A model generated the notes under the pieces. It was not told the origin of the DNA, did no database searches, and was given only the letters and a program-made list of their open reading frames with translations. Positions 1-64,000 of a stretch of DNA of 64,000 nt are shown piece by piece. Source of the stretch: Acidobacteriota bacterium (GTDB lineage: Bacteria; Zixibacteria; MSB-5A5; GN15; FEB-12); contig DATKXK010000014.1 of assembly GCA_035529075.1 (NCBI GenBank), positions 450,264 through 514,263 on the forward strand, read 5' to 3'. The stretch's first letter is position 1; every line of letters begins with the position of its first letter. Made by a program: the position numbers and the translations under genes.

Positions 1-45
1 CATTATGCGGTTTATCAGGGGCTTCTGAGGCACCGCCGATACTTG

Positions 46-74
46 TTGCCATGGCCGGTCGATTTGCATATAAT
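46..74 (+). promoter_or_regulatory. sigma70-type promoter of lepB
   Basis: TTGCCA (46-51) and a perfect TATAAT (69-74) are separated by 17 nt, which predicts a transcription start near 81. The only downstream gene is the signal peptidase. Seen by eye only. Confidence 0.6.
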
Positions 75-122
75 CACTGAAACTTTCATACGGGAACGAC
101 AGTAAAATAAGCGGTTTTGGCA

Positions 123-872
123 ATGACGCGAAGATCAACAGAACGGGAAACGCAGGCCGGCATGGTAAACAGCGTCTGGAGCAACCTCAAGCAGATAGGC
201 CTGGCTGTCATCCTGGCACTCGTTATCAAGACATCGATCGTCGAGGCCTACAAGATCCCCACGGCGTCGATGGAGGATACGCTTCTGGTCGGTGACTTCC
301 TGCTGGCCAACAAGTTCGTCTACGGAGCGGTGTTGCCGGTGGTGGGATGGCGACTGCCCGCTTTCGACCAACCGCAGGCGGGCGATATCGTGATTTTCCT
401 GTTCCCCGGCGACGGACAGACCAAGTACATCAAGCGTTGCATCGCCGTGCCCGGTGACACCGTTGAGGTCAAGGACAAAATCCTTTACGTCAACGGCCGG
501 CAGTTTGAAAACCCCGAAAGAGCCAAGTACATCGACACGACGGCCGACGGTCGGCCGGTGATAATGCCGCGCCGGGTCGGCGGCCAGAACAGCCGGGACA
601 ATTTCGGCCCCTACGTCGTTCCCGGAGACAGTTATTTCATGATGGGTGACAACCGGGACAACTCCTATGACTCACGCTACTGGCGGGCCGTCCCGAAGGA
701 CCTGGTTCTCGGCGAGGCCCTGTTGATCCACTGGTCGTGGGATGAGTCAAAATACGAGTCGCCCGAGGTGTCCGTGGATGATCCGCTGTCGGTTCCTCGC
801 GTATTCGTGTATAATGCCATCCACTTCTTCCATAAGGTGCGGTGGGGGCGTCTGTTCCACATAATCTCATGA
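123..872 (+). CDS. lepB: Signal peptidase I
   Basis: This is a type I (S26) signal peptidase, which removes signal peptides from exported proteins at the outer face of the inner membrane. An N-terminal membrane segment (IGLAVILALVIKTSIVEAY) leads into the box with the catalytic Ser (PTASMEDTL, about residue 49). The general-base Lys lies in KYIKRCIAVPGD (about residue 104). The late family box GDNRDNSYDSRYW is also present. About 250 residues is normal for the family. The start is uncertain: a TTG at 117 and ATGs at 123 and 162 are all in frame and none has a clear Shine-Dalgarno. The stop overlaps the start of a 20-codon ORF by ATGA. The family call is secure. Confidence 0.95.
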   Translation: MTRRSTERETQAGMVNSVWSNLKQIGLAVILALVIKTSIVEAYKIPTASMEDTLLVGDFLLANKFVYGAVLPVVGWRLPAFDQPQAGDIVIFLFPGDGQTKYIKRCIAVPGDTVEVKDKILYVNGRQFENPERAKYIDTTADGRPVIMPRRVGGQNSRDNFGPYVVPGDSYFMMGDNRDNSYDSRYWRAVPKDLVLGEALLIHWSWDESKYESPEVSVDDPLSVPRVFVYNAIHFFHKVRWGRLFHIIS

Positions 873-931
873 GTATCTCGTGTCCCGGATGCGGACGGCT
901 TGCGCATGAGGAAGTGCAATGCGTAGATTAG
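869..931 (+). CDS. Possible 20-residue coupled mini-ORF with a CPGCG knuckle
   Basis: The ATG overlaps the lepB stop as ATGA, the usual form of translational coupling. The ORF encodes 20 residues with a CPGC knuckle near the N-terminus and a third Cys near the C-terminus, and stops at TAG 929-931. The Shine-Dalgarno (GAGGAAG, 908-914) and ATG of the next gene (919) lie inside it, so its translation could open or block that start. It may be a leader peptide, a tiny zinc-knuckle protein or a chance ORF. There is no homology evidence. Confidence 0.25.
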   Translation: MSISCPGCGRLAHEEVQCVD

Positions 932-1641
932 CCCTGACCTGTCTGAGCCTGCTCGCCCTGTCAAAGGCGGCGGCGGGCGGCCCCTCGGTGGAGGTTTCCC
1001 ACGACGAGTTCGATTTCGGTAAGACCGTCCAGCGTGCCGTCGTCACGCACGACTTCTGGATAAAGTCGACCGGGGATGATACGCTGATCATTACGAACGT
1101 CGTTCCCGGCTGCGGATGCACGAAATCCTGGGTGTCCGACAGCACTCTTGCTCCCGGAGACAGCACCAACCTGCACATCGTCTTTTCGACCGGCTATTTC
1201 CGCGGCCACGTTGCCAAGCGCCCGTATATAGAGACAAATGCCTCGGCTGACAAGGTCTACGTGAAAATCCACGCCGAACTCGAGGTCCAGCCGCAGAACG
1301 GCGGCGCCGTCGCGATCACCCCGCCGGTGGTGGACGTGTCTCAGTTCGATGAGCGACCTCGGCGCCGGGCGCGGTTCTTCATCGAAAATCGGAGCGACCG
1401 GAACCTCAACATCAGCGTGGCAGATTCGTCCTTCAAGAGCTTCAGCGTGAAAGTGCCGGACAAGGTCAAGGCGGGCGAATCGGTGGAAGCCCTGATCACT
1501 GTCTTCAAAGAGGCGGTTGCAACTGACTTCGAGGAGTCGTTGACGCTTGAATTCGACGACGCCCTGCAGTCACGCTTCACGGTTCCGATCAAGCGGCTGT
1601 ACCGCGCAGGCGATAAGAGCACCGCCACCGGCGGAAAGTGA
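919..1641 (+). CDS. DUF1573 domain protein (Cys form)
   Basis: An exported protein of 240 residues. A short hydrophobic signal segment (ALTCLSLLALSKAAAG) is followed by a DUF1573 Ig-like domain with the hallmark FDFGKTV...VVPGCGCTK, the two cysteines being residues 65 and 67. A second beta-rich domain ends in FTVPIKRLYR. The molecular role of DUF1573 is not established; the C-x-C suggests metal binding or thiol redox outside the cytoplasm. It aligns along its whole length with the protein at 61500-62240, which has UGA at the first of these cysteines. GAGGAAG at 908-914 supports the start. A terminator follows at 1672-1702. Confidence 0.85.
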   Translation: MRRLALTCLSLLALSKAAAGGPSVEVSHDEFDFGKTVQRAVVTHDFWIKSTGDDTLIITNVVPGCGCTKSWVSDSTLAPGDSTNLHIVFSTGYFRGHVAKRPYIETNASADKVYVKIHAELEVQPQNGGAVAITPPVVDVSQFDERPRRRARFFIENRSDRNLNISVADSSFKSFSVKVPDKVKAGESVEALITVFKEAVATDFEESLTLEFDDALQSRFTVPIKRLYRAGDKSTATGGK

Positions 1642-1671
1642 CTGGCCTCGCGAACAGCCTTACTTCGCTAA

Positions 1672-1702
1672 CCCGGGAGCGCCGGTTTCCGGGACTTTTT
1701 TT
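1672..1702 (+). terminator. Rho-independent terminator after DUF1573 gene
   Basis: A CCCGG (1672-1676) / CCGGG (1689-1693) stem is followed by a run of seven T at 1696-1702. It separates the DUF1573 gene from ccmA. Confidence 0.6.
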
Positions 1703-1739
1703 GATTTGATTTCGTCGCATCATCTTCTTAATTGGCAAT

Positions 1740-2357
1740 ATGTTCAGACTGAAGGTCAGCAGCCTGGCCAAACGTTTCGGCCCGCGCCAGGTCTTTACCG
1801 ATATCTCGTTTGATCTCACGACGGGCCAGTCGCTCGCCGTCATCGGGCCCAACGGCTCCGGGAAGACGACCCTGCTCATGACGCTGTTGGCCGGCCTGCG
1901 GCCGACGCGGGGAGAAATCACGTACTACCACGACGGCGCTGCCATGGACGCCGACCAGGTCCGTACTCATGCGTCCCTGGTCTCGCCCTACTTCCACTTG
2001 TACGACAGTCTCACTGCTGAAGAAAATCTCAAGTTTTTTGCCACCGTGTCCGGATATGCCATCACCGGCAAGCAGGTGGATTCTCTGCTCGCGCGCGTAG
2101 GCCTGGAGGGCAGAGGTATGGATCTTGTCGGCGAGTATTCGTCCGGCATGAAGCAGCGGCTCAAGTACGCAACGGGCCTGCTGAAAAAACCTGCCTTTCT
2201 GTTTCTGGACGAGCCCTCCTCGAACCTCGATGAGGAAGGCAAACGGACGGTCCGTGATATTATTGAGGAATGCCGAGACAGTACCATTCTGGTGATCGCA
2301 ACCAATGAACAAGAGGAGTACGGCCTTGCCTCGCAACTCTGCCGGGTTAGCCGGTAA
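1740..2357 (+). CDS. ccmA: Heme exporter ATPase CcmA
   Basis: ABC ATPase of 205 residues, the usual size for CcmA, which with CcmB powers the heme-handling step of System I cytochrome c maturation at the inner membrane. The Walker A is GPNGSGKTT. The signature is YSSGMKQRLKYA, and the Walker B is FLFLDEPSSNLD. The identification as CcmA rather than another small ABC ATPase rests on the following genes, which are CcmB-like and CcmE-like. The end overlaps ccmB, suggesting coupling. Confidence 0.8.
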   Translation: MFRLKVSSLAKRFGPRQVFTDISFDLTTGQSLAVIGPNGSGKTTLLMTLLAGLRPTRGEITYYHDGAAMDADQVRTHASLVSPYFHLYDSLTAEENLKFFATVSGYAITGKQVDSLLARVGLEGRGMDLVGEYSSGMKQRLKYATGLLKKPAFLFLDEPSSNLDEEGKRTVRDIIEECRDSTILVIATNEQEEYGLASQLCRVSR

Positions 2358-3009
2358 GGCGTTCGCCGTCTACGCCAAGGACCTTCAGCAGGAACTGCGG
2401 ACGCGCTACGCCGTCAGCACCATACTTCTGTTCGGAATTGCGGCGCTGGCCATGGTTTCGTATTCGCTCGGGCAGAGCGGCCTGCCGCCCAAAATGCTCT
2501 CGGCCCTGTTCTGGGTGATCATGTTCTTTTCGTCGATGGCCGGTCTGGCCCAGGCCTTCATCCGCGAGGAAGAAGCCGGGACCTCGCTCGCGCTCAGACT
2601 CAACGCCGACCCCGGCGCCGTCTACCTCGGAAAACTCTTCTTCAATCTGACGCTGCTGTCTGCGATTACGATTGTCGTGACGCCCGGCTTCTTTCTCTTC
2701 ATGGATGCACCGACGGACGGCGTTGGGATTTTCGTGCTCATCACGTTCCTCGGTGTCCTGGCTCTGTGTGCCGCGACCACCCTGGTAGCGGCGATCATCG
2801 CCCGGGCCGCCATGAAGGGTGCGCTCTTCGCGGTGGTAGCCCTGCCCATCGTGATTGTTCCTATGATGGTCCTGGTGGGGGCCGGCGCCAGGGCGCTCGA
2901 TGGCGGTACCCTGGGCCAGGTGGCTCCGGAAATACAGGTGCTGATCGCCTACACGGTAGTGATGGTAACGGCGTCGTATCTGCTTTTCAGATTCGTCTGG
3001 CTGGAATAA
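2326..3009 (+). CDS. ccmB: Heme exporter membrane protein CcmB
   Basis: An integral membrane protein of about 227 residues with six hydrophobic segments and the CcmB-like early motif KDLQQELRTRYAVSTILLFG. It is the permease partner of CcmA. I prefer TTG 2326 because GAGGAG (2313-2318) sits 7 nt upstream; an ATG at 2305 in the same frame has no such site. The ORF overlaps ccmA in another frame. A ccmC gene, which commonly follows ccmB, is absent here: the next gene is ccmE. Confidence 0.8.
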   Translation: MPRNSAGLAGKAFAVYAKDLQQELRTRYAVSTILLFGIAALAMVSYSLGQSGLPPKMLSALFWVIMFFSSMAGLAQAFIREEEAGTSLALRLNADPGAVYLGKLFFNLTLLSAITIVVTPGFFLFMDAPTDGVGIFVLITFLGVLALCAATTLVAAIIARAAMKGALFAVVALPIVIVPMMVLVGAGARALDGGTLGQVAPEIQVLIAYTVVMVTASYLLFRFVWLE

Positions 3010-3060
3010 CGCCGGTCGCGGTAAGCCGCACGCCTCAACCGGCGCGTCAGGAGGTTCTCG

Positions 3061-3507
3061 GTGAAGGCCAGATACGTTCTCGGAATTCTCACCATAATCG
3101 TGTTTGTCGTCTGGGGCGCCACGGCATTCTTCAAAACCACCGTTCAATACGTTTCCATCAGGGAGGCCGCCGCCAGCCGCCGTGTCGTCCAGGTGATGGG
3201 CAGGATCGACGTCGATCGCGTCCGCTATGACGTCGAAAACACTCGGCTACTGTTCGATGTCTATGACCCCGAGGCCGACGATAAACTGTCGGCTGACCGG
3301 TTGTCGGTCGTTTACTACGGTGTCGTGCCGGGCAATTTTGAGCAGGCCACGTCCGTGGTTCTGAAAGGGAAACCGGGTGAGGGGGGCCTCTTTGTCGCCG
3401 AGCAGATCCTGGTAAAGTGCCCGTCGAAATACCAGGGCGGGGGAAAACCGGAATACCAGGATATCCGCAAGCGTGATACGGCGGCCGGTGCCCCGGGCCG
3501 AACCTGA
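3061..3507 (+). CDS. ccmE: Heme chaperone CcmE, CxxxY type
   Basis: Periplasmic heme chaperone of cytochrome c maturation, 148 residues, with one N-terminal anchor (YVLGILTIIVFVVWGATAFF) and an OB-fold-like body. Classical CcmE binds heme covalently through a His in an HxxxY motif. Here the segment is LVKCPSKYQ, so Cys120 replaces the His and Tyr124 is kept. This CxxxY variant is known from deltaproteobacteria and archaea that use a reduced Ccm set. AGGAGG upstream supports the GTG start. No ccmC, ccmF or ccmH lies nearby. Confidence 0.85.
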   Translation: MKARYVLGILTIIVFVVWGATAFFKTTVQYVSIREAAASRRVVQVMGRIDVDRVRYDVENTRLLFDVYDPEADDKLSADRLSVVYYGVVPGNFEQATSVVLKGKPGEGGLFVAEQILVKCPSKYQGGGKPEYQDIRKRDTAAGAPGRT

Positions 3508-3565
3508 GCCCTGCCTGCAGCCTTCCCGGGTGACACTACCGTCGGCTTCAATCTACATTCAGTGC

Positions 3566-3594
3566 TTGACACGTGACCTGTGGCCGGACATCTT
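3566..3594 (+). promoter_or_regulatory. Candidate promoter of the riboswitch transcript
   Basis: A perfect TTGACA (3566-3571) is followed after 17 nt by CATCTT, a weak -10. Transcription would begin just before the cobalamin riboswitch, which fits. Confidence 0.4.
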
Positions 3595-3597
3595 TGT

Positions 3598-3786
3598 CTC
3601 TACATCGTCCCGGTGCCGTCAGTTGTCGACGGGTAAAAGGGAAGACGGTGCGAATCCGTCGCAGCCCCGCTACTGTGTTGGCTACTTCCCGGGCACTCTG
3701 CCACTCATTGTCGGATCAATGGGGAAGGCGCTCGCGGGAGGTCTGAAGCCGGAGTCAGGAAACCTGCCGGGACCCAACCATGACGC
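3598..3786 (+). ncRNA. Cobalamin riboswitch
   Basis: The region has the conserved cobalamin-aptamer core: GGGAAGACGGTGCGAATCC, then CAGCCCCGCTACTGT, and the B12-box AGTCAGGAAACCTGCC at 3753-3768. About 190 nt matches the family. It lies directly upstream of a BtuB-type receptor, the commonest target of this riboswitch. The edges are approximate because pairing was judged by eye. Confidence 0.93.
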
Positions 3787-3828
3787 CAGCCGGACGCGTG
3801 GGCCATCCGGAAGTTTCCCATGGCCGTG

Positions 3829-3848
3829 CTCCCGGCGACCGGAGGAGG
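3829..3848 (+). promoter_or_regulatory. Shine-Dalgarno-sequestering hairpin (riboswitch expression platform)
   Basis: CTCC(C)GG at 3829-3835 can pair with CCGGAG at 3839-3844 around a CGA loop. This hides part of the ribosome site GGAGGAGG (3841-3848), which is 5 nt before the GTG start of btuB. No U-tract is present, so control of translation is more likely than termination. This is an inference from pairing. Confidence 0.45.
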
Positions 3849-3853
3849 TTTTT

Positions 3854-5872
3854 GTGAAGCACGGTCTTCTTTCTATCCTCATGGCGGTGGTGCTGGGCGC
3901 GAGTGGAGCCCGGGCCGAAACCGAGTTACCTCAGGGCGATACGACTATCCTGCAAAACGACCGGCAGGAAGCGCTCGGCGCCCAGGCGCCGCGCGAACTG
4001 CCCGACAGCATCGTGGTCACCGCCAACCGGTTCGGCCTGCTGCCGGAAAAATCAGTCTGGCCGGTCACCGCCGTTTCTGCCGAAACGATCGCTATCCAGG
4101 GAAGCCTGGAATCGACCCTTGACGGACGGGCGGGGGTGGACATCCGGCAGCAATCCGGCGAGGGTTCGCTCTCCACCTTATCAAGCTGGGGACTGCGCAA
4201 CCGGCACATGCTGCTCCTGTATGACGGGCGCGTCGTCAGGGACTATTCTCTGGGCGGCTTCAGCCTGTCCAACTACAGCTCCGAGGAGGTAGATCGCCTG
4301 GAGCTGGTCAAGGGACCGCAGTCGGCGTTCTACGGTGCCGACGCCGTGGGGGGCGTTATCAACCTGATCTCCCGGTCGGTTCTGGTCGACCGGCTTGCCG
4401 TGACGACAAAACTGGGCTCGCAATACACGCAACTGTACCGGCTTGACATGGCCCGGTCCATTGCCACCGCCGGGATCGGTGGCTTTGCCGAGTTTGCCCG
4501 TACCGACAATCGTCGGGACAACGCCGGCTCCGAGAGAGTCCTTTTCGGCCTCCGTGGGGACTATCTCTCTCCCGACGACCGCCAGGGTATCTCCCTGTGG
4601 GGCCGCTACTTCTCCGACAGCCTCGGTGTTCCCGGTCCGGTGCCCGATCGGACGGCCGTCCCGATCCACGGCTCCGAAGATGCCTGGAGTCTTTACGACC
4701 ACCAGAAGGATGAAAACTACTCATTCGACCTCAGGTACCGCTTCTGGGATCGCGATTACGGTCTGGTCCGCCTTGACCTTTTCTGGGAGAAAAAGAACCT
4801 CGATTATCGATGGCTCTACCAGGACTTTCAGTTAGACGATGTTTACTCGCGGTCGGTGTACAACAAGCGCTCGGCCGGTGTAAGCGGTCACTATATGCGT
4901 GAATTCTCCTCAGTCGCCGTCGTCGGGGGAGTCGACTGGCTGTCGGGGTCAATCCGGGCGACACAGGCCGATATCACCCGCACCGCCGGCGGAGCGGTGC
5001 AGGCGCACTCGTTCTGGTCCGGGTCACAGGATCAGTTCGACGTATGGGCCGGGACCACCGTAGACCCCGCGCGTATTCTCCGCTTTGACCTGAGTGGACG
5101 CCTCCAGTTCGTGAGAAACCGCAGGGTACAGCCGTCATATAACCTGGGCGTGGTGTGTTCCCTGTCCTCCAGCTTATCTGCGAAAATCGGTTACGGTTAT
5201 GCGTTTCGGTTGCCGACCATAGCTGAGCAGTTCGCGGACGAATTCTTCACCCGGGGCAGCAGCAACCTGAGCCCTGAGACGTCGCGCTCCATGGTTGGAA
5301 CCGTGTCCTTCTCGGCACCGCGCTCGCACACCTATGTCAGCGGAACGCTCTTTCATCAGACGGTGGACTCAGTCATTCAGTATGACTACGACCCTGACGT
5401 CTTGAAGTACGTTCCCCACAACGTCGAGTTGATCCGTACCACGGGACTGGATCTGAGCGTCGGACATCGGCTTGGCAATTCCGTGGCCCTGCAAGGCAGC
5501 CTGGTCTACCAGTGGGCCGAGCAAACGACGGATGTACGGAAGACGTACACCGATGCCTGGTACGTGCCGGATCTCAAGTGGCGCCTGGAGGCCGGCGGGG
5601 ATATTGCGCGCCCGGTTTCGTACCACGTCGATGTCACGTATACGTCCGACCGGACTGCCCTTGTCGGGGGGGATCCCAAGACCATCGAGCAGGTGTATGA
5701 ACTGGGCGCCTCGCTGACCGTCCGACCGTGGGCTCATCTGACGCTGATCCTGACCGGCCTGGACTTGACGGACGAGCGCCGTCCGGATAACTTCGGGTAC
5801 TCATCCGGCGATGGTGGCTATCCGACCCTGGGTCGGCGGTTCTTCTTCAAGACGGTCATCGACGTGCTGTGA
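3854..5872 (+). CDS. btuB: TonB-dependent cobalamin receptor, BtuB-like
   Basis: An outer-membrane receptor of 672 residues that would import B12-like corrinoids using TonB energy. The signal peptide is about residues 1-21 (LLSILMAVVLGASGARA). A TonB box, DSIVVTANR, lies at about 51-59, followed by a plug domain (LLLYDGRVV, ELVKGPQSAFYGADAVGGVINL) and a 22-strand-type barrel. The reading frame stays open upstream to 3473, but that stretch holds the riboswitch. GTG 3854 has GGAGGAGG 5 nt upstream and begins a good signal peptide, so it is the real start. The substrate is inferred mainly from the riboswitch. The TonB system at 17.9-20.6 kb could energise it. Confidence 0.92.
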   Translation: MKHGLLSILMAVVLGASGARAETELPQGDTTILQNDRQEALGAQAPRELPDSIVVTANRFGLLPEKSVWPVTAVSAETIAIQGSLESTLDGRAGVDIRQQSGEGSLSTLSSWGLRNRHMLLLYDGRVVRDYSLGGFSLSNYSSEEVDRLELVKGPQSAFYGADAVGGVINLISRSVLVDRLAVTTKLGSQYTQLYRLDMARSIATAGIGGFAEFARTDNRRDNAGSERVLFGLRGDYLSPDDRQGISLWGRYFSDSLGVPGPVPDRTAVPIHGSEDAWSLYDHQKDENYSFDLRYRFWDRDYGLVRLDLFWEKKNLDYRWLYQDFQLDDVYSRSVYNKRSAGVSGHYMREFSSVAVVGGVDWLSGSIRATQADITRTAGGAVQAHSFWSGSQDQFDVWAGTTVDPARILRFDLSGRLQFVRNRRVQPSYNLGVVCSLSSSLSAKIGYGYAFRLPTIAEQFADEFFTRGSSNLSPETSRSMVGTVSFSAPRSHTYVSGTLFHQTVDSVIQYDYDPDVLKYVPHNVELIRTTGLDLSVGHRLGNSVALQGSLVYQWAEQTTDVRKTYTDAWYVPDLKWRLEAGGDIARPVSYHVDVTYTSDRTALVGGDPKTIEQVYELGASLTVRPWAHLTLILTGLDLTDERRPDNFGYSSGDGGYPTLGRRFFFKTVIDVL

Positions 5873-5964
5873 GAGGTGCCGTCGTTTTTCACTTGTGTTG
5901 CGGCGCCGACAGCGTTATCTATGATCGTTACCGGAAGAACGAACAACCACAGGCAGGTGCATCG

Positions 5965-6369
5965 GTGACTGACTGGAGCCTTGATTACACTATTGACATT
6001 GATACGGAGCATGCGGTGGCGCGCGTGAAGATTTATGGGCTCTGGAAGAAAGAGACGGCCGAACGTTATCACCGTGACTTCGCCAAAGCCGTCCAGCCCC
6101 TTCTGGGCCGTCCCTGGGCCAAGGTCATCGATCTCACCAAGTGGAAGACTTCGTACGAGATTGTGATCGAGGTGATCGGTCGCCACATGGAATGGAGCCG
6201 GGAAAATGACGTCCGGCTCCAGCTGTACATCCTCGACAATCCCAGCACCTTTCGTCAGTTAAACAGGATGTTCGAAAAGGGAGACGTGAAGGCCATCTCG
6301 TCCACCTTCCGTAAGCAGGAAGAGGCCGAGCGATATCTCAAAGAAAACTGGATTGAAAAGCAGAGCTGA
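5965..6369 (+). CDS. Small protein, tandem paralog A (STAS/SpoIIAA-like shape)
   Basis: 134 residues with no signal peptide. The open frame reaches back to 5869, but GTG 5965 gives MTDWSLDYTID, matching the start of the neighbouring paralog (MTEWSIEYTFD), with an AGGCAGG site 7 nt upstream. Shared blocks are IYGLWKxETAERYHRDF, GxPWAKxxDL, FRQLNRMF and a C-terminal EExERYLKENW-like helix. The alternation of strands and helices resembles SpoIIAA/STAS-like single-domain proteins, but I cannot confirm the family. The role is unknown. Confidence 0.7.
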   Translation: MTDWSLDYTIDIDTEHAVARVKIYGLWKKETAERYHRDFAKAVQPLLGRPWAKVIDLTKWKTSYEIVIEVIGRHMEWSRENDVRLQLYILDNPSTFRQLNRMFEKGDVKAISSTFRKQEEAERYLKENWIEKQS

Positions 6370-6513
6370 CGGCCGCTTTCACCCATCTCCTGAGGCCCCG
6401 GGCGCGGACTGAAGATTTCGCTTGCGCCCGTCCACTGCTGGAGTCTTATTATATTCAGATTGTCCTGCTGAACGTTTCTTTCTCCTGACGCCGAGAACTA
6501 TCGCCGAGCAATC

Positions 6514-6918
6514 ATGACTGAGTGGAGTATCGAATACACATTTGACGTCGACACCGGGGACCGGATCATCTACGAGAAAATCTACGGCCTCTGGAAGCAG
6601 GAGACAGCCGAGCGGTATCATCGCGACTTCATGAAGGCGGTGCAGCTGCTGCTCGGTAAGCCCTGGGCCAAACTCGTCGATCTGGTTAATTGGAGAACGT
6701 CGTACCCCCAGGTAACGGACCGCATTGCCGACCATCTCAGGTGGTGCCAAGCGAACAATATGGTGTTGTCCGTCAACGTTCTGAACAACATCAGCACCTA
6801 CCGGCAACTCAACAGAATGTTTACGGGCGGTGGGACCGGGCCGATCTCGAAGACTTTTAGTACGCGCACCGAGGCCGAAGAATTCCTCAAGGAACACTGG
6901 TTCAAGCGCAAAAAGTAG
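6514..6918 (+). CDS. Small protein, tandem paralog B (STAS/SpoIIAA-like shape)
   Basis: 134 residues, clearly homologous along its whole length to the preceding gene: the same KIYGLWKQETAERYHRDF block, then GKPWAKLVDL, TYRQLNRMF and EAEEFLKEHWF. The pair is a tandem duplication that has diverged. It is cytoplasmic by sequence. It is convergent with the S9 peptidase, with 21 nt between the stop codons. Function unknown. Confidence 0.7.
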   Translation: MTEWSIEYTFDVDTGDRIIYEKIYGLWKQETAERYHRDFMKAVQLLLGKPWAKLVDLVNWRTSYPQVTDRIADHLRWCQANNMVLSVNVLNNISTYRQLNRMFTGGGTGPISKTFSTRTEAEEFLKEHWFKRKK

Positions 6919-6939
6919 CCCCGCCGGCACCGGCCCTGT

Positions 6940-8961
6940 CTACCCCCTGAGATACCGGTCAAACCATCTGAGAATCCACTCCAGGCGCGCAATCCGACGA
7001 TCCGGTCGCCCGTGGCGTGAAAGGCCGTGCGGCTCCTCGGGAAAACGCACCATTTCGACCTTCTTACCCAGAACTTTGAGTTTTACGAACATCTGCTCAG
7101 CCTGCTCGATGTTACAGCGCATATCATGTTCGCTGTGGATTATCAGCACGGGGGTCTTCACTTTCTCGAAGTAGGTGATCGGTGAGCACCGGTCGTAGTT
7201 CTCACGGTTGGTCCACGGATAGCCCTCAAACTCGCGGCCGAGTGACCACCCGCTGTCGGATGATCCGGTGAACGAAGAAAGCTCCACCACCGAGCGCTGG
7301 GTGACGGCGGCGGCAAACCGGTCAGTGTGACCGATAATCCAGTTAGTCATGTAGCCGCCGTAGGAACCGCCCGTCACGCCCATGCGCTTTCGGTCAATAA
7401 ACCGCTGTTTCTCAAGGTAATCCGCCGCCGCCATGCAGTCTTTGAAATCCAAGTCTCCCCAGCCCCCGGCGATAGCCTCTGCCCAGGTTTTACCGCGGCC
7501 GGCGCCTCCGCGCGGGTTAGTGTACAGGACCACGTACCCCTTGGCGGCAAGAAGCTGCATTTCATGGAAAAACGTATGGGCGTACTGAACGCGGGGCCCG
7601 CCGTGTATATTCAGGATAGACGGGTACTTCCGCCCGGGTGAGAATCCGGGAGGTGTCACCAGCCATCCGTGCACCAAAGTACCGTCGAACGAACGGAACG
7701 TGACCGTCCGCGTCCGGGCCGGCGCGACCTCCGTGCGCAGGAACGGGTTCAGGTCCGTGTGCCGGACGGCTCGCTTCTCTCCTCCGTATGTGGGGGGGCA
7801 GGTCATAATCTCGCCCGGCGTGTCGATGTCCGCGTAAATCAGGGCGATGATGCGATTCCTGCCGCTTACCGACAGGCTCTTGAGGTGACATTTGCCTTTG
7901 AAAATACAGGTCGGCTTGCCGCCTCGCTTCGGCACGTAGTACGCATTGGTAGCGCCGGTGTCGGATGAGAGAAAAAACAGCCTTTTGCCGTCACGCGACC
8001 AGAACAGTGCTCCGGCGTCGTGCACGTCCGACAGGTCGGAAATCGACTGGTCGTAAGCCATCCGGTCGAATCTGCTCATCAGGTCCCGCGCCCTGGGACG
8101 ACCGTCAACTCCCACCGCCCACACATGCATGTTCGTAACTCCCCAGGCGTCGTCCGGGTTGTCATGTCCCAGGTACGCGATCATTCGGCTGTCAGGGGAG
8201 AAGGCCGGGTGGCTGACGGGGCCCGGCGGTGTTTGGACGCGGCGCTCTTTCCCACCCGCCAGCGGAATCACAAACAAATCGTCGCGGAGCACCTCGATGT
8301 CCCGGTTGCGCGACCGGTTGGAGACGTATGCCACCCACCTTCCGTTGGGCGAGACCGCCGGGTAGAGATTGTCGTGCTGACCGCCGGTGATTCTGCGCAG
8401 TCCGCCCGAAGACACCTCCAGAGTGTATATCTGAAAGCTGTCTTTGGGCAGGTATCCGAGGCCGTCGTAGCGGAAAAACAGTCGCGTGATATGCCGGTAG
8501 ACCGGGGCTTCCTTTTTCTTCTTCTCATCCTTGATGAAGTGCGAGTCATTGTACCTCAGGGCAAACACGAGGTGTGTTCCGTCCGGGGTCCACTGAAGGT
8601 TCTGAATGTGGCCGTCCAGCTCGTTCAGTCGTCTTTCCGCACCGCCCTGCGAGGATATCAGGTAGACGCCTGTTTTCTTGTCCCGCGTGGAGACAAAGGC
8701 AAGCCATTTGCCGTCGGGAGACCAGACCGGCTGGCCGTCGGCGTGATCCCCGTGCGTAAACTGGCGCGATTCACGAGCCTTGAGGTCGTGCACAAAGATG
8801 TTGGTGATGTAGGTGTTCTTTTCCGCGTCGATACGTTCCACGGTATACGCGAGCAATCGTTCATCGGGACTGAGTGACACGGACGTGGCAATCCTGAGCT
8901 TGAACAGATCCTCAGCCGTCAGTTTCCGTCGCCTGGCTTTCCGTCTGGCGGGTCTTGGCAT
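6940..8961 (-). CDS. S9 family serine peptidase (prolyl oligopeptidase / acylaminoacyl peptidase type)
   Basis: 673 residues. The N-terminal two thirds form a beta-propeller with repeated PD40-like blades (SPDERLLAYTVE, SPDGKWLAFVS, SPNGRWVAYVS). The C-terminal alpha/beta hydrolase has the nucleophile elbow GGSYGGYMT. The acid follows in IHSEHDMRC, and the His in PEEPHGLSRHG. Such enzymes cleave oligopeptides that pass the propeller. There is no signal peptide: the N-terminus is very basic (PRPARRKARRRK), so a cytoplasmic site is likely. It reads towards the two small paralogs. Confidence 0.92.
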   Translation of the reverse strand: MPRPARRKARRRKLTAEDLFKLRIATSVSLSPDERLLAYTVERIDAEKNTYITNIFVHDLKARESRQFTHGDHADGQPVWSPDGKWLAFVSTRDKKTGVYLISSQGGAERRLNELDGHIQNLQWTPDGTHLVFALRYNDSHFIKDEKKKKEAPVYRHITRLFFRYDGLGYLPKDSFQIYTLEVSSGGLRRITGGQHDNLYPAVSPNGRWVAYVSNRSRNRDIEVLRDDLFVIPLAGGKERRVQTPPGPVSHPAFSPDSRMIAYLGHDNPDDAWGVTNMHVWAVGVDGRPRARDLMSRFDRMAYDQSISDLSDVHDAGALFWSRDGKRLFFLSSDTGATNAYYVPKRGGKPTCIFKGKCHLKSLSVSGRNRIIALIYADIDTPGEIMTCPPTYGGEKRAVRHTDLNPFLRTEVAPARTRTVTFRSFDGTLVHGWLVTPPGFSPGRKYPSILNIHGGPRVQYAHTFFHEMQLLAAKGYVVLYTNPRGGAGRGKTWAEAIAGGWGDLDFKDCMAAADYLEKQRFIDRKRMGVTGGSYGGYMTNWIIGHTDRFAAAVTQRSVVELSSFTGSSDSGWSLGREFEGYPWTNRENYDRCSPITYFEKVKTPVLIIHSEHDMRCNIEQAEQMFVKLKVLGKKVEMVRFPEEPHGLSRHGRPDRRIARLEWILRWFDRYLRG

Positions 8962-9076
8962 GATATGTTTTTCCCCTTGGCTAACCGTTTGATTGGTAAC
9001 CCGATATTACGTACTAAGACACTGCCTGACAAGGGATAAATCTGCTGCGGTGCGCCGGGCCTTGCGCAGAAACCGT

Positions 9077-9104
9077 TTGCGTTTTGTGTGGGAACCCGTA
9101 TTTT
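9077..9104 (+). promoter_or_regulatory. Candidate promoter of the E1 gene
   Basis: TTGCGT (9077-9082) and TATTTT (9099-9104) are 16 nt apart, about 110 nt before the E1 start. The rest of the 252-nt divergent spacer towards the S9 gene shows nothing else I can name. Confidence 0.4.
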
Positions 9105-9213
9105 AGCGGCAGCACAGGGTAAGAATCGCTGTTAAATCCAACATGAGTGATCCACGAATTCTAAAATAACCCGACGATAGTCTCCTTCTGCAGATTCCAG
9201 GGAGGTTTTCAAG

Positions 9214-11508
9214 GTGGAAGTTGTTGCCCTCATAGACAAGGTCAGGCACTACGAAGGTAAGGTGCCTGCTCCGTTGAAAGAGAATGAGCCGCTCGAAGCC
9301 TATGCCGGCAAAACTCCGGCGGAACTTAAGCGTCTGCTGAAGGTAATGCTGACGGCGCGACGCGTCGAGCGCGAGGAGAAGCTGTTGCTTCGAAAAGGAC
9401 ATAACCGGTTTTTCATCGGCTGCGGCGGGAAGGAACTGATCGACGTTGCTCTCGGGAGCCATCTCAGGCCGGACGATCCCTGGGTGGGCTACTACCGGAA
9501 CAAGGCCTTTGACTTTTATCGCGGCGCCTCGCTGCAGGACAAAATGCTCGAAGCGATAGGTGACTCGCGCGGCCGTAACAGGGGCCAGCAGATTCCGGCG
9601 CACCCCGGTTATCCCGACCTGGCCGTGATTCCCCAGGCCTCGCCTACGGGCGGACACGCCCTCGAGGCGGCCGGCATCGCCGAAGCGATCTCGCACCCGG
9701 TGCCGGTTTCCAGGCAGTCCCACCATCCCGGCGGGCGGTATCCCGGGGACGCAGTCACGGTCTGTGCCATTGGTGAGGGTTCCACCTCGGAGTCGGAATT
9801 CGCCCGCGCCGTCTTCTACGCCGCGTTCTACAAGGCAAGGGCCATTTTCGCCATATATAACTGCGGATGGGCCATCTCGGTGTCGGTCGAGGAGCAGTTC
9901 CCGGAGGGTGACCCCACCACGCCGTTCGAAGGATTCCAGCGCTTCGGGCTGAAAATCCTGCAGGTGGACGGTACCGACGTCAAGGCTTCCCTGGCCGGGG
10001 TCGCTGAGGCCGTGGAGTATTGTCGGGCCGGGAACGGACCCGTGCTGATGAACGTCCGCACGACCCGCGAGGGATCACATTCGGGATCCGATGACCAGTC
10101 GTTCTACATGGACCCGGACGAACAGGACTGGCACACGCACAATGACTGCATTCTCAAAACGTGCCTTGCATTCATTGAGGACGGTGTCATACAACCGGAG
10201 GAAATCGGCCGAATATGGGACGAGTTGGACAAGGACGTGACGGCGGAATCGAAAAAAGCGGTGGCTGCATTCACTCCCAAAACCACCGAACTCATCGAAA
10301 GCCTCGTCTACACGTATGACTTTCAGGAGTGCCGGAAAACGTGGAAGCGGTATCGGGATGCGTGCAAGATCAAGCGTGCGGAGAAATTCCGGGAGTTTAG
10401 AGATAAGGGCTATTTTGCCTCCGGGGAACTGCCGGAAAACGCCGGCCCCATGACGATGCGTAGCGCTATCAACTACACGCTCTTCGATCTCTTCCTGTTG
10501 ACCGAGGACGTGATTCTCTTCGGCGAGGACGTGGCCGACTTCTCCGGCCACATGATTGACGAAAGAGAAAAGCAGGCCGGGTTGAAAGGCAAGGGCGGTG
10601 TTTTCCTCGTCACCAAGAACCTCCAGCGCGAGTTCGGCAATGATCGGTGTTTCAACACGCCGCTGGACGAGGCCGGTATCCTTGCCCGCGCCTCGGGCCA
10701 CGTTTACCAGGGACGGCGGCCACTGCCCGAAATTCAGTTCCTGGACTATGTGTCGCCGGCCTACCAGGTGCTCAAGGATCGTATCTGCACCACTTACCAG
10801 CGCTCCGGCGGTCTCTTTCGCATGCCGTTGACCATTCGCACCACTTACGGCGGCTACAAGCAGGGGGCGGGGGCGTTCTGGCATTCCGAGGGCAATCTCG
10901 GAACCTGGATGAACATACCCAGTCTGCTGATCGCAGTGCCGTCGAACGCCTATGATGCCGCCGGCCTTCTCAAGACGGCCTGGGCGTGCGACGACCCCGT
11001 GCTCTTTTGCGAATCGGTCGCCCTGTACAATCGACGCGACTGGGAAGGCGTCCCCATGGAAACAGCCGTTCCGGACATCGATGAGTTGATCCCCTTCGGT
11101 GTGGCCAGGGTTTACCACGAGGATCGTACCGATATAGGGATCATCACCTACGGGGCGACGTTCCAGATGTGTCGCCGGGCGGCCGAGCTCGTTCTTGAAG
11201 AGGGCATCCAGGTCCGGATTGTGGATCTGCGGACGGTCAAGCCGATGGACGAGGAGGCTATTCTGCAGACGGCCAGGGAGTGCGGCAAGGTGCTTGTCGT
11301 GACCGAGGACCGTTTCCCCGGCGGGACCGCGGCCACGATTGCCTCGATCATAACCAGGGGAGAGGGCCTGTATCACCTCGAGGCACCCATCAAGCTCGTC
11401 ACGGCCATTGATGCCCGCGTTGCCTACGGCGTCGACGGTGATAACGCCTGCCTGCCGACCGTCGACAAGATAGTGACCGCCATCCAGGAGTTGCACCAGG
11501 ACTACTGA
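9214..11508 (+). CDS. Fused E1 alpha/beta subunit of a 2-oxoacid dehydrogenase
   Basis: 764 residues. The first half resembles the E1 alpha chain of branched-chain 2-oxoacid or pyruvate dehydrogenase. It carries the thiamine-diphosphate motif GEGSTSESEF and, some 30 residues on, YNCGWAIS. From about residue 405 (GPMTMRSAINYTLFDLF) it continues as an E1 beta chain (LFGEDVADFSG, FNTPLDEAGI, EIQFLDY, PVLFCESVALY, EDRFPGGTAATIAS). The enzyme decarboxylates a 2-oxoacid and passes the acyl group to a lipoyl E2, but no E2 or E3 gene is nearby. At the Mg2+-ligand position of E1 alpha, where BCKDH has Asn in NNGY, this protein has Cys. AGGGAGG upstream supports GTG 9214. Confidence 0.88.
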   Translation: MEVVALIDKVRHYEGKVPAPLKENEPLEAYAGKTPAELKRLLKVMLTARRVEREEKLLLRKGHNRFFIGCGGKELIDVALGSHLRPDDPWVGYYRNKAFDFYRGASLQDKMLEAIGDSRGRNRGQQIPAHPGYPDLAVIPQASPTGGHALEAAGIAEAISHPVPVSRQSHHPGGRYPGDAVTVCAIGEGSTSESEFARAVFYAAFYKARAIFAIYNCGWAISVSVEEQFPEGDPTTPFEGFQRFGLKILQVDGTDVKASLAGVAEAVEYCRAGNGPVLMNVRTTREGSHSGSDDQSFYMDPDEQDWHTHNDCILKTCLAFIEDGVIQPEEIGRIWDELDKDVTAESKKAVAAFTPKTTELIESLVYTYDFQECRKTWKRYRDACKIKRAEKFREFRDKGYFASGELPENAGPMTMRSAINYTLFDLFLLTEDVILFGEDVADFSGHMIDEREKQAGLKGKGGVFLVTKNLQREFGNDRCFNTPLDEAGILARASGHVYQGRRPLPEIQFLDYVSPAYQVLKDRICTTYQRSGGLFRMPLTIRTTYGGYKQGAGAFWHSEGNLGTWMNIPSLLIAVPSNAYDAAGLLKTAWACDDPVLFCESVALYNRRDWEGVPMETAVPDIDELIPFGVARVYHEDRTDIGIITYGATFQMCRRAAELVLEEGIQVRIVDLRTVKPMDEEAILQTARECGKVLVVTEDRFPGGTAATIASIITRGEGLYHLEAPIKLVTAIDARVAYGVDGDNACLPTVDKIVTAIQELHQDY

Positions 11509-11530
11509 GCGACCTGATTGAACGAGAGGC

Positions 11531-13096
11531 CTACGTCTTACGGTTGGTCTTCGAGGTCAGCAGGGTGCGCAAGCGGCTGCGGTCCGACGGTTCCAGGACA
11601 AACAGGCCGGCGGAAAGCGTAATCAGCGTGACTGCCACGGTGCCGCCGAAGAAGTTCAGCCAGTCGTGGGGCACCAGCCAGGCTCGTGCCAGCAGAGCCG
11701 CCGGGACCGCGACGACAGCCGCGCGCAAGCCGCTCAGCAGGCTCGTTCGCAGAATGCGGCCCGGAGAAAGCTCCAGGGCGCGCCCGATGAGCCAGGGATA
11801 CAACGTCGTATACAGGAGAAGCTGGGGGATGGCCGCCGCCAGGGCCATGCCGGTGATGCCGTAAGGCCCTATCAGAAACAGGGACAGAATAACCTTGGTC
11901 GATGCCTCCAGGATGAGAACGTACAGCAGGTACCGGTGCTGCCCGAGGCCGAACAGGATGGCGTTGCCGAGTATCTGCGGAATGAAGACGGCCGTACTGA
12001 CGGACAGGATGGTCATTACCTCGGCGGCGCCGGCAAACTCCGGCTGAAGCCACAGGCGCACGAACGGCCCGGCCCAGACGATCACGCCCGCCGCTATGAA
12101 GAACGACAGGTAGGAAGTGTACTTCACGCCCTTCAGGTAAACCCGTCTGACGGTATCAATGTCGCGGTTCGCCTCCCAGTGTGACACGGCCGAGGTCAGG
12201 GGAGAGCCGATCGAGTTTACCGCGTTCCTGAAATACAGCATCATCTGCGCTCCCGGTGCGTACACGCCCGCCGCCGCCGCAGAACTCAGCAGGCCCAGCA
12301 ACACGGAATCCGTATTGAATATCACCAGCCAGGCGACCGTGATGCCGAACGAAATCCGGGAGTAGCTGATCAACGTCGAGGCCGTCTCCCGGCTGGCCAG
12401 ACGCAGGTTCGCCGTGATCCGCGGAAACAGCCTGCGCAGGCACAGCACCGTGGCCGCCTGCCGCAAAACACTCACCGCCAGAATGGCCAGGGCCAGCGCC
12501 GCCAGTCCGTACCCGTTGGCCAGCAACCAGACGAGCACCACGACCCGGATCACCTCCTCGGCCATCTGCAATACCTCGGTGATGTCGTGACGTTGAAGGC
12601 CGCTCAGTGAACCTCCGAACGGCAGCAGATAGAACCGTACGCCGAGGTAAACGCCGACCACTATCAAGGCCGTCCGCCCCTCCTGAAGCAGCATGGCGTT
12701 CTCGATCCTGAAATACTGAAACAAAAACGTTGCCGTGAAGTAGGCAGCGACTATTATTATCGTCCCGAGAGCAAGATAGATAGCCCAGCTCGTGTTCAGT
12801 ACCCGGTTAACGTTGAGAAAGTCGTTCTGTCCCAGAAACCGGGACAAGTATCGGACAAGTGCTCTCTCGAGACCGAAATCGAGCAGCGAAAGATAGTTGA
12901 TGGTCTGGAAGACAATGACCCAGACCCCGTAGCGGTCGTCTCCGAGAACTGACGTAATGTACGGGATGAAAAACAGGGCGATAAGAATTCTCAGCCCGTA
13001 TCCGGTCCAGGAGGAGAAGATATTGCGGACCAGTTGGCGTCGCTGCAGAACCATTACCATCAGTAGTTGCCGTTCGGAAAGACGTAGTATACCCAT
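11531..13096 (-). CDS. Polysaccharide (lipid-linked oligosaccharide) flippase, Wzx/MVF-like
   Basis: 521 residues and about 12-14 hydrophobic segments. The N-terminal pattern (RNIFSSWTGYGLRILIALFFIPYITSVLGDDRYGVW) is typical of the O-antigen/teichoic acid exporter group of the MOP superfamily. Such proteins move undecaprenyl-linked glycans across the inner membrane. The open frame runs upstream to 13303, but that stretch is low-quality coding and overlaps the divergent lipoprotein gene, so I take the ATG at 13096. No glycosyltransferase lies beside it. Substrate unknown. Confidence 0.82.
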   Translation of the reverse strand: MGILRLSERQLLMVMVLQRRQLVRNIFSSWTGYGLRILIALFFIPYITSVLGDDRYGVWVIVFQTINYLSLLDFGLERALVRYLSRFLGQNDFLNVNRVLNTSWAIYLALGTIIIVAAYFTATFLFQYFRIENAMLLQEGRTALIVVGVYLGVRFYLLPFGGSLSGLQRHDITEVLQMAEEVIRVVVLVWLLANGYGLAALALAILAVSVLRQAATVLCLRRLFPRITANLRLASRETASTLISYSRISFGITVAWLVIFNTDSVLLGLLSSAAAAGVYAPGAQMMLYFRNAVNSIGSPLTSAVSHWEANRDIDTVRRVYLKGVKYTSYLSFFIAAGVIVWAGPFVRLWLQPEFAGAAEVMTILSVSTAVFIPQILGNAILFGLGQHRYLLYVLILEASTKVILSLFLIGPYGITGMALAAAIPQLLLYTTLYPWLIGRALELSPGRILRTSLLSGLRAAVVAVPAALLARAWLVPHDWLNFFGGTVAVTLITLSAGLFVLEPSDRSRLRTLLTSKTNRKT

Positions 13097-13118
13097 TGTC
13101 AGAGGGCCCGGCAACGCT

Positions 13119-14354
13119 TTGTTGCCTCGCGGCATCAGAACGTTACGACCGGGCTTGGGATGGCAGGCCGCCGTCGTCTGTGCCTGCGTGCTGGTGCTGG
13201 TATCGGCTGCGCTTGACGGATGTGGCGGGCCGCCGTCACAAATCGCTCCGGGAAAGCCCGGTGCGTCGTCAGCCCTGCCGCCGCGACCGGTCGATTTCGG
13301 CATGGCCGTGCCCTACCCGGTCGCGCTGCCACCGGACAGCGCCGACTGGCGTCCCGTGATCGGTATTGACAGTATCATCCCGCTGGTGTTGACGGTCGAC
13401 GTCGGCGGCGACGTCACGGATGTCGGAGCGGTTCGCGGCGCCGACACTGCCTTCGCCCCGTACTACGACCGGTATCTGAAAGCCTGCCGATTCGAACCCG
13501 GTCTGGCTGGTGGCTCGGCGGTTGCTTTTCGGTTGCCGATACTTCTGCACCTGAGATCCTGGCGAAAGAGGCCGCTGGTTGCTTTTCCCGTGAATCAAGG
13601 CCGGGAGATCGTCAACAGTGCCCTGTATTTCGAGGCCTTTGAGCTTAACGGCGTTACGCATGCCGGCCTGGAGTGGTTTCCTTCATACTTTCATCTGCCC
13701 GCGCGGCAGGACGGGTCATCTGCGGTCAAATTTGTCCTGGCCGAGCTTGACTTCGACACCACCGGTCGGCCCCAGCAAATCAGTCTGCTTCGAACCACCT
13801 CTCCTGATTTTGCCGAGCAGATTCTGACGGCTATGAACTGGGCTCGGTATACCCCCGCCAAACGGCGCGGGCAGCCCGTGCCCGGCCACGGTATCATGGC
13901 TGTTCTTCTCTTCACCGAGATTGCCTACCCCGCGCCACCCGTTTCCCCCGATCAACCGGACACATCGGACCTGCTGCACGCCGTTCGCGTTCGCCTGGTG
14001 CCGGCCGAAATCGGCCTGCTGATGCCGGCCGTCCCGCGCAACGCTCGGCAGGGCCGGCTGACGCTTTCAGGTTTTTCCGGGACGTTGCGAACCAGGGTCG
14101 GCGCGACAGCCATTATTGACACGCTGGGTAAAGGGCACCTTCGCGGCGTCAGCGACGGGACCCCGCGGCTGAGAACCGTGTGTGATTCAGTGATTCAACA
14201 ATTGCGATTCTACCCTGCTTTTGACTTCATGGGTAACCCGCGCGCCTTCACCGGCCTGATGTATATCGAGTTCACCGGTAGTACAACCGTACGAATTGAC
14301 TTTGCCTGGCTGAATCAGCCGACTTTTCGGCGACCCTCGCAACCAGTTGACTGA
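13119..14354 (+). CDS. Lipoprotein with two TonB-C/energy-transducer-like domains
   Basis: About 411 residues. A hydrophobic signal (AAVVCACVLVLVSAALDGC) ends in a lipobox-like LDGC, so the mature protein is probably a lipoprotein. Two or more repeats have the layout of TonB C-terminal or AgmX-like domains: a strand pair with VDVGGDVTDVGAVRGAD, then CRFEPGLAGG, and later DFDTTGRPQQISLLRTTSPDFAEQILTAMNWARYTPAKRRGQPVPG. The start is unclear: TTG 13119, 13122 and 13155 are in frame, and the frame continues upstream across the divergent flippase start. The role is unknown. Confidence 0.55.
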   Translation: MLPRGIRTLRPGLGWQAAVVCACVLVLVSAALDGCGGPPSQIAPGKPGASSALPPRPVDFGMAVPYPVALPPDSADWRPVIGIDSIIPLVLTVDVGGDVTDVGAVRGADTAFAPYYDRYLKACRFEPGLAGGSAVAFRLPILLHLRSWRKRPLVAFPVNQGREIVNSALYFEAFELNGVTHAGLEWFPSYFHLPARQDGSSAVKFVLAELDFDTTGRPQQISLLRTTSPDFAEQILTAMNWARYTPAKRRGQPVPGHGIMAVLLFTEIAYPAPPVSPDQPDTSDLLHAVRVRLVPAEIGLLMPAVPRNARQGRLTLSGFSGTLRTRVGATAIIDTLGKGHLRGVSDGTPRLRTVCDSVIQQLRFYPAFDFMGNPRAFTGLMYIEFTGSTTVRIDFAWLNQPTFRRPSQPVD

Positions 14355-14624
14355 CATACAGATACCTCCCGCTACGGGCAGTCTCGCGGCAGCCTGATCG
14401 CACAATCTGCGCTCTGCCGATCCGGAAGTGTGGGCGCGTTTCGAAATGATTCACGTAAGACGTTGTCATATACCAGGTTATATTGCCCGATCGGCGGCTG
14501 CCGGAGACGGGCATGGTTTTTGTCCTTTATTTCAGAAAGATGATATCGAAAACGTTCCCAGTGCAATTACCTGTGCCCTTGAAAGGAATTGCGCCGGAAC
14601 CTGTATAACTAGATGGAGGAGACA
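14355..14624. other. Intergenic region, no recognised feature
   Basis: About 270 nt between the lipoprotein and a small membrane protein. It is more AT-rich than its flanks. I see no RNA gene or convincing promoter. Confidence 0.4.
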
Positions 14625-14825
14625 ATGGTGTTGGCAACAAGACTCCTCGACGCGTTCTCAACACTGGTGATTGTCATCGCAGGCGTTTATGTTGAGATCA
14701 CCTTTGCCCACCTCTTGACAGATGTGTGGAAGCTTGTTGTTGCAGGCGTCGTGCTGGCGCATGTTGTTCTGCAAGCAGAGAGAGTTTTACTGAGGCTGCC
14801 CAGAGAGAAAGTTGAGAATGTGTAG
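14625..14825 (+). CDS. Small two-helix membrane protein
   Basis: 66 residues from ATG 14625, chosen because GGAGG (14615-14619) is 5 nt upstream; an in-frame ATG at 14613 has no site. Two hydrophobic segments (LDAFSTLVIVIAGVYVEITFAHLL and KLVVAGVVLAHVVLQAERVLL) are followed by a charged tail. I do not recognise the family. It lies just before the promoter of the TPR/TonB operon but is probably transcribed separately. Confidence 0.5.
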   Translation: MVLATRLLDAFSTLVIVIAGVYVEITFAHLLTDVWKLVVAGVVLAHVVLQAERVLLRLPREKVENV

Positions 14826-14851
14826 CCCGAATGGGCTTGCTGATAATTCTC

Positions 14852-14879
14852 TTGACTTGGGTGGATTATTCTGTATTTT
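14852..14879 (+). promoter_or_regulatory. Promoter of the TPR-ExbB-ExbD-TonB operon
   Basis: TTGACT (14852-14857) and TATTTT (14874-14879) are 16 nt apart with a TG just before the -10. They lie about 30 nt before the first start codon of a run of six co-directional genes that ends at a strong terminator. Confidence 0.55.
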
Positions 14880-14916
14880 AGCTGGACTGTGCTGGTTATA
14901 GACGAGGGTGAATACG

Positions 14917-16893
14917 TTGAAAGACCGCATCTTACCGATATTGCTCGGCTCGTGCTTCGTGATTCTTGTCACGTTCGCGCTGGTGCTCAGCCAGGTCATC
15001 AAGCCGGAGATTCAGCAGTGTATCGAAGACGGTGACACCGAGAAGGCGATTGCGCTCCTGAAAGCGGAAATAGAGGCGGATCCGTCTTACCACATGAATT
15101 ACTACGTGTTGGGGCAGCTCTACTATGACTGCGACCAGTACGCTCTGGCTAAGGAACAGTTTGAAGATGCCCTGGATAAAAAGAGCAAGCATTACGAATC
15201 TCTTTACTATCTCTCACGCTCGCTCATCATGCTCGGCGAGCTTGACGAGGCCGGGGAGGCAATACAAGAGGGGCTGAAAAAGGCCAAGAAACTCAAGGCC
15301 CAGTTCGAGAACGGCCTGGGCCTCCTGAGCATGGCCCGTGAAGATTACCAGGAGGCCGACCGGGCCTTCCGTCGCGCGCTGGCAGAGAGCGACCGAGTCG
15401 AAGCTGATAAGCTCAAGGACCTCAGGAACGCACCCATTTCTGAGGAGGACCGGCAGCTGGTGATTGACTCGCTCCGGGCTGAGCACGCCAGTCAGAACGC
15501 CGAGTACCACATCAACCTGGGAGACGCCAACTTCTTCCAGGGTGTACCGTCATTGGCCGCCGTTGAGTACGAAAAGGCTCTCCAGGTCGATACCGGTTCG
15601 CTGGAGGTCTACTACCACTGGGCCGAGGCCTGCCTCGACATGAGGGACTACAACTGCGCCATGGAGAAGCTGAGAGTTGTCCTTACGAAGGACAGCACTC
15701 ACGCCCAGGCCTGGATGCGGGCAGGCGGCATCTACTTCAAGGCGGCCCTCTCGTCGCGAACGCGCGCCGAACGGGAGGAGCGTTTCAAGGAAACCATCGG
15801 GTCGTACAAGCGCTACCTCGAGTTGTCTCAGGCCCAGCCTGACTCGTCCACGGTTCGCCCGTTTTTCGAGTTGGCTATGGCCTACACGAATATTTTCGGC
15901 TATGAGGAAGCGGTCGCGTACTTTGAGCAGGTTCTCGGTATCCCCTATGAGCCGAGGGATGTGTATTTCTATTACGGTAAGGCTCTATGGGGAATCCGAC
16001 AGTTCGCGAAGGGCGCAGAAATGCTGCTTCGGCATCTGGACTGGATTAAAGAGCAGCCTGCGGAGTATTCCACCGCTATACAAGATGCTGAAGTTTATCA
16101 ACTTCTCGGCGACTGCTATTTCTATCAGCAGCCGAAGGACTTCTCGAAGGCCATCAAGTACTACAAGCAGTCGCTCGAATCGGCTCCCGATCAAAAGCGG
16201 GTCCTGCAAAACACCGCTGTGGCTTACCACAGTGTCCAGAGCTACGTTCAGGCCATAGAGTTCTACGACCGCCGGATCGCCCTCGGCATCGACAGCGCTT
16301 CCGCCAGCATTTACAAGAACGCCGGCTACTGTGCTCTCAATATCGCTAATGCGCAGCGAAGCGATGAAGGCGACCTGGATATGGAGGAAGAAGAGGAAGA
16401 GCTGGCCGGCCCGGATCCCGACACGAACTTCTACGAGGTCGCGATCGGCTATCTGGACCATTACCTTGAGTATAGCTTGAATGATGACAGAGTCGTCTTG
16501 CTTGTTGCCAATACGTATCTGTATCAACTTGCCGACTGCGCCAACGGCGTGACCTATTTCGAACGACTCCTGGCTCTGGACCCCTCCAGTTGCGTGGCCA
16601 AGAAGTCGCTCGGTTACGCCTACTTTGGCGGTGTTTGCGAGAAGAACTACACCGAGGCACTCGGGTATCTCACGGACGCGTACACCTGTGTTACCGATTC
16701 CGGGGGGCCCTGTGCCGACAACGACATTACCAAGTGGATCGCCCAGTGTTATCACCTGCGGGCCGTTGAGACCAAAGGTGAAGCCAAGGCTGATTTCAAG
16801 AACGCCTTTGATTGGTATGCCAAGGTGCTGCAGTGCGATCCGAGCGACACTGAGGCCAAGGAGGCGCAGGACAACATAAGGTACGAGTATTGA
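14917..16893 (+). CDS. Membrane-anchored TPR protein
   Basis: About 658 residues. One N-terminal membrane segment (LLGSCFVILVTFALVLSQVI) is followed by many tetratricopeptide repeats, for example NYYVLGQLYYDCDQYALAKEQF and SLYYLSRSLIMLGELDEAGEAI. An acidic stretch (MEEEEEELAGPD) lies near residue 490. TPR arrays bind proteins, and as first gene of an ExbB/ExbD/TonB operon this one is probably a periplasmic scaffold for that complex. GAGGG 8 nt upstream favours TTG 14917 over GTG 14908. The specific role is not known. Confidence 0.82.
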   Translation: MKDRILPILLGSCFVILVTFALVLSQVIKPEIQQCIEDGDTEKAIALLKAEIEADPSYHMNYYVLGQLYYDCDQYALAKEQFEDALDKKSKHYESLYYLSRSLIMLGELDEAGEAIQEGLKKAKKLKAQFENGLGLLSMAREDYQEADRAFRRALAESDRVEADKLKDLRNAPISEEDRQLVIDSLRAEHASQNAEYHINLGDANFFQGVPSLAAVEYEKALQVDTGSLEVYYHWAEACLDMRDYNCAMEKLRVVLTKDSTHAQAWMRAGGIYFKAALSSRTRAEREERFKETIGSYKRYLELSQAQPDSSTVRPFFELAMAYTNIFGYEEAVAYFEQVLGIPYEPRDVYFYYGKALWGIRQFAKGAEMLLRHLDWIKEQPAEYSTAIQDAEVYQLLGDCYFYQQPKDFSKAIKYYKQSLESAPDQKRVLQNTAVAYHSVQSYVQAIEFYDRRIALGIDSASASIYKNAGYCALNIANAQRSDEGDLDMEEEEEELAGPDPDTNFYEVAIGYLDHYLEYSLNDDRVVLLVANTYLYQLADCANGVTYFERLLALDPSSCVAKKSLGYAYFGGVCEKNYTEALGYLTDAYTCVTDSGGPCADNDITKWIAQCYHLRAVETKGEAKADFKNAFDWYAKVLQCDPSDTEAKEAQDNIRYEY

Positions 16894-16942
16894 CGACGTG
16901 TCAACGGGCAACCGCATTCGTACGTAGTGGACTGGAGTCGGC

Positions 16943-17899
16943 ATGACTGAAGAGGACAAAAAAGAGACGGCACGAAAACGCATCACCGATCTGCAGCGGA
17001 TGAAGTTTATCGGGTTTGAGGTTTTTCCCGGGAAGCCGAAGGATCTGTTCAAGAGCGAGGATGAAAAGTCTGAGTTCGAAAAACAGGCCCGCGACCGGCG
17101 GGGGAAAGGCGCGTCGACCCGGCTGGACAGCAAACTCCTCGAAGAGCGGATGTCCTTCAAAGAGCGGATTGTTCTCGCGTTCGCCAGTGTCATCGTCTGG
17201 GCGGCGCTTTTCTTCCCCTGGTACTCCGCGTATACCGAGGTCGCTGACGAATCTCCGGCTGCTGTAACTGAAGAGCCGGCCGATTCCCTGATGGTGGGGG
17301 ACAGCGCGCTGGCGGCGATGGCGGCAGCTGATACCGCCGCCCTTTCAGCCCCTGTCGAAAATCAGGAGGACCCGGCCGGGACGTCTGAACAATCCGAGGC
17401 GACGCCCGCTCAGGAGATGTCCTCACAAAGCAACGAGGAGATTCTCACCGGGCACATGGCTCGCCGGAGAGTTCGTCGGGAATACGATCGTCTCTCCGGG
17501 ATCAGTTCCTTCATTGCCCTGGGATCGGTCGGTTCGCACGTGTTTACGTCCGGGGCAGTCCTTGTCCTGACGGGCATCATCTTCCTGCTCTACGGGCTTC
17601 TGTGTCTGGTGCTGCCGGCACTCACCCTGTACTGCCTGTTTGGGCTGAAAGGGTCCGCCGACGAACAGGCCGTGAGGATAAAGAAATATCTGAGGTTCAA
17701 CTGGTTGCCTCTGGTGCTGTTCTTTCTTGCGGCGTTCCTGTCGTTTTTCGGCGCCGACTACGGTGAAGGAACGGCGGGATTGTATGCCAGCCTGGGAGAC
17801 AGTTATGGCCCCGGAGTGTTCCTTGCAACGCTCTCGTGGGGCGTGTTCATAACGCTGGCCGCCTCGATTCTGGTGGCCGTCAAGGCCGTGGAAATCTAA
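16943..17899 (+). CDS. Inner-membrane protein of the TonB operon, unknown family
   Basis: 318 residues. A charged cytoplasmic N-terminus (about 70 residues) precedes a first membrane helix (IVLAFASVIVWAALFFPWYS). An Ala/Glu/Pro-rich linker of about 100 residues follows. Three C-terminal helices are LVLTGIIFLLYGLLCLVLPALTLYCLF, WLPLVLFFLAAFLSFF and FITLAASILVAVKAV. I do not recognise a named domain. The gene sits 49 nt after the TPR gene and 28 nt before exbB, so it probably works with that complex. Confidence 0.7.
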   Translation: MTEEDKKETARKRITDLQRMKFIGFEVFPGKPKDLFKSEDEKSEFEKQARDRRGKGASTRLDSKLLEERMSFKERIVLAFASVIVWAALFFPWYSAYTEVADESPAAVTEEPADSLMVGDSALAAMAAADTAALSAPVENQEDPAGTSEQSEATPAQEMSSQSNEEILTGHMARRRVRREYDRLSGISSFIALGSVGSHVFTSGAVLVLTGIIFLLYGLLCLVLPALTLYCLFGLKGSADEQAVRIKKYLRFNWLPLVLFFLAAFLSFFGADYGEGTAGLYASLGDSYGPGVFLATLSWGVFITLAASILVAVKAVEI

Positions 17900-17927
17900 T
17901 TCTGTGTAAGTTGGAGGATAGTAACAA

Positions 17928-18686
17928 GTGGTTAAGCAAACACTCTTCGTAACGCTCAACGCCATCGTCGCCTTTGCTATCGGATTCGGTCTCTGGTACG
18001 GAGTGTTCAGGACGTCTGAATCGCCGATCATCCATTCCATTTATCAGGGGGGTCCGCTGGTAGTGCTGTTGATCATGATCCTGATCATGTTGCTTGTCTT
18101 CGTGATCGAGCGCTATTTCTCACTGTACTCAGTCGCCAAGGGCCGCAGTTCGGTCCAGGTGTTCTTCAAGAAGCTTGTGACCCTTCTCCAGACCGATGAC
18201 TACGAGGGCGCCCTGGCTGCCTGCGACAAACAGCGCGGTACTACTGCCAACGTCCTTCGATCCGGCATTGAACGCTACAGGGATCTCAGGAGCGATGCTT
18301 CCATCGACGCCGACAAGCGGCTTCAGCTCACGCAGTCAGCGATTGAAGAGGCCAACGCCCTCGAGGGTCCGCTGCTGGAGAGGAATCTTATCGCCCTGTC
18401 AACCATCGCCTCGATTGCCACCATGGTGGGTCTGCTCGGCACGACCATCGGCATGATCCGCGCCTTTGCCGCCACCGGCAACGTGGAAGGCGGTGTTATC
18501 GATGCCACCCAGTTGGCGGTCGGAATCTCCGAGGCGCTGGTCAACACCGCCGGCGGTCTGACCTCCGGGATCCTCGGGATCTTTTTCTACAACTTCTTTG
18601 TAAACAAGGTGGACGCCTTTAATTACACTACTGACGAAGCCACGTTTGAGGTGTTACAGATTCTGAAGACCAAAGAAGGCAAGTAA
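17928..18686 (+). CDS. exbB: ExbB/TolQ-type proton channel subunit
   Basis: 252 residues of the MotA/TolQ/ExbB family, which forms the pentameric proton channel that energises TonB. Membrane helices lie near residues 8-25, 40-62, 145-170 and 190-215. The family block is ALSTIASIATMVGLLGTTIGMIRAF followed by GISEALVNTAGGLTSGILGIFFYNFF. GGAGGA 8 nt before the GTG start is a good site. Two exbD genes and tonB follow, so the complex is complete. ExbB rather than TolQ is chosen because TonB, not TolA, closes the operon. Confidence 0.92.
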   Translation: MVKQTLFVTLNAIVAFAIGFGLWYGVFRTSESPIIHSIYQGGPLVVLLIMILIMLLVFVIERYFSLYSVAKGRSSVQVFFKKLVTLLQTDDYEGALAACDKQRGTTANVLRSGIERYRDLRSDASIDADKRLQLTQSAIEEANALEGPLLERNLIALSTIASIATMVGLLGTTIGMIRAFAATGNVEGGVIDATQLAVGISEALVNTAGGLTSGILGIFFYNFFVNKVDAFNYTTDEATFEVLQILKTKEGK

Positions 18687-18689
18687 GCC

Positions 18690-19169
18690 ATGGGGATTAA
18701 GAAAAAGCGTCGGATCTCCATCAGGATCGATATGACGCCTATGGTCGATATCGCCTTCCTGCTGTTGATCTTCTACATGGCCACCACTCAGTTCAAGCCG
18801 CCGGAGGCGCGCGCGGTCGAGTTGCCGCAGTCGCACTCGCAGATTGAGCTGCCGGACAAAGACGTTATTAATATCACCGTTACCAAGCATGACTCCATCT
18901 ACGTGGACTACGTGCAGTTGGTGAACATCAACATTGACGGCCAGGACATTCAGACCAAAGGGCGCGTGGTGCGCACGTGCGATATTTATAACGTGTCCAG
19001 CGAAATCCTCCGGGCGCGCAGCAAAAATGTCCGGGCCCTGGTCGTGATTAAAGCCGACCGGGACGCAGGCTTCGGGGTGATGCAGGATGTTATGCGGTCG
19101 ATGCAGGAAAACCACCTCGAACGCTTCCTCATCATCACCGACAACGAGATGGAGGAGGCCGAAGCCTGA
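18690..19169 (+). CDS. exbD: ExbD/TolR-type protein, first copy
   Basis: 159 residues with a basic N-terminus, one membrane helix containing the conserved Asp (DMTPMVDIAFLLLIFYMATT) and a periplasmic domain. The Asp is the proton-carrying residue of the ExbB-ExbD motor. It starts 3 nt after exbB. It differs from the second copy mainly in its periplasmic domain. Confidence 0.9.
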   Translation: MGIKKKRRISIRIDMTPMVDIAFLLLIFYMATTQFKPPEARAVELPQSHSQIELPDKDVINITVTKHDSIYVDYVQLVNINIDGQDIQTKGRVVRTCDIYNVSSEILRARSKNVRALVVIKADRDAGFGVMQDVMRSMQENHLERFLIITDNEMEEAEA

Positions 19170-19229
19170 TGGTTCACCGTCGTGTGACCCGCTGGTGACG
19201 TAACAGGTGAAAGGAGAGTGACGTAAGAT

Positions 19230-19880
19230 ATGGCCGGCGAAGTAGCCGAACGCGCAGCAAAGCCCGGGAAAAAGGGATTACGGCGCCCCAAGAGGCGGTT
19301 AGCCATCCGCATCGACATGACGCCGATGGTGGATATCGCCTTCCTGTTGCTCATCTTCTACATGGTGACGACGGTGTTCTCGATGCCGCAGGCAATGGAG
19401 ATCAACCTGCCGCCGGTGGAGCAGGAGGAGCAGGTCGAGATCCGGGAATCCAACCTGCTTACGGTACGGGTGGACAGTGAGAACCGTTACTGGTGGAATC
19501 TAAAGACGCCCACTCCGGAGAACCTGCCGAAGCTCCTTCCGGGCGACCCGGCTAAGCCGGACACCGTGGCTTACACGTTTTACCCGGACACCCTGCGCGG
19601 TCTGTTGGTCCAACAGAATCGCCAGAACCCGAGGCTGAGCACGCTTGTTCTTATTCATAGAGACGCCCGATACGAGGATATGGTCAACATCCTGGACGAG
19701 ATTGACGTCATAGAACGCTCCTGGAATCAAAATACGGCCGATCGCCTTGGTGTTAAGGTCAGCGAGATTCCGAGCGACCAGAAATTCTCGTACCGGTATG
19801 CCATCGGCAAGTGGGAGGAGCGTGACGACAGAGTCATGACCGCCGCCCAGGCTCAGGTCAGCCAGGAAGGAGGCCTGTGA
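19230..19880 (+). CDS. exbD: ExbD/TolR-type protein, second copy
   Basis: 216 residues. The same transmembrane signature (DMTPMVDIAFLLLIFYMVTT) sits after a longer basic N-terminus (AKPGKKGLRRPKRRLAIR). The periplasmic part is longer than in the first copy. ExbD works as a dimer, so two unlike ExbD proteins may form a heterodimer. The last codon overlaps the tonB start region. Confidence 0.9.
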   Translation: MAGEVAERAAKPGKKGLRRPKRRLAIRIDMTPMVDIAFLLLIFYMVTTVFSMPQAMEINLPPVEQEEQVEIRESNLLTVRVDSENRYWWNLKTPTPENLPKLLPGDPAKPDTVAYTFYPDTLRGLLVQQNRQNPRLSTLVLIHRDARYEDMVNILDEIDVIERSWNQNTADRLGVKVSEIPSDQKFSYRYAIGKWEERDDRVMTAAQAQVSQEGGL

Positions 19881-20629
19881 TGCGATCTTATTACGATAAC
19901 GCCGTCTACTCCCCGTACGGTGCCTACGAGCTGAAGTTAAAGTACCAGCGCAACTTCCTGTTCGGTACCGGTATCACGCTGGGGGCGGTGCTGTTCATTC
20001 TCGCGGTCGCCTGGGTCATATCCGTCTGGTCGGAGGAGGAAGTGATAGCCTCAGCGACGCCGGTGACGATCAGGACAGTTGCTGACCTCGGCCCACCCCC
20101 GGCTATCGCCAAGAAACCGCCTCAGGTAAAAGTCAATCAGCCCAACGCCGTGGCTCCCAAAGTCGGTATTCCGAAGCCGGTCGCCGACGATGAGGTTATG
20201 GACGACGACGTTACCCTGGCCACCCGCGAGGAGTTGGCGGAAATTGTGGCTCCCGACATTACTTCGGCCAGTTCAGGTGGCGCTGACATTGTCGTCGACA
20301 TCCAGGACGACGAGTATCTCCCGGCTCCCGATGAGTTTACGCCGGTGGAGATCGTCGCTGAGATGATTTACTACGAGACACCGGAGTACCCGCGCCTGGC
20401 TCGACAGGCCGGCCTGGAGGGGCTGGTCCGGGTTAAGGCCCTCGTTGACAGGAACGGCAACGTCAAGGACGCCATGCTCTATCAGTCTTGCGGTACCACC
20501 TCGCTGGATGAGGCGGCCGTTGGTGCCTCTTACAAGTGCAAGTTCAAACCGGCGATTCAGAACGGTCGACCCGTCGCTATGTGGGTGACCTACAAGGTGG
20601 AGTTCTTCATCGAGGAGGCTGCCCCCTGA
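19880..20629 (+). CDS. tonB: TonB energy transducer
   Basis: 249 residues. One helix near residues 25-50 (FLFGTGITLGAVLFILAVAWVISVW) is followed by a periplasmic linker with modest Pro/Lys content. The C-terminal TonB domain (EYPRLARQAGLEGLVRVKALVDRNG ending YKCKFKPAIQNGRPVAMWV) matches the family. AAGGAGG 6 nt upstream supports ATG 19880. It would engage outer-membrane receptors such as the BtuB-like protein in this window. The operon ends at the terminator 20670-20712. Confidence 0.92.
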   Translation: MRSYYDNAVYSPYGAYELKLKYQRNFLFGTGITLGAVLFILAVAWVISVWSEEEVIASATPVTIRTVADLGPPPAIAKKPPQVKVNQPNAVAPKVGIPKPVADDEVMDDDVTLATREELAEIVAPDITSASSGGADIVVDIQDDEYLPAPDEFTPVEIVAEMIYYETPEYPRLARQAGLEGLVRVKALVDRNGNVKDAMLYQSCGTTSLDEAAVGASYKCKFKPAIQNGRPVAMWVTYKVEFFIEEAAP

Positions 20630-20669
20630 TCCTGAATCCGGATTCGCGATCCGGGCCGACGGAGATTCT

Positions 20670-20712
20670 GACCGGTGCGGGCTTATCAAGAGCCCGGCAC
20701 CGGTCTTTTTTT
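20670..20712 (+). terminator. Strong rho-independent terminator after tonB
   Basis: GACCGGTGC-GGGCT (20670-20683) pairs with AGCCC-G-GCACCGGTC (20691-20705), 14 bp with one bulged G, followed by seven T (20706-20712). Confidence 0.9.
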
Positions 20713-20923
20713 GTCAACTGATCGAACATCATACTGCCGATTATAGGGTGGTTTCCTTCCTGATGCCCGGGCCGGGAAAAGGCCGGCGGCAACGAACGCG
20801 TCGTACTCGTCAGCCGGTCCGGCATCTCCCATTGCAGTCGGGCCAGATATTGTATGACAGAAGCCGGTAGCCACTACCTGTTGGGGTTACCGAAACTAAA
20901 GGCTGAAGGGGGCAATTTATCGC
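20713..20923. other. Intergenic region, no recognised feature
   Basis: About 210 nt between the tonB terminator and the next promoter. A minus-strand open frame (20686-20874) exists, but it runs through the terminator and has no ribosome site. Nothing else is recognised. Confidence 0.35.
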
Positions 20924-20952
20924 TTGACAAGTGCACAAATGTGCAGTATTCT
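20924..20952 (+). promoter_or_regulatory. Promoter of the zinc-ribbon / helicase / Lon cluster
   Basis: TTGACA (20924-20929) and TATTCT (20947-20952) are exactly 17 nt apart. The predicted start is near 20959, about 45 nt before the first gene. Confidence 0.7.
20932..20945. promoter_or_regulatory. Candidate operator inside the promoter spacer
   Basis: TGCACA-AA-TGTGCA is a perfect inverted repeat centred between the -35 and -10 boxes, the classic position for a repressor dimer. It does not match the well-known LexA or NrdR consensus sequences. The regulator is unknown. Confidence 0.5.
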
Positions 20953-21003
20953 GGGTCTGCGCCGGGGCAGGTGCCCGGGTATTTGCGAACAAGGGAGAGT
21001 TCC

Positions 21004-21240
21004 ATGGGTGGATCAGTACTAAGTCGTGATTGGGGTGACCCTCGAAACATGGCGGCAGCAGACAGCACCAATCTCGGTCTTGCAGAGGATATCGACGTAC
21101 CGTACGCGGGCGGCGCTGTCGGCACCGAGGACTGCGTTTTTCACAACGTGGCCAACTGCCCGGACTGCTCGGGCGGCATGATACGTCAGGGGGGATGCTG
21201 TTTTTGTCCCGAGTGCGGGTTTGAGAGTTGCGGCGCATAG
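21004..21240 (+). CDS. 78-residue zinc-ribbon protein resembling the NrdJ C-terminal tail
   Basis: About 45 low-complexity residues precede a Cys-rich ending, NCPDCSGGMIRQGGCCFCPE and on to CGFESCG. The spacing CPxC...GGxxxxGGCxxCPxCGxxxC is like the zinc-binding C-terminal tail of B12-dependent (class II) ribonucleotide reductase. No reductase core is present, so it is a stand-alone ribbon. GGGAGAG upstream supports ATG 21004. It is the first gene behind a promoter with a built-in inverted repeat, and the helicase start lies about 50 nt after its stop. Possible DNA- or protein-binding adaptor; function unknown. Confidence 0.65.
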   Translation: MGGSVLSRDWGDPRNMAAADSTNLGLAEDIDVPYAGGAVGTEDCVFHNVANCPDCSGGMIRQGGCCFCPECGFESCGA

Positions 21241-21293
21241 CGTTTGACGTCGTTTGGCTGAACGGTACCGGGTTGAAAGGAGGGCTGGATGGT

Positions 21294-23969
21294 ATGCGTT
21301 TGAGTGATCTGGAAAGGCTTGGTATTCCGCGGCGGATAGTAGAAGTCTGGCGGGAACGTCAGGGGGAATCACTCTTGCCTGTGCAGCGGCAGGCATTGCG
21401 ACAGGGGTTGCTCGACATCACGGCTCGGCGCGCTTCCGTGAGTGACGGGGTCTCCGGCATGATAGTCTCGGCGCCGACGTCATCAGGGAAATCCTTCTGC
21501 GCCGAAATGGCGGCGGTGAGCGCTCTGACCGCCCGCAGGAAGGCCGTGCTGCTGTTTCCGATGAAGTCTCTTGCGGAGCAGAACTACCGCCTGCTGCGGG
21601 ACACGTATGAACCGCTCGGGATAAGGTGCCTAATTGCCACGGGAGACCACCCGGAGAATGATCAGAGATTTGCCGCCGGTGACTATCATCTGGCCGTTGC
21701 CATTTACGAGAAGTTTGACCTGCTGCTCACGGCTGATCTCGATGCGTTGAGTAATATCGGGCTGGTAGTTGTAGATGAATTGGAAATGCTGACCGAACCC
21801 GGTCGCGGGGCGGTTCTGGAGCGGCTGCTGACAAAAATTCTGGCCTCCTGCTACCAGCCTGCCATCCTGGCCCTGTCGGCGGTTCTGGATGACGACACGG
21901 CCGCTGTTCTGGCCCGCTGGCTGTCAGCTTCGGTAGTAAAAGAGAATTCTCGCCCCGTTGACCTCCTTCGTGGTGTGGCCGCGGAGGGTTCGGTTCGTTT
22001 CCGGTCGTTCAACGGCGCTCAGGATGGAAGCGAGCCCTTTGCAATCGGGGATGCCGCCGGTGACCTTGCCGACGTTCTGATCGGTCAGCTCAGGCAGGCC
22101 GCGGGACCGACTCTTGTCTTCCTGAAGTCCCGGCAGGACACGGTGCAGCTTGCGCTCAGGCTCGCGGCTTCCGTACAGTGGCCCGAGGCAAATGGGGCGA
22201 CTGCCCGTCTTCGGGAAGAAGAACCGTCGTTTCTTGTTCGATCGCTTATCCAGACGCTTACGCGGGGCATTGCATTTCACAACTCCGACCTGACGCCATG
22301 GCATAGGTCGGTTGTTGAGGAATCCTTTATCAATGGGGAAGTTCGCGTCCTGTGTTCAACCACCACTTTAGCCCTGGGTGTCAACCTGCCTGCAGAAACC
22401 GTATACCTCGAGACGGTCCGTTACGCACCCGGTAATTACGATAGGCGACCCGTGCTTGTGCCCATTACCCGGGCCGAGTTTGACAACATGACCGGCAGAG
22501 CCGGGCGCTACAACTTCTGTCGGGGTGTGACCGGCAAGGCTATTGTCCTGGCTGATTCGGAGTTCGAGCGCGACGTCCTCTGGGAGCAGTATATCAGTCC
22601 GGACCGGCCTGAGGCCGTGCTGCTCCCTGTGCAGCCGATCTCGCTGGATGATTGGCTTCTTCAGATGATCTGTGCCGGAGTGTCGCCAAGCCTCAGTGCC
22701 GCCCGTTCGGTGCTGGCCAAGAGTCTGCACACTGTTTGTCACCCCGGCGCTGAATTGAATCCGGAACCGGCCGTCGAAATGCTGACGCGAGAGCGGCTGG
22801 TTGGTGTCGGCAATGGCGGCCTGTTGTACCCCACCCCGGCAGGTAGAGCCGTAGCCACGGCCGGCCTGACCGTCAGACAGGCGGTTCATCTGCGCGGGTG
22901 GCTGGAGCAAGGGTACCCGCAGACAAACTTTGGCTGGACGGCCCTGGCGGTGAGCGCCCCCGACTGGCGCCTTCCTCCGTCTATTCTGACCCGTTACGAG
23001 CAGGCGGAGAATCTGCCTCTGAAACTGCTGTCGCAGCGGTATGATCATTCCATGGGTGAAATAACCTGCCTGCTTCCGCAAGACTGGCGGTCGCAGCCGC
23101 TTGGCTACCGAACCATGGCCGGTCTGAAGGCGCTGCTGGTGCTGGATGACTGGTCCCGGATGGTTCCGGTCCAGTCTCTTGAAGAACAGTACCAGATGCA
23201 TCTGGGTCAGATAATGTCGCTCGGAGAGGCTGCGGCACACCTTGTGTCCGCCACGGCAGCCCTGGTAGAGGCAGGCGACAGGCAGTCAAAAGTGGTCGGC
23301 ATGCTCCGTGCACATGCCTTCAGTCTTCAGCACGGCCTCTCCGCTGACCTTCGCGGCTTGCATGCCTGCCTTGGGGCGGTGCTGAACCGGTCGGATTTCG
23401 TAGCCCTGCATGAGGCTGGTGTTGTCGAGATGCGTCAGCTGGGTGATCTCGATTCTCAGAGGCGCGCCAAATTTATAAGGGGAGAGGCTAAGTTACGACG
23501 AATCAATGATATAATAGACTCATTTAAAGAGGAGGTTGCAATGTTGTCCAAACAGGTAGGTAACCGCGTGGTCCCCGCCGCCGAGCCTGATTCCGTCGAG
23601 ATCGATGGGGCCTTTGATCGGGAACGTTTTCTTGTCCGTATAAACGGCTTTCCGGTGTGGCTGACCGGCAAGTCGTTTAAGTACTTCACCAGGCTGGCCT
23701 GGTCTCGCCTTACCGCCGACGGTGGGTGGATCTACAAGGAGGATATCGAAATCGGATTCAACCAGGCCAGATATCTGTACCGTATGAAGAACGAGATCGC
23801 TGGCGGCTTCAGCTTCCCCTGGCAGGTCGTTGAAAACAACCGGCTGGGGTACTATCGGCTTCAGATCGATCCGGTCAAGATCCGTGTCAATCAAGGCAGG
23901 CTTAGAAACCACCCGGATTGGGAAGTTCGGCGTCTCTTTGCTGAACCCGGCACGGTCGCTGTGGGCTGA
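21294..23969 (+). CDS. Ski2/Hel308-like superfamily 2 helicase with C-terminal OmpR-type winged helix
   Basis: 891 residues from ATG 21294. That start gives the usual Hel308-like opening MRLSDLERLGIPRRI and has GGAGG upstream; TTG 21228 would extend it without support. Motif I is SAPTSSGKS. Motif II is VVVDELEML, so DExH has become DELE (21774-21785). Motif III is LSAV instead of LSAT. Motif V (CSTTTLALGVNLPAETVY) and motif VI (NMTGRAGRYN) are intact. The last ~110 residues (RFLVRINGFPVWLTGKSF to NNRLGYYRLQIDP) have the layout of an OmpR/PhoB winged helix, an unusual fusion partner. It probably translocates on DNA or RNA in repair or stress. Lon follows on the same strand. Confidence 0.85.
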   Translation: MRLSDLERLGIPRRIVEVWRERQGESLLPVQRQALRQGLLDITARRASVSDGVSGMIVSAPTSSGKSFCAEMAAVSALTARRKAVLLFPMKSLAEQNYRLLRDTYEPLGIRCLIATGDHPENDQRFAAGDYHLAVAIYEKFDLLLTADLDALSNIGLVVVDELEMLTEPGRGAVLERLLTKILASCYQPAILALSAVLDDDTAAVLARWLSASVVKENSRPVDLLRGVAAEGSVRFRSFNGAQDGSEPFAIGDAAGDLADVLIGQLRQAAGPTLVFLKSRQDTVQLALRLAASVQWPEANGATARLREEEPSFLVRSLIQTLTRGIAFHNSDLTPWHRSVVEESFINGEVRVLCSTTTLALGVNLPAETVYLETVRYAPGNYDRRPVLVPITRAEFDNMTGRAGRYNFCRGVTGKAIVLADSEFERDVLWEQYISPDRPEAVLLPVQPISLDDWLLQMICAGVSPSLSAARSVLAKSLHTVCHPGAELNPEPAVEMLTRERLVGVGNGGLLYPTPAGRAVATAGLTVRQAVHLRGWLEQGYPQTNFGWTALAVSAPDWRLPPSILTRYEQAENLPLKLLSQRYDHSMGEITCLLPQDWRSQPLGYRTMAGLKALLVLDDWSRMVPVQSLEEQYQMHLGQIMSLGEAAAHLVSATAALVEAGDRQSKVVGMLRAHAFSLQHGLSADLRGLHACLGAVLNRSDFVALHEAGVVEMRQLGDLDSQRRAKFIRGEAKLRRINDIIDSFKEEVAMLSKQVGNRVVPAAEPDSVEIDGAFDRERFLVRINGFPVWLTGKSFKYFTRLAWSRLTADGGWIYKEDIEIGFNQARYLYRMKNEIAGGFSFPWQVVENNRLGYYRLQIDPVKIRVNQGRLRNHPDWEVRRLFAEPGTVAVG

Positions 23970-24016
23970 GAGTTGGCGGGAACAGACCGCCGGACTCGAC
24001 CGTATTATCTAAGAGA

Positions 24017-26575
24017 ATGACAAGGACTTGCTTGCACAAAGACTTGAAAGTCCGGGAAAATGTCCGATATTACGGTCGACGCAATATGGAAACCATTATC
24101 AAGAGCAAAAACCGGCTACCCCTCCTGACTACCGATACGGAGACCGCCTACCCGGTACTTCCACTCATGACCGGGGTGCTCTTTCCCGGCACCATGCTCA
24201 CGATACAGGTCGGTCGGCCCGAGAACCTGCAACTGCTCAAGGCGTGCAGAGACGGCAGGAGCGAGTTTGTCGCCTCCTATGCGCACTCGGAGGTCGAAAC
24301 GCCGGACCGTGCTCCGATTCACCAGGTCGGCGTATTTGCGGTTGTGCACGGCGTCAAAGAGGTTACCGGCGGCTCTGTGATTGCGACCCTTGAGGGTCTG
24401 CGGCGGGCGGCGCTTACACGTATCCAGTCGGCCGAACCATATACGACGGCGACCGCGTACGCGATTGAGTCGCTGCCGTTTGTCAGCAAGCACATTAAGC
24501 AGAAGGTTGACGAGGTCATCTCAATCGTCAGCGAGATTACGCACCTCGATCCAATGTACTCACCGGAACTGTCGAACGTACTGAAACTTAACGAAACCGA
24601 CCCGGCCCTGCTGGCTGACCGAGCTGGCGCTGCCTTCCACCTCTCGCTCTCGGCCAAGCAGGAATTGCTGGAAGCCATCAGCCTGGAGCAACGCTTTGAA
24701 AGGCTTTTGTACCACCTCAATATGGAGCTTAGCCGAGTTGCCACGGTCCTGAGTATTCACGAAAACGTCAAAAAGCGGATAGAGGACGAGCAGCAGAAGT
24801 ACTTCCTGCGGCAGCAGTTAACTGAGATCCGCCGACAGCTCGGTGAGGACTTTACCGAAGAAAAAGAGGCTGCGCGCCTGCGCAATATCCTCAGAAGCAG
24901 AAAAGAACTTCCGCCTGACGTTTCGGCGCGGGCGCTGATCGAAATCGACCGCCTCGGTCAGCTTTCTGCCGCTTCGGCCGAGTATGGTGTGACCAAGGGA
25001 TATCTCGACTGGCTGCTCAATCTTCCATGGGGCAAATGCACCGCCGAGAGCCTTGACATGGCCGAGGCCGAGCGGATTCTCTCAATTGAGTACTACGGCT
25101 CCACGGGTCTGAAGGAGCAGATTCTCCAGCGGCTGTCCATCCGCAAGCTTATGGGCGGTGTGGACGAGGGCTCGACCCTCTGCCTCGTCGGTGCCCCCGG
25201 AACCGGCAAGGCTTCACTGGCCAAGGCCATAGCCCGTGCCCTGGGCAAAGAGTTCATTCGCATCTCGGTCGGAGGCATCTCCGATACCGCTGCTATCAAA
25301 GGGACGGCCAGAACGTTTCTCGGGGCGTATCCGGGTAAGATAGTCCGAACCCTTCGCGATGCCGGCACGTGCGATCCGCTGATTCTGATCGAAGATATCG
25401 ATTACTTCAATGTCGAGAACGACGCTTCTGTAAACATGGCTCTCCTTGAAGTCATCGATTCGCGCCGGAGCTCGCGGTTTTTTGACAACTACCTGGGCAT
25501 ACCTTTTGACCTGAGCAAGGTCTTGTTTGTCTGCTCCGTCCGGTCCTACGAGGAAGTACCCGAGCAGTTTGTCCCCCGCCTGGAAATACTTGAATTGCCG
25601 GGGTATATCGAGCGTGAGAAAATCGTCATCGGGAAGCGGTATATCATCCCCAAACTGCTCAAGAGACACGGTATCCTGAAGTCCGAATTCAGAGCCTCGG
25701 ATAAGGTCCTTTCCCGGATCATCAACAATTACACGCAGGAGGCCGGGTTGCTGGGGTTCTCCCAGCAGATAGAGAAGATCTGTCGGAAGATCGCGCTGCA
25801 GAAGGCCGAAGACAAGAAGCGTTCCTGGACCATTAGCGAGAAGAACCTGGAGTCCTACCTTGGTACGCCCGTCTACATCCCGGAGAAAGCAGAGTCTCAG
25901 CCCGAGATCGGCAGTGCGGCCGGCCTGGCCTGGACCGGGTCCGGCGGCGAGTTGATGTTCATCGAAGGCTTGAAGATGAGGGGGGAAGGAGGGATCATCA
26001 CGACCGGCTCTCTGGGCGACGTTATGCGCGAATCCATACAGGCGGCGCACTCGTACGTTCGTTCCAAGGCTGATGCCCTCGGTATTGATTCCAGTGATTT
26101 CAACGAGTTTGACGTGCACATCCACTTTCCCTCGGGCGCCATCCCCAAGGACGGCCCGTCGGCCGGCATCACCGTGTGCCTCGTGATTGCGTCCGTCATG
26201 GCGGAACGCCCTATCCGTAACGATATCGCCATGACCGGCGAGGTGACGCTGCGTGGCAAGGTCCTGGCCGTGGGCGGCATAAAGGAAAAGATCTCGGCGG
26301 CGTACCGCACGGGCATCTACAACGTGGCTGTGCCCAAAGAGAACGAGAAAGATATCAAGGACCTGCCCAAGGAAATCATCCGCAAGACCAGGTTTCACTT
26401 CATCGAGCGGGTCGATGAGCTTTTCGAGCTTTGCCTGCTCGACGTCGTTCCGTCAGTGTACTCGCTCGAAAAAGTATTTGCCGAAGAGATCGAGAAGGCG
26501 AAAAAGAGGTCCACGGCGCGCAAGAGCCGCGCCGCGGCCAAAGCCAAACCCAGACGCAAAAAGCAATCCCGCTGA
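24017..26575 (+). CDS. Lon-type protease with degenerate AAA+ motor and intact protease domain
   Basis: 852 residues in the order of LonA: N-domain (YPVLPLMTGVLFPGTML), coiled linker, AAA+ module, S16 protease. The proteolytic Ser (PKDGPSAG) and Lys (GGIKEK) are present. The motor is altered: Walker A is GAPGTGKAS (Thr to Ala), Walker B is LILIEDID rather than LLDEID, sensor 1 Asn is Arg (VCSVRS), and the sensor 2 Arg is lost (EAGLLGFS for EAGVRGLE). The pore loop (FLGAYPGK) and Arg finger remain. A basic Lys/Arg-rich tail of about 25 residues may bind nucleic acid. The start could also be ATG 24086. No terminator separates it from the helicase. Confidence 0.9.
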   Translation: MTRTCLHKDLKVRENVRYYGRRNMETIIKSKNRLPLLTTDTETAYPVLPLMTGVLFPGTMLTIQVGRPENLQLLKACRDGRSEFVASYAHSEVETPDRAPIHQVGVFAVVHGVKEVTGGSVIATLEGLRRAALTRIQSAEPYTTATAYAIESLPFVSKHIKQKVDEVISIVSEITHLDPMYSPELSNVLKLNETDPALLADRAGAAFHLSLSAKQELLEAISLEQRFERLLYHLNMELSRVATVLSIHENVKKRIEDEQQKYFLRQQLTEIRRQLGEDFTEEKEAARLRNILRSRKELPPDVSARALIEIDRLGQLSAASAEYGVTKGYLDWLLNLPWGKCTAESLDMAEAERILSIEYYGSTGLKEQILQRLSIRKLMGGVDEGSTLCLVGAPGTGKASLAKAIARALGKEFIRISVGGISDTAAIKGTARTFLGAYPGKIVRTLRDAGTCDPLILIEDIDYFNVENDASVNMALLEVIDSRRSSRFFDNYLGIPFDLSKVLFVCSVRSYEEVPEQFVPRLEILELPGYIEREKIVIGKRYIIPKLLKRHGILKSEFRASDKVLSRIINNYTQEAGLLGFSQQIEKICRKIALQKAEDKKRSWTISEKNLESYLGTPVYIPEKAESQPEIGSAAGLAWTGSGGELMFIEGLKMRGEGGIITTGSLGDVMRESIQAAHSYVRSKADALGIDSSDFNEFDVHIHFPSGAIPKDGPSAGITVCLVIASVMAERPIRNDIAMTGEVTLRGKVLAVGGIKEKISAAYRTGIYNVAVPKENEKDIKDLPKEIIRKTRFHFIERVDELFELCLLDVVPSVYSLEKVFAEEIEKAKKRSTARKSRAAAKAKPRRKKQSR

Positions 26576-26626
26576 TCGGCAAGACGGCTCGCATCCCGGC
26601 CTTTACGCAGGTCTCCCACTTTGGCC

Positions 26627-26656
26627 TTGACAGCATTCCTGACTGACCGGTATATT
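26627..26656 (+). promoter_or_regulatory. Strong promoter ahead of a long leader
   Basis: TTGACA (26627-26632) and TATATT (26651-26656) are 18 nt apart. The predicted start is near 26663, almost 390 nt before the next start codon. Confidence 0.6.
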
Positions 26657-26662
26657 ACTTAG

Positions 26663-27047
26663 AGTGAACGGTCGGTCTTAGAGTCCCGCTCTGCAAACTT
26701 CATGTGTTACTCTGTACGCGATGGAATGTCGGCATGCTCATCCCGGGCGTAAGCCCCCGGATGCGCGTGCCTGTATGCCGAATCAGACTCTTGAGACTTT
26801 CCGGTTGACGATTGCAGGAAGTTCCAGGCAGCGCGCTGCTGCAGGGAGGCGTGCAAGGCGAGAGCAGGTCGCTGACGATTGCCTTTACATGTCCGCTCGA
26901 GGTTAGTGTTTCCGCGCATGGACCGCCTCCTCAGGCCCGGACCGGTTATCGCCGGTCAAAAGGCTTACTCCGTGCTGACCTGCCCGGATTCCGGTGGGAA
27001 CATGCTGAAGCAAACAAGGAACGTGTGAATATCCGAAGGAGCATGCG
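26663..27047 (+). ncRNA. Candidate structured leader RNA or independent small RNA
   Basis: A 385-nt stretch with no credible protein gene follows a strong promoter. It contains a 15-bp interrupted hairpin (26731-26771) capped by a GUAA tetraloop. A palindrome GCAGCGCGCTGC lies at 26828-26839, and the 10-mer TGACGATTGC occurs at 26806-26815 and 26873-26882. A GACCGG/CCGGTC hairpin is at 26940-26957. I recognise no known riboswitch, RNase P, SRP, tmRNA or 6S signature. It may act as a regulatory leader of the dockerin protein gene, with no clear terminator. Confidence 0.35.
26731..26771 (+). other. GNRA-capped RNA hairpin
   Basis: GGCATG / CATCC / GGGC pair in order with GCCC / GGATG / CGTGCC around a GTAA loop (26749-26752). 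Small internal loops separate the three helices, and there is one G-U pair. Confidence 0.6.
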
Positions 27048-29471
27048 ATGCGGCAGGTAACCCTCTACGTTATTCTCTGGCTGATAGTCAGTTGCGCCGT
27101 CGCCACCGGTCAGGTCACGCAGATAGTGCTCGACAACGTCACCAACACCGTTGACGACACGCTGCTGGTGGCCGGCGAGCAGCACTCGTTCGATCTACGC
27201 GCCACCAACCTCGGGAGCTATGTTAACTACAACCCCACCAACGGCTTCCGCATCTTCTCTGAGGACGGCGCACAGTGGACGTTTCCGTTGGCTGACACTA
27301 CCATCGACACCACCATTACCCTGATCGAGCCTCCGCCCGATCCCGTTTTCGACACCACCATCGATACGGTTATTGTATTCTCCTGGGTGGATCCCACTTA
27401 CCGTGCGTTCTTCGACCAGTTCTTCGTCAACCAGTACAGCGTGGACGGCATCGGGTCCGATACGACCGCCTTTGCCGGGGTGGGGTTATCGGTCGATCGC
27501 GGTATCCCCGACGGCTGGGATGCGCTGTCGTATAAGATCATCTTACAGAGCCGGCTGCAAGATCACGGCAAGCATATCTGCATTGATTCCTCCTGGTTTC
27601 CCCCCGGGGGCACCTGGAAATGGGCCCCGCTGAACGTGATGTTTCCGCAGATCAGTCCCGACTGGTCGGGTCAGAGTTGTTACCGGGTGTTCGACTCCAA
27701 CTATGTTGAGCCCAGCAACCTGTTGGTTTCAGTCACGGAGTTGAATTTCAGCGGTCCCCAGGGAGGCGACAATCCGCCGGCACAGACGTTTGAGATTACC
27801 TCCGACAACGAGCCGTTGAGTTTCGCGCTTTTTGAGGAGGCCACATGGCTGTTGAAAGACCCCGTATCGGGCACGACGCCGGAGGAAATCACGGTCTCCG
27901 TGAACCTCACGGGCCTGGCCGAGGGGGTGTATTCGGACTCGATCCGGATTGAGTCGGCCGGAGCAGCCAATTCACCCAGGTACGTTCACGTCACGCTGGA
28001 GATAGCGCCGCCGCCGCCGGAAATCTCAGTAAGCAGCAATGCCTTCTTCTTCAACGCTGTAGCCGGTGAGGCCAATCCCGACCCGCAGACGCTGACAATC
28101 ACTAACCTCGGCGGTGCCGAGCTGAACTGGACCGTGTCCAACTCTGAAACGTGGCTGCAGCTTATACCGACTTCGGGAACCGATTCCGGCGACGTTACGC
28201 TCTCGGCTGACATCACCGGGTTGCCGTTTAACGACTACTATGACACCATAGTCGTGGCTGACCCGAACGCCTCCAACAGCCCCGTGCGTATTCCCGTTAC
28301 TCTCAGCGTGGGCTCCGACCTGCCTATCATCGAGACAGGCTATCTCCCGATGTACATTGTCACCTTCGATGAGCTCGATGTATTCTCAAGGAATTTCTAC
28401 GTGGGGAACGCTGGCGCCGGGACCATGAACTTCTGGGTCGAGGAGAGCTCCGCCGAGATTATCGATGTCGCACCGGCAAGCGGCACGGCTCCGGATTCGG
28501 TCACGCTGACGTTCAGGTTCAAGTCCGTAACTCAAGGCCAGCAGCACTTCGATACCGTTTGGGTATACTCCAACGAAGCCATCAACTCGCCGCAGCCGGT
28601 GCCCCTTCGTTTGCGTTTCGTAGCGGACCCGGCCATAATCGGCCTGAATACGGACAGCATTACCCTTGACCTGTACGAGTGCTACCAGGGATTGGGCGCC
28701 GTGCTGCCGCAGGGCAGGCTCGAGGTTACCAACCTGGGCGGCGACGACCCCATGGAAGTCGTACTGGAATACGAATCCGACCTGTTCACGGCGCGCCCTG
28801 ACGGCGGCAGTCCGTTCCCCGCCTTTGATATAGTCCCCGCACCCGTCGGCGATCTCCCGGCCGGGTCGTATCTGGACACCATCCTCGTGGTGGCTCTCAA
28901 CGCTGTAAACTCGCCGCAGACGGTGATAGTCAATTACAACGTGACGCCGGCCGATGAGGACCCGGAACTGGTGCTTTCAAGAGACGAGGAATTGATACTC
29001 TACAAGCGGGATTCCGGCCCCGTTCAGAAGGAAGGCTTCAGGATACTGAATCTGCACGGCGGGTGCCTCGACTGGTTCGTCGATGAGGCCGTGCCGTGGT
29101 TTGATCCCGTCGATTCATCGGGCGGCGTCCCGCACACGTTCTTCTACGTCGTGGAGGCCCCGGGCCTGCCCAATGGTTCCTACGCCGACTCGCTGTTTAT
29201 CGTGGCCCCGGGCGCGGTCAACCCGCCCCAGAAAGTCGCCCTCAATCTTTACGTATATGACTTACGGGGGGATGTCAATGCCGATGGAATAATCGACATC
29301 GGCGACATTACGTACCTTATACGGTATCTTTTTATCGATGGTCCGGACCCGATACCGATATTTCTGGTCGGCGATGTCAACTGCGACGGGACGGTCGACG
29401 TCGGCGACCTGTCGCTGCTGATTCGGTACCTCTTTGTGGATGACCAGCCGCCGTGCGACGAGCCGTTCTGA
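27048..29471 (+). CDS. Secreted multidomain BACON/Ig-like protein with C-terminal dockerin
   Basis: 807 residues. A signal peptide (YVILWLIVSCAVATGQ) precedes an N-terminal beta domain of about 230 residues. Several repeats of about 90 residues follow with the pattern LTITNLGGAELNWTVSNSE, then TWLQLIPTSGT, then SPVRIPVTL, typical of BACON-like domains. A C-terminal dockerin has two calcium-loop/helix repeats, GDVNADGIIDIGDITYLIRY and GDVNCDGTVDVGDLSLLIRY. The protein should be exported; it may adhere to surfaces or polymers or be held by a cohesin partner. AAGGAG 6 nt upstream supports ATG 27048. Confidence 0.85.
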   Translation: MRQVTLYVILWLIVSCAVATGQVTQIVLDNVTNTVDDTLLVAGEQHSFDLRATNLGSYVNYNPTNGFRIFSEDGAQWTFPLADTTIDTTITLIEPPPDPVFDTTIDTVIVFSWVDPTYRAFFDQFFVNQYSVDGIGSDTTAFAGVGLSVDRGIPDGWDALSYKIILQSRLQDHGKHICIDSSWFPPGGTWKWAPLNVMFPQISPDWSGQSCYRVFDSNYVEPSNLLVSVTELNFSGPQGGDNPPAQTFEITSDNEPLSFALFEEATWLLKDPVSGTTPEEITVSVNLTGLAEGVYSDSIRIESAGAANSPRYVHVTLEIAPPPPEISVSSNAFFFNAVAGEANPDPQTLTITNLGGAELNWTVSNSETWLQLIPTSGTDSGDVTLSADITGLPFNDYYDTIVVADPNASNSPVRIPVTLSVGSDLPIIETGYLPMYIVTFDELDVFSRNFYVGNAGAGTMNFWVEESSAEIIDVAPASGTAPDSVTLTFRFKSVTQGQQHFDTVWVYSNEAINSPQPVPLRLRFVADPAIIGLNTDSITLDLYECYQGLGAVLPQGRLEVTNLGGDDPMEVVLEYESDLFTARPDGGSPFPAFDIVPAPVGDLPAGSYLDTILVVALNAVNSPQTVIVNYNVTPADEDPELVLSRDEELILYKRDSGPVQKEGFRILNLHGGCLDWFVDEAVPWFDPVDSSGGVPHTFFYVVEAPGLPNGSYADSLFIVAPGAVNPPQKVALNLYVYDLRGDVNADGIIDIGDITYLIRYLFIDGPDPIPIFLVGDVNCDGTVDVGDLSLLIRYLFVDDQPPCDEPF

Positions 29472-29500
29472 GGTAAGGCCGGAATCATAGGGGCTTTGCG

Positions 29501-29530
29501 GACGCCGCCGACCGAAGGGCCGGCGGCGTC
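29501..29530 (+). terminator. Perfect 10-bp hairpin, possible terminator
   Basis: GACGCCGCCG (29501-29510) and CGGCGGCGTC (29521-29530) pair perfectly just after the dockerin gene. There is no T-tract, so intrinsic termination is uncertain. Confidence 0.4.
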
Positions 29531-29565
29531 GCTTCGTCCGGCATCGCCGCAGGGCCAGAGAGTTC

Positions 29566-29594
29566 TTGACAGACGGGAGCTTTTTCCGTATTAT
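29566..29594 (+). promoter_or_regulatory. Promoter of the M1 aminopeptidase gene
   Basis: TTGACA (29566-29571) and TATTAT (29589-29594) with an optimal 17-nt spacer, about 100 nt before the start codon. Confidence 0.75.
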
Positions 29595-29691
29595 AGAATA
29601 AAGGCCGCAAGTCCTTTGCCGATATAATGTTGCAAGAGCCGGTCCGAGCAGGCAAGGAACGCTCAACCGGTCAAGAACCTGGAGGTCTCCG

Positions 29692-31932
29692 TTGTTACGA
29701 ACAGCCATCTTTCTCGGTCTCACGCTCGTGTTCTGCATCGTCCTGTCTTCTCCCATCGTCGTGGCACAGCGCCTGGACAGCGACAGCGATACACCGCTGA
29801 CCCCGTCGCAAATGCATGAAGTCTTGGGTCGGCAGAAGGCGGAAGCGCTCGACCGGACACGACGCGTTCTAAGCGAAGCTGCGACTGCCGCTGCGGCCAG
29901 TACGCAAACCAACTATGACGTCCTCAGGTACGATATTTATATCCGCGTCGATGATACGCTGGAGATTCTCCACGGCGCCGTCGGCTTTGTCGCCAGGGCC
30001 ACCGAGTCCGCCGTTTCCGAGGTCGAGGTGGATTTGTTCAGCGACATGGCGGTTGACTCGATTGTCTCGCTCGCGGGAGTTCTCGGCTACGGCCGGACCG
30101 GAGACGTAATTACGGTCGTGCTGGACCGCTCGTACGATATCGACGAGGAGTTTGAGTTCACCATACATTACAACGGGCATCCGGTGGAGGGCGGACTTCA
30201 GGCTTTCGCCTTCGACTGGCGGGCCGGTCGAAAAGTGATCGCGTCTCTGTCCGAGCCGTATTTTGCCCGATCGTGGTGGCCCTGCAAGGACCGGATGGAT
30301 GACAAGGCCGATTCCTTTAACATTGCCATCGAGGTGGACACGTCGTTCTATGTGGGGTCCAACGGTTCCCTCGACTCGGTTGTCGCCGCGAGTGCCAACA
30401 CGCACACGTATTACTATACTGTTCATTACCCCATGGCCACGTACCTCTTTTCGCTGGCCATTCACCCCTACGCCGTCTGGTCCGACATCTACGTGTACAA
30501 CGACGACCAGGATACGATGCCCGTGGTGCACGCCGTCTATCCTGACCTGTATTCGGCGTCGCTGACTTCATATGACATCACGCCGCAGGCCATCGGGATT
30601 TTTGCGGAACATTACGGCGAATATCCGTTCGTGGCTGAGAAATACGGTCACGCCAATTTTGAGTGGGGCGGGGCCATGGAGCACCAGACCATGACGTCGA
30701 TGGTCGGCTCGTCGTTCGGCCTCTCGGAGCGGGTCATAGTCCACGAACTGTCCCACCAATGGTGGGGGGACATGGTCACGTGCGAATCCTGGGCCGATAT
30801 CTGGCTCAACGAAGGCTGGGCGTCGTACTCGGAGGCCCTGTACTACCTCGAATTGGACGGCTGGGAGCACTACCACGCTTACATGGACAGTATGGCCTAC
30901 TGGGGAAGCGGGACGGTCTACTGTGACGACACGACCAACGTGTGGCGGATTTTCAACGGCGGACTCAGCTACGACAAGGGCGCCTGGGTGGTGCACATGC
31001 TCCGCGGTGTGCTCGGTGACTCACTCTTCTATGAAGGACTCGACGCCTACTACAACTCCGAGTACCAGTACGGCGCCCTGACCACGGAGAAATTCAAGAA
31101 CCTCTGGGAGGAAGCGACTTCTCAGGAACTTGACTGGTTCTTCGACGAGTGGGTGTTCGGCCAGTACTACCCGCAGTACAGGTACCAGTACGCCTACCGC
31201 TGGGACGACATGGGCATATACGCCATCTACCTCTGGGTCTCCCAGGTCCAGACGACCCAGCCCCAGGTATTCACGATGCCCGTCGATTTCTTCATCGACT
31301 ACGTCTCGAGACCCGATGACACTTTGACGTTCATGGTCGACCAGAGGGGACAGCTGTTCCGGTTCTACTCGCCGAGTACGGTAGCTAATGTCATCCTGGA
31401 CCCGGCCGGCTGGATTCTCCAGAAAGCCTACGTACAGTCCTGGACGATGCATGTCATAACCTTCGACGCCGATCTCTCTGAAGGCCGGCAGTACGTCTCG
31501 TATAGCGATACTGTTTCCGTGATTGGCGGCTCAGGCAACTTCACGGTGACGATAACGGCCGGGGCGCTGCCCGACGGTCTCAGTATCGACAATACCGGCA
31601 TTATCACCGGGGCGCCGACCGACACGGGCAGCTTCACGTTTACGGTTGACTTTGACGACAATGAGGAGTCCTTCAGGGACGACGCCCAGTTAACGATTCA
31701 CGTGACGCCCACGGAACTGGTGCCCGGAGACGTCAATTTCCTTGACGCCCTTGTCGACGTCGGAGACCTCACATACCTGATCGTCTACCTGTTCATCAAG
31801 GGTCCGGAACCTCCGGTCCTGAACCAGGCCGATGTCAACACCGACTGCGTGATCGATATTGGTGACGTCACGTACCTGATTGCCTACCTGTTCATCGAGG
31901 GTGAAGACCCGCTGCCGGGGTGCGTCGATTAG
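29692..31932 (+). CDS. Secreted M1-family metallo-aminopeptidase with dockerin
   Basis: 746 residues. A signal peptide (AIFLGLTLVFCIVLSSPIVVAQ) leads into a gluzincin M1 catalytic domain. GGAMEHQTM is the substrate N-terminus box in the ME(H/N) form. The zinc site is HELSHQWWGDMV, with the third ligand in NEGWASY. A putative-Ig-like module follows (VIGGSGNFTVTITAGALPDG), and a dockerin of two repeats (GDVNFLDALVDVGDLTYLI, ADVNTDCVIDIGDVTYLIAY) closes the protein. It should release N-terminal amino acids from peptides outside the cell or in the periplasm. GGAGG 6 nt upstream supports TTG 29692. Confidence 0.92.
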   Translation: MLRTAIFLGLTLVFCIVLSSPIVVAQRLDSDSDTPLTPSQMHEVLGRQKAEALDRTRRVLSEAATAAAASTQTNYDVLRYDIYIRVDDTLEILHGAVGFVARATESAVSEVEVDLFSDMAVDSIVSLAGVLGYGRTGDVITVVLDRSYDIDEEFEFTIHYNGHPVEGGLQAFAFDWRAGRKVIASLSEPYFARSWWPCKDRMDDKADSFNIAIEVDTSFYVGSNGSLDSVVAASANTHTYYYTVHYPMATYLFSLAIHPYAVWSDIYVYNDDQDTMPVVHAVYPDLYSASLTSYDITPQAIGIFAEHYGEYPFVAEKYGHANFEWGGAMEHQTMTSMVGSSFGLSERVIVHELSHQWWGDMVTCESWADIWLNEGWASYSEALYYLELDGWEHYHAYMDSMAYWGSGTVYCDDTTNVWRIFNGGLSYDKGAWVVHMLRGVLGDSLFYEGLDAYYNSEYQYGALTTEKFKNLWEEATSQELDWFFDEWVFGQYYPQYRYQYAYRWDDMGIYAIYLWVSQVQTTQPQVFTMPVDFFIDYVSRPDDTLTFMVDQRGQLFRFYSPSTVANVILDPAGWILQKAYVQSWTMHVITFDADLSEGRQYVSYSDTVSVIGGSGNFTVTITAGALPDGLSIDNTGIITGAPTDTGSFTFTVDFDDNEESFRDDAQLTIHVTPTELVPGDVNFLDALVDVGDLTYLIVYLFIKGPEPPVLNQADVNTDCVIDIGDVTYLIAYLFIEGEDPLPGCVD

Positions 31933-31960
31933 GGCACCTGGCTTATCCATTGGCGTGTAA

Positions 31961-31987
31961 TGCCCCTGCAGATGCGGGGGCATTTTT
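31961..31987 (+). terminator. Rho-independent terminator after the M1 gene
   Basis: TGCCCC (31961-31966) and GGGGCA (31977-31982) form the stem, followed by TTTTT. It lies inside the upstream open extension of miaB, which argues against that extension being translated. Confidence 0.8.
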
Positions 31988-32103
31988 GCAGGTGGGCGCG
32001 ACGCTCCGAGGGCAGGTTTTTGTTGCGCCGTCGCCGAAAAAGGGTATCATGGATTCGTAGTCGCCAGAGGGCGTCAGGCCGTACCAGCCAGCCGGATACC
32101 GAT

Positions 32104-33423
32104 ATGAGCGAACAGAAGAAGCCCAGGACGTTCCACATATCTACTTATGGCTGCCAGATGAATCTGGCGGATTCCTCGACGCTTGCCGCTGCCCTGGCCG
32201 CACGAGGATACAGGCGCGTGCCGCGAGAGGATGACGCCGACCTGATTATCCTTAACACCTGCTCGGTAAGACAGAAGGCCGAGGAGCGCGTGTTCGGCCG
32301 GCTGGCCGAATTGCAGGGGCTCAAGACCGGAAACGGAAACAGGAAGATCGCCGTGGTGGGCTGCATGGCCCAGCGGCTGGGTGCGGCGTTGATCGAAAAG
32401 CTCCCGCACGTTGACTACGTTCTCGGCACCGACCGCGAGTTTGAACTTCCCGACGTCATCGAGGGCGTCGAAGGGACCTCGCGGGTTATGACGGCCTTCG
32501 GCCATGAGAACATGGACGTCATCGAGCCGGTAAAGGAAACGCCGTACTCCGGGTTCGTCACCATTTCCCGAGGCTGTGACAATCACTGCAGCTACTGCAT
32601 CGTCCCGTACGTGCGGGGGGAGGAGCGCGCGCACGGCGCTGACTACATCACCAGCGCCGTCAGAGAGATGGTCGACGAGGGCGTCGTTGAGGTCACTCTG
32701 CTGGGCCAGAACGTCAACAGCTACCGGTACGGCCACCTGGACTTCTCCGGACTGCTCCGGCGGGTACTCGGCGAGACCGGCATCGAGCGTCTGCGCTTCA
32801 TGACGTCGCACCCCAGGGACCTGTCGCCGGAACTGGTCGACGTCATGGCCGACGAGCCGAGACTCATGCCCCACGTTCACCTGCCGCTGCAGTCAGGCAA
32901 CGACCGGATACTCGAGAAAATGGGCCGGCGGTATTCAGTCGCGCGTTACCGGGAAATCATAGAGTATATCCGGGCAAAGCTGGACTACGCGGCCATAACG
33001 ACCGACCTCATCGTCGGTTTCCCGACGGAGTCCGATGACGAGTACGAGGATACACTGGCCGCCGTCCGGGAGTTTCAGTTCGACACCGCTTTCATGTTCC
33101 GATATTCGCCGCGACCCGGTACGGAGGCGTCGGGCTTTCCTGACGACGTGGCGGAACCGGTCAAAATCAGCCGGTTGAACCGGCTGATCGCCCTGCAGCA
33201 GGCTATGTCGCGCCAGGTCAACCAGCGAGAGATCGGCCGGGTCCGGCATTCTCTGGTGGAGGGATACTCGCGACGAAGCCGTGACTATCTGCGGGCCCGC
33301 ACCGAAGGGAATAAGACGGTGCTCTTCAAAACAGTCGCCGTGCCGGAGGGAACCGTCCTGCCCGTTCGTATAACGGCGGCGGATGCTTTCACGCTGCACG
33401 GCGAAATCGTGGAGCGGCAATGA
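32104..33423 (+). CDS. miaB: tRNA-2-methylthio-N6-isopentenyladenosine-37 synthase
   Basis: 439 residues. Radical-SAM methylthiotransferase that adds a methylthio group to i6A37 of tRNAs reading UNN codons. The N-terminal UPF0004 domain binds one Fe-S cluster with the Cys of STYGCQMN, NTCSVR and VGCMAQ. The radical SAM cluster motif is GCDNHCSYCIVPYVRG. A C-terminal TRAM domain follows (QREIGRVRHSLVEGYSRR). The start is ATG 32104, because the upstream open stretch carries a terminator. The stop overlaps the next gene as ATGA. Confidence 0.95.
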   Translation: MSEQKKPRTFHISTYGCQMNLADSSTLAAALAARGYRRVPREDDADLIILNTCSVRQKAEERVFGRLAELQGLKTGNGNRKIAVVGCMAQRLGAALIEKLPHVDYVLGTDREFELPDVIEGVEGTSRVMTAFGHENMDVIEPVKETPYSGFVTISRGCDNHCSYCIVPYVRGEERAHGADYITSAVREMVDEGVVEVTLLGQNVNSYRYGHLDFSGLLRRVLGETGIERLRFMTSHPRDLSPELVDVMADEPRLMPHVHLPLQSGNDRILEKMGRRYSVARYREIIEYIRAKLDYAAITTDLIVGFPTESDDEYEDTLAAVREFQFDTAFMFRYSPRPGTEASGFPDDVAEPVKISRLNRLIALQQAMSRQVNQREIGRVRHSLVEGYSRRSRDYLRARTEGNKTVLFKTVAVPEGTVLPVRITAADAFTLHGEIVERQ

Positions 33424-36356
33424 TGGCTGATCACCTGCCGTCCCTCCTGGCTCCCGTTCTGGTGCTCGCGCTCGTGTCGTTCCTGGCTTTCAGGCTCCGC
33501 TTCTTTTCCGCCGGGGACGTCGGCGGCCGGTATCCGTTTGTCTTCGGAAGCGTGTGTCTCCTGGTTGCCTCGGTGTGGCAGGCCGTCACGACGTTACCCG
33601 GGTATGCCGAATGGTTTGTACCCTCGGCGTACGGCGTGCTGACGCTTGCCCGGTTCGGGTTGACGGTAATCGGCCTGGTCCTGGGTACCGTCGCCCTGTC
33701 CCTGTACGCCGATTACTGGCAGACCAGGCGTGACGACATCGAGGACCGTGAAGGCAAGCTTTCCCTGCTTGAGAACCTTCAGCACGATGCCCGCCAGCCG
33801 TACCAGTTGCTCGAGCTTCTCAATATTTCTCTTAAGGAGCTTCTTTACCACTTTCCGGGGGGGGCCGGCGCGATGTTCCTGCTGAACCGCGTGCGGCGGC
33901 AGTTCGTGCTGGCCACGGAGTCGGGATTAACCAAGAATGAAATTGCGATGCTTGAGCACTACCCGCTCGGGCGCAATATGTTCAGTCAGGCCGTGGAGCT
34001 GGGTGACCCGCTCATCGGGGGAGGGTTTAATTTCATCGGTACCGACGGCCAGCCGATTGGGTCCCGGTTTAACTCCTGCCTGGCCTTACCGATGGTGTCC
34101 GGGAGGGAGAAAATCGGAGGCGTCCTTCTCTTTTCGGAAGAGAATGACTTCTTCGGAAAGACGGAGATCAAGTATCTCACGCCGGTGGTTGAATGGCTGG
34201 CGGAGAAGATTCACGCCGCTCGCCTGGCACGAGAGACGTCCGTGCTTCAGGGCGAGTTGGAGCGGCGTCGCACCGAACAGGCCTCACTGGCTGCTCGCAT
34301 AGCCTCCTCGGCCCGGGCTCTCGTGGCTCCGGACGCGGTGGATGCCTATTGCCGCAGCGTTGTTCAGGTGGCCGGCTCCGAGTCGGTTCACCTCATCGGG
34401 CTGCAGCACGGCGCTCTGACCGTGTACGGGGGAAGCGAACCGCTGACGGATCTCACTGAGAATTACAGGACCGCCCTTCTGGAAGCCATTGACCGTGCCA
34501 AACCGCTGATCATCAATCAGGAAACGACCGGCGATTCCGGCCGGCCCGAAGTCATTCAGTCCAGTCTCATCTTCCCGTTCTCGGACGAGGGCGGCAGGGA
34601 CGCCCTGCTGCTCAGGCGGGCAAGCTCCGCGTTCGCGGTCGACGACGAACAGCTGAAGCTGCTCGATTTCTTTGGCCGTCTCGGCTGCGCGGTTCTGAAG
34701 CAGGATAGCGCCAATCGGCTCAGCGTTACGCGCCGCAAGGGGTTTGAGGCCGTCTTGCAGTTGCTGAGAGTGGAGGCAAAGGCGGGTTCTTTCGAAAATG
34801 ATCCGGGTTTCTTCATGCGCCATCTGGCACCCGTCATGCCGCCTTTCACTGCCGGTGTTACGCTTGGACGCGATGAGGACGGAGGCCTCAAGGTCCTGGA
34901 CAGCCACGGCGTGGACGGATCCTTACTGTCCGAGTTCTACGTACTGCCGGGCGAGGGAGACCTTGGCCGTGCCGCCGCCGAGGGCGAGTGCCTTTTTGCC
35001 TTCGGACGAAAGGCGATAGCCGCGAAACTGGAGGCCTACGAGATCCATAACCGGAACGCGCTGCAACGGCTCATGGGCGAGCGCGGTCTGCCGTCGTTTA
35101 TGGCCGCCTGCCCGGTGATACGTGCCGTGAAAGTAATCGGCGTCGTCGGGATGGTGGTTTTTGACATGGAGGAGGCCCAGCGCGGTGAATGGGAGCGTCT
35201 GCTGACGCTGGCGGTGAACCTGTACTCGCTCCGGCTGACCATGGCCGCTCTGCAAATTCAGCCCGAGCCCGCCGTTACGGAAGCGGGCGAGGTGGAGGTA
35301 TCCGGTCTCATCGTCAATCAGTTGAACAACCACCTGTCTGCGGTTATAGGCAGCGCCGAATGGGCTTTGCAGAGGCCGGAGTTGTCAACGCAGACGCGTG
35401 AGCAACTCAGGGAGATCGTTGCCGAGGCGGAAAAAGCGGCTGCCTGCATCAAGCAGTCTCTGTCGAGCGCGCCCGAGCAGCCTTCCGGGGCGAAGGCGGC
35501 CGGTGATGCCGTCAGTCTGGACAGGACGATCAAGTCTGTCCTGGGTACAAGCCACATCTCGGGCAACCTGTACATGGCCGGCGGCCGTGCACGGGAGATT
35601 GACCTGAAACTCGGTTCGGCAGCCGAGTTTGATTTTCCGTCGGCGGCCATGAGGAACCTCTTTGAGAGTGTGCTGGATCGTTTTGGTTCTATCGCTGAGG
35701 ACGACGACGTCATCTCGGTGGTGACGTATCGCGAGGGAGAGGCCGTGTACCTCGATGTATCCCGCCATCGCAAGAACTTTCCCCCGGTTGAGCCGGTCGC
35801 CGGATTTGCGCGCTATCAGCCCAGCGGAGAGGCCTTGCAGGCCCGACCCTCGGACGTGTTTCTTGAGCACGTTGCCCGGGAAGCCTGTTTCTACGCCGTG
35901 GATCGTAACAGCCCGGCTCCCGCCTATCTGTCCTTCCGGTTCCCCGTCAGGAGTCGGCTGGAGCCGACCGGGCCGGAGGTCGCGGACCGCTCGGTCAGGC
36001 TGCTGGCCATCGACGATCATTCCGTGATTCTTGATCTCTTATCAGCCATGGGGCAGTCGCTGGGCTATCGGGTGGATACCGCCCTGAGAGGTCAGCAGGG
36101 TGTACGGCTTGCCCATGAGAACGTCTACGACGTGGTGCTGACCGATTTAGCCATGCCCGATATGTCCGGCCTCGAGGTTGCCCGCCAGATTCACGCCCGG
36201 CATCCCCTGACCCCGATAATCCTGGTCACGGGCTGGGAAGCCAGCCTGGAGCGCGAGCAGCTGCAATCTGCCGGCATCTGTGAAGTCCTCTACAAACCCT
36301 TCAGGATCGAGCAGCTCACCGAGATCATCCAGGCGTCCGTCTCCGGCCGGGCCTGA
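33420..36356 (+). CDS. Hybrid histidine-kinase-like protein with degenerate kinase core and intact receiver
   Basis: 978 residues. Three N-terminal membrane helices precede two or three GAF-like sensor domains (about 125-610). A DHp-like segment reads LIVNQLNNHLSAVIGSAEW; the phospho-acceptor His of the usual HELNNPL is Asn. The HATPase-like region lacks the N-box (LFESVLDRFGSIA) and the DxGxG box (DVSRHRKN). The final receiver (LLAIDDHSVILDLL, VVLTDLAMPDMSG, ILVTGW, LYKPF) has every key residue. The protein probably cannot phosphorylate itself; the receiver may accept phosphate from elsewhere. It is coupled to miaB and followed by an HDOD gene. Confidence 0.8.
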   Translation: MMADHLPSLLAPVLVLALVSFLAFRLRFFSAGDVGGRYPFVFGSVCLLVASVWQAVTTLPGYAEWFVPSAYGVLTLARFGLTVIGLVLGTVALSLYADYWQTRRDDIEDREGKLSLLENLQHDARQPYQLLELLNISLKELLYHFPGGAGAMFLLNRVRRQFVLATESGLTKNEIAMLEHYPLGRNMFSQAVELGDPLIGGGFNFIGTDGQPIGSRFNSCLALPMVSGREKIGGVLLFSEENDFFGKTEIKYLTPVVEWLAEKIHAARLARETSVLQGELERRRTEQASLAARIASSARALVAPDAVDAYCRSVVQVAGSESVHLIGLQHGALTVYGGSEPLTDLTENYRTALLEAIDRAKPLIINQETTGDSGRPEVIQSSLIFPFSDEGGRDALLLRRASSAFAVDDEQLKLLDFFGRLGCAVLKQDSANRLSVTRRKGFEAVLQLLRVEAKAGSFENDPGFFMRHLAPVMPPFTAGVTLGRDEDGGLKVLDSHGVDGSLLSEFYVLPGEGDLGRAAAEGECLFAFGRKAIAAKLEAYEIHNRNALQRLMGERGLPSFMAACPVIRAVKVIGVVGMVVFDMEEAQRGEWERLLTLAVNLYSLRLTMAALQIQPEPAVTEAGEVEVSGLIVNQLNNHLSAVIGSAEWALQRPELSTQTREQLREIVAEAEKAAACIKQSLSSAPEQPSGAKAAGDAVSLDRTIKSVLGTSHISGNLYMAGGRAREIDLKLGSAAEFDFPSAAMRNLFESVLDRFGSIAEDDDVISVVTYREGEAVYLDVSRHRKNFPPVEPVAGFARYQPSGEALQARPSDVFLEHVAREACFYAVDRNSPAPAYLSFRFPVRSRLEPTGPEVADRSVRLLAIDDHSVILDLLSAMGQSLGYRVDTALRGQQGVRLAHENVYDVVLTDLAMPDMSGLEVARQIHARHPLTPIILVTGWEASLEREQLQSAGICEVLYKPFRIEQLTEIIQASVSGRA

Positions 36357-36436
36357 AATCCGGCCCCCTTCGGCCCTCTTAAATCGTTGCGGCAGGATGC
36401 CGATAACTACAGGTAAACGGAGAGGAACCGCCGCCC

Positions 36437-37762
36437 ATGACCAATCTTTCTATCGTCGAGCATATCCGGACCTCCGGCGATCTGCTGTCTTTGCCACAGG
36501 CCCTCTCGGAACTCCTCAGAGAGATGGAGCGGCCGGAGTTTTCATCGGAGACCCTGGCCAACATCATCCTGAAGGACCCGTGGCTGACCGGGCGCATTCT
36601 GAAACTGGCCAACTCGTCCTTCTACCACAGGTTCTCCGAAATTACGACGGTTCATCAGGCGGTTCAGCTTCTGGGCGTAACGACCGTCAAATGTCTCGCC
36701 CTGTCATCTTCCGTCTTCAACCCGGGCAAGATCGAGAAAGAGTCGGGCGTCGACGCCAGAGCCTATTTCTCGAGGATATTGACGGTTGCGGCGGCCTCCG
36801 AGAAGATCGCGGAGAGGACCGGCTACAAGGCTCCCGAAGAGGCCTTCATAGCCGGGCTGCTTCACGACATCGGCACCATGTTTTTCCTGCACCACTATCC
36901 CGATAAGTACCGGCTGGTGGTCTCAAGGCAGACGAAGGCCCGCAGCCTTCTGGACGCCGAGATCGAGATTTTTGGAATAAACCATTGTGACGTCGGGTTT
37001 CATCTGGCGACAAAGTGGGGTCTGCCGGAGCACCTCGTCAACGCCATCCTGGATCACCACACGCCGGGCAGGTTGGATGAGGAACCGCTCAAGAATGTCC
37101 TCCGGCTGGCTTCGCTGCTGTCGACGGACAATGTGAACGGCTACGGCGAGGATATTGAGGATCGGATCACCAGGGTCAAGCAGGTGGCCGGTTGCCTCTC
37201 GCTTTCGCAGGAAGACGTCGATGCCATTTCGATATCGCTGCTTTCCTGGACGGTCAGTGTGGCCGAATATCTCGGCGTTGACATCGGCAGCATCGAAGGC
37301 ATGCTCACGCGGGCTAACCAGGAGATCTGGCAGACTTACCTGATGGTCGAGAATCTCTTCAAGGAGCGCCAGGAGTTGAGCCAGAAGCTGCTTAAGGAGG
37401 AGCGCGAGAAGGGTGCCATGGAGTCAAAGAACATCGCCATGGCCACGCTGTCGCACTATCTGAACAACGCCGCCATGGCCATTTACGGTCGGTCTCAGCT
37501 TTTGCGGATGCAGGCGACAAAGGGAGATGTCGACCAGCTTCTGGAGCAGCTCCAGGCATCGCTCAACGTAGTCGACCGTTCCGTCCACAGGATTGTGGCC
37601 GTCCTGGCGGAGATCCGAGAGATTTCACCCATCGACCAGATCGAGTTCCTCAACACCTCACAGGCTCTGAACATAGACGACCGAATCGAGAAGCGCCTGG
37701 TCAAAATGCGGAACGAATCCGACCTGGTGCTTCCCGAGGAGGCGGGATTTCTCTCCGACTGA
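36437..37762 (+). CDS. HDOD-domain signalling protein with a C-terminal H-box-like helix
   Basis: 441 residues. The first ~210 form an HDOD domain (LPQALSELLREMERPEFS, LTGRILKLANSSFYH, AFIAGLLHDIGTMFF), a degenerate HD fold used in regulation rather than hydrolysis. After a helical linker, the C-terminus carries MATLSHYLNNAAMAIYGRSQLL, which looks like the His box of a histidine kinase DHp domain, yet no ATPase domain follows. It lies just downstream of a hybrid kinase that lacks that His. GGAGAGGA supports ATG 36437. The link between the two is inferred. Confidence 0.78.
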   Translation: MTNLSIVEHIRTSGDLLSLPQALSELLREMERPEFSSETLANIILKDPWLTGRILKLANSSFYHRFSEITTVHQAVQLLGVTTVKCLALSSSVFNPGKIEKESGVDARAYFSRILTVAAASEKIAERTGYKAPEEAFIAGLLHDIGTMFFLHHYPDKYRLVVSRQTKARSLLDAEIEIFGINHCDVGFHLATKWGLPEHLVNAILDHHTPGRLDEEPLKNVLRLASLLSTDNVNGYGEDIEDRITRVKQVAGCLSLSQEDVDAISISLLSWTVSVAEYLGVDIGSIEGMLTRANQEIWQTYLMVENLFKERQELSQKLLKEEREKGAMESKNIAMATLSHYLNNAAMAIYGRSQLLRMQATKGDVDQLLEQLQASLNVVDRSVHRIVAVLAEIREISPIDQIEFLNTSQALNIDDRIEKRLVKMRNESDLVLPEEAGFLSD

Positions 37763-37810
37763 CGGCCGTCGCAGGTTGACCGGCCACACCCGATTGCGTA
37801 CCATAGCCTC

Positions 37811-39010
37811 ATGCTCAGATATCTCACTGCCGGAGAATCTCACGGCCCGCAGCTTACGGCGGTTATCGACGGTCTGCCGGCCGGCCTTACAGTCAGCATA
37901 GATAAAATCAACCACCAGCTTGCCCGCCGCCAGACGGGATACGGGCGCGGCGGCCGCATGGACATCGAACGGGACCAGGCACGCATCCTCTCAGGCGTAA
38001 GGGGCGGCCTGACGCTGGGAGGGCCGATTACTCTCGTTATCGCTAATCGCGATTGGGAGAACTGGAGCCGAATCATGGATCCGCTTCAGCCGGTTCCGGA
38101 TGAGCTCGATTCAGGGGAGCGCCGCCCTGCCGGCGAAACCAGCCGTCCCCGGCCCGGTCATGCTGATCTGCCCGGCGGCATAAAGTGGAACCACCATGAC
38201 CTTCGCAACGTCCTCGAGCGCGCTTCGGCCCGGGAAACGGCCGCCCGGGTCGCCATAGGCTCGCTGGCCCGCCAACTCTTGGAACAATTCGACATTCGGT
38301 TTGCCTCGCACGTGGTTGCTATCGGCGGGGCGTCTGTGGCTAAACAGTACGATGTTACCGACCTCGATCAGATAACGGAACTTGCCGAGGCCTCGAAGGT
38401 CCGCTGTATTGATAAAGCCGCTGAATCGGCCATGGTAGCCGAGATCGATGCCGCCGCGAAGGACGGGGATTCAGTCGGGGGCGTCGTGGAATTGATTGTG
38501 CGGGGCATCCCCGTCGGGCTGGGCGGCATGTCCCAATGGGACCAGCGTCTGGACGGACGGCTGGCCGGAACGCTGATGTCCATACCTTCCGTCAAGGCGG
38601 TTGAAATCGGACTTGGTTTCGAGGCTTCCGGGCGGCGCGGCTCGCAGGTTCATGACCCCATCTACTACGACGCCCGTTCTTATCCGACGCGAAAGGGTTT
38701 TCATCGCACGTCGAACCATGCCGGGGGTCTGGAAGGCGGCATAACAAACGGGGAGGACGTCGTCGTCCGGATCGCCGCCAAACCGATTTCCACGCTGAAT
38801 CGTCCGCTGGACTCGGTGGACGTCAAAAGCAAGGATCCGGTTCAGGCTATGGTCGAGCGAGCCGACCATTGCGTCGTTCCGGCGCTGGCCGTGATCGCTG
38901 AAGCGGCAGCAGCACTTGTCCTGGCTGATGCCTTCCTCGAGAAGTTCGGCTCGGACAACCTCGCGGAAACACGCCGGAACTACGATTCGTTTCTCGCTGC
39001 TGAATACTGA
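37811..39010 (+). CDS. aroC: Chorismate synthase
   Basis: 399 residues. It converts 5-enolpyruvylshikimate-3-phosphate to chorismate, the last shared step of aromatic amino acid synthesis, using reduced FMN. Signatures are YLTAGESHGPQLTAVIDGLP at the N-terminus, RRQTGYGRGGRM, and RASARETAARVAIGSLA. NHAGGLEGGITNGEDVVVRI follows further on. The length fits the family. No other aro genes lie nearby. Confidence 0.96.
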   Translation: MLRYLTAGESHGPQLTAVIDGLPAGLTVSIDKINHQLARRQTGYGRGGRMDIERDQARILSGVRGGLTLGGPITLVIANRDWENWSRIMDPLQPVPDELDSGERRPAGETSRPRPGHADLPGGIKWNHHDLRNVLERASARETAARVAIGSLARQLLEQFDIRFASHVVAIGGASVAKQYDVTDLDQITELAEASKVRCIDKAAESAMVAEIDAAAKDGDSVGGVVELIVRGIPVGLGGMSQWDQRLDGRLAGTLMSIPSVKAVEIGLGFEASGRRGSQVHDPIYYDARSYPTRKGFHRTSNHAGGLEGGITNGEDVVVRIAAKPISTLNRPLDSVDVKSKDPVQAMVERADHCVVPALAVIAEAAAALVLADAFLEKFGSDNLAETRRNYDSFLAAEY

Positions 39011-39114
39011 CCTCCAGACGCATCCGCAGCGTTGCAGGTGCGAAGTCCAACTGACAAAAGTAGTTGCGCCGGCCGGCCGGGGGGCGGTACCATTACCCAA
39101 GCGAAGGAGATGCC

Positions 39115-40608
39115 ATGAAATATATATTTGGTACTGATACGTTGCAAAACACGGCCGCGCAGACGGTCGTATGCTTCGTTCCACGTTTTGAGAAAATCTC
39201 GGAGCGGACTCTCAGGCTCATTGACGGGGCCACCGAGGGCGCCGTCGCGACCTTGCTCGAGTCAGAGGAGTTCACCGGCGGCGTGGGGGAGATGGTGACG
39301 CTGTACCGACCGGCCGGGTTCAAGGCGGAGCGCCTGCTTCTGCTCGGGACGGGCGAGAGCCGCAACCGTACGCCGGACACCTACAGGCGTGCTATGGGGG
39401 AAGCATCTCGCGCCAAAAGCGTGACCAGTTCGCAGTCGGTGGCCGTGCATCTCGGCCACGTGAGCAACAGCGCCGTTTATCAGGCGGTAATCGAAGGCTA
39501 CCTGCTGGGTTCGTACAAGCTGCTGGAGTACAAGACTGACGAAAACCTGAAAAACAAAACCGGCCCGGACCAAATCCTGTTTGCAGTCGAAGAAAAGAAG
39601 AACTTCCCGAAGTTGAAACAGGCGGTTGGCAGAGGGGCGACTATAGCGGAAGGCCAACTGCTCGTCCGTGAGCTTGCCCTGACGCCGTCGAACCGCCTGA
39701 CACCGCAAGTCTACGCCGACAGGGTGCGACAACTGTGCAGAAAGCACCAGGTAAGCTGTCGAGTGCTCGATGAGAAGGCCATAAGTGCCGAGAGAATGGA
39801 GGCCCTGCTGGCCGTGGCTAGGGGCTCCGCCGAGCCGCCGCGCTTCATGGTCGTTGAATACAAGGGAGGGCCAGCCGGACAGAAACCGATCGTGCTGGTA
39901 GGCAAGGGCGTGACGTTCGATGCCGGCGGCATATCGCTGAAGCCGGCGCTTAATATGCACGAGATGAAGCAGGATATGACCGGCTCGGCCGTTGTTCTGG
40001 CCGCGGTGCTTACTGCCTCCCGCCTTCGGATCCCGCGCAATATCGTCGCTCTAATGCCGGCTACTGAAAACATGCCCTCGGGCACCGCCACCAGGCCGGG
40101 CGATATCGTGAAATCGCGCAAGGGCAAAACCATCGAGATCATCAACACCGACTCTGAGGGCCGGCTGATCCTCGCCGACGCTCTCGATTACGCGAACAAG
40201 TTCAGTCCGCAGGCCGTGATCGATGTCGCTACCCTTACCGGGGCGGCGCTGATTGTCCTGGGCTACGCCGGCGCTCCGATAATGAGCAACAACAGGAAAC
40301 TGGCCGACCAGCTCAGAGCGGCCGCCGATGCCACCTCCGAGCGGGTCTGGGAAATGCCCATCTGGGACGATCATCGGGAGCAGATGAAGTCGACCATGGC
40401 CGATCTGGTCAATTCCGGCGGTCGACCGGGCAGCACGCTCACGGCAGGGGCCTTCCTGGAGAATTTTATCGGCGACTGGCCCTGGGCGCACGTCGATATC
40501 GCGAGCGTGGATAACGAGCCCAAGGGCAAACCTTACACGCCCAGGGGAGCTACCGGGTTCGGTCTTCGTCTGCTGATCGAGCTTCTCTCACGGTGGAAAA
40601 AGGTCTGA
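39115..40608 (+). CDS. pepA: Leucyl aminopeptidase (M17)
   Basis: 497 residues. Two-metal cytosolic aminopeptidase that acts on the N-terminal residues of peptides. An N-terminal macro-like domain precedes a catalytic domain with VGKGVTFDAGGISLKP, ALMPATENMPSG and the metal/bicarbonate motif NTDSEGRLILADAL (family form NTDAEGR). The start is ATG 39115 with AAGGAG just upstream; the frame is open further up but without support. It is followed by a 13-bp terminator hairpin. Confidence 0.94.
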   Translation: MKYIFGTDTLQNTAAQTVVCFVPRFEKISERTLRLIDGATEGAVATLLESEEFTGGVGEMVTLYRPAGFKAERLLLLGTGESRNRTPDTYRRAMGEASRAKSVTSSQSVAVHLGHVSNSAVYQAVIEGYLLGSYKLLEYKTDENLKNKTGPDQILFAVEEKKNFPKLKQAVGRGATIAEGQLLVRELALTPSNRLTPQVYADRVRQLCRKHQVSCRVLDEKAISAERMEALLAVARGSAEPPRFMVVEYKGGPAGQKPIVLVGKGVTFDAGGISLKPALNMHEMKQDMTGSAVVLAAVLTASRLRIPRNIVALMPATENMPSGTATRPGDIVKSRKGKTIEIINTDSEGRLILADALDYANKFSPQAVIDVATLTGAALIVLGYAGAPIMSNNRKLADQLRAAADATSERVWEMPIWDDHREQMKSTMADLVNSGGRPGSTLTAGAFLENFIGDWPWAHVDIASVDNEPKGKPYTPRGATGFGLRLLIELLSRWKKV

Positions 40609-40637
40609 CCCGCCGAGGGCGGGCGCAGTGATCGAAC

Positions 40638-40667
40638 AAGGGCCGGACAGCAAGCTGTCCGGCCCTT
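40638..40667. terminator. Bidirectional terminator hairpin between convergent genes
   Basis: A perfect 13-bp stem, 40638-40650 with 40655-40667 (AAGGGCCGGACAG / CTGTCCGGCCCTT), around a CAAG loop. It lies between pepA (+) and the propeller gene (-). The A/T ends give only short U-tracts. Confidence 0.7.
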
Positions 40668-40690
40668 GATTCATACCGATGTTCTCACTA

Positions 40691-41713
40691 TCACTTTGCC
40701 GGACCATGTGACCAGGCCGGAGCGGAGTCAAGTCCCGGGCCGGATATTCGTCTGGCGCCGCTGCCTGTGATGTCGCAAATCCAGATCGACCCGTCGGTGG
40801 TGGAGAAAGTCAGCCACTTGGAATCGGGAGAAAACGACGCGGCGAACGTGTTCAGGTACGTGCCGGGCGGCGGCTCGAAGACGAGGTAACTGCTCGACAG
40901 ATCAGCCGTGGTAAGGAAAAGACCCGGCTCGGTCATGCTGTTGTTGACATAGGCGATCCATTTGGAATCGGGCGACCAGGCCGGGCTGTAGGCATCCGGC
41001 AGTTTCTTGGACTGGACCCTGACCGAGTCAAGCGGAGCCATGAACTGGTCTCGGCGAAGTACGGCTATGCCGTGCGGTTTTTCGTTGTAGAAGTGAACGA
41101 ACGCGATGTCACCGTTGGCGTTCATGGACGGTGCCATGAAAAACTCCGGCATCATCTGCCAGTCCTTGCGGAGGATTTCCACGTTGCCGGATTCGGGATC
41201 CAGAAGACAGATCTGGTAGTTGGGGTAGCCCGCGTTCACCATGTTCGCGTTCATGTCGCGCGTTAGAATGATGCGGTCGTTGACCGTCCACTCCGGGTTG
41301 CGGCTGCCCAGTTCGTCGGTCAGACGAGTCCACCAGTTGGCCCGTCCCGCGTCCGCCGAGTCAAGGTAGGCCAGAAACAGGTCGTAGACCTTGTGGAACC
41401 CTCCCTCGCCGACGGCGGGGCTCTGGAAATTGACCTTCCCGGAGCGAGTAAAAACGATCCGGCGGGCATCCAGTGACCAGCTCAGCCGCCCCTCGGCGTT
41501 GGTGGCCTCGCAGACCATCATCTGGCTCTGCCCGCGGGCGTCCATAACCCAGATGTTCTTGTTCCGGATGAACGCAATTCGCCCGGTCGGTTCCTTGATG
41601 GTGCCGGCCGCCTCGGCAGTCAGTTTTTCCGCGCCGGAAACTGCCCCTCCGGGCCACAAGACAAGCGCCAGCAGCAGTATAGAAATCCAGCGTGTGCAGG
41701 TCATGTGCTTCAA
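40691..41713 (-). CDS. Exported TolB-like beta-propeller protein
   Basis: 340 residues. A signal peptide (WISILLLALVLWPGGAVSGA) is followed by WD40/PD40-type blades: GRIAFIRNKNIWVMDARG, GRLSWSLDARRIVFTRSG, AYSPAWSPDSKWIAYVNN and AASFSPDSKWLTFSTTDG. Such propellers bind proteins or ligands in the periplasm. There is no Pal or TolA gene here, so it is not assigned as TolB. The start is TTG 41713 or ATG 41704. Confidence 0.8.
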   Translation of the reverse strand: MKHMTCTRWISILLLALVLWPGGAVSGAEKLTAEAAGTIKEPTGRIAFIRNKNIWVMDARGQSQMMVCEATNAEGRLSWSLDARRIVFTRSGKVNFQSPAVGEGGFHKVYDLFLAYLDSADAGRANWWTRLTDELGSRNPEWTVNDRIILTRDMNANMVNAGYPNYQICLLDPESGNVEILRKDWQMMPEFFMAPSMNANGDIAFVHFYNEKPHGIAVLRRDQFMAPLDSVRVQSKKLPDAYSPAWSPDSKWIAYVNNSMTEPGLFLTTADLSSSYLVFEPPPGTYLNTFAASFSPDSKWLTFSTTDGSIWICDITGSGARRISGPGLDSAPAWSHGPAK

Positions 41714-41807
41714 GGTACAAGTATCTCCATGTGGTTAACGTTTATTCTTGCCCAAGATAGGGCCGGAAACCGTAAAGTCAACCCAGGAGGACTCTTGCGG
41801 ACGCCTG

Positions 41808-42659
41808 CTACCAACTCAGGAACCGTTTTACTTCGAGTCTGGCACGAATACCCGACAGATTCAGGTCAACCCGGCCGTCCTCAGTGCGGTCATAGCTGAC
41901 CACTACCTCCTGGTCTGCTGCATTATACCACGCAACGTTACTAAAGTTCAGATAGAGGTAGCTCAGATCAACCGCCGCGACCAGCCCCCAGAGGCTTATA
42001 GGGTATTCCAGACCGACGTTCATCGTAAGGCCGGGAGCCGTCCCCTGGTAGGTAGTGTTGGTATTGGCGGGCTGAGATGTAGCCAGGTTGAGATTCTCAT
42101 ACTCGGGCCAGATATCCCATTTGACGATGTAAAACCCGACTCTGCCGCCGGCTCTCAGGGCCAACCCGGTCAGATGGTCCCTGGCCGACGGGTGGTTATA
42201 AAAATAGTAGTCAAAACCGGTGCAGGCACCATACACCTGGATCTCCGTGCTGGGATCAGTTACGATCATCGCGCCCCCGGCTGGCGGACTGTAGATAAAA
42301 GAACCGTCCAGCTGCTCTCCCAGTTTGAGCCAGTATTCACCGCCCAGTGACCAGGCCAGCCGCTCCTTGAAAACGATGCCGAATTCGGCGCCAAAGGAGT
42401 AAGCCTGCTTGACCCACGACAGCTCGCCGCCCGTGATATAGGCCGACTCGAGGATAGCAAAGTCATTGTAATCATTGTGTCGGTTGATGCGATTTACGCC
42501 GAAATGGGCTGACACCCAGCCCAGTCTCATGACCTGCGTTTTCTCCATGCGCTGAAGGTACCGGTTGACGACGTCCTGTTCGGTCTCCTGGGCTATTACG
42601 GTCGGGCTGACGGCCAAGGAGAAGGCCAGGACGCCTGCAAGTGCTTTTGTGAACTGCAT
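41808..42659 (-). CDS. Outer-membrane beta-barrel protein
   Basis: 283 residues from ATG 42659, which has GGAGG close upstream; the frame stays open to 42779 without support. A signal peptide (ALAGVLAFSLAVSPTVIAQ) precedes alternating amphipathic strands rich in Tyr/Trp/Gly (for example LAWSLGGEYWLKLGEQL, LALRAGGRVGFYIVKWDIW). The C-terminus, ARLEVKRFLSW, ends in an aromatic residue as expected for a barrel-assembly signal. I cannot name the family; it may be a small porin or adhesin. Confidence 0.7.
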   Translation of the reverse strand: MQFTKALAGVLAFSLAVSPTVIAQETEQDVVNRYLQRMEKTQVMRLGWVSAHFGVNRINRHNDYNDFAILESAYITGGELSWVKQAYSFGAEFGIVFKERLAWSLGGEYWLKLGEQLDGSFIYSPPAGGAMIVTDPSTEIQVYGACTGFDYYFYNHPSARDHLTGLALRAGGRVGFYIVKWDIWPEYENLNLATSQPANTNTTYQGTAPGLTMNVGLEYPISLWGLVAAVDLSYLYLNFSNVAWYNAADQEVVVSYDRTEDGRVDLNLSGIRARLEVKRFLSW

Positions 42660-42758
42660 CTTTCCTCCCGATTCGCTTGTATTTCTATTCGTCTCCTTTA
42701 TCGGTCTGGACGGGTTTTTTCTTGATGCGGAGGGGTTGAAATGACTCCGGCGGGGCAT

Positions 42759-42786
42759 AAAAAAGGGCGGGGTTTTCACCCCGCCC
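42759..42786 (-). terminator. Rho-independent terminator of the pyruvate oxidoreductase gene
   Basis: Read on the minus strand, GGGCGGGG / CCCCGCCC (42779-42786 with 42765-42772) forms an 8-bp GC stem followed by six T (42764-42759). It sits just beyond the stop at 42809. Confidence 0.9.
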
Positions 42787-42808
42787 GGTTCAGCATCATC
42801 TTGACGTA

Positions 42809-45800
42809 TCAGGGCTTGGTGGCAAACATGCTGTAGTCCATCGAAGCCATCTGCCGGTAAAGGTTCCAGCGGCGATCACAGTCAGACTGACCCAACTTGA
42901 TCAGCATCTTTGCCCGCTCCGGATCCCTGCTCTTGAGGGTCCGATACCGGTTCTCGGTGTATGCATAATCTTGAAAGCTGATGCTCGGCTCCTTGCTGTC
43001 AAGCTGCAACGGGTTCTTCCCCTGGGCTATCAGATCGGGATTGAACCGGTACAGCGGCCAGTGACCGCACTTCGTGGCCATCTCGTCACGTGCCAGACCG
43101 TCGGACATATCGATTCCGTGAGCGATGCAATGGCAGTAGGAAATGATTATCGACGGACCCCGGAAGTGTTCCGCCTCGACCATGGCCTTGACGGTCTGGT
43201 TGTGGCTGGCGCCGATGGCGATCTGGGCGACGTACACGTTGCCGTAGGCCATCATCATCAACCCCAGGTCCTTTTTCGGCTGATCCTTACCCGCGGCCGC
43301 AAACTGAGCCGTGGAGCCCCGGGGCGTAGCCTTCGACATTTGTCCCCCGGTGTTGGAATACACCTCCGTATCCAGCACCAGGATGTTGATGTTCTTACCG
43401 GAAGCCATGACGTGGTCCAGACCACCGAAGCCGATATCGTAGGCCCAGCCGTCGCCGCCGATTGACCAGACCGACTTGTTGACAAGGAAGTTGGCAACGT
43501 TCTTCAGCGATTCCACCCGGTCGTTGGCGTCCATGGCATCCAGACTTTCCAGCAGGCGCGTGACCCGCCGGCGCTGGGTTTCGATGCTTTCCTGCGTCGT
43601 CTGGTCGGCGCCGGCCAGTTCCTCGTACATGTCAGGAACGAGTTCCTTGGTCAACGTCAATGCGTGATCCCGGAGTTTGTCAGCCGTGAGCCGCATGCCG
43701 AACCCGAATTCCGCGGCATCTTCAAAGAGCGAATTGGACCAGGCCGGTCCGAGACCGTCCGGTCGCTGACAGTACGGGGTGGTGGGAAGATTACCGCCGT
43801 AAATCGAACTGCAACCGGTGGCGTTGGCGCACAGCGCGCGGTCGCCGAACAGTTGCGTCATCAGCTTGACGTACGGAGTCTCGCCGCAACCGGCACAGGC
43901 GCCGGAGAACTCGAAAAGCGGCTTGACGAACTGCGAGCCCTTGGTCGTCTCCACGTTAAACAGCGAAGGGTCGGTCTCAGGCAGCACGTTGACGAAGAAA
44001 TCCCAGTTCTGTCTCTCCTGCTCCCGGATCGGGATCTGGGGAGCCATGTTGATTGCCTTGAAATCGGTCTTCTGACCGTCTTCCTTTTTCACGGCCGGGC
44101 AGGATTTCACGCACTCCATGCAGCCGGTACAGTCCTCAGGGGCCACCTGCAACGAATACAGCCACCCCTCGAGCTGTTTGCCCTTCGCCTTGGTGTACTT
44201 GAACTCCGAGGGAGCCTCCTTTAAGTACTTGGAGTCAAACAACTTGGGCCTGATGGCGGCGTGCGGGCAGACTATCGAGCAGATATTGCACTGGATGCAC
44301 AGGTCGGGCTCCCAGACCGGAATGTCGATCGCAATGTTCCGCTTTTCATACTGGGTCGTACCGGTCATGTACGTACCGTCGTCAGGGAAAGCCGATACCG
44401 GCAGCAGATGACCGCGCCCCGCGATAATCTCTGCCGTGACGTTGCGGACAAACTCCGGTGCGACGTCCGGGACGATCGGGGGGCGGGATTTCGTTGCGGT
44501 CACCTTTTGGGGATACTCGACCTTTCGGATCGATTCGACCGCGGCGTCGACGGCGGCGTGGTTCATAGCCACGACTTTCTCACCCTTGCTCCCGTACGTC
44601 TTTACGATCGCGTCCTTGATGGCTTTGATAGCCTGATCCTTCGGGAGAATCTCGGAGATGAGGAAGAAGGCCGTCTGCATAATCATGTTGATGCGGGCGC
44701 CCAGGCCAAGTTCCTTGGCCAGGCTAATGGCATCGATGACGTAGAGCTTCGCCTTCTTGGCGATAAGCTGTTCCTGCACTTCCCGGGGCAGGTGATCCCA
44801 CACCTCGTCGGAGGAATAGGGCGAGTTCAGCAGAAACGTGCCGCCCTCGATCAGCTTCTCGACCATCTCGTATCGTTCAACGAAAGAGAAGTTGTGGCAG
44901 GCGACGAACTGCGCCTGTGTGATCAGGTACGGCTTGCGGATCTCATCCTTGCTGAACCTCACGTGCGACACCGTCACGGCTCCCGCCTTCTTGGAGTCGT
45001 AGACGAAATACCCCTGGGCGAAGAAATCCGTGTTCTCCCCGAGGATCTTGATCGAGTTCTTGTTGGCCCCGACGGTTCCGTCAGCCCCAAGACCGAAGAA
45101 CATCCCTCGGAAGTTGTCTCCCTCAAGGTCAAACGACATGTCGAAGTCAAGGGAGGTGGACGTCACGTCGTCCCTGATCCCGGCCGTGAAGTGGTTCTTC
45201 GGCTCTTTTTGCTTAAGGTTGTCGAAGACCGACTTAGCCATCGGCGGATTGAACTCGGCGGAACCGAGACCGTAGCGTCCCCCGACTACCAGGGGGTGTT
45301 CCTTGAAGGGCGCCACGCCCTTGTCGAGGGCCTCCCTGATGGCGGCCTGAACGTCGACATAGAGCGGTTCGCCGACCGAACCGGGCTCCTTGGTGCGATC
45401 CAGAACGGCAATCCGCTTGACCGTGGCGGGAAGAGCCCCGGCCAGCGCCTCCATGGAGAACGGTCGGTACATGCGGACCTTGATAAGGCCGACTTTCTCG
45501 CCGTGCTCGACGAGGTGGTCGACGGTTTCATGCGCCGCTTCCGCGCCGGTGCCCATGAGGATGATAATATGCTCAGCCTTCGGATGCCCGAAGTAGTCGA
45601 AGAGGTGATACTGCCGGCCCACGATCGAGGCGAACCGGTCCATAGCCTCCTGCATGTGCTTGGGGGCCGCCACGTAGTACCGGTTGACGGTCTCGCGCCC
45701 CTGGAAAAAGACGTCCGGGTTCTGGGAACTTCCCTTGAGCGTCGGATGGTCGGGGGACAGGGCACGCCTTCGTTGTGCCGTAATCAGTTTCGTGTCCAGC

Positions 45801-46429
45801 ATCGCCCGCATGTCATCGTACGTGATCTCTTCAACCTTCTGAACCTCGTGCGACGTCCGGAAGCCGTCGAAGAAATGCACGAAGGGTACCCGGCTGGCCA
45901 GCGATGCCGCCTGCGTGATAATGGCGAAATCCATGACCTCCTGGACCGAGCCGGACGCCATCAGGCCGAAACCGGTCGTCCGGGTGGCCATGACGTCCGA
46001 GTGATCGCCGAAAATGGACAGGGCATGGGTGGCCACCGCCCGCGCTGAGACGTGGAACACCGTCGGGGTCATCTCGCCGGCGATCTTGAACATGTTGGGG
46101 ATCATCAGAAGAAGTCCCTGCGAGGCGGTAAAGGTGGTGGTCAGGGCACCCGCCGTGACCGCCCCGTGAACCGCTCCGGAGGCTCCACCCTCGGACTGCA
46201 ACTCGACCACGATCGGGATCGTGCCCCAGATGTTCGTTTCACCGGCGGCCGATTTGGCATCGGCCATCTCCCCCATATTGGACGAGGGCGTGATCGGGTA
46301 AATGGCGATCACCTCGTTGGTGGCGTGAGCCACATACGCGGCCGCGGTGTTACCATCGATGGTCACCATGCGTCGTTTGCGAGCACTGACGCCGCTTCTC
46401 TTTATTCCTCGGGCAGCTTCAACGGGCAT
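42809..46429 (-). CDS. nifJ: Pyruvate:ferredoxin (flavodoxin) oxidoreductase
   Basis: 1206 residues, the single-chain form. It oxidises pyruvate with CoA to acetyl-CoA and CO2 and reduces ferredoxin, pointing to anaerobic or microaerobic carbon flow. The order is gamma-like N-domain (DGNTAAAYVAHATNEVIAIYPITPSSNMGE), mid domains, two [4Fe-4S] ferredoxin motifs (CIQCNICSIVCP and CTGCMECVKSCP) and the thiamine-diphosphate domain (SGACAGCGETPYVKL, SIGGDGWAYDIGFGG). ATG 46429 has AGGAG 7 nt upstream. It follows dcd, with a promoter candidate between them. Confidence 0.96.
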   Translation of the reverse strand: MPVEAARGIKRSGVSARKRRMVTIDGNTAAAYVAHATNEVIAIYPITPSSNMGEMADAKSAAGETNIWGTIPIVVELQSEGGASGAVHGAVTAGALTTTFTASQGLLLMIPNMFKIAGEMTPTVFHVSARAVATHALSIFGDHSDVMATRTTGFGLMASGSVQEVMDFAIITQAASLASRVPFVHFFDGFRTSHEVQKVEEITYDDMRAMLDTKLITAQRRRALSPDHPTLKGSSQNPDVFFQGRETVNRYYVAAPKHMQEAMDRFASIVGRQYHLFDYFGHPKAEHIIILMGTGAEAAHETVDHLVEHGEKVGLIKVRMYRPFSMEALAGALPATVKRIAVLDRTKEPGSVGEPLYVDVQAAIREALDKGVAPFKEHPLVVGGRYGLGSAEFNPPMAKSVFDNLKQKEPKNHFTAGIRDDVTSTSLDFDMSFDLEGDNFRGMFFGLGADGTVGANKNSIKILGENTDFFAQGYFVYDSKKAGAVTVSHVRFSKDEIRKPYLITQAQFVACHNFSFVERYEMVEKLIEGGTFLLNSPYSSDEVWDHLPREVQEQLIAKKAKLYVIDAISLAKELGLGARINMIMQTAFFLISEILPKDQAIKAIKDAIVKTYGSKGEKVVAMNHAAVDAAVESIRKVEYPQKVTATKSRPPIVPDVAPEFVRNVTAEIIAGRGHLLPVSAFPDDGTYMTGTTQYEKRNIAIDIPVWEPDLCIQCNICSIVCPHAAIRPKLFDSKYLKEAPSEFKYTKAKGKQLEGWLYSLQVAPEDCTGCMECVKSCPAVKKEDGQKTDFKAINMAPQIPIREQERQNWDFFVNVLPETDPSLFNVETTKGSQFVKPLFEFSGACAGCGETPYVKLMTQLFGDRALCANATGCSSIYGGNLPTTPYCQRPDGLGPAWSNSLFEDAAEFGFGMRLTADKLRDHALTLTKELVPDMYEELAGADQTTQESIETQRRRVTRLLESLDAMDANDRVESLKNVANFLVNKSVWSIGGDGWAYDIGFGGLDHVMASGKNINILVLDTEVYSNTGGQMSKATPRGSTAQFAAAGKDQPKKDLGLMMMAYGNVYVAQIAIGASHNQTVKAMVEAEHFRGPSIIISYCHCIAHGIDMSDGLARDEMATKCGHWPLYRFNPDLIAQGKNPLQLDSKEPSISFQDYAYTENRYRTLKSRDPERAKMLIKLGQSDCDRRWNLYRQMASMDYSMFATKP

Positions 46430-46455
46430 ATCTGAACTCCTACGATCGAAAAGTA

Positions 46456-46483
46456 AGTATACAACAGCGGAACGTACCAGTAA
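46456..46483 (-). promoter_or_regulatory. Candidate promoter of the pyruvate oxidoreductase gene
   Basis: On the minus strand TTACTG (46483-46478) and TATACT (46461-46456) are 16 nt apart, with TG directly before the -10. It lies in the short gap after dcd. Confidence 0.4.
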
Positions 46484-46485
46484 GA

Positions 46486-47040
46486 TCACTCTGACTTGGA
46501 CAGCGTTATCCTGCTCTGTCCCTGGTATTTTCCTTTCTTATCCTTATACGAAACCTGGCACGGCTCCGAGGCCTCCAGGAAGATCAATTGCGCGATTCCC
46601 TCATTGGCGTATATGCGCACCGGCACGGGGGCCGTATTGGAAAGCGATATGGTCGCGTAGCCCTCCCACTCCGGCTCGAAGGGTGTCACATTGACGATAA
46701 CCCCGGATCGCGCGTACGTGGACTTGCCCAGGCAGATCGTGATTACGCCGCGCGGGAGCTTGAAGTACTCGTGGGACCGGCCCAGCACGAATGAATTGGC
46801 GGGAATCAGAATGGAGTCGGCCCTGACGTCCCTGAAGTGCCCGCCCGTGTCATCCTTCGGATCGATCTCGGTAAGGCCGGCCGGGTCGAAGACCTTGAAT
46901 TCGTCCGCCAGGCTGATATCATACCCGTACGACGACACCCCGAAGCTGATCCCGCTGCGGACCTGTGCTTCGGCAAACGGCTTTATCATGTCATGGCCGC
47001 GGGCCATGCTGATTATCCAGCGATCCGATTTGACAGCCAT
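46486..47040 (-). CDS. dcd: dCTP deaminase
   Basis: 184 residues of the trimeric dUTPase/dCTP deaminase fold. It converts dCTP to dUTP, feeding dTMP synthesis. Family blocks include [52 protein letters not shown] and [23 protein letters not shown] upstream fixes ATG 47040. Whether it also has dUTPase activity, as some archaeal forms do, cannot be told here. Confidence 0.93.
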
Positions 47041-47138
47041 CGTTCCTATCTCCTCCGGTGCGGCACTCCAAGCTGCTAAGATAAGCTATCATCCGCCGAT
47101 TGTAAACCGTATCGCGGCGAGGTGGGCACTGTCTCCAG

Positions 47139-47573
47139 TCAGTCCAAAACCGACCTCGCCTTGTGCCAGCGGAGCAGATCGGCCAGCGTGTGCTTCTCGA
47201 AGACGGCTACCAGCTGATTCTCGGCGAGGACAAGAAGTTCCCGAAGGGCACAGAAACCATTGGTCAGGTTCTTGTCACACTCATCGATGTCTTCGACGCA
47301 CTTCATGAGATGATACGGACCCTGGATGGTCTCCAGAACCTCTTTTATCGTGATATTCTGGGGATCCCTCGCAAGCGTAAAGCCCCCGCGTACGCCGCGA
47401 TGAGATCGCACAATACCCGATTTAGAGAGTGACTGGAAGATCTTAGCCAGGAACTTCTCCGGGATTTCCTGGGCTGCGGAAATCTCCGAGAGAGGCGTAA
47501 TGATCGACCTGTCTCTGTCAGAGAGATACAGGACGCCGAAAACGCCATACGCCTCAGCCTTGGTTAACTGCAT
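47139..47573 (-). CDS. Rrf2-family Fe-S transcription regulator
   Basis: 144 residues. A winged helix (LSEISAAQEIPEKFLAKIFQ, HRGVRGGFTLARDP) is followed by a dimer helix carrying Cys92, Cys99 and Cys108, a trio placed as in IscR/NsrR-type proteins that bind a [2Fe-2S] or [4Fe-4S] cluster. The start is ATG 47573 with GGGAGG 5 nt upstream, not the longer open frame. It probably senses iron-sulphur status, oxygen or NO. Its neighbour encodes an Fe-S oxidoreductase, a plausible but unproven target. Confidence 0.9.
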   Translation of the reverse strand: MQLTKAEAYGVFGVLYLSDRDRSIITPLSEISAAQEIPEKFLAKIFQSLSKSGIVRSHRGVRGGFTLARDPQNITIKEVLETIQGPYHLMKCVEDIDECDKNLTNGFCALRELLVLAENQLVAVFEKHTLADLLRWHKARSVLD

Positions 47574-47673
47574 GGCACCCTCCCATATTGTCATCTGCAA
47601 CCACTCGCATGAGCGGCTCTGGGGCAACAAGAAACAAAACCGGTTGTTTTTATCTTGTATGACCCTGCTAAGC

Positions 47674-47703
47674 ATAATACGGTAAAATAGACCATTCTGT
47701 CAA
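47674..47703 (-). promoter_or_regulatory. Promoter of the Rrf2 gene
   Basis: On the minus strand TTGACA (47703-47698) and TATTAT (47679-47674) are 18 nt apart in an AT-rich patch. The predicted start is near 47667, giving a leader of about 95 nt. No clear Rrf2 operator palindrome is visible. Confidence 0.65.
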
Positions 47704-47841
47704 TAAAAATCTGGTTATTTTTTTCACAAGTTAGCTAGCGCTCACAATCGTCCAAGCCACTGCGCGGTGGACTTTTTCGCTTTCGAACGGGGCCAGGTTT
47801 TTGTATAGAATACACTAAATCACGTGACAGGAGACAAGCCA

Positions 47842-48384
47842 ATGGCACAGGAGAAGGGCAGGGGGTTGCTCGTCGTATACACGGGTGATGGCAAGGGCAA
47901 GACCACAGCTGCTCTGGGTATGTGCGTGCGGGCAGTCGGTTACGACTGGTCCATCTGCCTTATACAGTTTGTCAAGGGCAGTTGGAAGTACGGCGAACTG
48001 AAGGGACTCAGGCTGCTGGAACCGAACGTCGAACTGCACGTCATCGGAGAAGGCTTTGTAGGTATCGTCGATGATACCAAGGAGTTCGAAGAGCACCGCG
48101 CCGCCGCCCAGCGGGGAGTACAACTGGCGTTGGAGAAGCTGCGCACCGGCACGTATCAACTGGTCATCCTCGACGAACTAAACGTGGCTCAGAGCCTCGG
48201 TCTTGTCTCCAGGGAACAGGTCGAAGAGATCCTCTCCGCACGAGGGGAAAAGCAGCACCTTGTCATTACGGGTCGCGGAGCCGCCGAATGGCTCACCGAC
48301 CGGGCCGATCTGGTGACGGAGATGAGAGAGGTGAAACATCCCTTCCGCAAGGGCATCCTGGCCCAGAAAGGAATCGACTGGTAG
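47842..48384 (+). CDS. cobO: Cob(I)yrinate/cobalamin adenosyltransferase
   Basis: 180 residues of the CobO/BtuR family, which transfers the adenosyl group of ATP to reduced corrinoids to make the coenzyme form. The P-loop is GDGKGKTTAALG, and later blocks are VILDELNVAQSLGLV and HLVITGRGAAEWLTDRADLVTEM. ATG 47842 has AGGAG 8 nt upstream. With the BtuB-like receptor it suggests that the cell salvages B12 from outside. Confidence 0.94.
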   Translation: MAQEKGRGLLVVYTGDGKGKTTAALGMCVRAVGYDWSICLIQFVKGSWKYGELKGLRLLEPNVELHVIGEGFVGIVDDTKEFEEHRAAAQRGVQLALEKLRTGTYQLVILDELNVAQSLGLVSREQVEEILSARGEKQHLVITGRGAAEWLTDRADLVTEMREVKHPFRKGILAQKGIDW

Positions 48385-48417
48385 GCGCTGAGATTGACCC
48401 GAAAGGTCAACGATCTC

Positions 48418-48445
48418 TTGATATCCGATCGGTTTTTGATATAAT
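48418..48445 (+). promoter_or_regulatory. Promoter of trxB
   Basis: TTGATA (48418-48423) and a perfect TATAAT (48440-48445), 16 nt apart, about 100 nt before trxB. Confidence 0.65.
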
Positions 48446-48552
48446 GGATGCTGATAGTCGGGTACCGGAACGGTTCCTGAGGCTTCGCCTCACGGACCGA
48501 CGATGCCGGGTGCCTGACCGCGGGAACGTCTTTACTTACAGGAAGCTGGGAA

Positions 48553-49506
48553 ATGGCTGAAGAAAAGCAGTATGAGGTAGTAATTGTGGGGGGCGGCCCG
48601 GGCGGACTATGCGCCGGACTGTACTGCTCACGGGCGCGCCGGAAAACCATATGCCTGGAGAAGTACCTGCCCGGCGGACAGATAGCCATTACCGGTGAGG
48701 TCGAGGATTACCTCGGGTTTGAGCAGATTGCGGGCGCCGACCTGGCCATGAAATTCAGTGAGCACGCCAAGAAATTCGGCCTCGAGATTGCCATGGAAGA
48801 GGTGGTTGAGTTGTATCTCGACGGGGATGAGCGCGTAGCCCGCTGCGCCTCGGGCAACGTTTACAGGGGCAAGGCTGCGATCGTGTCGACCGGGGGTTCC
48901 CCGGTCAAGCTGGGTGTCCCCGGCGAGGAAGAATACAGCGGCAAAGGCGTATCCTATTGTGCCATCTGCGACGGCGCGTTCTTCAGGGATCAGGTGATAG
49001 CAGTGGTCGGCGGCGGCGATGCCGCAGTCGAGGAAGGGACGTTTCTGACCAAGTTCGCCTCCAAAGTCATTATCATCCACCGGCGGGACCAGTTGCGCGC
49101 CCAGAAGATCATCCAGCAGCGGGCGTTCGACAATCCCGGCGTACAGTTGATCTGGGATACCATAGTCGAATCGGTAAACGGGGACGGCAAGCGAGTCACA
49201 CATCTCTCGCTCAGGAACGTCAAGACGCAGGAGACGTCCAGGCTCGAGGTGGGGGCCGTCTTCCCGTATCTGGGTTTCCGGCCCAATTCGAACATCATCC
49301 GAGGTGATCTCCGAAAGGACTCCGGGGGATACATCCTGACCAACGATCGCATGGAGACCTCTATCAGGGGGATATTCGCGTGCGGCGATGTTCGTGCGCA
49401 ACTGGTCCGGCAGGTGACAAACGCGGTGGGCGACGGCACCACGGCGGCGGTGGCCGCAGAGAAATACATCGAAGACCTGGAGGACAAGCACCGCAGCCGG
49501 GCTTGA
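48553..49506 (+). CDS. trxB: Thioredoxin reductase
   Basis: 317 residues. Low-molecular-weight, NADPH-dependent flavoprotein that reduces thioredoxin. The FAD site is VVIVGGGPGGLCAGLYCSRA. The redox-active disulphide is SYCAICDGAFF. The NAD(P)H site is VVGGGDAAVEEG, followed by HRRDQLRA, whose arginines favour NADPH. The second FAD box is GIFACGDVRAQLVRQVTNAV. No thioredoxin gene lies nearby. Confidence 0.95.
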   Translation: MAEEKQYEVVIVGGGPGGLCAGLYCSRARRKTICLEKYLPGGQIAITGEVEDYLGFEQIAGADLAMKFSEHAKKFGLEIAMEEVVELYLDGDERVARCASGNVYRGKAAIVSTGGSPVKLGVPGEEEYSGKGVSYCAICDGAFFRDQVIAVVGGGDAAVEEGTFLTKFASKVIIIHRRDQLRAQKIIQQRAFDNPGVQLIWDTIVESVNGDGKRVTHLSLRNVKTQETSRLEVGAVFPYLGFRPNSNIIRGDLRKDSGGYILTNDRMETSIRGIFACGDVRAQLVRQVTNAVGDGTTAAVAAEKYIEDLEDKHRSRA

Positions 49507-49695
49507 GCGGGCAATTTGGCCGAACGAGCAGCCGGCGGCGGGACAACCGCAGGGGCTTCGTCGTCGAACGGGGGCAATCGAAGCTACTTTTTACTTGCCA
49601 TCAGGGTGGGTCAAAGGTATATTCGCCGGTTGATTTTTTCAGCAAAAAGGCCCGTAATTGATTAACAGCTATAATCTTAACTGGAGACAGGACTG

Positions 49696-51684
49696 ATGAA
49701 TGTAGGTCTTCTGTCGGTTATAATCGGCCTGGTCGGGTTACTGTTCGCTCTGGCGCTATTCGCCTGGATAAGAAGGAAACCGGCCGGCACTGACCTCATG
49801 AAAGAAATCTCGCACGTTATTCACGACGGGGCCATGGTATTTCTCAAGCGGGAGTATTCCATCCTCGCCATATTTGTTGTCGTCGTGTTCGGCCTTCTTG
49901 CCTGGAGGATTCAGCCACAGACGGCGCTCGCGTTTCTCGGAGGTGCGGCCTGCTCCATGCTGGCCGGGTTCCTGGGCATGAAGGCGGCCACCCGGGCCAA
50001 CGTTCGCACCACTGCGGCCGCCCGGGACTACGGTCAGTCTTCGGCTCTGGCCGTGGCGTTCTCCGGCGGTGCCGTCATGGGTATGTCGGTGGCCTCGCTC
50101 GGTCTGATCGGGGTCGGTATCGTCTTTTACTTTTTCGGCGACAACCCGGAGCACGCGGCCGCGATTAACGGTTTCGCCATGGGAGCCTCGAGTATCGCCC
50201 TGTTTGCCCGCGTAGGCGGTGGTATCTTTACGAAGGCGGCCGATGTCGGTGCCGACCTGGTAGGCAAGATCGAGGCCGGCATTCCGGAGGATGATCCCCG
50301 TAATCCGGCCGTGATTGCGGATAACGTGGGTGATAACGTGGGCGATACGGCCGGGATGGGGGCCGACCTGTTTGAATCCTATGTCGGGTCGGTCGTTGCC
50401 ACCATCGCTATTGCAGCCACGTCGTCGTCAGGGCTGGTAGTCGGCAGTCGGCTGGAATACATGCAACTGCCGTTGCTGATTGTGGCTTTCGGCGCCCTGG
50501 CGTCGATGCTGGGCGTGCTCTCCGTTCATCTGCTCTCACGGCTGAACCCGGCGGCGGTACTTCGGCTGGTTACGTACGTCGGTGCCGTGGTAATGCTGAT
50601 AGCCGCGTGGGTGATCATAGATACCATGAACCTGGATCACAAGGTATTCTGGGCGATCCTGGCCGGGAATCTGGCGGGCATTGCACTGGGCCTCCTGGTA
50701 GAGTACTACACGGCCGCCGGGCCGATTCGCAGAATTGCCGAGTCATCTTGCACGGGTTCGGCGACCAACATAATCTCGGGCCTGGCCGTCGGCATGCAGT
50801 CGGTTGCCCTGCCGATCATAGTTATTTGTATCGCTATCTTTACGGGCTTTCAGTTTGCCGGCCTGTATGGTATCGGCATAGCCGGGGTGGGTATGCTGGC
50901 CACTATCGGGGTGACCATGTCAGTAGACGCGTACGGGCCGATCGCCGACAATGCCGGCGGGATATCTGAAATGTCCGGCCTGGGCCCCCGTGTTCGCAAG
51001 ATCACCGACCGGCTCGACGCACTCGGGAACACCACGGCCGCTATCGGCAAAGGCTTTGCCATCGGCTCAGCCGCGCTGACCGCGCTGGCTCTGTTCTCGG
51101 CCTACTCCGCGGCCGTCGGTCTGGAGAGCATTAACATTCTCAGTCCCAGGGTCGTGATCGGTTTCTTCATAGGCGGCATGCTGCCATTTTTTGTGGCTGC
51201 CCTTACCCTGACGGCGGTTGGTCGGGCGGCGTCAAAAATGGTTGAGGAAGTGCGCCGGCAGTTCCGTGAGATTAGCGGCCTGATGGAAGGCAAGGCCAAG
51301 CCGGATACCGCCCGCTGTGTCGATATCGCCACTCGCGGCGCGCTCCAGCAAATGGTGCTGCCGGGCCTGACGGCTATCCTGGCGCCCCTGGTTGTCGGCT
51401 TCCTGCTGCAAAAGGAAGGGCTGGGCGGTATGCTGGCCGGGGCCACCATGTCCGGCGTCATGCTCGCTCTGATGATGGCCAATGCGGGCGGAGCCTGGGA
51501 CAACGCCAAGAAATTCATAGAAAGCGGTGCGCACGGTGGCAAAGGGTCCGACGCGCACAAAGCCGCCGTCGTCGGAGACACCGTGGGTGATCCGTTCAAG
51601 GACACCTCCGGGCCGTCGATGAACATCCTCATCAAATTAATGGCCATAGTTTCGCTGGTAGTCGGCTCGGCACTGTTCGGGTGA
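49696..51684 (+). CDS. hppA: Membrane-bound ion-translocating pyrophosphatase, K+-dependent type
   Basis: 662 residues and about 15-16 membrane helices. It couples hydrolysis of pyrophosphate to export of H+ or Na+. The pyrophosphate site is [20 protein letters not shown] followed by [20 protein letters not shown]; a second Asp-rich loop is [15 protein letters not shown]. The segment [10 protein letters not shown] (about 51025-51054) has Ala where K+-independent enzymes have Lys, so it belongs to the K+-dependent group, which contains both Na+ and H+ pumps. I cannot decide which ion is moved. Confidence 0.95.
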
Positions 51685-51853
51685 TCGCAGGTGGCTCAAG
51701 ACGTGAGGAGTGTCCGGCCGGGTCGGTGATTGGCCCCCGTTTTTTCCGTGAATATCTCTCCGTATTCTGGGTAAATTGAGAAACGACGGCAGCGCTATTT
51801 TTAGAAACTTTCTTTAGAAGTCATCGTTAAGTGTGATTATGGAGGAACAGGAC

Positions 51854-52564
51854 ATGGCTGAAGTAGACCAGGCCAGGCAGGGGTCGCCGCAGACGACCGG
51901 CCAGGGGCTGTCATTCAAGGGGCTTTACGAGGTGTTCACGGCACCGGGGGCGTTATTCGCAAAGCTGAAAGAACAGCCGCGGATACTCGTTCCTTATATA
52001 GTGTACGCCATCGTGGTGGCTGCGTTCTTTTACGCCACGGCTGACATCATTGTCCGCATGCAGATGCAGGCTATTCAGGAACGAACGCAGAACCTGCCGC
52101 CGGGCGCGCTGAACGCCGGCACGATGAAGTTGTTCGCGATGCTGGGCGGAATCGTTTTCCTGCTGGCTCCGCTGGTTGCCTCGGCTCTGGCCGTTTTTTT
52201 CGGTAATTTCATCATGGGCGGCAAGGCGAGATTCAAGCAACTGCTTTCGGTCATGCTGTACGGTGAAATCGTCTATGCACTGGGGATGATTGTGACCCTG
52301 CCCATGATTCTTGCCAAGGACAGCATGCTCGTATCACTCTCGCTGGGAGTTCTCGTGCCCAACCCGGGACCGCAGAATCTGTTGTACGTGGCGCTCTCCA
52401 AAATCGGTGTCTTTAACATTTGGGAAATCATCGTTGTCGGCATCGGGTTGACAGCCGTCTACGGCTTTTCTCGCAACAAAGGTTACCTGTTGTCGGTCCT
52501 ATCGATGGGTATGCTTAGCATTCTCAACATCCTTTCCGTGGTGATAGGTCAGGCGTTCAGTTGA
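51854..52564 (+). CDS. Yip1-family membrane protein
   Basis: 236 residues from ATG 51854 (GGAGGAA 6 nt upstream). The opening block GLYEVFTAPGALFAKLKEQPRI is typical of bacterial Yip1-domain proteins, followed by five hydrophobic helices. Their biochemical role is unclear. It is directly followed by a TolC-like gene, the start of an efflux cluster, so it may be co-transcribed with it. Confidence 0.78.
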   Translation: MAEVDQARQGSPQTTGQGLSFKGLYEVFTAPGALFAKLKEQPRILVPYIVYAIVVAAFFYATADIIVRMQMQAIQERTQNLPPGALNAGTMKLFAMLGGIVFLLAPLVASALAVFFGNFIMGGKARFKQLLSVMLYGEIVYALGMIVTLPMILAKDSMLVSLSLGVLVPNPGPQNLLYVALSKIGVFNIWEIIVVGIGLTAVYGFSRNKGYLLSVLSMGMLSILNILSVVIGQAFS

Positions 52565-52575
52565 AGGAGAAATTG

Positions 52576-53988
52576 ATGAAGTCCGTGCTCAGAATTGTAT
52601 GTACCGTAGCCGCTGTCATATCTCTGACCGTCGAAGCAATTCCTGCGGCTGAATTGTCACTGAATGACTGCGTTGAATTGGCGCTGAGGAACCGGGCCTC
52701 GATCATTGCCGCCCTCGGCAATGAGAAGGTGGCCGCGGCCGACAAGCGAGCCGCACTGGGAGCATTCATGCCAAGGCTCGGCGCCCGGTACAGTTACGGC
52801 AAATCCAGAGATACTGACATCAAGGCGGACCGCAGTATCACCACGTCCTATGCTGACTCGGTTTTCTCGGTGGAGGGGTATCGGAGAGACGGTACGGTAG
52901 ATACGGTCGACGTTCTCGTTCCCTTTCCCGAGGCCTCGGTCATACGCGAATTCGAGTTTTCCGACATTGACGGTACGAGCAAGAACCTGAGTCTCTCGGC
53001 CGATATGTCCCTGTTCGATCCGGCCAGCTGGTTTAGTTATGCCGCCGCACGGGCCAATCATGCCAGCGCGCGCCTGAATGTCCTGGCCTCGGAACAGGAT
53101 ATGATCTACGCCGTGAAAATCTCCTATTTCGCCTACCTCGCCTCGGTCGAGAACGTATCGGTGCAGGAGGAGGCGGCCAAGCGGGCCGAGGAACAACTCA
53201 AGCTGATCGAGTCCCGATTCGAACTGGGGTCAGCCTCGAAGTCGGACGTGCTGAAGCAGAAAGTGCAGTTCGGCAATGATCGGCTGGCCCTGCTGCGGGC
53301 TCAGAATGCGGTTACGAACTCTATGGCCTCGCTCGCCTATACCATCGGCGTGGATCCCCGCCAGGACTGGCAGTTCTCCACCACGTACGACAGCCGGGAG
53401 TTTGGCGGCACGCTCGACGAAGCGATTGCGTTCGGCCTGAGGCACAAACCCAGCCTGCTGGCCGCCGAGAAGGGCGTCGACGCTGCCAAGAGCTGGCTGA
53501 GGGCGGCCCGCATGGACTACCTGCCGACGGTTTCCGGCTATGCCAGCCTGAATCTCTCGGACGGCACACGCGGTGACACGGTGGCTTATAATCAGTCGTC
53601 GCAAAGCAGAACAATCGGGTTCTCCGTCTCGTATAATATATTTGACGGCTTTATTCGTGAGAACCGCGTGACGCAGTCGAAGGTGGCTGTGAATGACCGC
53701 AAGGCGGCGTTCGCTGACGCGCGCAATCAGGCGGTCGCCGCTATCAAGACTGCTTATCTCGATATCGAGCAGTTGCGTGAGCAGAAGAAAGTTTCCGATG
53801 AAAACGTGGCAGCAGCCGATGAGGACCTGAAAATCACACAGGAGAAGTACAGGCTGGGGGCGGCAACTATTCTCGATCTTCTGGACGCCCAGGTGTCGCT
53901 CAAGACGGCCCAGGTCGAGCTGATCCGGTCCGGTTTTGACCTGAACCTGGCCAGCGCCAGGCTGGAAAACGCGATGGGGAAAATGTAA
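52576..53988 (+). CDS. TolC-family outer-membrane efflux protein
   Basis: 470 residues. A signal peptide (VLRIVCTVAAVISLTVEAIPAAE) is followed by the two-fold repeated OEP structure. The first repeat begins LSLNDCVELALRNRASIIAA and the second GTLDEAIAFGLRHKPSLLAA. Long helices end in EKYRLGAATILDLLDAQVSL, a hallmark of the family. It forms the outer-membrane channel for the adaptor and ABC parts encoded next. ATG 52576 has AAGGAG upstream. Confidence 0.92.
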   Translation: MKSVLRIVCTVAAVISLTVEAIPAAELSLNDCVELALRNRASIIAALGNEKVAAADKRAALGAFMPRLGARYSYGKSRDTDIKADRSITTSYADSVFSVEGYRRDGTVDTVDVLVPFPEASVIREFEFSDIDGTSKNLSLSADMSLFDPASWFSYAAARANHASARLNVLASEQDMIYAVKISYFAYLASVENVSVQEEAAKRAEEQLKLIESRFELGSASKSDVLKQKVQFGNDRLALLRAQNAVTNSMASLAYTIGVDPRQDWQFSTTYDSREFGGTLDEAIAFGLRHKPSLLAAEKGVDAAKSWLRAARMDYLPTVSGYASLNLSDGTRGDTVAYNQSSQSRTIGFSVSYNIFDGFIRENRVTQSKVAVNDRKAAFADARNQAVAAIKTAYLDIEQLREQKKVSDENVAAADEDLKITQEKYRLGAATILDLLDAQVSLKTAQVELIRSGFDLNLASARLENAMGKM

Positions 53989-54023
53989 TACTCTCAGTAT
54001 ATCAGGAACGGGTGAGGCACAGA

Positions 54024-55346
54024 ATGAGCAAGAAAAGAAAAATGAGTTTGATTATCGCTGCCGCCGTCGTTGTGGTGGTCATCGTTATTCTGAACATGAC
54101 GGCTGACACCAGCAGTGCGGTTAAGGTGACCGCGGCCACTGTCGAGCCTGGCGAACTCGTTGAGATAGTCTCGGCATCCGGCAGGATTCAACCCAGAACG
54201 AAGGTTGACATCACCTCCGAGGTCACGGGCGAGATAATCAACCTGCTGGTGCGCGAAGGCCAGCGGGTGGAGACCGGCCAGCCGCTCGTCGTGCTCGACA
54301 CCGTTCAACTCCGATCCGACGTCGACCAGGCGAGGTTTGCCGTAGAGGAGACCAAGGCCCGGTCGGAGGGTGCCAAGTCGACGCTGAACCAGGCCGAAGA
54401 GGAGTTCAACCGGCTTCAGCGCCTTTGGGACCAGAACATGACGTCGGAAACGCTGTACAAGGCTTCCATGTACGCGCACGAGAATGCCAAGTCGGCGGCG
54501 GATGCGGCAGGGGCGATGGCGGCGCAGGCACGGTCCCGCTATGAGAAGCAGCTTGACTACCTGGAAAAGGCCAAGATTGTCGCTCCGATGCCCGGTATTG
54601 TCACTTTTCTCGACTGTGAGGTAGGCGAAATCGCACCGGCCCAGACGGCCTTCACGCAGGGCAAAACGCTCATGACCATCGCTGACCTGAGCGTATTCGA
54701 AGTCGAGGTCGAGGTTGATGAAACCGAAATCAACAAGGTTGATCTGGGCCAGTCCGTGGAGATCGAGGTGGACGCCTTCCCGGACACCACCTTCGGCGGC
54801 GAAGTGATAGAGATCGGCAACACCGCCATAACTCAGGGGCTCGGCACTCAGGACCAGTCGACCAATTTCAGAGTCAAAGTCGTTTTTCAGGATAGGGACG
54901 TGAAGATTCGTCCCGGTATGTCCGCCACGGTTGACATCACGACGGCCAAGCGCGAGGGCGTGCTGAGCGTGCCGTTTGCCTCCGTCGTAATTCGCTCGTT
55001 TGACCTGGATTCCCTGGAGGCCGCCAGGGCGGCCGAAGATCAGGGCGAAGAAACTTCCACTGAAGCCGTTCAGGCGGCCGAGACGACCGAGGAGGATGTG
55101 GATGTCCCGGACACGGCCAAGAAGGAGGTTAAACGGGAAGAGCTCAAGGGCGTCTTCCTTATAAAGGATGGCAAAGCCCGCTTCGTGAGAGTCGAGACCG
55201 GCGTGGCCGACCAGAAGAATGTCGAAGTTTTGTCGGGCCTGTCCGAGGGCGACTCGGTCGTGTCCGGCCCGTACCGCATGCTGCGCCAGATAAACGACGG
55301 TGACGCGCTGGAGGTCGAGATCCAGTCGGGCGAAGGGCAAGTATAG
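54024..55346 (+). CDS. Periplasmic adaptor protein, HlyD/MacA type
   Basis: 440 residues. One membrane anchor ([17 protein letters not shown]) is followed by a lipoyl/biotinyl-like half motif ([22 protein letters not shown]). A coiled coil of about 100 residues comes next, then the second half ([20 protein letters not shown]) and beta-barrel domains. A Glu/Thr-rich insertion (about 350-385) interrupts the last domain. It joins the inner-membrane ABC transporter to the TolC channel. Confidence 0.92.
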
Positions 55347-55348
55347 TC

Positions 55349-56056
<708 letters not shown>

Positions 56057-56059
56057 ACT

Positions 56060-57277
56060 ATGATCGCCGGCTCGCTCGTTCGTGTCGCCTTCAGTGCCCT
56101 CAGGGCCAACAAGCTCAGGTCCGGACTCACGCTGCTCGGCGTTATCTTCGGCGTGACGTCCGTTATGACTATCATCTCGGCGCTGGAGGGGATGATGGGC
56201 GCTATCGAGGAAGATCTCGGACGCCTGGGGCCCTCGACCTTCATGGTCTCGCGGATCATGGTGGCCATGTCCAACGAGGAGTTCTTCGAGAAACTCAAGC
56301 GCAAGCCCATCACCGTCAGGGACGCCGAATTGATTGCGGACGGCTGCGAGTTGTGTGACAAAGTCTCGCCGCGTGCGTTTACCAGGGCCAGGCTCAAGTA
56401 CCGGGACAAAGCGGTGCGGCGAGTCGACATCATGGCCGGCACCGCCAACATCATTGACATCGTCGACATACAAGTAGCCCAGGGCAGGTTTCACTCCACG
56501 GAAGACGACCTCTATCGGCGGCCGGTGGTCTTCATCGGTGACCAGATCCGGGAGGAACTCTTTGCGGGCATGGACCCGATGGGCAAGGCGCTCAGGATTA
56601 ACGGCCGGAGATATCGGGTTATCGGGCTGGCCAAACGACGGGGGTCAATGTTCGGCGAGAGCCAGGACAATTTTGTCATCATTCCCCTTTCCTGCTACCT
56701 GTCGCAGTTCGGACGGCCCCGGGGCATTAATGTTGTCATTAAGGCGGTTTCGGTCGAGCGGCTGGATGAGGCCATGGACGAGGTCCGGGTCATCCTCAGG
56801 TCCAAGCGCAAGGTTGCCTACAACGAGCCGGACGATTTCGACATGATGACGGCTGAGAACATTCTTGATCTGCTGAATCAGATCACGAAGATCTTTCGAT
56901 TCGGGTTGATCGGCATTTCGTCCATCTCGCTGGTCGTGGGTGGGATTGTGGTCATGAACATTATGATGGTATCGGTGACGGAACGGACGCGGGAGATCGG
57001 CATTCGCAAGTCCGTCGGAGCCAAACAGAACCATATCCTGCTCCAGTTTGTGTTCGAGTCCACGCTTCTGACCCTCTCCGGCGGCCTGGTGGGGATTGTA
57101 CTGGGGTTCTTCATCGCACAATCCCTGGTCGCTATGATCGACATGCAGATCGCGCCGTCGGCCCTGGCTATAATCGCCGGCCTCTCGATCTCTACCGGCA
57201 TCGGTCTGATATTCGGCATCTATCCGGCCATGAGAGCGGCGCGGCTGGACCCGGTCAAGGCGTTAAGTTACGAGTAG
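56060..57277 (+). CDS. FtsX/MacB-type ABC permease, first copy
   Basis: 405 residues. One N-terminal helix (LTLLGVIFGVTSVMTIISAL), a large MacB-like periplasmic domain and three C-terminal helices with VSVTERTREIGIRKSVGAKQ, the block that contacts the ATPase. It begins 3 nt after the ATPase gene. These mechanotransmission permeases do not pass substrate through the membrane but drive the periplasmic parts. It is homologous to the next gene. Confidence 0.92.
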   Translation: MIAGSLVRVAFSALRANKLRSGLTLLGVIFGVTSVMTIISALEGMMGAIEEDLGRLGPSTFMVSRIMVAMSNEEFFEKLKRKPITVRDAELIADGCELCDKVSPRAFTRARLKYRDKAVRRVDIMAGTANIIDIVDIQVAQGRFHSTEDDLYRRPVVFIGDQIREELFAGMDPMGKALRINGRRYRVIGLAKRRGSMFGESQDNFVIIPLSCYLSQFGRPRGINVVIKAVSVERLDEAMDEVRVILRSKRKVAYNEPDDFDMMTAENILDLLNQITKIFRFGLIGISSISLVVGGIVVMNIMMVSVTERTREIGIRKSVGAKQNHILLQFVFESTLLTLSGGLVGIVLGFFIAQSLVAMIDMQIAPSALAIIAGLSISTGIGLIFGIYPAMRAARLDPVKALSYE

Positions 57278-57287
57278 GTTGGACAGT

Positions 57288-58541
57288 ATGCTTCTGACGC
57301 CAATCGAAATAAAAGACGCGATCCTGATGGCGCTGTCGTCCCTGCGGGCCAACAAACTGCGCAGCGTCCTGACCATCCTCGGCGTCATGGTCGGGGTGGG
57401 TTCCGTGATCGGCATGGCGGCCGTCATAAACGGCCTGAACGGGGCCGCCGAGAGTGAGATTGACCGGATGGGGACGAATATCATTGAAGTTGACCGTTTT
57501 GGGCCGAATACTGACCGCGAGCAACTCAGTGAGGAAGACCGTAACCGTCCCTGGATGACCGAGGGCGAGGCCAGAGCGATCATGGCCAACTGTCCCTCCG
57601 TTGATGGTGTGGCGCCGCAGAACTACTACTTCAAGCCGGGTGGGAACGAGGCGAAATTCAAGAACCGGAAATTCAACCGCCCCAACTTTATGGGTACCTG
57701 GCCTGACTACCTCAGGGTCCGCAATGTGGACCTGTCGGCCGGACGGTTCTTCACCGACACCGACATGCAATTTCGCCTTATGGTCTGCGTTATCGGAGCT
57801 GACGTTGCCGACGTGCTGTTCGAAGAAGGCGAGCAGCGAACCGGGCAGCTGATCAGGGTGAACGGGCAGAAATTCGAGGTCATCGGAGTCTTCGAACGCG
57901 TCAAGTCGAATTTCGGCAACGATTTCCAGAACCGGCTGATCTGCCTCCCCCTTTCGACCTACAATAAACTCATTCCTTGGGAAAAAGCACTCGGCCTGAC
58001 CGTTCGGGTGGTCAGCCGTGACAAAATTGACCAGGCCCGGGAGGAAATCACCAGCACCCTCCGGGTGTATCGCAAGGTTCCGTTCAACAAGCCGGACAAC
58101 TTTGCCCTGTCCACCCAGGAACAGTTCAAGGAGATGGTCAACAACATCACCAAGTACATCTACCTTGCCATGATTGTAATCACGTCGGTGGGCCTGATGG
58201 TCGGCGGTATCGGCGTGATGAATATCATGCTCGTATCGGTGACCGAGCGGACTCGGGAAATCGGCGTGCGCAAAGCCATCGGCGCCAAGAGATCAAACAT
58301 CATCCTGCAGTTTCTCACCGAGGCTATGACGCTGTCCGGCTCGGGCGGCGTCATCGGTGTTATCGGTGGCATTCTGCTGGGTATTCTCATCAACGCCATC
58401 CTGGGTTTCCCGCTCAGCGTGTCGATGTTCTGGATTGTGGTCGGCTTTGTCGTTGCCGTCTCCGTCGGATTGGTGTCAGGAGTCTATCCGGCCATGAAGG
58501 CAGCCCGCCTGGACCCGATAGAGGCACTGAGGTACGAGTAG
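57288..58541 (+). CDS. FtsX/MacB-type ABC permease, second copy
   Basis: 417 residues with the same plan: N-terminal helix (VLTILGVMVGVGSVIGMAAVIN), periplasmic domain, and VSVTERTREIGVRKAIGAKR before the last helices. With the previous gene it probably forms a heterodimeric permease, whereas MacB is a homodimer. I prefer ATG 57288; a TTG at 57279 is also possible. It ends the TolC-adaptor-ABC cluster. Confidence 0.92.
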   Translation: MLLTPIEIKDAILMALSSLRANKLRSVLTILGVMVGVGSVIGMAAVINGLNGAAESEIDRMGTNIIEVDRFGPNTDREQLSEEDRNRPWMTEGEARAIMANCPSVDGVAPQNYYFKPGGNEAKFKNRKFNRPNFMGTWPDYLRVRNVDLSAGRFFTDTDMQFRLMVCVIGADVADVLFEEGEQRTGQLIRVNGQKFEVIGVFERVKSNFGNDFQNRLICLPLSTYNKLIPWEKALGLTVRVVSRDKIDQAREEITSTLRVYRKVPFNKPDNFALSTQEQFKEMVNNITKYIYLAMIVITSVGLMVGGIGVMNIMLVSVTERTREIGVRKAIGAKRSNIILQFLTEAMTLSGSGGVIGVIGGILLGILINAILGFPLSVSMFWIVVGFVVAVSVGLVSGVYPAMKAARLDPIEALRYE

Positions 58542-58644
58542 GAGCATACTCCGACCGGTGCTTTCGGGTTCTCCATCCCTTTTTCTGTTGCCTCACCAGC
58601 GCTGCCCCGGTAGATTGGGAAAAGCCGTTATCAAAGGTGACGCG

Positions 58645-59982
58645 ATGAGTACTCGTTTTTCAACAGCTTGGTTGTTGACGCTCCTCGTCTCGGTTGCGGT
58701 AGCCGTGTCGACTCAGGCGCAGGTCCTCCAGTGGGGCGTGGATCGGTTTCAGGACCAGCCCAACCTGTTTCTTGACTTCGCCCGCTTCAAATCTGATAAG
58801 CCCGACCAGATACGGCTGGAGGTGTACTATCAGGTGTACAATGCCGGCCTCCAGTTTGACCGGGATGGTGACACCTGGGCGGCGCACTATGAACTCGGAA
58901 TGACCATAAAGGACGACGACGGTCGTGTTGCGGCTGATTCCACCCGCAGGAAAGAGATACGGGTTACGGATCTGGCCCGAACCACGTCGAGCTACGACTA
59001 CCGGTCCAGCCAGTTCAATTTCGATCTGCCCGGCGGCAGGTACACCGTCTTCGCCAGGTTGAAGGACCTCGGCAGTGACAAAGTGGTGCACCACAAACTG
59101 GAGACCAAACTGGACGTATTCGACAGTAGCAAGCCGAGTATGTCCGACGTTGAGTTCACTCAGGCCGTCAGCGAAGTGACCGATTCCGGCGACGTCTTCC
59201 AAAAGGGCAACCTTCAGGTCGTGCCCGCGGTCACCAAGGCTTTCGGGGGCAGTGATGACAGCCGGCTGCTGTATTACGTCGAGATATACCGCGGTTCCGA
59301 CGAGGACGAGAAGATTCTGGTGGAGACAAAGTTGCGCCATGCGACCAAGGGATTGATCTACCGGGACACGCTGTATATAACCTTCACCGGTTCGGTAGAT
59401 AGACAGCTTCGCGAGATGTCGCTTGCGGAGTTCCCCCCGGGAGCGTACGAAATGGAAGTCTACCTGCGGGGAAGACGGAACAAGAAACTGGACTCTCAGC
59501 GGCGGGATTTCGAGGTCCTGTGGAGCCGCGATGCGCTGGTCAGGACTGATTGGGACAAGACGCTTGACCAACTGGGGTACGTCTCTGAGCCGGGCGAGCT
59601 TGACGAGTTCAGGAAACTGGAATCGATCGAGGAGCGAAAACAGGCCTTTGACGAGTTCTGGCGCCGCCGCGACCCCACCGTCGGGACGGCTGAGAACGAG
59701 GCTATGCGGGAGTTCTATCGACGGATCAGCGTGTCCAACCTGCGGTTCTCAATTTTGCGCCGCGAGGGCTGGCGGACCGACCGCGGGCTCATATACATCA
59801 GGTATGGCGAACCGGACGATATCGACGACGTGCCCTATGCCCCCAATACCGTTCCGTATCAGGTCTGGCACTACTACATGGCCGGCCGATACAAACGCTT
59901 CCTCTTTGTCGATGAGAACGAGGACGGTGACTACCGGCTGGAATACCCGTATGACGGCCTGTATCAAACCCCTGATTTCTAA
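58645..59982 (+). CDS. GWxTD-domain exported protein, first copy
   Basis: 445 residues from ATG 58645. A signal peptide (WLLTLLVSVAVAVSTQAQ) precedes two beta-rich domains and a C-terminal GWxTD domain (REGWRTDRGLIYIRYGEPDD). Proteins with this domain are common in FCB-group and related bacteria; their function is unknown. It follows the efflux cluster and overlaps the next gene. Confidence 0.85.
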   Translation: MSTRFSTAWLLTLLVSVAVAVSTQAQVLQWGVDRFQDQPNLFLDFARFKSDKPDQIRLEVYYQVYNAGLQFDRDGDTWAAHYELGMTIKDDDGRVAADSTRRKEIRVTDLARTTSSYDYRSSQFNFDLPGGRYTVFARLKDLGSDKVVHHKLETKLDVFDSSKPSMSDVEFTQAVSEVTDSGDVFQKGNLQVVPAVTKAFGGSDDSRLLYYVEIYRGSDEDEKILVETKLRHATKGLIYRDTLYITFTGSVDRQLREMSLAEFPPGAYEMEVYLRGRRNKKLDSQRRDFEVLWSRDALVRTDWDKTLDQLGYVSEPGELDEFRKLESIEERKQAFDEFWRRRDPTVGTAENEAMREFYRRISVSNLRFSILRREGWRTDRGLIYIRYGEPDDIDDVPYAPNTVPYQVWHYYMAGRYKRFLFVDENEDGDYRLEYPYDGLYQTPDF

Positions 59983-61417
59983 CCCGGCGGGTCCGCCGAG
60001 ACCGGTCGCCCGCCTGGCGATCATGGTCGCCGTCTCCCTTGTTTTGCTGGTCGGCACCGCATGGGCGCAGGGGGAGAGCCTGGACTTGGCCGTCTATACC
60101 AGGGCGACGGTCTACAATAACCCCGAGTACGATACGATGGTGCTGGTCGATTTCCCGTTTACGCTGAACCGGGACCAGTTCGAGTTCTACCAGCCGGATT
60201 CGCTGGACCCGGAATGGTATGCCCGGATATATGCACAGGTCACCTTGTTCGGACCAGACGGCCTGCTTCTTGATTCGGCCAGCACGTACTTCTCGGCCAG
60301 GACGTCGTCTGCACAGGAGGCCGCTGCCCCCGATTTCATGCTGTTCAACCGTTTGTCACTCCTGGTCCGTCCGGGCGTCTACTCCGGGCGGCTGGTCGTT
60401 ATCGACGTCGTCAGCAAACGTGAAGGCACGTTTTTTCTTGACCAGATTGTCGCTGAACCGGCGCGCCGGGACGAACTTACTATCGGGGGCGGCTCGCTGG
60501 CCTACCGGATCGGCAGGGCAGGTGAGGGGCAGACGTCGGATCCCATGGTTCTGAACGGTTTGCGGGTGCTGACCAACCCGCTGGGCGTGGTCGAGCTCGG
60601 CGACACCTCAGTGTACTTGTATGCCGAGTTGTACAATCTGACGTATGCCGCCGGTGATTCATCCGGCTATCGGCTTGAATACGCCGTGCTCGACAACACC
60701 GGGGCGGTATACCGAAGGCTGGGGCAGAAGGTACGCGTCAAGCCGGGGCCGTCGGCCGTCGTTGCCGAACAGTTTGACATTCGCGGGCTTCCGGCGGGAC
60801 GGTACCGGCTGCAGGTAGTGGCAACTGATCAGGCGGTGCTGGACGCGGATACGGCCCTTTTCAATCTCGCCATTCTGCCGGAGGCGTCGGAAGGGCTTGC
60901 ACTCGGCGAGGACGTCACCTTTGACCCGTATGATACGCTGTTGCTTGACGTGCGTGAGAAGCTTGTCGCCTACATCCTTACTTCTGATCAGAAGCTCGCG
61001 CTGTCACGGCTGACGCCTGAGGGGAGGAGTACGTTTCTCGACCAGTTCTGGCGTGATCGCGACGCCTCACCCGGCACCAGGTTGATCGAGAACCGCCTGG
61101 AAACGATCAAGCGCTTTGAGTTCTGCAACCAGTACTTCTCCACTGATGAGACCAGGTCCAACGGCTGGACGACCGATCGGGGCCGGATCTACATGACTTA
61201 CGGCCCCTGGGACGACAGGGATGACGTCTCGGCCCCACATGTCGGCAATCCGTTCGTCATCTGGTACTATTACTCCATTGGGGAAGGTGCCGTCTTCGTG
61301 TTTGAGGACAAGCGCGGGTACCACGACTACACCCTGGCGCACTCCAACGTCGATGGTGAGCGATACAGCGAGGAGTGGAAGGAGCGGTTGCAGCAGGGCG
61401 GGTATCGACTTGAATAG
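59951..61417 (+). CDS. GWxTD-domain exported protein, second copy
   Basis: 488 residues if started at ATG 59951, which overlaps the end of the first copy by 32 nt in another frame. The open frame extends far upstream only as a shadow of that gene. A signal peptide (LAIMVAVSLVLLVGTAWAQ) precedes beta domains and a C-terminal GWxTD domain (SNGWTTDRGRIYMTYGPWDD). ATG 60023 is an alternative start. The pair is probably co-translated. Function unknown. Confidence 0.82.
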   Translation: MTACIKPLISNPAGPPRPVARLAIMVAVSLVLLVGTAWAQGESLDLAVYTRATVYNNPEYDTMVLVDFPFTLNRDQFEFYQPDSLDPEWYARIYAQVTLFGPDGLLLDSASTYFSARTSSAQEAAAPDFMLFNRLSLLVRPGVYSGRLVVIDVVSKREGTFFLDQIVAEPARRDELTIGGGSLAYRIGRAGEGQTSDPMVLNGLRVLTNPLGVVELGDTSVYLYAELYNLTYAAGDSSGYRLEYAVLDNTGAVYRRLGQKVRVKPGPSAVVAEQFDIRGLPAGRYRLQVVATDQAVLDADTALFNLAILPEASEGLALGEDVTFDPYDTLLLDVREKLVAYILTSDQKLALSRLTPEGRSTFLDQFWRDRDASPGTRLIENRLETIKRFEFCNQYFSTDETRSNGWTTDRGRIYMTYGPWDDRDDVSAPHVGNPFVIWYYYSIGEGAVFVFEDKRGYHDYTLAHSNVDGERYSEEWKERLQQGGYRLE

Positions 61418-61442
61418 ATGTTTCCGTCGTCGGGTCAAGGCA

Positions 61443-61467
61443 AAAGGCCGCCCGGTGGGCGGCCTTT
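61443..61467. terminator. Bidirectional terminator hairpin
   Basis: AAAGGCCGCCC (61443-61453) and GGGCGGCCTTT (61457-61467) form an 11-bp stem with a three-base loop, between convergent genes. Short A and T runs at the ends serve both directions. Confidence 0.75.
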
Positions 61468-61499
61468 CTCTGTTGGCGTCAATTATATGGCGAAACCGT

Positions 61500-62240
61500 C
61501 TACGGCGACTCGGAGGCGGCGGCCGTGGATGACTGGCCGGGTATTCGCAGCTTTCTCTTGATCGGTATGGTGAAGCGGGACGCCGACTCATCATCCAGCT
61601 CAATCGTCACGGACTTGTCGAACGAAGTGTCAATGGCCTCCTTGCGCAGCTTGAGCACCCCCTGCGCAGTCTTGCCGGCCTTTACCGTCCCGGGCAGTTC
61701 CAGATCAAAGTACCCCTCCGGCTGATAGACAAGCCTGACTTTGAGGTCCTGCTCCGAGACGTTTGTTATGTTGAACTTCATCTCGTCCCTGACCTTTTCC
61801 CCAAACTGGGAAATATCCAGCTTGTAGGGTTTTATGATGATCGGGAATGTTGAATCAGGTCGCGCCAGCACGTCGGCGACAATCCGTACACGCTTGTGCG
61901 GCTCGCCCTCGTTCGTCTCGATGCTGGGGCTCTTGGTGATGCGGCTGCGGTACCGCTTGGTGCTGAATATGATCTCAAGGCGAGTGCTGTCACCGACAGC
62001 AAGCTCCGTCGCTTCCAACGGAGCCTTGGTGCACCCTCACCCGGGGACCACTTTCAGGATTTTCAGGCTGTCATCACCGACGGACTTGAGCCAGAACACG
62101 TGTGACACGGTCGAATTCTGCGGTACGAAGCCGAAGTTGAACTCGGGTTCTTCGATGAGAAGCCGCGGTGCACCGTAGCCCGAAGCCGCCATCACCAGCA
62201 GTCCCGCGGCCATTCCGCATAACAGAAGTCGTTTTTTCAT
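61500..62240 (-). CDS. DUF1573 protein with in-frame UGA: predicted selenoprotein
   Basis: Reading through one UGA (62039-62037) gives 246 residues. A signal peptide (RLLLCGMAAGLLVMAASGYG) precedes a DUF1573 domain with FNFGFVPQNSTVSHVFWLKS. The motif is VVPG-UGA-GCTK where the paralog at 919-1641 has VVPGCGCTK, so codon 68 stands in place of the first Cys and Cys70 remains. The 178 codons after the UGA stay open and match the paralog up to the shared FTIPIKR-like ending, so this is unlikely to be decay. A SECIS-like hairpin follows the UGA (62001-62026). The product would carry a U-x-C redox or metal motif outside the cytoplasm. Alternatives are a recent nonsense mutation or a sequence error. 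Confidence 0.78.
62001..62026 (-). promoter_or_regulatory. Bacterial SECIS-like element
   Basis: On the minus strand, GCTCCGT (62024-62018) and ACGGAGC (62009-62003) pair perfectly, extended by A-U and G-U pairs to 9 bp. The 8-nt apical loop UGGAAGCG has G as its second base. The loop begins 19 nt after the UGA. Published bacterial SECIS rules ask for a G in the first two loop bases and 16-37 nt from UGA to loop, and both are met. No folding program was run. Confidence 0.65.
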
Positions 62241-62280
62241 CTCTCTACCGTTACCCTGGGTGTTGCTACTGTTTTATACA

Positions 62281-63012
62281 CTATTTCTGATTAGTCGTCA
62301 CCAATGATTCTATCCTTGAGTTTCCGCCGGTGACGGGCAGCGTTATTCTCTGTTCCTCGCCTCCTTCACCGATAAACTCCAGCGTCACCGAACCGGTCAG
62401 GGCGGGGGACCAGTCCCTGGGGGCCAACCGGACGTTTACGCGTCGAGTCGAGCCGGCCGGAAGGGAATCCGGCAGTTCGACCGTAATCGGCACCCCGGGT
62501 CCTGATACCAGCGACACCGCGTAGTCTTCGTCCGACCGGTTTCTCAGCGCGGCGCTCCGTTCAAGCGTTCCCTGGGCCCCGGCGGTGTCAAAAACAATAC
62601 GGGGCGGCTGCACCGAGATTGCTTCCTCATCGTGCCCGTCGCCCGGGCCGCAGGTGGCGGTCAGGGTGACCCGGCGCGGGTCCGCTCCTGCACCGGTGAA
62701 CACCCAGGAAGTACGCCGGGACTCACCTTCGTCGTTTCGCAGATGCCAGTAAAAAGTCACGGCAAGACTGTCCCCGGGACGGACACTGGCTTGCGGTGGC
62801 ATCGCCGCCACACATCCGCAGCCGGTCTTTATCTCGCTGATCAGCAGCGTGTCGCTGCCCGTGGATCTAAACCAGAACTCATGGGCGACAACTGAATGCC
62901 GAGCGACGCTGCCGAAATCAAAATCAGGTTCATCTATCGCAAGCCTGGGCTGCCCGTGGAGATTCCCCCCGAGCATGACCAGTACTGTAATCGAAGCCGC
63001 TCTATATCTCAT
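62281..63012 (-). CDS. DUF1573-like exported protein (Cys form, divergent)
   Basis: 243 residues. A signal peptide (AASITVLVMLGGNLHGQ) precedes a DUF1573-like domain with FDFGSVARHSVVAHEFWFRS and IKTGCGCVAA, the cysteines being residues 65 and 67. The C-terminal half is a second Ig-like domain. It lies 40 nt upstream of the UGA-containing DUF1573 gene on the same strand, so the two are probably an operon. It is more divergent from the other two copies than they are from each other. Confidence 0.8.
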   Translation of the reverse strand: MRYRAASITVLVMLGGNLHGQPRLAIDEPDFDFGSVARHSVVAHEFWFRSTGSDTLLISEIKTGCGCVAAMPPQASVRPGDSLAVTFYWHLRNDEGESRRTSWVFTGAGADPRRVTLTATCGPGDGHDEEAISVQPPRIVFDTAGAQGTLERSAALRNRSDEDYAVSLVSGPGVPITVELPDSLPAGSTRRVNVRLAPRDWSPALTGSVTLEFIGEGGEEQRITLPVTGGNSRIESLVTTNQK

Positions 63013-63111
63013 TTACTTGCTTATATGACCAACACCTTCAGATTGTTCCGCTTCCCTGTAACTTATTCATATTGCCGGATTTCGTCAAGCCGTTTGCCCG
63101 TGATTTTAGAC

Positions 63112-63140
63112 TTGTCTTGTCTGTGTACCTTGCCTACTTT
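63112..63140 (+). promoter_or_regulatory. Candidate promoter of the terminal ABC gene
   Basis: TTGTCT (63112-63117) and TACTTT (63135-63140) are 17 nt apart, about 40 nt before the ATG. Confidence 0.4.
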
Positions 63141-63178
63141 ATGCGGCAACTGTAACCTGGAAAGCAATCGTACCCGAA

Positions 63179-64000
63179 ATGCGAGTAATAGAGGTTCAGG
63201 ATCTCACCAAGATCTACCAGACGGGGCTGAAGAAGGGCAACGTGGTGGCTCTCGACGGAGTCATGCTCAGTGTCGATCAGGGAGAAATTTTCGGACTGAT
63301 CGGCCCCAATGGCGCTGGAAAGACGACGCTGGTCAGGATCCTTCTGGGTGTTACACGCCTGACCTCAGGATCGGCCCGGATCACCGGCCTGCCCCCGGGT
63401 GATCCCTCATCGCGCAACAAGGTAGGGTTTCTGCCGGAAAATCACCGGTTTCCGCCCCACCTCACCGGACTTGGTCTGCTGGAATGTGCCGGCCGCCTGC
63501 ACCGGCTGCCGAGCGCCCGGACCCAGGAGCAGGCCGACCGTCTGCTGCGCCTGGTAGGCATGGACAAGTGGGCCAGCACCAAGATCCGCAAGTATTCCAA
63601 GGGTATGGCGCAACGAATCGGGCTGGCCCAGGCCATGATGGCCGACCCGGACGTCCTCCTTCTGGATGAGCCCACCGACGGTGTCGATCCGATCGGCAAA
63701 TCGGAAATCAAGGAGATCCTCAAACGCCTAAAGGGGGAAGGCAAGACGGTCTTCTTGAATTCACACCTCCTCTCCGAGGTGGAGACGCTGGCTGACAGAG
63801 TGGCCATTCTTTCCCGTGGCAAAGTGCTTCGAGTGGGTTCGGTCGAGGAGTTTACTACCCGGAGCCTGCGCTACGAAATCCAGGCGGCCATCGGCAACGA
63901 ACGTCTCGAAATTCCCGAGTCGGTCGGTGAAATAGTCAGTATCACGACAAAGGAGCTAATTGTTGAACTTCAAATGGAAGAAGGCATCAATCACATAATC
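63179..64000 (+). CDS. ABC transporter ATP-binding protein, partial (runs off the window)
   Basis: ATG 63179 opens a frame that is still open at the window end (274 codons). Walker A is GPNGAGKTT. The signature is YSKGMAQRIGLAQAMMADPD and the Walker B is VLLLDEPTDGVDP. The switch His is in FLNSHLLSEVETLADRV. The C-terminal extension after about residue 215 resembles the tail of ABC-2 type exporter ATPases. The permease is presumably just beyond the window. It is divergent from the DUF1573 pair. Confidence 0.9.
   Translation, partial: MRVIEVQDLTKIYQTGLKKGNVVALDGVMLSVDQGEIFGLIGPNGAGKTTLVRILLGVTRLTSGSARITGLPPGDPSSRNKVGFLPENHRFPPHLTGLGLLECAGRLHRLPSARTQEQADRLLRLVGMDKWASTKIRKYSKGMAQRIGLAQAMMADPDVLLLDEPTDGVDPIGKSEIKEILKRLKGEGKTVFLNSHLLSEVETLADRVAILSRGKVLRVGSVEEFTTRSLRYEIQAAIGNERLEIPESVGEIVSITTKELIVELQMEEGINHII

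Follow-up and report, generated by a model that had tools for sequence, protein, structure and literature searches.

A predicted selenocysteine codon in DUF1573 genes of Zixibacteria and a candidate two-hairpin SECIS element downstream of it

DUF1573 selenoproteins and the Zixibacterial gene

DUF1573 proteins (pfam07610) carrying the motif UGC are listed among the prokaryotic selenoproteins in reviews from 2022 and 2026 (PMC9312934, PMC13188914), with CAB1076174.1 and MDJ0815992.1 as listed examples, and these reviews credit the finding to Zhang & Gladyshev 2007, in a deltaproteobacterial symbiont of Olavius algarvensis. In addition, the NCBIfam model NF041425 (OS_HP2_seleno) exists. Thus, the DUF1573 selenoprotein family itself is already known, and the suggestion in the original prediction for this locus that the family might be new does not stand. 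For bacterial SECIS elements, the bSECIS model places the apical loop 16-37 nt from the UGA, although some elements do not fit (PMC13188914). The 2026 review further describes the change from Sec to Cys as rare in bacteria and documented mainly for FdhA and SelD (PMC13188914).

The gene described here lies in a 64,000-nucleotide stretch (the window) of a Candidatus Zixiibacteriota genome (3.04 Mb assembly, 21 contigs). It shares with the symbiont selenoprotein the Pfam domain and a Sec codon at the first CxC position, whereas the present Sec genes are Zixibacterial and are spread over many genera. All 42 of the aligned Zixibacterial Sec proteins match NF041425 at E <= 0.001, but the Sec protein of the window reaches 64.5 bits against a curated cut-off of 100, and the best of the 42 relatives (E 2.8e-25) should, as estimated from its E-value, fall below the cut-off as well. 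Since the Cys paralogues score 65.2 and 43.5 bits with the same model, the match of the Sec protein is only at the superfamily level, and its score below the cut-off sets the Zixibacterial Sec DUF1573 proteins apart as a separate subfamily. We found no relevant report linking Zixibacteria and selenoproteins in the literature searched. Within that literature, a lineage-wide Zixibacterial branch, a two-hairpin SECIS with its loop at 42 nt, and repeated Sec/Cys exchange are new. The relevant genes of the window are as follows:

58642-59979, plus strand: second GWxTD-domain protein (Pfam)
60023-61414, plus strand: GWxTD-domain protein, convergent neighbour of the Sec gene, with the same arrangement in L151
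61500-62240, minus strand: predicted Sec-containing DUF1573 gene, ATG start, TAG stop at 61502-61500, 246 aa, signal-like N-terminal helix, two Ig/ASH-like domains
62037-62039, minus strand: predicted Sec codon UGA, codon and residue 68, context PG-U-GCTK, retained Cys at residue 70
62281-63012, minus strand: Cys-type (CGC) DUF1573 paralogue adjoining the Sec gene upstream, a position kept in many relatives
919-1641, plus strand: Cys-type (CGC) DUF1573 paralogue, PGCGCTK at the UGA site, the comparator of the original prediction

Reading of the ORF at 62240-61500 (minus strand) confirmed that its sole internal stop is the TGA at 62039-62037, codon 68 of an otherwise intact gene. The encoded protein matches PF07610 at 70.2 bits (E 1.6e-19; Pfam gathering threshold 26.1 bits), with the match extending over both sides of the UGA; the protein encoded at 919-1641, likewise a DUF1573 protein (PF07610, E 3e-24), indeed has Cys at the UGA position. 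There are four DUF1573 loci in the genome, with an in-frame TGA only in the one under study. The single TGA is not a chance event: when 146 relatives were compared, most genomes of the same family and order also had as their top match a gene with one TGA, ~50-69% identical over the whole length. The originally claimed homology on both sides of the UGA is supported. We then took a census of the UGA column over all fetched loci, which comprised 173 distinct homologous genes from a search requiring a downstream Cys and Gly-Asp: 103 have TGA, 49 TGC, and 21 TGT, with no other codon and therefore neither TAA nor TAG. Further in-frame stops were absent from the examined UGA genes between 40 codons before and 150 codons after the site. 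Other stop codons or frameshifts in close relatives had been named as evidence against a Sec codon, and what the relatives carry is the same TGA. A column confined to TGA, TGC, and TGT is the pattern of Sec/Cys exchange rather than that of nonsense mutation. From UGA conservation, Cys/Sec exchange, RNA-level constraint, the decoding machinery, and the predicted fold, which form the computational basis of this work, we infer that UGA 68 is very probably decoded as Sec in place of the first Cys of the CxC motif, in agreement with the original prediction.

The candidate SECIS element

The region downstream of the UGA contains the following features:

61977-62039, minus strand: SECIS region spanned by covariance model R1, 63 nt long counting from the UGA, 76.6 bits, E 1.3e-18
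62001-62026, minus strand: probable proximal SECIS helix, AGGCUCCG...CGGAGCUU, partly covarying, alignment columns 14-39
61986-62000, minus strand: distal hairpin, GCUGUCGGUGACAGC (GCUGUC-GGU-GACAGC), nearly invariant, the proposed SelB-binding hairpin

With the T of the UGA counted as column 1, columns 40-54 read GCTGTCGG(T/C/A/G)GACAGC, a 6-bp stem with a GGN triloop that occurs as GGT, GGC, GGA, or GGG. All six pairs are formed in 97/103 Sec genes vs 3/70 Cys genes, and the residues encoded by this stretch are AVGDS in the Sec genes and mostly APGDS in the Cys genes. The codons GCT, GTC, and GAC account for 99-100% of the rows with the respective residue at +13 (Ala), +14 (Val), and +16 (Asp), compared with 14, 29, and 40% at other places in the stretch, while Ser at +17 is encoded by AGC in 95% vs 24% elsewhere. 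Ala +5 (GCT, 62% vs 14%) and Leu +12 (CTT, 73% vs 13%) are also biased. Synonymous variation is nearly abolished only at the hairpin stretch and is at or near background on both sides of it, and the exact hairpin 15-mer occurs a single time in the genome. The check for a SECIS proposed along with the Sec codon therefore had a positive outcome: an element is present 3' of the UGA, is constrained at the RNA level, and is nearly absent from Cys genes. The covariance model R1, trained on 76 Sec genes, likewise has its best genome match at the Sec gene site, at 76.6 bits, with the next match (20.7 bits) being the Cys paralogue near 919; the model also finds the element in class-level relatives, mostly outside its training set. 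A search of 61300-63100 against Rfam returned no match.

The second component of the element is the proximal helix. Across the set of 76 genes, 81% of the cells of this helix are paired and two pairs change on both sides; in one covarying pair, a silent Ala position is joined to the second base of a Glu/Val/Ala codon. Taken together, the two helices have a covariation score of 0.139, compared with 0.076 (sd 0.006) when shuffled (0/500) and 0.029-0.057 when slid. Over all 103 Sec genes, pairing of the proximal helix amounts to 77% vs 42% in Cys genes, and in the window's own fold it forms an 11-bp stem. RNAalifold by itself did not return the proximal helix, and on alignment A2 it gave an alternative, non-covarying pairing at columns 4-20 beside the distal hairpin. 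The covariation counts, the contrast between Sec and Cys genes, and the shifted controls all favour the proximal helix, and on these grounds we retained it over this pairing, but since RNAalifold alone does not recover it, we rate it only as the probable, weaker half of a two-hairpin SECIS. An outer pairing enclosing the UGA, present in the window's own fold, was absent from the alignment folds and is not claimed.

Like a canonical bSECIS, this element lies in frame within the coding region 3' of the UGA and has a 6-bp stem capped by a small apical GGN loop. It differs in that the conserved loop is found at 42 nt, counted over alignment columns 4-45, beyond the 16-37 nt of the bSECIS spacing criterion, with another helix in between. 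As the DUF1573 SECIS thereby breaks the spacing rule for bacterial SECIS prediction, rule-based tools may miss or misplace it. In our favoured reading, the in-frame element within 51 nt after the UGA would direct Sec insertion through two parts, a proximal helix with partial covariation and a distal GGN hairpin that hardly varies, with SelB most likely binding the latter and the proximal helix shortening the effective distance between the UGA and the hairpin. We think it somewhat more likely than not that the Zixibacteria have a distinct SECIS class for DUF1573, in which a near-invariant SelB-binding GCUGUC-GGN-GACAGC 42 nt from the UGA is combined with a proximal helix as a folding spacer, and that repeated Sec/Cys switching after tandem duplication has left fossil SECIS behind. 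The roles could also be reversed, with the proximal helix as the SECIS proper and the distal hairpin as an accessory, such as a pause signal or an mRNA regulatory site. The proximal loop at 18 nt does fit the published bSECIS range (PMC13188914), and the covariation at two pairs and the 11-bp stem in the window's fold are in keeping with such a role; however, this loop has no conserved G, the pairs of the proximal helix are broken in about a quarter of the cells, and it is the distal GGN hairpin that is nearly invariant, which makes the reversed assignment unlikely.

Two departures from the common distal hairpin were encountered. L227 (G072:C7:43900-45000, motif ~443) is a PGUGC gene with a UGA but without the distal hairpin (CTTCCCGGCGATAGC), and its residues are LPGDS as in Cys genes; it represents a UGA gene that lacks this SECIS, a mutation from Cys to stop, or an error in the sequence. 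Four distant-family Sec genes (L206, the first gene of L209, L215, and L216) have GCTGCCGGTGACAGC (AAGDS) in common, which turns one hairpin pair into C-A. This pair may be tolerated by the hairpin, or SelB may differ there.

Decoding machinery and other readings of the UGA

A search for the Sec machinery, which had been suggested as a check, found selA, selB, selC, and selD all present in the host genome, with selA, selB, and selC lying on the window's own contig. In the host assembly, selA (501 bits), selB (313 bits, matched over positions 1-578 of the 581 in its profile), and selD (377 bits) all score above their curated cut-offs, as does selC, the tRNA-Sec (68.6 bits), which ARAGORN likewise reports as tRNA-SeC with anticodon tca. 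SelA, SelB, tRNA-Sec, and SelD would thus be the factors that decode UGA 68 as Sec. Among the relative genomes, 124/146 have selA. Five genomes with UGA genes (G002, G035, G060, G074, and G075) had no selA match at E 1e-30, but since a tRNA-Sec scores above cut-off in three of them and all five are at most 93% complete, these absences are likely assembly gaps. In one relative, a selA match (G042:C64:9741-11075) was reported with one TGA inside. In-frame UGA codons are common in selD genes, and the host selD (L017, G000:C11:170304-171230) is itself a selenoprotein gene, with an in-frame UGA in SCAG-U-ASK. Its hairpin loop lies 20 nt past the UGA, which is the canonical spacing, unlike that of the DUF1573 SECIS.

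We also considered whether UGA 68 might be a functional stop or might be read as Trp, Cys, or another ordinary residue. Nothing specific speaks for such a reading, while the complete Sec machinery of the genome, the Cys present at this column in every counted non-UGA homologue, the ordinary use of UGA as the end codon of several relatives' genes, and the almost complete restriction of the hairpin to UGA genes all argue against it, and we regard it as very improbable. That the TGA is a sequencing or assembly error, or marks a nonsense-mutation pseudogene, has a negligible chance of being correct: the genome is a draft in 21 contigs and draft assemblies do have single-base errors, but 103 distinct genes, taken from genomes assembled independently, share the TGA at this column and lack TAA, TAG, or other stops, which is decisive and makes a read error implausible, and there is selection on the RNA element linked to the TGA.

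Sec/Cys exchange, predicted fold, and gene neighbourhood

Sec and Cys genes are interleaved on two trees, with a minimum of 17-24 label changes, of which 11-14 are forced by well-supported branches; both are quick trees of unknown root, from which the direction of change cannot be read. In single cases, the direction is readable from the state of the RNA element. L075 and L219 have TGC with an intact hairpin, while L211 has TGC together with a decaying hairpin (GCCGTCGGCGACAGC). L056 (G072:C50:16800-19200) consists of tandem copies with 92% DNA identity, TGA in one and TGC in the other, and the TGC copy (its second gene) has an almost unchanged SECIS, its six stem pairs all kept and its loop GGA. 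The best reading of these two copies is a recent change from Sec to Cys that followed the duplication. Judged by their sequences, several Cys genes thus contain a "fossil" SECIS, which bears on the view that bacteria rarely replace Sec by Cys. Sec genes with matching Cys genes, often adjacent in one genome, also make the costs and benefits of Sec testable within a single family. It should be noted that two clusters, L208 (G084:C100) and L209 (G105:C194), each include three tandem Sec-type DUF1573 genes, every one of which has its own UGA and hairpin. L154 (CP070824.1, 3422140-3430781) is a Sec DUF1573 paralogue with PPUGC for PGUGC and a longer N-terminus.

AlphaFold2, run with 42 aligned sequences and with residue 68 modelled as Cys, predicted a structure (pLDDT 93.8) consisting of an N-terminal hydrophobic helix, likely a signal peptide, followed by two Ig-like domains. 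In this model, the UGC motif sits in the first Ig/ASH-like domain, on a loop that connects strands 59-65 and 85-93. The best structural matches of this domain include 7n6g_4C (Z 13.7, rmsd 1.9 over 100 residues) and VesB 4lk4 (Z 12.6, rmsd 1.8 over 96 residues), and the predicted fold is that of the ASH/PapD-like Ig domains of HYDIN, CEP192, the VesB C-terminal domain, and P. gingivalis 2qsv. The resemblance is one of fold only and carries no function, and a PDB sequence search with the family profile gave no match. The product is predicted to be exported, which would expose Sec-Gly-Cys on a loop in the envelope, where it might act by selenenylsulphide redox chemistry or as a soft-metal ligand. 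We would give roughly even chances to Sec-Gly-Cys being an envelope thiol/selenol redox centre, with metal binding in the envelope as the alternative role. As DUF1573 has no assigned function, the occurrence of Sec at the CxC motif throughout a bacterial lineage points to redox or soft-metal chemistry there.

Of the other Zixibacteria contigs examined, most again show convergent genes of matching size 3' of the Sec gene. Pfam was applied to two genomes, those of the window and of L151, and identified the convergent genes as a pair of GWxTD-domain genes in each; both also have a Cys DUF1573 gene upstream. In L151, a MacB/FtsX permease adjoins the GWxTD-domain pair. The neighbours (GWxTD, MacB/FtsX, and Cys DUF1573) point to no substrate. 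Nevertheless, two adjacent GWxTD genes (58642-61414 in the window) are convergent to the Sec gene here and likewise in L151, and there may be a link between GWxTD and DUF1573 proteins.
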